From an uncultured Bryobacterales bacterium (lineage in GTDB: Bacteria; Acidobacteriota; Terriglobia; Bryobacterales; UBA6623): a DNA stretch of 10,258 nucleotides. The position numbers and the translations under genes were made by a program. How positions within the stretch are numbered: position 1 is the stretch's first letter; each line of letters begins with the position of its first letter. Shown here one piece after another: positions 1 to 10,258 of this stretch. The DNA lies in assembly GCA_946887065.1 (NCBI GenBank), contig CAMPKL010000078.1:1-10258 (forward strand). Direction: 5' to 3'. The notes beneath the pieces were generated by a model. The model searched no databases and was not told the origin of the DNA. It saw only the letters and a program-made list of their open reading frames with translations.

Positions 1-59
1 GGTTGTTTAGAGCACGTAAGCGAGCGCTGAAAGCTTACGAGGCGTTGAAAAAGCGATGA
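1..59 (+). CDS. ECF-type RNA polymerase sigma factor, C-terminal tail (partial)
   Basis: Reading from base 3, the frame gives 18 residues, LFRARKRALKAYEALKKR, and a TGA stop at 57-59. The pattern of leucines and basic residues resembles the end of sigma region 4.2 of extracytoplasmic-function sigma factors, where the last helix typically reads L.RAR..L. The gene begins outside the window, so promoter-recognition residues cannot be checked. The downstream pair of a single-pass membrane protein and a Spy/CnrX-like protein, spaced 3 bases and then overlapping, supports a sigma-factor operon. The call rests on a very short tail plus context. Confidence 0.55.
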   Translation, partial: LFRARKRALKAYEALKKR

Positions 60-62
60 TGA

Positions 63-428
63 ATGGTTAGTATTTGGGCGGTGGCTGTGATTAAAGTGAA
101 CACGGAACAAGAATTGGACAAGTTGTTTGCGGCGTCGCGGGATGCGTTCCCGGAGTTGGACGCTTCGCCCAATTTTCTGCCTGAGGTTTGGGCCAAGATC
201 GAAGATCGGCGAGCCCCCGGTTGGTTGACGTTGATCGGCAACTGGTCTCCTCGCCTGGCCCTCGCCGCCAGCTTGGCGGCGGCGGTGCTCACGACGACTG
301 CGGCGATCAATCACCAAAGGGTTCGCGACATGCAGCTTTTGGAATCGAGTTACATTGATGCGCTGACGGTTTCCTCCCTTGATGAGCAGGACGGATCGCA
401 GTGGATCCTGGCTGGTTTGCCGCGATGA
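63..428 (+). CDS. Small single-pass membrane protein, possible anti-sigma factor
   Basis: A 121-residue protein with an acidic hydrophilic N-terminal part of about 65 residues, one membrane segment at about residues 68-84 (LALAASLAAAVL core), and a short external tail of about 37 residues. It begins 3 bases after the sigma factor stop and its stop overlaps the next start (ATGA at 425-428). Size, topology and position fit a non-zinc anti-sigma factor such as the CnrY type, which holds a sigma factor at the membrane; there is no HxxxCxxC zinc motif. The start is uncertain: ATG 63 has no good ribosome site and gives a hydrophobic beginning, while GTG 87 gives a hydrophilic start reading MIKVNTEQELDKLF. 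The function is inferred from context only. Confidence 0.6.
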   Translation: MVSIWAVAVIKVNTEQELDKLFAASRDAFPELDASPNFLPEVWAKIEDRRAPGWLTLIGNWSPRLALAASLAAAVLTTTAAINHQRVRDMQLLESSYIDALTVSSLDEQDGSQWILAGLPR

Positions 429-835
429 TGAATCAATCGAGGACGAGAGCCGGCCTGTACCTTGCTGCGGTATTTATCGCGGGCAGCGCCTTTGGTTTCT
501 CCATGAGTCAGTTTTACTCGCAGCCGATCGCCGAAGCGGGCGTGGACGCGGCTGCCGCCTATCGCCGCGACTTGCTTCATTCGCTGGACGAAAGACTGGA
601 TCTGAGCGACGAGCAATTGGGCGAGGTCATCGTGATTTTCGACGAGATCAACGACAGGTTTCGGGAAGTTCGCGATGCCATGGAGCCGGAGTTCGAGGCC
701 ATTCGCAGCGAGCGCGCCGAGCGCGTAATGGGCTTGCTCAACCCCCAGCAGAAGGCGGAATACCAATTGATGCTAGATGAGCGTCAACGTGCCCGTGAAG
801 AGAAGGCCGGCCAGCACAGCGAGCAACACAAGTAG
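425..835 (+). CDS. Spy/CpxP/CnrX-like periplasmic helical sensor protein
   Basis: A 136-residue protein with an N-terminal signal anchor (about residues 9-27) and an all-helical periplasmic part. It shows the family pattern LDLSDEQ near residue 60, a charged middle helix, then LLNPQQKAEY near residue 105, like the LtxxQ-type motifs of Spy, CpxP and the 'periplasmic heavy-metal sensor' family. These proteins act as chaperones or as sensors that modulate an anti-sigma factor. ATG 425 (Met-Met start) overlaps the stop of the preceding gene by 4 bases, implying coupled translation. The paired His ligands known for CnrX are not obvious; the only histidines past the anchor are H52 and two near the C-terminus (about 131 and 135), so metal sensing is not shown. 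Confidence 0.75.
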   Translation: MMNQSRTRAGLYLAAVFIAGSAFGFSMSQFYSQPIAEAGVDAAAAYRRDLLHSLDERLDLSDEQLGEVIVIFDEINDRFREVRDAMEPEFEAIRSERAERVMGLLNPQQKAEYQLMLDERQRAREEKAGQHSEQHK

Positions 836-875
836 TCCGCAGCGAGTCTTTGATTCATCGAGCGCCCGAGCCAGC

Positions 876-1742
876 ATGCATAATCGTAGCCGCACAATTT
901 GGATTGCGGCGATCGTTTCGTTAGCGTTCGCAGGGATATTGCTTCATCCTGCGGCGCGAACGCGTTTCGGCTGGTTCGCTTCCGGTATCCGCTCGGAATC
1001 GGTTCGGGAGCAGGTCTACGCCTTGACTGGACCGCAGCCGGAAGCGTGGGTCCGCGAGATTGTTTTTCCGGAGACAGAGCCCACCAGCCGCAGCCGGGAA
1101 GTCTACTTCGACGCGCCCACCGAGACGTGTGAGGAGTTTAGCGCTTACGTGTTCTTCTTGCCGCCAGGCGAGACGCCGTTGCAGCCGCACAAGCACGTCG
1201 AGGACGAGTTGATCGTGCCGATCGAGAGCCAATTAGACGTACTGACAACGGACTCGCGAGGCCCGCTCACCGAGCACGTCGGTACCGGCAAAGTCGTTTT
1301 CAATGCGGCCGAACAGACTCACGCGATCAGCCGCTTGTCGGACGAACGCGCAAGTTATCTCGTGCTGAAGTGGAAGAGCCGCAACCCGCAGCCGTTCGAG
1401 GCCGCACTAGGTTCGGCGGTCTTCGACATCCACAAGCTGCACCGCCATCAGTTGAAGGGCGAGCAACGTCCGTTCAAGGCCGACACCATCTTCGAAGGCG
1501 CCACCCGCAGCCTCAAGAAGTTGCACAGCCATGCCAGCACGCTGGCGCCCGGAGCCGGCTATCCGGCGCAAGAGGATCCAATCGATATCGCCATCGTGCT
1601 GTTACGCGGCGAAGTCGAGACGCTAGGGCAAAAGGCGACAGCGCCAGCGGTGTTCTTCTACCCGGCTGGACGGCCGCACGGATTGCGGAATGTGGGCGTT
1701 GATCCCGCTCAGTATGTGGTTTTCGAGTTCCACGGCCGCTGA
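876..1742 (+). CDS. Membrane-anchored double-cupin protein
   Basis: A 288-residue protein with an N-terminal hydrophobic anchor (about residues 8-23) and two cupin-like beta-barrel regions. The first (about 75-170) carries the metal-ligand pattern G98, H105-x-H107 and E111, followed by a second-motif histidine, H149 (EQTHAI). The second (about 180-285) has H217/H219, the turn LLRGEVE and PAGRPHGLRNVG, but its first motif is degenerate (PAQEDP where H-x-H is usual). Cupins of this sort bind metal or small ligands; no substrate can be read from the sequence. I chose ATG 876 because the hydrophobic anchor begins just after it; an upstream in-frame ATG at 777 would overlap the previous gene by 59 bases. 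It lies 40 bases downstream of the Spy-like gene and may be co-transcribed. Confidence 0.72.
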   Translation: MHNRSRTIWIAAIVSLAFAGILLHPAARTRFGWFASGIRSESVREQVYALTGPQPEAWVREIVFPETEPTSRSREVYFDAPTETCEEFSAYVFFLPPGETPLQPHKHVEDELIVPIESQLDVLTTDSRGPLTEHVGTGKVVFNAAEQTHAISRLSDERASYLVLKWKSRNPQPFEAALGSAVFDIHKLHRHQLKGEQRPFKADTIFEGATRSLKKLHSHASTLAPGAGYPAQEDPIDIAIVLLRGEVETLGQKATAPAVFFYPAGRPHGLRNVGVDPAQYVVFEFHGR

Positions 1743-1743
1743 T

Positions 1744-1772
1744 TTGCGCCGCTGTGCCTTACATGCTACATT
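1744..1772 (+). promoter_or_regulatory. Candidate sigma-70-type promoter for tRNA-Asp
   Basis: TTGCGC at 1744-1749 and TACATT at 1767-1772 are separated by exactly 17 bases and lie just after the cupin stop, about 85 bases before the tRNA. Each box matches the E. coli consensus at four of six positions. It is the best promoter-like pair I see in this gap, but it is weak evidence by eye. Confidence 0.3.
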
Positions 1773-1856
1773 CGAATTTGTGCGCTCTTGGCGGGCGTAT
1801 CAGCCGTAAGTCTTCGTTCGTCCGAGTCGACCCTCGCGACTCGATTCAAAGAATAC

Positions 1857-1911
<55 letters not shown>

Positions 1912-1933
<22 letters not shown>

Positions 1934-2436
1934 CTGCTTTCCATCCCTTGCGAAGCCCGATCAGGCTCGTCTTTTCTCGGAGGCATCACTTCTGTTGAGT
2001 CGATCGGCAGCATCCAGACGTGCTCTTCCGCCCACCGTGCGGCGAGTCCGTTCAGCGGACTCTTTGTGTTGTACTCCTGATAGGCGATCATCCTGCCGAT
2101 CCGGACGACCAGGTCTTCGAGGCGCTCCGCAGGCGCCCAAAAATCCCCGATGCACACGCTTGTCTCATCGAAGTTGGGATGAAAAACAGCGTTGAGCATT
2201 TTGCACTGGGGAGCGCGCCGCGGGTAACCCAGCGAGAGATTCACTTCCAGCACGTGTTCGTCCCTTTCGACGATCTGGCGATCTGGCGAAAGAACGAGAC
2301 CCTTGATTCGATAGGTGAAGCGGTAGAACTCCGGCGGCATTCCCGACTTGCCGGAGATTTGGACGACCGGCCAGTCGGCAAACCGCTTAACGAGCCGCTC
2401 ATAGTCGTTGCGCAAACGTCGAACTCGGGGAGTCAT
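1912..2436 (-). CDS. E2-like ubiquitin-conjugating enzyme (UBC fold)
   Basis: A 174-residue protein with the layout of a UBC-fold E2. It has an N-terminal helix (about residues 3-20, RVRRLRNDYERLVKRF), the central sheet with the YPRRAPQCKM segment equivalent to the E2 'YPxxPP' loop, the HPN tripeptide at 86-88, the predicted thioester cysteine at C95 (TSVCIG) and W100 with a following proline. It should take the Ubl from the E1 by transthiolation and pass it to a lysine. The start at ATG 2436 overlaps the DUF2752 stop by 4 bases; no Shine-Dalgarno sequence precedes it (a pyrimidine-rich stretch instead), so translation probably depends on re-initiation. A reading-frame extension upstream to 2757 lies inside the DUF2752 gene and shows no domain. 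The stop at 1912-1914 lies inside the antisense of tRNA-Asp. The C-terminal 25 residues are polar and probably disordered. Confidence 0.88.
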
Positions 2437-2864
2437 GGCGCGAGGAGTAGGAAGGGATAGACCGGAATGTTCCGCGCCGCGGCAAACAATACCGCCAAAG
2501 CCAAAGCAGGTCCGGTCCACTCGTCGAATCGTATCGGACGTCCCCGGTAGAGTGTCCATGCGAACCACGCGCAGGCGGGCGGCGAGAAAATCGTCAACAG
2601 GGCGTTGTACGAGAGCGCAGCCGCGATCCGCCCGTGGAGGATCTCGTGGAGGGCTCGAAACCCTCCGCAGCCCGGACAATAGAGGCCGGTTGCCGTAAAC
2701 CACCAGCAACTCGGGTAGAACCCTGATTCGCCTGGCGGATGGGCGTACACGACCCACAGGGCCAGGAGCCCGGCCGCAGCGCCGAGCAGAGCCACAATTC
2801 GTCCGCTGGAGATCTTCGAGATCGTCGTCGGATTCTTGAGAACGTTTGATGAGTTCAGCGTCAT
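2433..2864 (-). CDS. DUF2752 membrane protein
   Basis: A 143-residue protein with hydrophobic segments at about residues 23-41, 86-105 and 117-140. It carries the DUF2752 signature between them: C53, then CPGCGG with C63 and C66, followed by FRALHEILHGRIAAAL. The family is widespread in bacteria and its function is not known; the Cys-x2-Cys pair after the first helix could bind metal or form a disulfide. It overlaps the stop of the upstream GYF_2 gene (ATGA at 2861-2864) and the start of the E2 gene (ATGA at 2433-2436), so it is translated in step with both. A tie to the ubiquitin-like pathway is inferred purely from this embedding. Confidence 0.85.
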   Translation of the reverse strand: MTLNSSNVLKNPTTISKISSGRIVALLGAAAGLLALWVVYAHPPGESGFYPSCWWFTATGLYCPGCGGFRALHEILHGRIAAALSYNALLTIFSPPACAWFAWTLYRGRPIRFDEWTGPALALAVLFAAARNIPVYPFLLLAP

Positions 2865-3469
2865 CCTTTATTGATCTCGTTGAAATGGTACTGCAAGTAA
2901 ATGATGTTGAAGAAGAACGTCATCGGACCGCTGAGCGGACGGTTAAAGTACGCCTCGACGGAACCTTTGAGCTTGAAATATGCCACCAAGTAGCAGACGA
3001 TGCCCGCAATCGACATGAGTCCGCTTAGGGCGATGAGGGTTTCGTTCTCCGTGAATATCACGATATTCGATCCGAGCGATACCGCGATGTAAACGCAGAG
3101 AAGAACTGTCGGCGTGCTGTCCGGATCGAACTTTTTCACCCAGGCAGCCTGCACAAAGCACCAGACAAACGCGAATAGACCGCACGTCGTCCACGAAAGA
3201 ACCAGTACCCACGCCCAGTGCAGCTTCGGCGCGGGGGGAATCTCAATCGAGCCGTCGCCGCTCGATAGGGAGTCGGCCGTCAACCTTGAGGCGCCCGGCG
3301 CCGATACCTCGATATTGCCGACAACCTCCGACACAGGAGCCCAATCGGTCATCCCTTCACTCTGCGCAAGATCGTCGGGAGCTATCCTGCGTTCCGCGAC
3401 ATAGCGCTTTAATTCTTCGAGCGTGTAGGGTCCGAATTGTTCATCCCCTCGCTTAACGAAATACTTCAC
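2861..3469 (-). CDS. GYF_2-domain multi-pass membrane protein
   Basis: A 202-residue protein starting with a GYF_2 (DUF4339) domain at residues 1-50: an initial KYFVKRGDEQFGPYTLEEL strand-and-helix unit, then the SEGMTDWAPVSEV ending typical of the family. A linker (51-82) leads to three or four membrane segments, at about 84-108, 120-138, 143-165 and perhaps 182-195. GYF domains bind proline-rich peptides in eukaryotes; here the neighbouring RING protein has a long proline-rich linker (APIAPPPFPRGGPP), a possible partner (inference). GTG 3469 is the start, supported by a strong ribosome site AAAGGAG five bases upstream. It lies 34 bases after the RING gene. Confidence 0.82.
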   Translation of the reverse strand: MKYFVKRGDEQFGPYTLEELKRYVAERRIAPDDLAQSEGMTDWAPVSEVVGNIEVSAPGASRLTADSLSSGDGSIEIPPAPKLHWAWVLVLSWTTCGLFAFVWCFVQAAWVKKFDPDSTPTVLLCVYIAVSLGSNIVIFTENETLIALSGLMSIAGIVCYLVAYFKLKGSVEAYFNRPLSGPMTFFFNIIYLQYHFNEINKG

Positions 3470-3474
3470 GGCTT

Positions 3475-3481
3475 CTCCTTT
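3475..3481 (-). promoter_or_regulatory. Ribosome binding site fixing the GTG start of the GYF_2 gene
   Basis: AAAGGAG on the minus strand sits 5 bases before GTG 3469. It lies in the only open gap (34 bases) between genes in the second half of the operon, so this gene appears to have its own ribosome entry rather than relying on coupling. Confidence 0.7.
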
Positions 3482-3503
3482 GGCGCCGAATCCATCGCTC
3501 TAC

Positions 3504-4112
3504 CTAGACCATCCTTCGTCCCGCAGCATCGCGTTCAATGACGAAGCAATCCACGATCGCCCAAATCCAAACGATTGGCGACAGCAACAGGAACGAGACG
3601 CAGGTAATTGTCAGCTGCGCTCCTGCTCTCCGCGTGCGGTCCGCGTAGAAATTGTGTGCGCCGAACGCGCCCAGGAATATCGCTAAAAGGATGTACGAAA
3701 TGCGTTCCTTGGGCTTCGGCGCGCTAGCCGAAACTTTCAGCCGAACCGGCCTCGAAACGAACACGGATCCAGGCCCGCCGAAGGACGGCATATCCAAACG
3801 GGGTTCAGGCTCAACAGTCGCCGCCGGCGGCCCTCCGCGCGGGAAGGGCGGCGGTGCTATCGGCGCCTCTCGCGGGGGCGCGGGCCGCGTTTCGGATTCC
3901 TCGCATTGCGAGGACGGTATCGCTTGTTCGATCTCCGAGGCGTGCACCCTCAGCTTGAGTTCCTCCACGGGCGTCAGCTTACAGCCAAAAACCGTACAGC
4001 CGCCGTTCTCCTCCCAACATTCGCGATGGACAATAGAGGCGCATTCCGGGCACTCGGTCACTTCGTCACCGGCGGAGACATCGGTTAGACAATAGGGGCA
4101 AGTCGTATCCAC
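3504..4112 (-). CDS. RING/PHD-like zinc-finger protein fused to a TM2 membrane domain (candidate E3)
   Basis: With the GTG start at 4112 the protein has 202 residues. Residues 5-44 hold eight evenly placed ligands in C4-H-C3 order: C5-x2-C8, C21-x2-C24, H29-x2-C32, C39-x4-C44. This matches the binuclear treble-clef fold of the prokaryotic RING families found beside E1/E2 genes. After a helix (about 46-65) and a proline-rich linker (about 75-110) comes a TM2 domain at about 138-193: hydrophobic helix with FLGAFGAHNFYADRTRRAG turn, then second helix ending IVDCF. TM2 places both ends in the cytoplasm, so the finger would face the E2. The start is uncertain: ATG 4178 would overlap the FHA gene by 56 bases, whereas GTG 4112 begins 10 bases after its stop. 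E3 activity is inferred. Confidence 0.85.
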   Translation of the reverse strand: MDTTCPYCLTDVSAGDEVTECPECASIVHRECWEENGGCTVFGCKLTPVEELKLRVHASEIEQAIPSSQCEESETRPAPPREAPIAPPPFPRGGPPAATVEPEPRLDMPSFGGPGSVFVSRPVRLKVSASAPKPKERISYILLAIFLGAFGAHNFYADRTRRAGAQLTITCVSFLLLSPIVWIWAIVDCFVIERDAAGRRMV

Positions 4113-4122
4113 AGCGGCCCCG

Positions 4123-5184
4123 TTAGTCTCTCGCCCGCTCCTGGTAGAGGAACCGGTATCTTCCCACCGCGACGACATCTCCGTGGTTCAGGCGCCGCTC
4201 TCGCGCCGTCACGCCTCCCACGTCAACCGCACCGATCGGACGCAGCCAAGTCGTCGCGCCGCGAAGGCCAAATTCCAGGTGCAGGGGTTGGATGTCAGGA
4301 TCCTTGAACAGGTAGATATCGCAGGTCTGCAAGCTGCCCGCGGAGGTTATGGGCTTGTACAGAATGAACTGTTTGCCGGAGAGGGGTCCCGAGATCACCA
4401 GCAGCCACCGGTCCTTCAGCGCGCTCTCCACCCAACCCATGGCAATTCCCGTCGAGGCTCCGAACAGGCTGAAACCTACCGCGCGGCTAACTTCCGCCCC
4501 CTCTAGCGCCAGGCTAATTGGGTCGAAGACCAATCCTCCAACTGCGGCTCCAATCACCCCTCCCAAGATGCCGTACTGTCCGCGCTTGAATGAACCGCCG
4601 ATCAATCCGTACGCGAGGCCTGCCGCGGTTCCGAGTACCGTCCAAGCAATTCCCCGCGCCAACCAAAACGCCGGATTATCCACTTCGGCAATCCCGGCTG
4701 CAGCCGCCAACCCGGTCGTAATTGTGAATACAACGTTCGCCACGGCGTCAAACAGGAATCCGAGCACGACGCCAACGACGAGCGCCAGAGCGCCGCGATA
4801 CAGCGCTTTGCGCGGAGACTGCTCGACGATGCTTTCAGCGACGGCGAATCCGAAGCACATCAATACCACCGCTAAGGGGATCAGCCAGAAATTGCCCCAT
4901 GCCCCTGACGAATCTCCGTCCTCGAAGGAAGGCTCGCAGATCGCCCAGGCGGCGAACGCGCCCAATAGACCCGCGACTCCGAGATAGAACCAGCCCTTCA
5001 TGTAGAGCTTCTCCGCGGCCTCGGTTCCGATTTCCAGACGCGTCGTCTGCAAGTCGCTCACATTCCCGTAGGTTCGCCCAGCCTGGCCTTGGGCGACGGC
5101 GGCCGCTGCGGGGGACCCTTGGACGAGAGCGCCGCTGCCTTCCAGGTCGTCTAGCGTGATCTTGATCTTCGCCTCGTCACTCAT
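4123..5184 (-). CDS. Polytopic membrane protein with C-terminal FHA-like domain
   Basis: A 353-residue protein. Residues 1-60 are polar, about six or seven glycine/alanine-rich membrane segments follow (roughly 64-82, 98-119, 130-147, 178-197, 203-220, 232-250, with a possible extra one near 150-165), and an FHA-like beta domain occupies about 259-353 (LLVISGPLSGKQFIL strand, the CDIYLFKDPDIQPLH core, and the C-terminal HGDVVAVGRYRFLYQ strands). FHA domains bind phosphothreonine, but the usual GR...S and SxxH residues are altered here (AGSLQ; QPLH keeps only the His), so phosphopeptide binding is doubtful. ATG 5184 has a strong ribosome site (GGGGGAGA) and overlaps the JAB stop by 4 bases. 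Its role in the pathway is unknown; it could be a membrane scaffold. Confidence 0.8.
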   Translation of the reverse strand: MSDEAKIKITLDDLEGSGALVQGSPAAAAVAQGQAGRTYGNVSDLQTTRLEIGTEAAEKLYMKGWFYLGVAGLLGAFAAWAICEPSFEDGDSSGAWGNFWLIPLAVVLMCFGFAVAESIVEQSPRKALYRGALALVVGVVLGFLFDAVANVVFTITTGLAAAAGIAEVDNPAFWLARGIAWTVLGTAAGLAYGLIGGSFKRGQYGILGGVIGAAVGGLVFDPISLALEGAEVSRAVGFSLFGASTGIAMGWVESALKDRWLLVISGPLSGKQFILYKPITSAGSLQTCDIYLFKDPDIQPLHLEFGLRGATTWLRPIGAVDVGGVTARERRLNHGDVVAVGRYRFLYQERARD

Positions 5185-5909
5185 CTCGATATCTCCCCCT
5201 TCAGCGGCGCCAGGATCAAGACGGGTCTCCCCTGCGAGTCCAGCACGATCGCTCCGCCGGACGGCAAAAGCAGCAGCAGGATTCCGATCGTCAAAACGCA
5301 TCCAAGCACGAATGCTAGTGCGTACTTGGTTGCCGCCACCCAGCGAGAACGTCCGCGAGCGCCGCCGGAAGGCGCCTCGGCGCGGAGCGTCTCCGGCGTC
5401 GCGGCGGTCCTTGGCTCGATCCGCATCTTGTCGTCGCTTGGTGCATCGTTCTTTTCGAAGGTCGACACAATCTTGTTCAGGCGTTGAATGCGGCCTTCGG
5501 CCCAACCGAAGCAGCCTTCTTCGTCGCTGTGCGGATCGTAGACCCACGCGATCTGCTCGGGGCTTGAGAAGAAGTTCTCATGAACGAATATGTCGTGGTC
5601 AGAAAGAAAAATCCCGAAACCGGGATGCGAATGGTACCAACCGACGATCTTGTCGTCCGGGTATTTCTCGTCCTTGATCTTGTAGATGTGCTCCCAGGTC
5701 TCGTGCGTGAAGGTCACATGGGCAGTGCCCTGGCCCGCGCCCACCCCGGGGATGGATGCATCCACGCGTACTCCGTTCGGCGCATGGCGGCCGATGAGAA
5801 CCCCGCAAACTTCCTCTTCCAGGGATCCACGGGCGTGCCGCCGGACGCGGCGCAGCACTTCACCGCTGATTTCGACTTCCGGACCTCGCTTCGAAAGGTT
5901 GCGGTCCAT
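5181..5909 (-). CDS. JAB/MPN metalloisopeptidase with C-terminal membrane anchor (deubiquitinase-like)
   Basis: A 242-residue protein. The JAB/MPN domain (about residues 8-150) has a complete JAMM site: Glu at 32/33 (EEEVCGVLIG), H93-S-H95, then seven residues to S103 and D106 (SDHD). These bind the catalytic zinc of Rpn11- and AMSH-like isopeptidases. A variable linker is followed by one membrane segment (about 196-218) with basic residues before it (RGRSRW), which puts the enzyme domain in the cytoplasm, and a short outside tail. It should cut the Ubl off targets; precursor trimming is unlikely to be needed because the Ubl ends in Gly. ATG 5909 starts 5 bases after the E1 stop; the start fits the domain edge. 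The stop overlaps the FHA-like gene start (ATGA). Confidence 0.92.
   Translation of the reverse strand: MDRNLSKRGPEVEISGEVLRRVRRHARGSLEEEVCGVLIGRHAPNGVRVDASIPGVGAGQGTAHVTFTHETWEHIYKIKDEKYPDDKIVGWYHSHPGFGIFLSDHDIFVHENFFSSPEQIAWVYDPHSDEEGCFGWAEGRIQRLNKIVSTFEKNDAPSDDKMRIEPRTAATPETLRAEAPSGGARGRSRWVAATKYALAFVLGCVLTIGILLLLLPSGGAIVLDSQGRPVLILAPLKGEISR
5192..5200 (-). promoter_or_regulatory. Strong ribosome binding site of the FHA-like gene
   Basis: AGGGGGAGA on the minus strand lies 7 bases before ATG 5184 inside the end of the JAB gene. It decides the start of the FHA-like protein against the long upstream open frame, which shadows the JAB gene. Confidence 0.7.
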
Positions 5910-5914
5910 TTCCC

Positions 5915-7144
5915 TTAACCTGACGAACTCGCGTCGGCGCCGCCCGCCAGCGGCCCCAAGACACGCTTCGCATCCGCTGCGAAAAGATAGGAGACCTCGT
6001 CGGACGCGGAGCGCGCCGTGACGCAGTCGTAAAGCGGCAGGCCGACCTCGCTCCAGCGTTTGCCGCCCAGCGGTCCTGAGCCGTCGTAGGAGTGCTGCAC
6101 GATCGCCTCGCGGACCGTACCGTCTCGCGAGCACCTTCCTTGCTCCAACGAGACGGCGCCCACCGGAGCCAACGTTTCCTCTTCTTCGCCGCATTGTGGG
6201 CACCGAAGCTTCCAGATCACGTCCCGGCTAAACTCCAGCACGATCTCAACGGCATCGAGATCTTGTTGAGCTCTCTCGAAGAGCCGGGATAGGGTCCAAT
6301 CTTCGGATGCTCCTTCTAGATTCTTCGGCGCCGGAGCTGAGTAGTGACTCATGCACTCTTCCGTCTCCGTGTACTCGACGACGTACGACGTATGGTGAGT
6401 TCCCTCGAAGACGTAACCCTTCCCCGCCAGCACCGGCTGACCGTGGATCAGCTTCACGGCCTCCTGCACCTGCACCCCGCCGATGATCGAAGCGATCGTC
6501 GGCGTCGTCGGCGTGCGGCCGCCCTCGATCTCGGTCCTGGTCAATAGATTGCATGACAAGCGATTCGCAAGAATCCGCCAGTCGACTTCGCCCAGCGTGC
6601 ACTCATAGCAGGGCGGGCTGCCGGGCAGAAAGACCCGCGCGACGCCCGAGAGTCCTTCGATGGCGCCGTCGATCCACGGCCGGTTCATCTTCCAGCAACT
6701 ACGGTTGATCCACAATCTCGCTTCGCGATTGTCCAAACCAGCCAGGACCACGTCGGCCCAGGAGAAAACCCCGAGGCCGACATCGTGCAGAATGCTGCCA
6801 TTGATGAAGTGCACCACAGCGTCTTCGTAGATTTCTTGGGTCGCGGCCGCAGCCGTCGCCGCCTTGGGCGCACCGACGTCCGCTGGCCGGTACAAGACGC
6901 TCCGCGATAGATTCGACAGTTCGATCCGGTCCATGTCGACCACGAGAATCTGCCGGAATCCCAATAGCGCCAGGTTCTTCAGGATCTCGTTGCCCAGAGC
7001 GCCCGCTCCAACAACCACAACTTTCGTTCGGGAGATGATCGACTGATCCCACCACTGGATCAGGCCCAATCGGTCGAAGCGGTCGCCGCCCAGATCGCCG
7101 AGGCCAACAGGCAGCGTCCCTCCATCTTGCGCAAAGGTTGTCAT
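5915..7144 (-). CDS. E1-like ubiquitin-activating enzyme (ThiF/MoeB/UBA3 family)
   Basis: A 409-residue protein. The ThiF Rossmann domain has the ATP loop G46-A-G48-x2-G51, then VVDMDRIELSNLSR (D70/D72, N78, R81), K94 and D138-N139. The next part is UBA3-like: EGLSGVARVFLPGSPPCYEC with C179-x2-C182, then C198 (LSCNLL) 16 residues later, the position of the catalytic thioester cysteine, and TIASIIGGVQVQEAVKLIHG. A second pair, C315-x2-C318 (LRCPQCG), could complete the structural zinc as in UBA3, or with C338 form a separate zinc ribbon. The C-terminal 165 residues are unlike MoeB and may serve as an E2-binding domain. It should adenylate the Ubl C-terminus and form a thioester. ATG 7144 overlaps the Ubl stop (ATGA). 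Confidence 0.93.
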   Translation of the reverse strand: MTTFAQDGGTLPVGLGDLGGDRFDRLGLIQWWDQSIISRTKVVVVGAGALGNEILKNLALLGFRQILVVDMDRIELSNLSRSVLYRPADVGAPKAATAAAATQEIYEDAVVHFINGSILHDVGLGVFSWADVVLAGLDNREARLWINRSCWKMNRPWIDGAIEGLSGVARVFLPGSPPCYECTLGEVDWRILANRLSCNLLTRTEIEGGRTPTTPTIASIIGGVQVQEAVKLIHGQPVLAGKGYVFEGTHHTSYVVEYTETEECMSHYSAPAPKNLEGASEDWTLSRLFERAQQDLDAVEIVLEFSRDVIWKLRCPQCGEEEETLAPVGAVSLEQGRCSRDGTVREAIVQHSYDGSGPLGGKRWSEVGLPLYDCVTARSASDEVSYLFAADAKRVLGPLAGGADASSSG

Positions 7145-7410
7145 CCGGCCGTGATTTCCGGTTGCAAACGCAAGATGTCCCCGCTTTTCACGCCCGCAGA
7201 TTCCAACGTCTGGGCATCCTGAATCTGACGCCCTGAATTCTTGTGATGAAACTTGTAACTCAGCGGAGCGCCGTCCGGCCCATGGCGCGGTAACGACAGC
7301 TTGTCGACAAGCACGGCGATCGTCTTGTTCGCCGGCGCCTCACTGGGAACTTCCACGGCGACCCGCTTGTTCTCCGTGGAATCCACTACGGTGATTTCAA
7401 TCGTTGGCAT
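7141..7410 (-). CDS. Ubiquitin-like protein (YukD/beta-grasp type)
   Basis: An 89-residue protein with ubiquitin-fold order: strand MPTIEITVVD, second strand KRVAVEVP, helix about residues 28-40 (NKTIAVLVDKLSL), strand SYKFHHKNSG, the Q-x-L turn (QIQDAQTLESAGVKSGD, like ubiquitin's 'QTLADYNI..' segment) and final strand DILRLQ. It ends LQPEITAG, so the last residue is an exposed glycine suited to activation without trimming; ubiquitin itself has Gly-Gly. The helix and end resemble the YukD/EsaB branch. It directly precedes the E1 gene with a 4-base overlap and follows the protease stop as TAATG. The ribosome site AAGAGGA just upstream supports ATG 7410. No membrane segment. Confidence 0.88.
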   Translation of the reverse strand: MPTIEITVVDSTENKRVAVEVPSEAPANKTIAVLVDKLSLPRHGPDGAPLSYKFHHKNSGRQIQDAQTLESAGVKSGDILRLQPEITAG

Positions 7411-8657
7411 TATTCCTCTTTTGGGTTCCCGGCGCCGCTCGTTTCATCCCGCGGCGTGGTCTTCGCATTGGATTGCATGGCCGCGAGAAATGCTTCGTAC
7501 TGTTGCTTATCGGCCGGTTCCACGACCCAACCCTCCGGGCGCACGAGTACGTCGGCACTGATCGCGAAGTTCAGGTTCTGCGCGTTGGGTTCGAAGCGCC
7601 GGTCGAGGGTCGAACTAACTAGGCCGACCAAATTGCCGCGCTCGTCCAGAACCGGCCCGCCGCTGCTTCCTGGGCTAATCGGAGCGGTAATTTGAAACGT
7701 GCTGCGGTCGGCTATTCGGGAGATCATGCCGTCGCTCATGCTAAAGAACAACCTCTCCGGGTGTCCCAGGACGTAGACGCGATCGCCTACTGCGACCTCC
7801 TCGAACGCTGCAATCGGCTGTCGAAAGCTCGTTGCCGCTGGGGTGCCGGCCAGCCATAACAATGCCATGTCTAGATCGCTATGGCGGGCGATCACGCGCG
7901 CTTTTGCCATATCTCGCGTATACGAGAACAACAACACTTCGCTGCTGTCGCGGCGCGCAAGCCAGCCGCCTTCGGCGTCCGCCACGTGCCGGTTCGTGGC
8001 GAGGACATATCCATCCGACATGGTTGCGACCAAAAAAGCTGACCCGATCGAAGCATGTTGCAGATACTCGTTCGCCAGTAAGCCGAACTTGGGGACCGGA
8101 GCGACGATAAACAATAGCGGCTTGAACGCTCCAAAAATTTCCGAGGCGCCCAATATCCGGTCTTGCTCAACGGCAGGATAGCCGTCATACATATCCAGCG
8201 ATTGCAGCCTTCCCGAAAACCACGTCGGCGACGCTCCTCTGCTGAGCAGGCCGGCGAGCAGAAGGGAATTCAACAGTCCCGATATCACGAGGAGCGTCGT
8301 TAGATAACTGTTCCATGCGGCTTTCACGACCAGCGGCCGCCGGCGGTTTGCCAGCCGCAAGATCACCGCCGCCGCGCACAGCAGCGGTAGCGCCAAGACG
8401 GTCGGCGCCAAGGCGGCTCGACTCCGCCAAGACGGCTGCCGCGCGTTGGCCTCGACCGCCGACGATGGGAGCATGGGCGGCGCCCCCGTCGACGCACGGG
8501 CGACTTCGTCCGCGCTAATAACCAGTCTTTCGTTCGGGCTCGACACGTGAATCAGAAACGAATAAGCAGGATTAGGCCTATTGAGCCACCAATTGTACAC
8601 TGCGGATCGGACGGATACGACAAATTCAGCCAGACGGCAGAAAATGGCGTCCCCCAT
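7410..8657 (-). CDS. Two-pass membrane trypsin-like serine protease
   Basis: Up to 415 residues. An N-terminal part of about 80 residues is unrecognised; two membrane segments follow (about 84-101 and 119-138) with a basic loop between (RLANRRRPLVVK), then a chymotrypsin-fold protease domain (about 200-375). The triad is intact: H224 (ATNRHVAD), D263 (SDLDMALLWL) and S332 in SPGSSGGPVLD. No PDZ domain is visible, unlike DegP/HtrA. By the positive-inside rule the basic loop is cytoplasmic, which would put the protease outside, but this is not certain. The start is uncertain: ATG 8657 has no well-spaced ribosome site, and GTG 8546 (residue 38) is possible. It is the first gene of the operon and joins the Ubl gene by TAATG. 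Confidence 0.82.
   Translation of the reverse strand: MGDAIFCRLAEFVVSVRSAVYNWWLNRPNPAYSFLIHVSSPNERLVISADEVARASTGAPPMLPSSAVEANARQPSWRSRAALAPTVLALPLLCAAAVILRLANRRRPLVVKAAWNSYLTTLLVISGLLNSLLLAGLLSRGASPTWFSGRLQSLDMYDGYPAVEQDRILGASEIFGAFKPLLFIVAPVPKFGLLANEYLQHASIGSAFLVATMSDGYVLATNRHVADAEGGWLARRDSSEVLLFSYTRDMAKARVIARHSDLDMALLWLAGTPAATSFRQPIAAFEEVAVGDRVYVLGHPERLFFSMSDGMISRIADRSTFQITAPISPGSSGGPVLDERGNLVGLVSSTLDRRFEPNAQNLNFAISADVLVRPEGWVVEPADKQQYEAFLAAMQSNAKTTPRDETSGAGNPKEE
7414..7420 (-). promoter_or_regulatory. Ribosome binding site of the Ubl gene
   Basis: AAGAGGA on the minus strand sits 3 bases before ATG 7410, within the last codons of the protease gene. It gives the small modifier its own strong ribosome entry, fitting the higher copy number a modifier would need. 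Confidence 0.6.
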
Positions 8658-8803
8658 CCCCTAGGCGCAGATGCAAGGGGCGAATTACCCCACCCATCAC
8701 GTCCGTCATTTCCTTCCGATTCCCCTACACCCCTCGGACATATTCGGTTACGGCTGGAGAGTCTTTCTGGTTGAGTCGGCCCCTAAAGGGAGTGCTCAGC
8801 GAC

Positions 8804-9052
8804 ATGCCAAACACCACCACGCGAAGATTTTTCATGGGCGCCGCCGCCGCTGCATCGGCGATGCGCATGTGGGGCGCCAACGACCGCATCAATCTCGCGA
8901 TCGTCGGCCTGGGCGGCCGCGGGTCGGGCCGTCTAACGTCTACTCACAGCTGCCTGTAGGCGCATCGCTAGCCTGAGCAACGTGAACCAGGCGGCGCGGA
9001 CCCCAAGCAATCGAGGATGTGCGCGAAGCGTACGCGGACCCGCATTGCGCCA
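8804..9052 (+). pseudogene. Decayed Gfo/Idh/MocA-type oxidoreductase remnant (Tat signal, N-terminal fragment)
   Basis: ATG 8804 opens 51 codons: a Tat-type signal (TTRRFFMGAAAAASAM) followed by the Rossmann start INLAIVGLGGRGSG, then a stop at 8957-8959. Family-like sequence continues in other frames: NVYSQLP at 8935-8955, CRRIASLSNVNQAAR at 8955-8999, and AIEDVREAYAD at 9007-9039, which match the successive pieces of secreted Gfo/Idh/MocA oxidoreductases. At least three frame changes in 250 bases, and loss of the remaining 300 or so residues, show it is dead. It is oriented away from the ubiquitin-like operon and abuts the permease gene. Similar full-length genes are abundant in Solibacter-type acidobacteria. 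Confidence 0.8.
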
Positions 9053-9076
9053 CTTCAGTTCTTCGCGGCAGTCCCT

Positions 9077-10258
9077 TTACTCGTAGCGCAAGGCCTCAAT
9101 TGGGTCGATCTGAGCAGCCTTGATCGCCGGATAGATGCCGAAGATCACGCCTACGGCCACGGAAACCCCGAATGCGACGACCACCGAAGTCGGCGTGACG
9201 ATGGTATTCCACTCGGCTACCGATGCGATCAGCCAAGACAAGAAGAAGCCGAAGGCGATGCCTAGCAGCCCGCCGCCAATCGAGATCAAGGCTGACTCCG
9301 CCAGGAATTGCCGCACGATATCGACCCGCCGCGCTCCGGTCGCTCGCCGCACACCAATCTCGCGGGTGCGCTCCAAGACCGTCGCTAAGACGATGTTCAT
9401 GATCCCGATGCCGCCCACCAATAGCGAAATCGCCGCGATCGCCACCATCACGTAAGTGAAGATGGTTTGCGTTCGCTGTTGCTGCGCCAGCAGCGCCGCG
9501 GGAATCGTCACGCTGAAATCCTCCTCGCCGTTGTGCGTCGAGTTCAGAACGGCGGTGACGATCTTCGCCGCGACAATGCTGTCCGTCTCGGGCGACAGTC
9601 GCATGTCGATGCCGTCCAAATCGTCCTTCATGTAACTGCTCGTATCCCAGTAGCGGTATTGAAAACTCGTCAGGGGAATGTAGATGCGGTTATTCGGATC
9701 CTCCATCTGGCCGCGCTGACTCGCGCCGCCCGCTCCCGCTCGCTCGTGGAGCACGCCGACTACTCTCAGCCACGTGTCGTTCACCTTGATGAACTTGCCC
9801 AGTGCCGGATCGTAGCCGAGCAGATTGACCTTGGCCCCGGACCCCAGCACGCAAACCGCCGCGCTCATTTCTTCGTGCGCCTTGGTGAAGAAGCCGCCTT
9901 CGCTCGCGTGCAAGCTGTGAATCGCTCCATAAGACGATTGCACGCCGTAGAGTTCCGGCGTGGCTGCCGACGGCTTCGGCAATACCCGCGCAGGGAATAA
10001 TGATCGTCTAGCAGACAATGCCTCCACGCCCGTCACGTTCGCTTCGAGAATGCGCGCATCGCGATCCGTCAGGCCTGGCGACGTTCTTCTGCGCTGCTGC
10101 AATTCTTCGCGGCTCATTGCTGGACGCGACTGCACGAACAGGTTTCTGACGCCCAGCTCTTCGATGAAGCGCAGCGATTCTTCTTGCGCCCCGGCGCCGA
10201 TGGCCAACATACCGATCACCGAGCCCACGCCGAACACGATCCCCAAAGCCGTCAAGAG
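9077..10258 (-). CDS. MacB-type ABC transporter permease, C-terminal part (N-terminus outside window)
   Basis: About 393 residues are visible, beginning within the first membrane helix (LLTALGIVFGVGSVIGMLAI), so the true start lies beyond the window edge. A large periplasmic MacB_PCD domain follows, then the FtsX-like domain with three membrane helices: ISLLVGGIGIMNIVLATV, then REIGVRRATGAR with the second helix (LISIGGGLLGIAFGFFLSWL), and the last helix ending in YPAIKAAQIDPIEALRYE, the hallmark C-terminus of the MacB/YknZ family. These permeases, with a separate or fused ATPase and an adaptor protein, extrude macrolides, peptides or lipids or act as mechanotransmitters. The stop at 9077 converges on the decayed oxidoreductase. 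No link to the ubiquitin-like operon is evident. Confidence 0.93.
   Translation of the reverse strand, partial: LLTALGIVFGVGSVIGMLAIGAGAQEESLRFIEELGVRNLFVQSRPAMSREELQQRRRTSPGLTDRDARILEANVTGVEALSARRSLFPARVLPKPSAATPELYGVQSSYGAIHSLHASEGGFFTKAHEEMSAAVCVLGSGAKVNLLGYDPALGKFIKVNDTWLRVVGVLHERAGAGGASQRGQMEDPNNRIYIPLTSFQYRYWDTSSYMKDDLDGIDMRLSPETDSIVAAKIVTAVLNSTHNGEEDFSVTIPAALLAQQQRTQTIFTYVMVAIAAISLLVGGIGIMNIVLATVLERTREIGVRRATGARRVDIVRQFLAESALISIGGGLLGIAFGFFLSWLIASVAEWNTIVTPTSVVVAFGVSVAVGVIFGIYPAIKAAQIDPIEALRYE

Follow-up and report, generated by a model that had tools for sequence, protein, structure and literature searches.

Why would a bacterium encode ubiquitin-like (Ubl) conjugation enzymes together with membrane proteins? 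This question is raised by contig CAMPKL010000078.1 (GCA_946887065.1) of an uncultured Bryobacterales bacterium, in which the stretch analysed (10,258 nucleotides, hereafter the window) contains a nine-gene operon at 1912..8657, all on the minus strand. Pfam analysis assigned the genes to an HtrA-like protease, a Ubl, an E1, a JAMM protein, an FHA protein, a RING/TM2 protein, a GYF_2 protein, a DUF2752 protein and an E2. The intergenic gaps along the operon are −1, −4, +5, −4, −56, +34, −4 and −4 bases; the common strand, short gaps and overlaps agreed with the preliminary description of one compact operon carrying all the named features. Judged from sequence, this is a complete Ubl conjugation set with four further membrane proteins, and we consider it probable that it serves the reversible attachment of Ubl to proteins at the inner membrane.

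The conjugation enzymes

The preliminary description had named a Ubl ending in Gly, an E1 with an ATP loop and a candidate catalytic Cys, an E2 with HPN and Cys, a C4HC3 zinc finger and a JAMM isopeptidase, and each of these was found. The YukD-type Ubl (7141..7410, minus strand; PF08817, 1.2e-11) has 89 aa and the C-terminus PEITAG, which was present in 32/32 Ubls and ends in a single Gly rather than GlyGly. One to six residues follow the invariant Gly in 11 of the 32, as in processed precursors; the window copy ends at Gly89 and has no tail. Its top PDB match was weak (6fj7, 0.068; presumably from the Caldiarchaeum subterraneum ubiquitin operon).

A Ubl of this type could instead escape conjugation and serve a structural purpose in a type VII-like secretion apparatus. 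FHA and membrane proteases also occur in type VII secretion systems, and to our knowledge E1, E2 and JAMM are not parts of them. The Ubl matched YukD and, weakly, EccD, and YukD of Bacillus does not become conjugated according to the available text of PMC1779556. Against this reading, the C-terminal Gly was invariant and the tails appeared processable, WXG100 was above the cut-off in only one of eight operon-bearing genomes (2/8 at E 0.001), and no secretion ATPase of the EssC/EccC kind recurred in a general comparison of the flanking genes. We therefore regard a secretion role as very improbable.

The ThiF-type E1 (5915..7144, minus strand; PF00899, 1e-50) has 409 aa, one ThiF domain, a GAGALGNE loop, Cys198 as the predicted catalytic Cys, and C179, C182, C264 and H267 as predicted Zn ligands. 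The predicted E1 model superposed on eukaryotic E1s, C-terminal domain included, and 305 of its residues aligned to the SUMO E1, suggesting that the C-terminal domain is UFD-like; pLDDT was below 50 over 197-210, around C198.

The JAMM/JAB metalloprotease (5181..5909, minus strand; PF01398, 2.7e-13) has a complete motif (E33, H93, H95, S103 and D106), and its C-terminal hydrophobic segment (197-215) is a predicted TM anchor. The closest PDB sequence was 6fjv (8.3e-12), which we take to be the C. subterraneum JAMM homologue. The best solved relatives of the E1 and JAMM were eukaryotic and eukaryote-like archaeal enzymes.

The UQ_con E2 (1912..2436, minus strand; PF00179, 7.5e-10) carries H86, P87, N88 and C95, all kept in 43/43 E2s; across the operon, active-site residues were almost invariant among relatives. 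In an E2 tree, the window copy had no supported place. The RING protein (3504..4178, minus strand) consists of a Prok-RING_1 finger with C4HC3 zinc ligands (PF14446 above cut-off, 3.2e-9), a proline-rich linker and TM2 (PF05154, 8.9e-10). An alternative GTG start at 4112 may be the real one, in which case the 56-base overlap would vanish. Canonical E2s contact the RING through a Phe, and at this position R was found in 41 and K in 2 of the 43 E2s. In the RING, the last Cys is not followed by a conserved basic linchpin. These two features indicated that E3 function is not assured.

Together, these enzymes bear on the idea that the E1 and Ubl carry sulfur in the synthesis of cofactors or amino acids, the remaining genes merely lying next to them. 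The E1 is related to ThiF/MoeB, as that idea expects, but the E2 active site is full, the E1 domain is predicted to be UFD-like, a RING is present, and no sulfur-metabolism family occurs among the nine genes. We find this explanation scarcely credible.

The membrane proteins

The Trypsin_2/HtrA-like serine protease (7410..8657, minus strand; PF13365, 3.3e-20) was characterized by alignment, triad counts, hydropathy and start codon. Numbered from 8657, its triad is H224, D263 and S332, and its N-terminal hydrophobic segments are two strong ones (82-100 and 119-137) and a weaker one (168-186). If segment 168-186 spans the membrane, the catalytic domain would lie on the other side, the topology being read solely from hydropathy and loop charge. 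Relatives begin just before an EKIVIS motif, so the start is probably GTG 8546; of the earlier span, the nine genes stood and the 8657 end probably did not.

The next membrane protein (4123..5184, minus strand) has an FHA fold at its C-terminus and six long predicted helices, four of which passed the hydropathy scan. A fold search with its model returned rows filled by the FHA domain and did not cover the membrane half. We assigned the Gly-Arg and Ser positions of the phosphothreonine pocket from what we take to be their canonical places; Arg was found at the Gly-Arg site in 6/37 and Lys in 2/37, and a Ser three residues before the invariant His in 0/37. The domain is thus without canonical phosphothreonine-binding residues.

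The GYF_2 protein (2861..3469, minus strand; PF14237, 1.5e-13) has three TM segments predicted by hydropathy. Its presence set against a proline-rich RING linker gave 25/28 against 1/10, an association that was not significant after kinship control, with only two to three independent contrasts. The last of these genes encodes a DUF2752 membrane protein (2433..2864, minus strand; PF10825, 8.8e-14).

Distribution of the operon

We collected 42 relatives, and the core order was kept in Acidobacteriota, Verrucomicrobiota and Planctomycetota; this recurrence in three phyla is more than chance. Named carriers include the culture-collection strain Edaphobacter aggregans DSM 19364 and Acidobacteriaceae bacterium ZG23-2, whose genome sequence is complete. 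At 27 well-covered loci (7 kb or more of upstream sequence), Ubl, E1, JAMM, FHA, RING and E2 were always present, the protease was present in 25 and GYF_2 in 23, two of these as a RING fusion. All nine genes occurred together in 11.

The protease, FHA, GYF_2 and DUF2752 genes had all been proposed to belong to the pathway. Because relatives do not consistently lack them (25, 27 and 23 of 27 loci, respectively), the first three kept their place, and DUF2752 (11/27) was rejected as a core part and is an optional member. Membership of the accessory genes was further weakened by loss of the protease triad in locus L003, by a missing protease domain in L030 and by the altered FHA pocket. In L042, the protease was not found.

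Of 298 genomes sampled within one order, 18 had a close E2 (E <1e-50), at least three of them previously known carriers; in another order it was 2 of 197 genomes, one being the centre genome. With coupling to a proteasome in mind, PF00227 was sought and found in 7/8 operon-bearing genomes; this family also matches in E. coli and so does not separate HslV from the 20S proteasome, which makes the count uninformative on such coupling.

A shared tail motif and domain fusions

One linear motif was common to the tails of the protease, the FHA protein, the RING protein and most E2s. In the window, it reads RLVISADEV in the protease N-tail (8502..8528, minus strand) and KIKITLDDL in the FHA protein N-tail (5143..5169, minus strand). 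The RING pattern was present in 22/37 regions; the window segment after the RING, KLRVHASEI (3930..3956, minus strand), failed it. All motif patterns were set after the data had been seen, and members of one family do not count as independent regions. The window E2 is without the C-terminal motif carried by most relatives. In relatives, we found E2-FHA and RING-GYF_2 fusions, which tie FHA to the E2 and GYF_2 to the RING. The motif and the fusions emerged from this analysis and may be new.

Flanking and upstream regions

An antiphage defence operon of the Bil or Bub sort, tagging phage proteins, is an alternative that the surroundings of the loci can inform. Flanking proteins (139 of 292 crude gene calls; 130-600 aa, up to three on either side of a locus) matched 95 PADLOC families, with an Argonaute and DNA methyltransferases among the matches of single proteins. 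These matches and the patchy distribution of the close E2 would suit defence, as does a RING-bearing Ubl set described within a conflict system (PMC7159879, in its available part); according to the accessible text of PMC12687455, Bil and other Ubl operons of bacteria seem to act mainly against phages. Conversely, no PADLOC family recurred in more than one of the 139 proteins among the 25 of 95 families with most members, and no flanking gene or upstream element was conserved beside the loci. No match was found in phages or viral contigs, and plasmids gave one distant match (31%). The Ubl was strongly conserved among relatives rather than diversifying, and PADLOC matched the E1 and JAB only in part. 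For Bub, phage protection had not been demonstrated, as stated in the available part of PMC13373217. Defence is in our view an unlikely role.

The 139 proteins also matched 111 Pfam families, the 25 commonest of which included no mobile-element family. A tRNA-Asp gene (1857-1933) contains the E2 stop codon; when a tRNA integration site was sought, no relative had a tRNA at the E2 end. In L031, a tRNA-Ser lies just before the protease gene, and in L020, a tRNA-Glu lies 9 kb away. Upstream regions (24, coding strand only) were scanned for 8-mers and seven consensus patterns. No 8-mer occurred in more than 4/24, the window region being taken from 8538, near the start now preferred, and a single rpoE-like match was found, in L019.

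Comparison with known systems

Burroughs, Iyer and Aravind (2011; Mol BioSyst 7:2261) reportedly described RING-bearing prokaryotic ubiquitin-like operons and are said to have proposed that YukD-like Ubls are conjugated; Pfam Prok-RING_1 is reportedly linked to that work. The present operon resembles those in its E1/E2/RING/JAB/Ubl-type cluster and Prok-RING_1 family, and by its sequence it would hold every element of a RING-bearing Ubl operon (Ubl Gly, E1, E2, RING and JAMM). Citing that work, the available part of PMC4197634 relates operons of Actinobacteria, Planctomycetes and Acidobacteria to a RING-bearing archaeal cluster, and the bacterial set of PMC7159879 comprises JAB, E1, RING and Ubl-E2. 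In Caldiarchaeum subterraneum, a tailed Ubl precursor is cut by an Rpn11/JAMM homologue and joined by E1, E2 and a small RING, much as predicted here; that system is archaeal, has a di-Gly Ub, encodes its JAMM on the opposite strand next to the operon, and in the accessible text shows no protease, FHA, GYF_2 or TM2 partners (PMC5654768). Related operons are already in print in these sources, which makes this one a further example of an established type.

Bil also combines Ubl, E1, E2 and JAMM in one operon, but, as far as PMC11354881 is available, its four genes encode a tandem-Ubl BilA, a two-adenylation-domain BilD and a CEHH E2, and no RING. We found a single 89-aa Ubl, one adenylation domain, an HPN E2, a RING and membrane genes, with neither a tandem-domain ISG15-like Ubl nor an inactive plus active adenylation domain pair, and the BilD model of PADLOC matched only in part. 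The proposed difference from Bil was supported; the RING does set the two apart, but it is no novelty, given PMC4197634 and PMC7159879 in their available parts. Bub is likewise a bacterial Ubl conjugation system, in which 219 of 544 operons are associated with CapW or CapH+CapP regulators and 59 with CapK+CapS (PMC13373217, available part), whereas no upstream gene was conserved here. The literature searched, with most subscription papers and preprints outside its scope, held no account of a protease/FHA/GYF_2 layer; the membrane layer around this known operon type may be undescribed.

Predicted pathway and its meaning

For reversible attachment at the inner membrane, residues and fold suggest the following order. 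JAMM would trim tailed Ubl precursors to the invariant Gly89; the E1 would adenylate Gly89 and take the Ubl onto Cys198, and its UFD-like domain would pass it to Cys95 of the E2. The TM2-anchored RING would bring the charged E2 to substrates in or near the membrane, and removal of the Ubl would fall to the tail-anchored JAMM. The FHA protein and protease, with GYF_2 in most acidobacterial versions, likely form a membrane scaffold, in which GYF_2 may grip the proline-rich linker of the RING protein. Through the strand-type motif, the protease, FHA protein, RING and most E2s would share one docking partner, for which the Ubl is the likeliest candidate.

More tentatively, and as a possibility that we rate below an even chance by some way, the operon may build a membrane hub, in which a SUMO-interaction-like strand motif docks the otherwise unrelated protease, FHA protein, RING protein and E2 on the Ubl, with a MARCH/Doa10-like ligase outline and a periplasm-facing protease, serving membrane-protein turnover rather than phage defence. 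With the same chemistry, the Ubl might mostly modify the membrane complex that the operon itself encodes, switching its assembly or controlling the protease, with few other substrates. The self-contained cassette without conserved partners, the motif common to four of its own proteins and the high Ubl conservation fit such self-modification, which we consider quite unlikely all the same. What the attachment of Ubl to proteins at the inner membrane does for the cell is a matter of conjecture, with protein turnover and envelope stress as two candidates.

The shared tail motif provides a concrete handle on how the operon proteins assemble. With all five classical roles in one bacterial pathway, RING-driven Ubl transfer becomes testable in bacteria, as does the reason why such a system should be located at a membrane.

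Conservation of the operon as a unit

At an E value of 0.001 or better, a search with the E2 scored 2685 relatives. When species genomes were scanned with an E2 alignment as the query, the peptide patterns limiting the reach to close relatives, 42 loci (L001–L042) were obtained, labelled as 31 Acidobacteriota, 7 Verrucomicrobiota, 1 Planctomycetota and 3 unplaced. Gene families in these loci were assigned with profiles made from the window proteins, and by these profiles the order protease–Ubl–E1–JAMM–FHA–RING–(GYF_2)–(DUF2752)–E2 recurred across the relatives. Presence was counted in the 27 loci where 7 kb or more of sequence precede E2. Ubl, E1, JAMM, FHA, RING and E2 were each found in 27/27, the protease in 25 (counting L030, which lacks the protease domain), GYF_2 in 23 (as a separate open frame in 21 and as a RING fusion in 2) and DUF2752 in 11; the full set of nine families was present in 11 loci. 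L042 showed no protease in the approximately 5 kb available for the search, and L041, whose contig starts about 1 kb before Ubl, also lacked it. Among the flanking genes, no other family recurred in at least four loci, the exception being a local set shared by four loci of Acidobacteriota. These results indicated that the operon is a self-contained cassette of six to nine genes, whose members include the protease, FHA and, in most loci, GYF_2. The preliminary description had assigned all the accessory genes to the operon; the counts support this for the protease, FHA and GYF_2, with DUF2752 present in just 11/27.

Several loci had irregular frames. Two to three GYF_2-type frames preceded E2 in L018, L023 and L032 (also in L010 and L016), suggesting module duplication; those of L010 may be one split gene. 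In L029, a single open frame starting at 685 contained E1 and JAMM, as a fusion or an assembly error, and the RING of L028 and the E1 of L032 were each broken into two frames. Loci L008, L009, L015 and L017 had flanking genes downstream of E2 in common. Over all flanks, the commonest family was Phi_1 (phosphate-induced protein; 7 of 139 flanking proteins).

Active sites and the Ubl C-terminus

In the alignments, H86, P87, N88 and C95 of E2 were present in 43/43 rows, and H93, H95, S103 and D106 of JAMM in 34/34, with E33 in 33/33 rows with letters. The Gly loop, C179, C182 and C198 of E1 were found in 32/32 rows with letters (the 33rd row being a fragment), and C264 and H267 in 31/31. The RING ligands C27, C30, C43, C46, H51, C54, C61 and C66 were conserved in all 36 or 37 lettered rows of 38. 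E1 C198 and E2 C95, proposed earlier as candidate catalytic cysteines, are the right candidates. The position of C198 is presumably that of the catalytic Cys in UBA5 and Uba4. The predicted E1 model had a mean pLDDT of 84.4, with residues 197–210, around C198, below 50. It superposed on the loaded SUMO E1–E2 complex over 305 residues (model 27–391 versus chain 5–535), indicating that the modelled C-terminal domain matches the UFD region of SUMO E1. The UFD is the region of an E1 that recruits E2.

Ubl was the most conserved gene, with a mean pairwise identity of 0.81 versus 0.37–0.61 for the other genes. PEITAG was present in 32/32 copies; the protein ended there in 21 and ran 1–6 residues further in 11, with extensions of differing sequence. 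Such tails would look like those of a precursor cut after the Gly. Closest solved relatives were found by sequence for JAMM and weakly (E 0.068) for Ubl; we take both chains to be Caldiarchaeum proteins. A Caldiarchaeum Rpn11/JAMM homologue removes a nine-residue tail from its Ubl (PMC5654768), a likeness to the present operons, in which 11/32 Ubls carry tails. The YukD family name on its own is no argument for conjugation, because Bacillus YukD was reported not to be conjugated (PMC1779556).

The RING–E2 pair

The RING has Tyr at position 29 (34/36) and a mostly aromatic residue at position 55 (35/37), both presumably near the E2 contact site of canonical RINGs. At position 73, which we take to be the place of Phe in canonical E2s, the E2 here carries R or K, and its second loop has W/Y100 (43/43) and A101 (41/43). 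In the alignment, no conserved basic linchpin followed the last Cys of the RING. The RING–E2 interface, if there is one, is altered on both partners; for this reason and given the linchpin result, E3 activity of the RING is likely but not assured.

PPP occurred in the RING linker of 25/28 loci with a separate GYF_2 gene (window counted) and of 1/10 loci with no GYF_2 gene or a fused GYF_2 domain. This association was not supported after kinship control, which left only 2–3 independent contrasts and no significance.

Membrane proteins, protease and fusions

By hydropathy analysis, the protease, JAMM, FHA, RING, GYF_2 and DUF2752 proteins have hydrophobic segments; Ubl, E1 and E2 have none. The protease carries a positively charged loop between two N-terminal helices, from which its catalytic domain is predicted to lie outside; a weaker segment, 168–186, would reverse this if membrane-spanning. 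We infer that the RING, JAMM and FHA domains are inside. The protease triad was conserved in rows with letters (H224, 25/26; D263, 27/28; S332, 27/28). The L003 protease has lost all three residues, and in that of L030 the protease domain is missing and just the N-terminal motif and the pair of helices are left, possibly through assembly or a frameshift; thus, the N-terminal part may be important on its own.

Ten selected proteins were scanned for fusions. E2 was fused to an FHA domain in L001 (5.9e-18) and L030 (9e-14), and RING to GYF_2 in the same loci (1.8e-10 and 5.1e-10); in the L001 RING–GYF_2 protein (9114–9779), TM2 is replaced by a CD225 domain (interferon-induced transmembrane protein family; 1.1e-25). 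A GYF_2 match in the L033 E2 (0.0045) fell under the cut-off, as did zinc-ribbon-like or similar matches in the E2s of L003, L035, L036 and L038, each judged by its own cut-off. The E2–FHA and RING–GYF_2 fusions support a joint function. In the FHA alignment, the structural Gly and His were invariant; the pocket had Arg in 6/37, Lys in 2/37 and Ser in 0/37, at what we take to be the phosphothreonine-binding Arg and Ser positions. With pocket Arg rare and Ser absent, the FHA domain probably does not read phosphothreonine in the canonical way.

A shared linear motif

The N-terminal tails of the window FHA protein (KIKITLDDL) and protease (RLVISADEV), and a stretch after the RING of L014 (EPKLSISAPDL), follow one pattern: hydrophobic-x-hydrophobic-S/T-x-x-D/E-hydrophobic. 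In most cases a basic residue is found next to it or inside it. The pattern was found in 32/32 located FHA tails (37 rows; expected 0.41), 23/25 protease tails (29 rows; expected 0.24) and 22/37 regions after RING (38 rows; expected 0.12), the expectations coming from its frequency in flanking proteins (108,523 residues). A stricter earlier pattern, requiring a leading K/R, matched 13/33, 21/25 and 21/37, respectively. E2 tails had a related W-x(2–4)-strand form in 28/42 (expected 1.6; shuffled mean 2.3, maximum 6); in L035, one of the 28, the match was placed elsewhere than its motif-like segment GIVITMDEI. The E2 tails of L036 and L039 contain IVIGEEEL and IVIRKEEL. In the window, the motif is absent from E2, and the segment after the RING, KLRVHASEI, is only similar. 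Since the patterns were picked after inspection and rows within one family are kin, the weight of the motif case lies in the same feature recurring in four proteins that are unrelated to one another and share an operon. In form, the motif is like strand-adding motifs, for example the SUMO-interaction motifs, and we hypothesize that Ubl may be its receptor.

Other features of the window

A tRNA-Asp gene (1857–1933) is convergent with E2 (1912–2436), whose stop codon lies inside it, with a 22-base overlap; none of the 42 relatives had a tRNA of this sort at that end of the operon. A short, apparently truncated fragment (8804–8959) and a small membrane protein (401–835) had no Pfam match; we assume a resemblance to the twin-arginine start of a Gfo/Idh oxidoreductase and to Spy/CpxP-type metal sensors, respectively. 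A MacB/FtsX-type ABC transporter permease (9077–10258) is open at the window edge.

Relation to known operons and possible role

Earlier work describes relatives of the five-gene Caldiarchaeum cluster among the operons of Actinobacteria, Planctomycetes and Acidobacteria (2014 review PMC4197634, which cites Burroughs et al. 2011), bacterial homologues of E2 and E3 that are distant, together with some complete operons (2017, PMC5654768), and a bacterial JAB, E1, RING and Ubl-E2 set (2020, PMC7159879). We therefore regard the operon as belonging to a known kind of bacterial ubiquitin-like operon. The RING does separate it from Bil, which lacks one, as the preliminary description stated; by the same papers, such a gene is not new. 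No mention of the protease/FHA/GYF_2 layer, the fusions or the shared motif was found in the literature searched; these features may have been published elsewhere.

Genomes were sampled from single orders, some of them already known as carriers; in the order of L005, 18/298 had an E2 match with E below 1e-50 (25/298 at E 0.001), and in that of L030, 2/197 had a match. The distribution is patchy, which would fit a role in antiphage defence; however, no recurrent defence family was found in the flanks (139 proteins against PADLOC, among the 25 most populated of 95 matched families), no copies were found in phages or viral contigs and one distant match in plasmids, and Ubl is strongly conserved. 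Seven genomes from the order of L005 (G040, G109, G126, G244, G297, G173 and G094) contained a second, distant E2-like class with 30–34% identity. We have good confidence in the conjugation chemistry of the operon; the role we favour, with low confidence, is modification of membrane proteins, perhaps in turnover or envelope stress.
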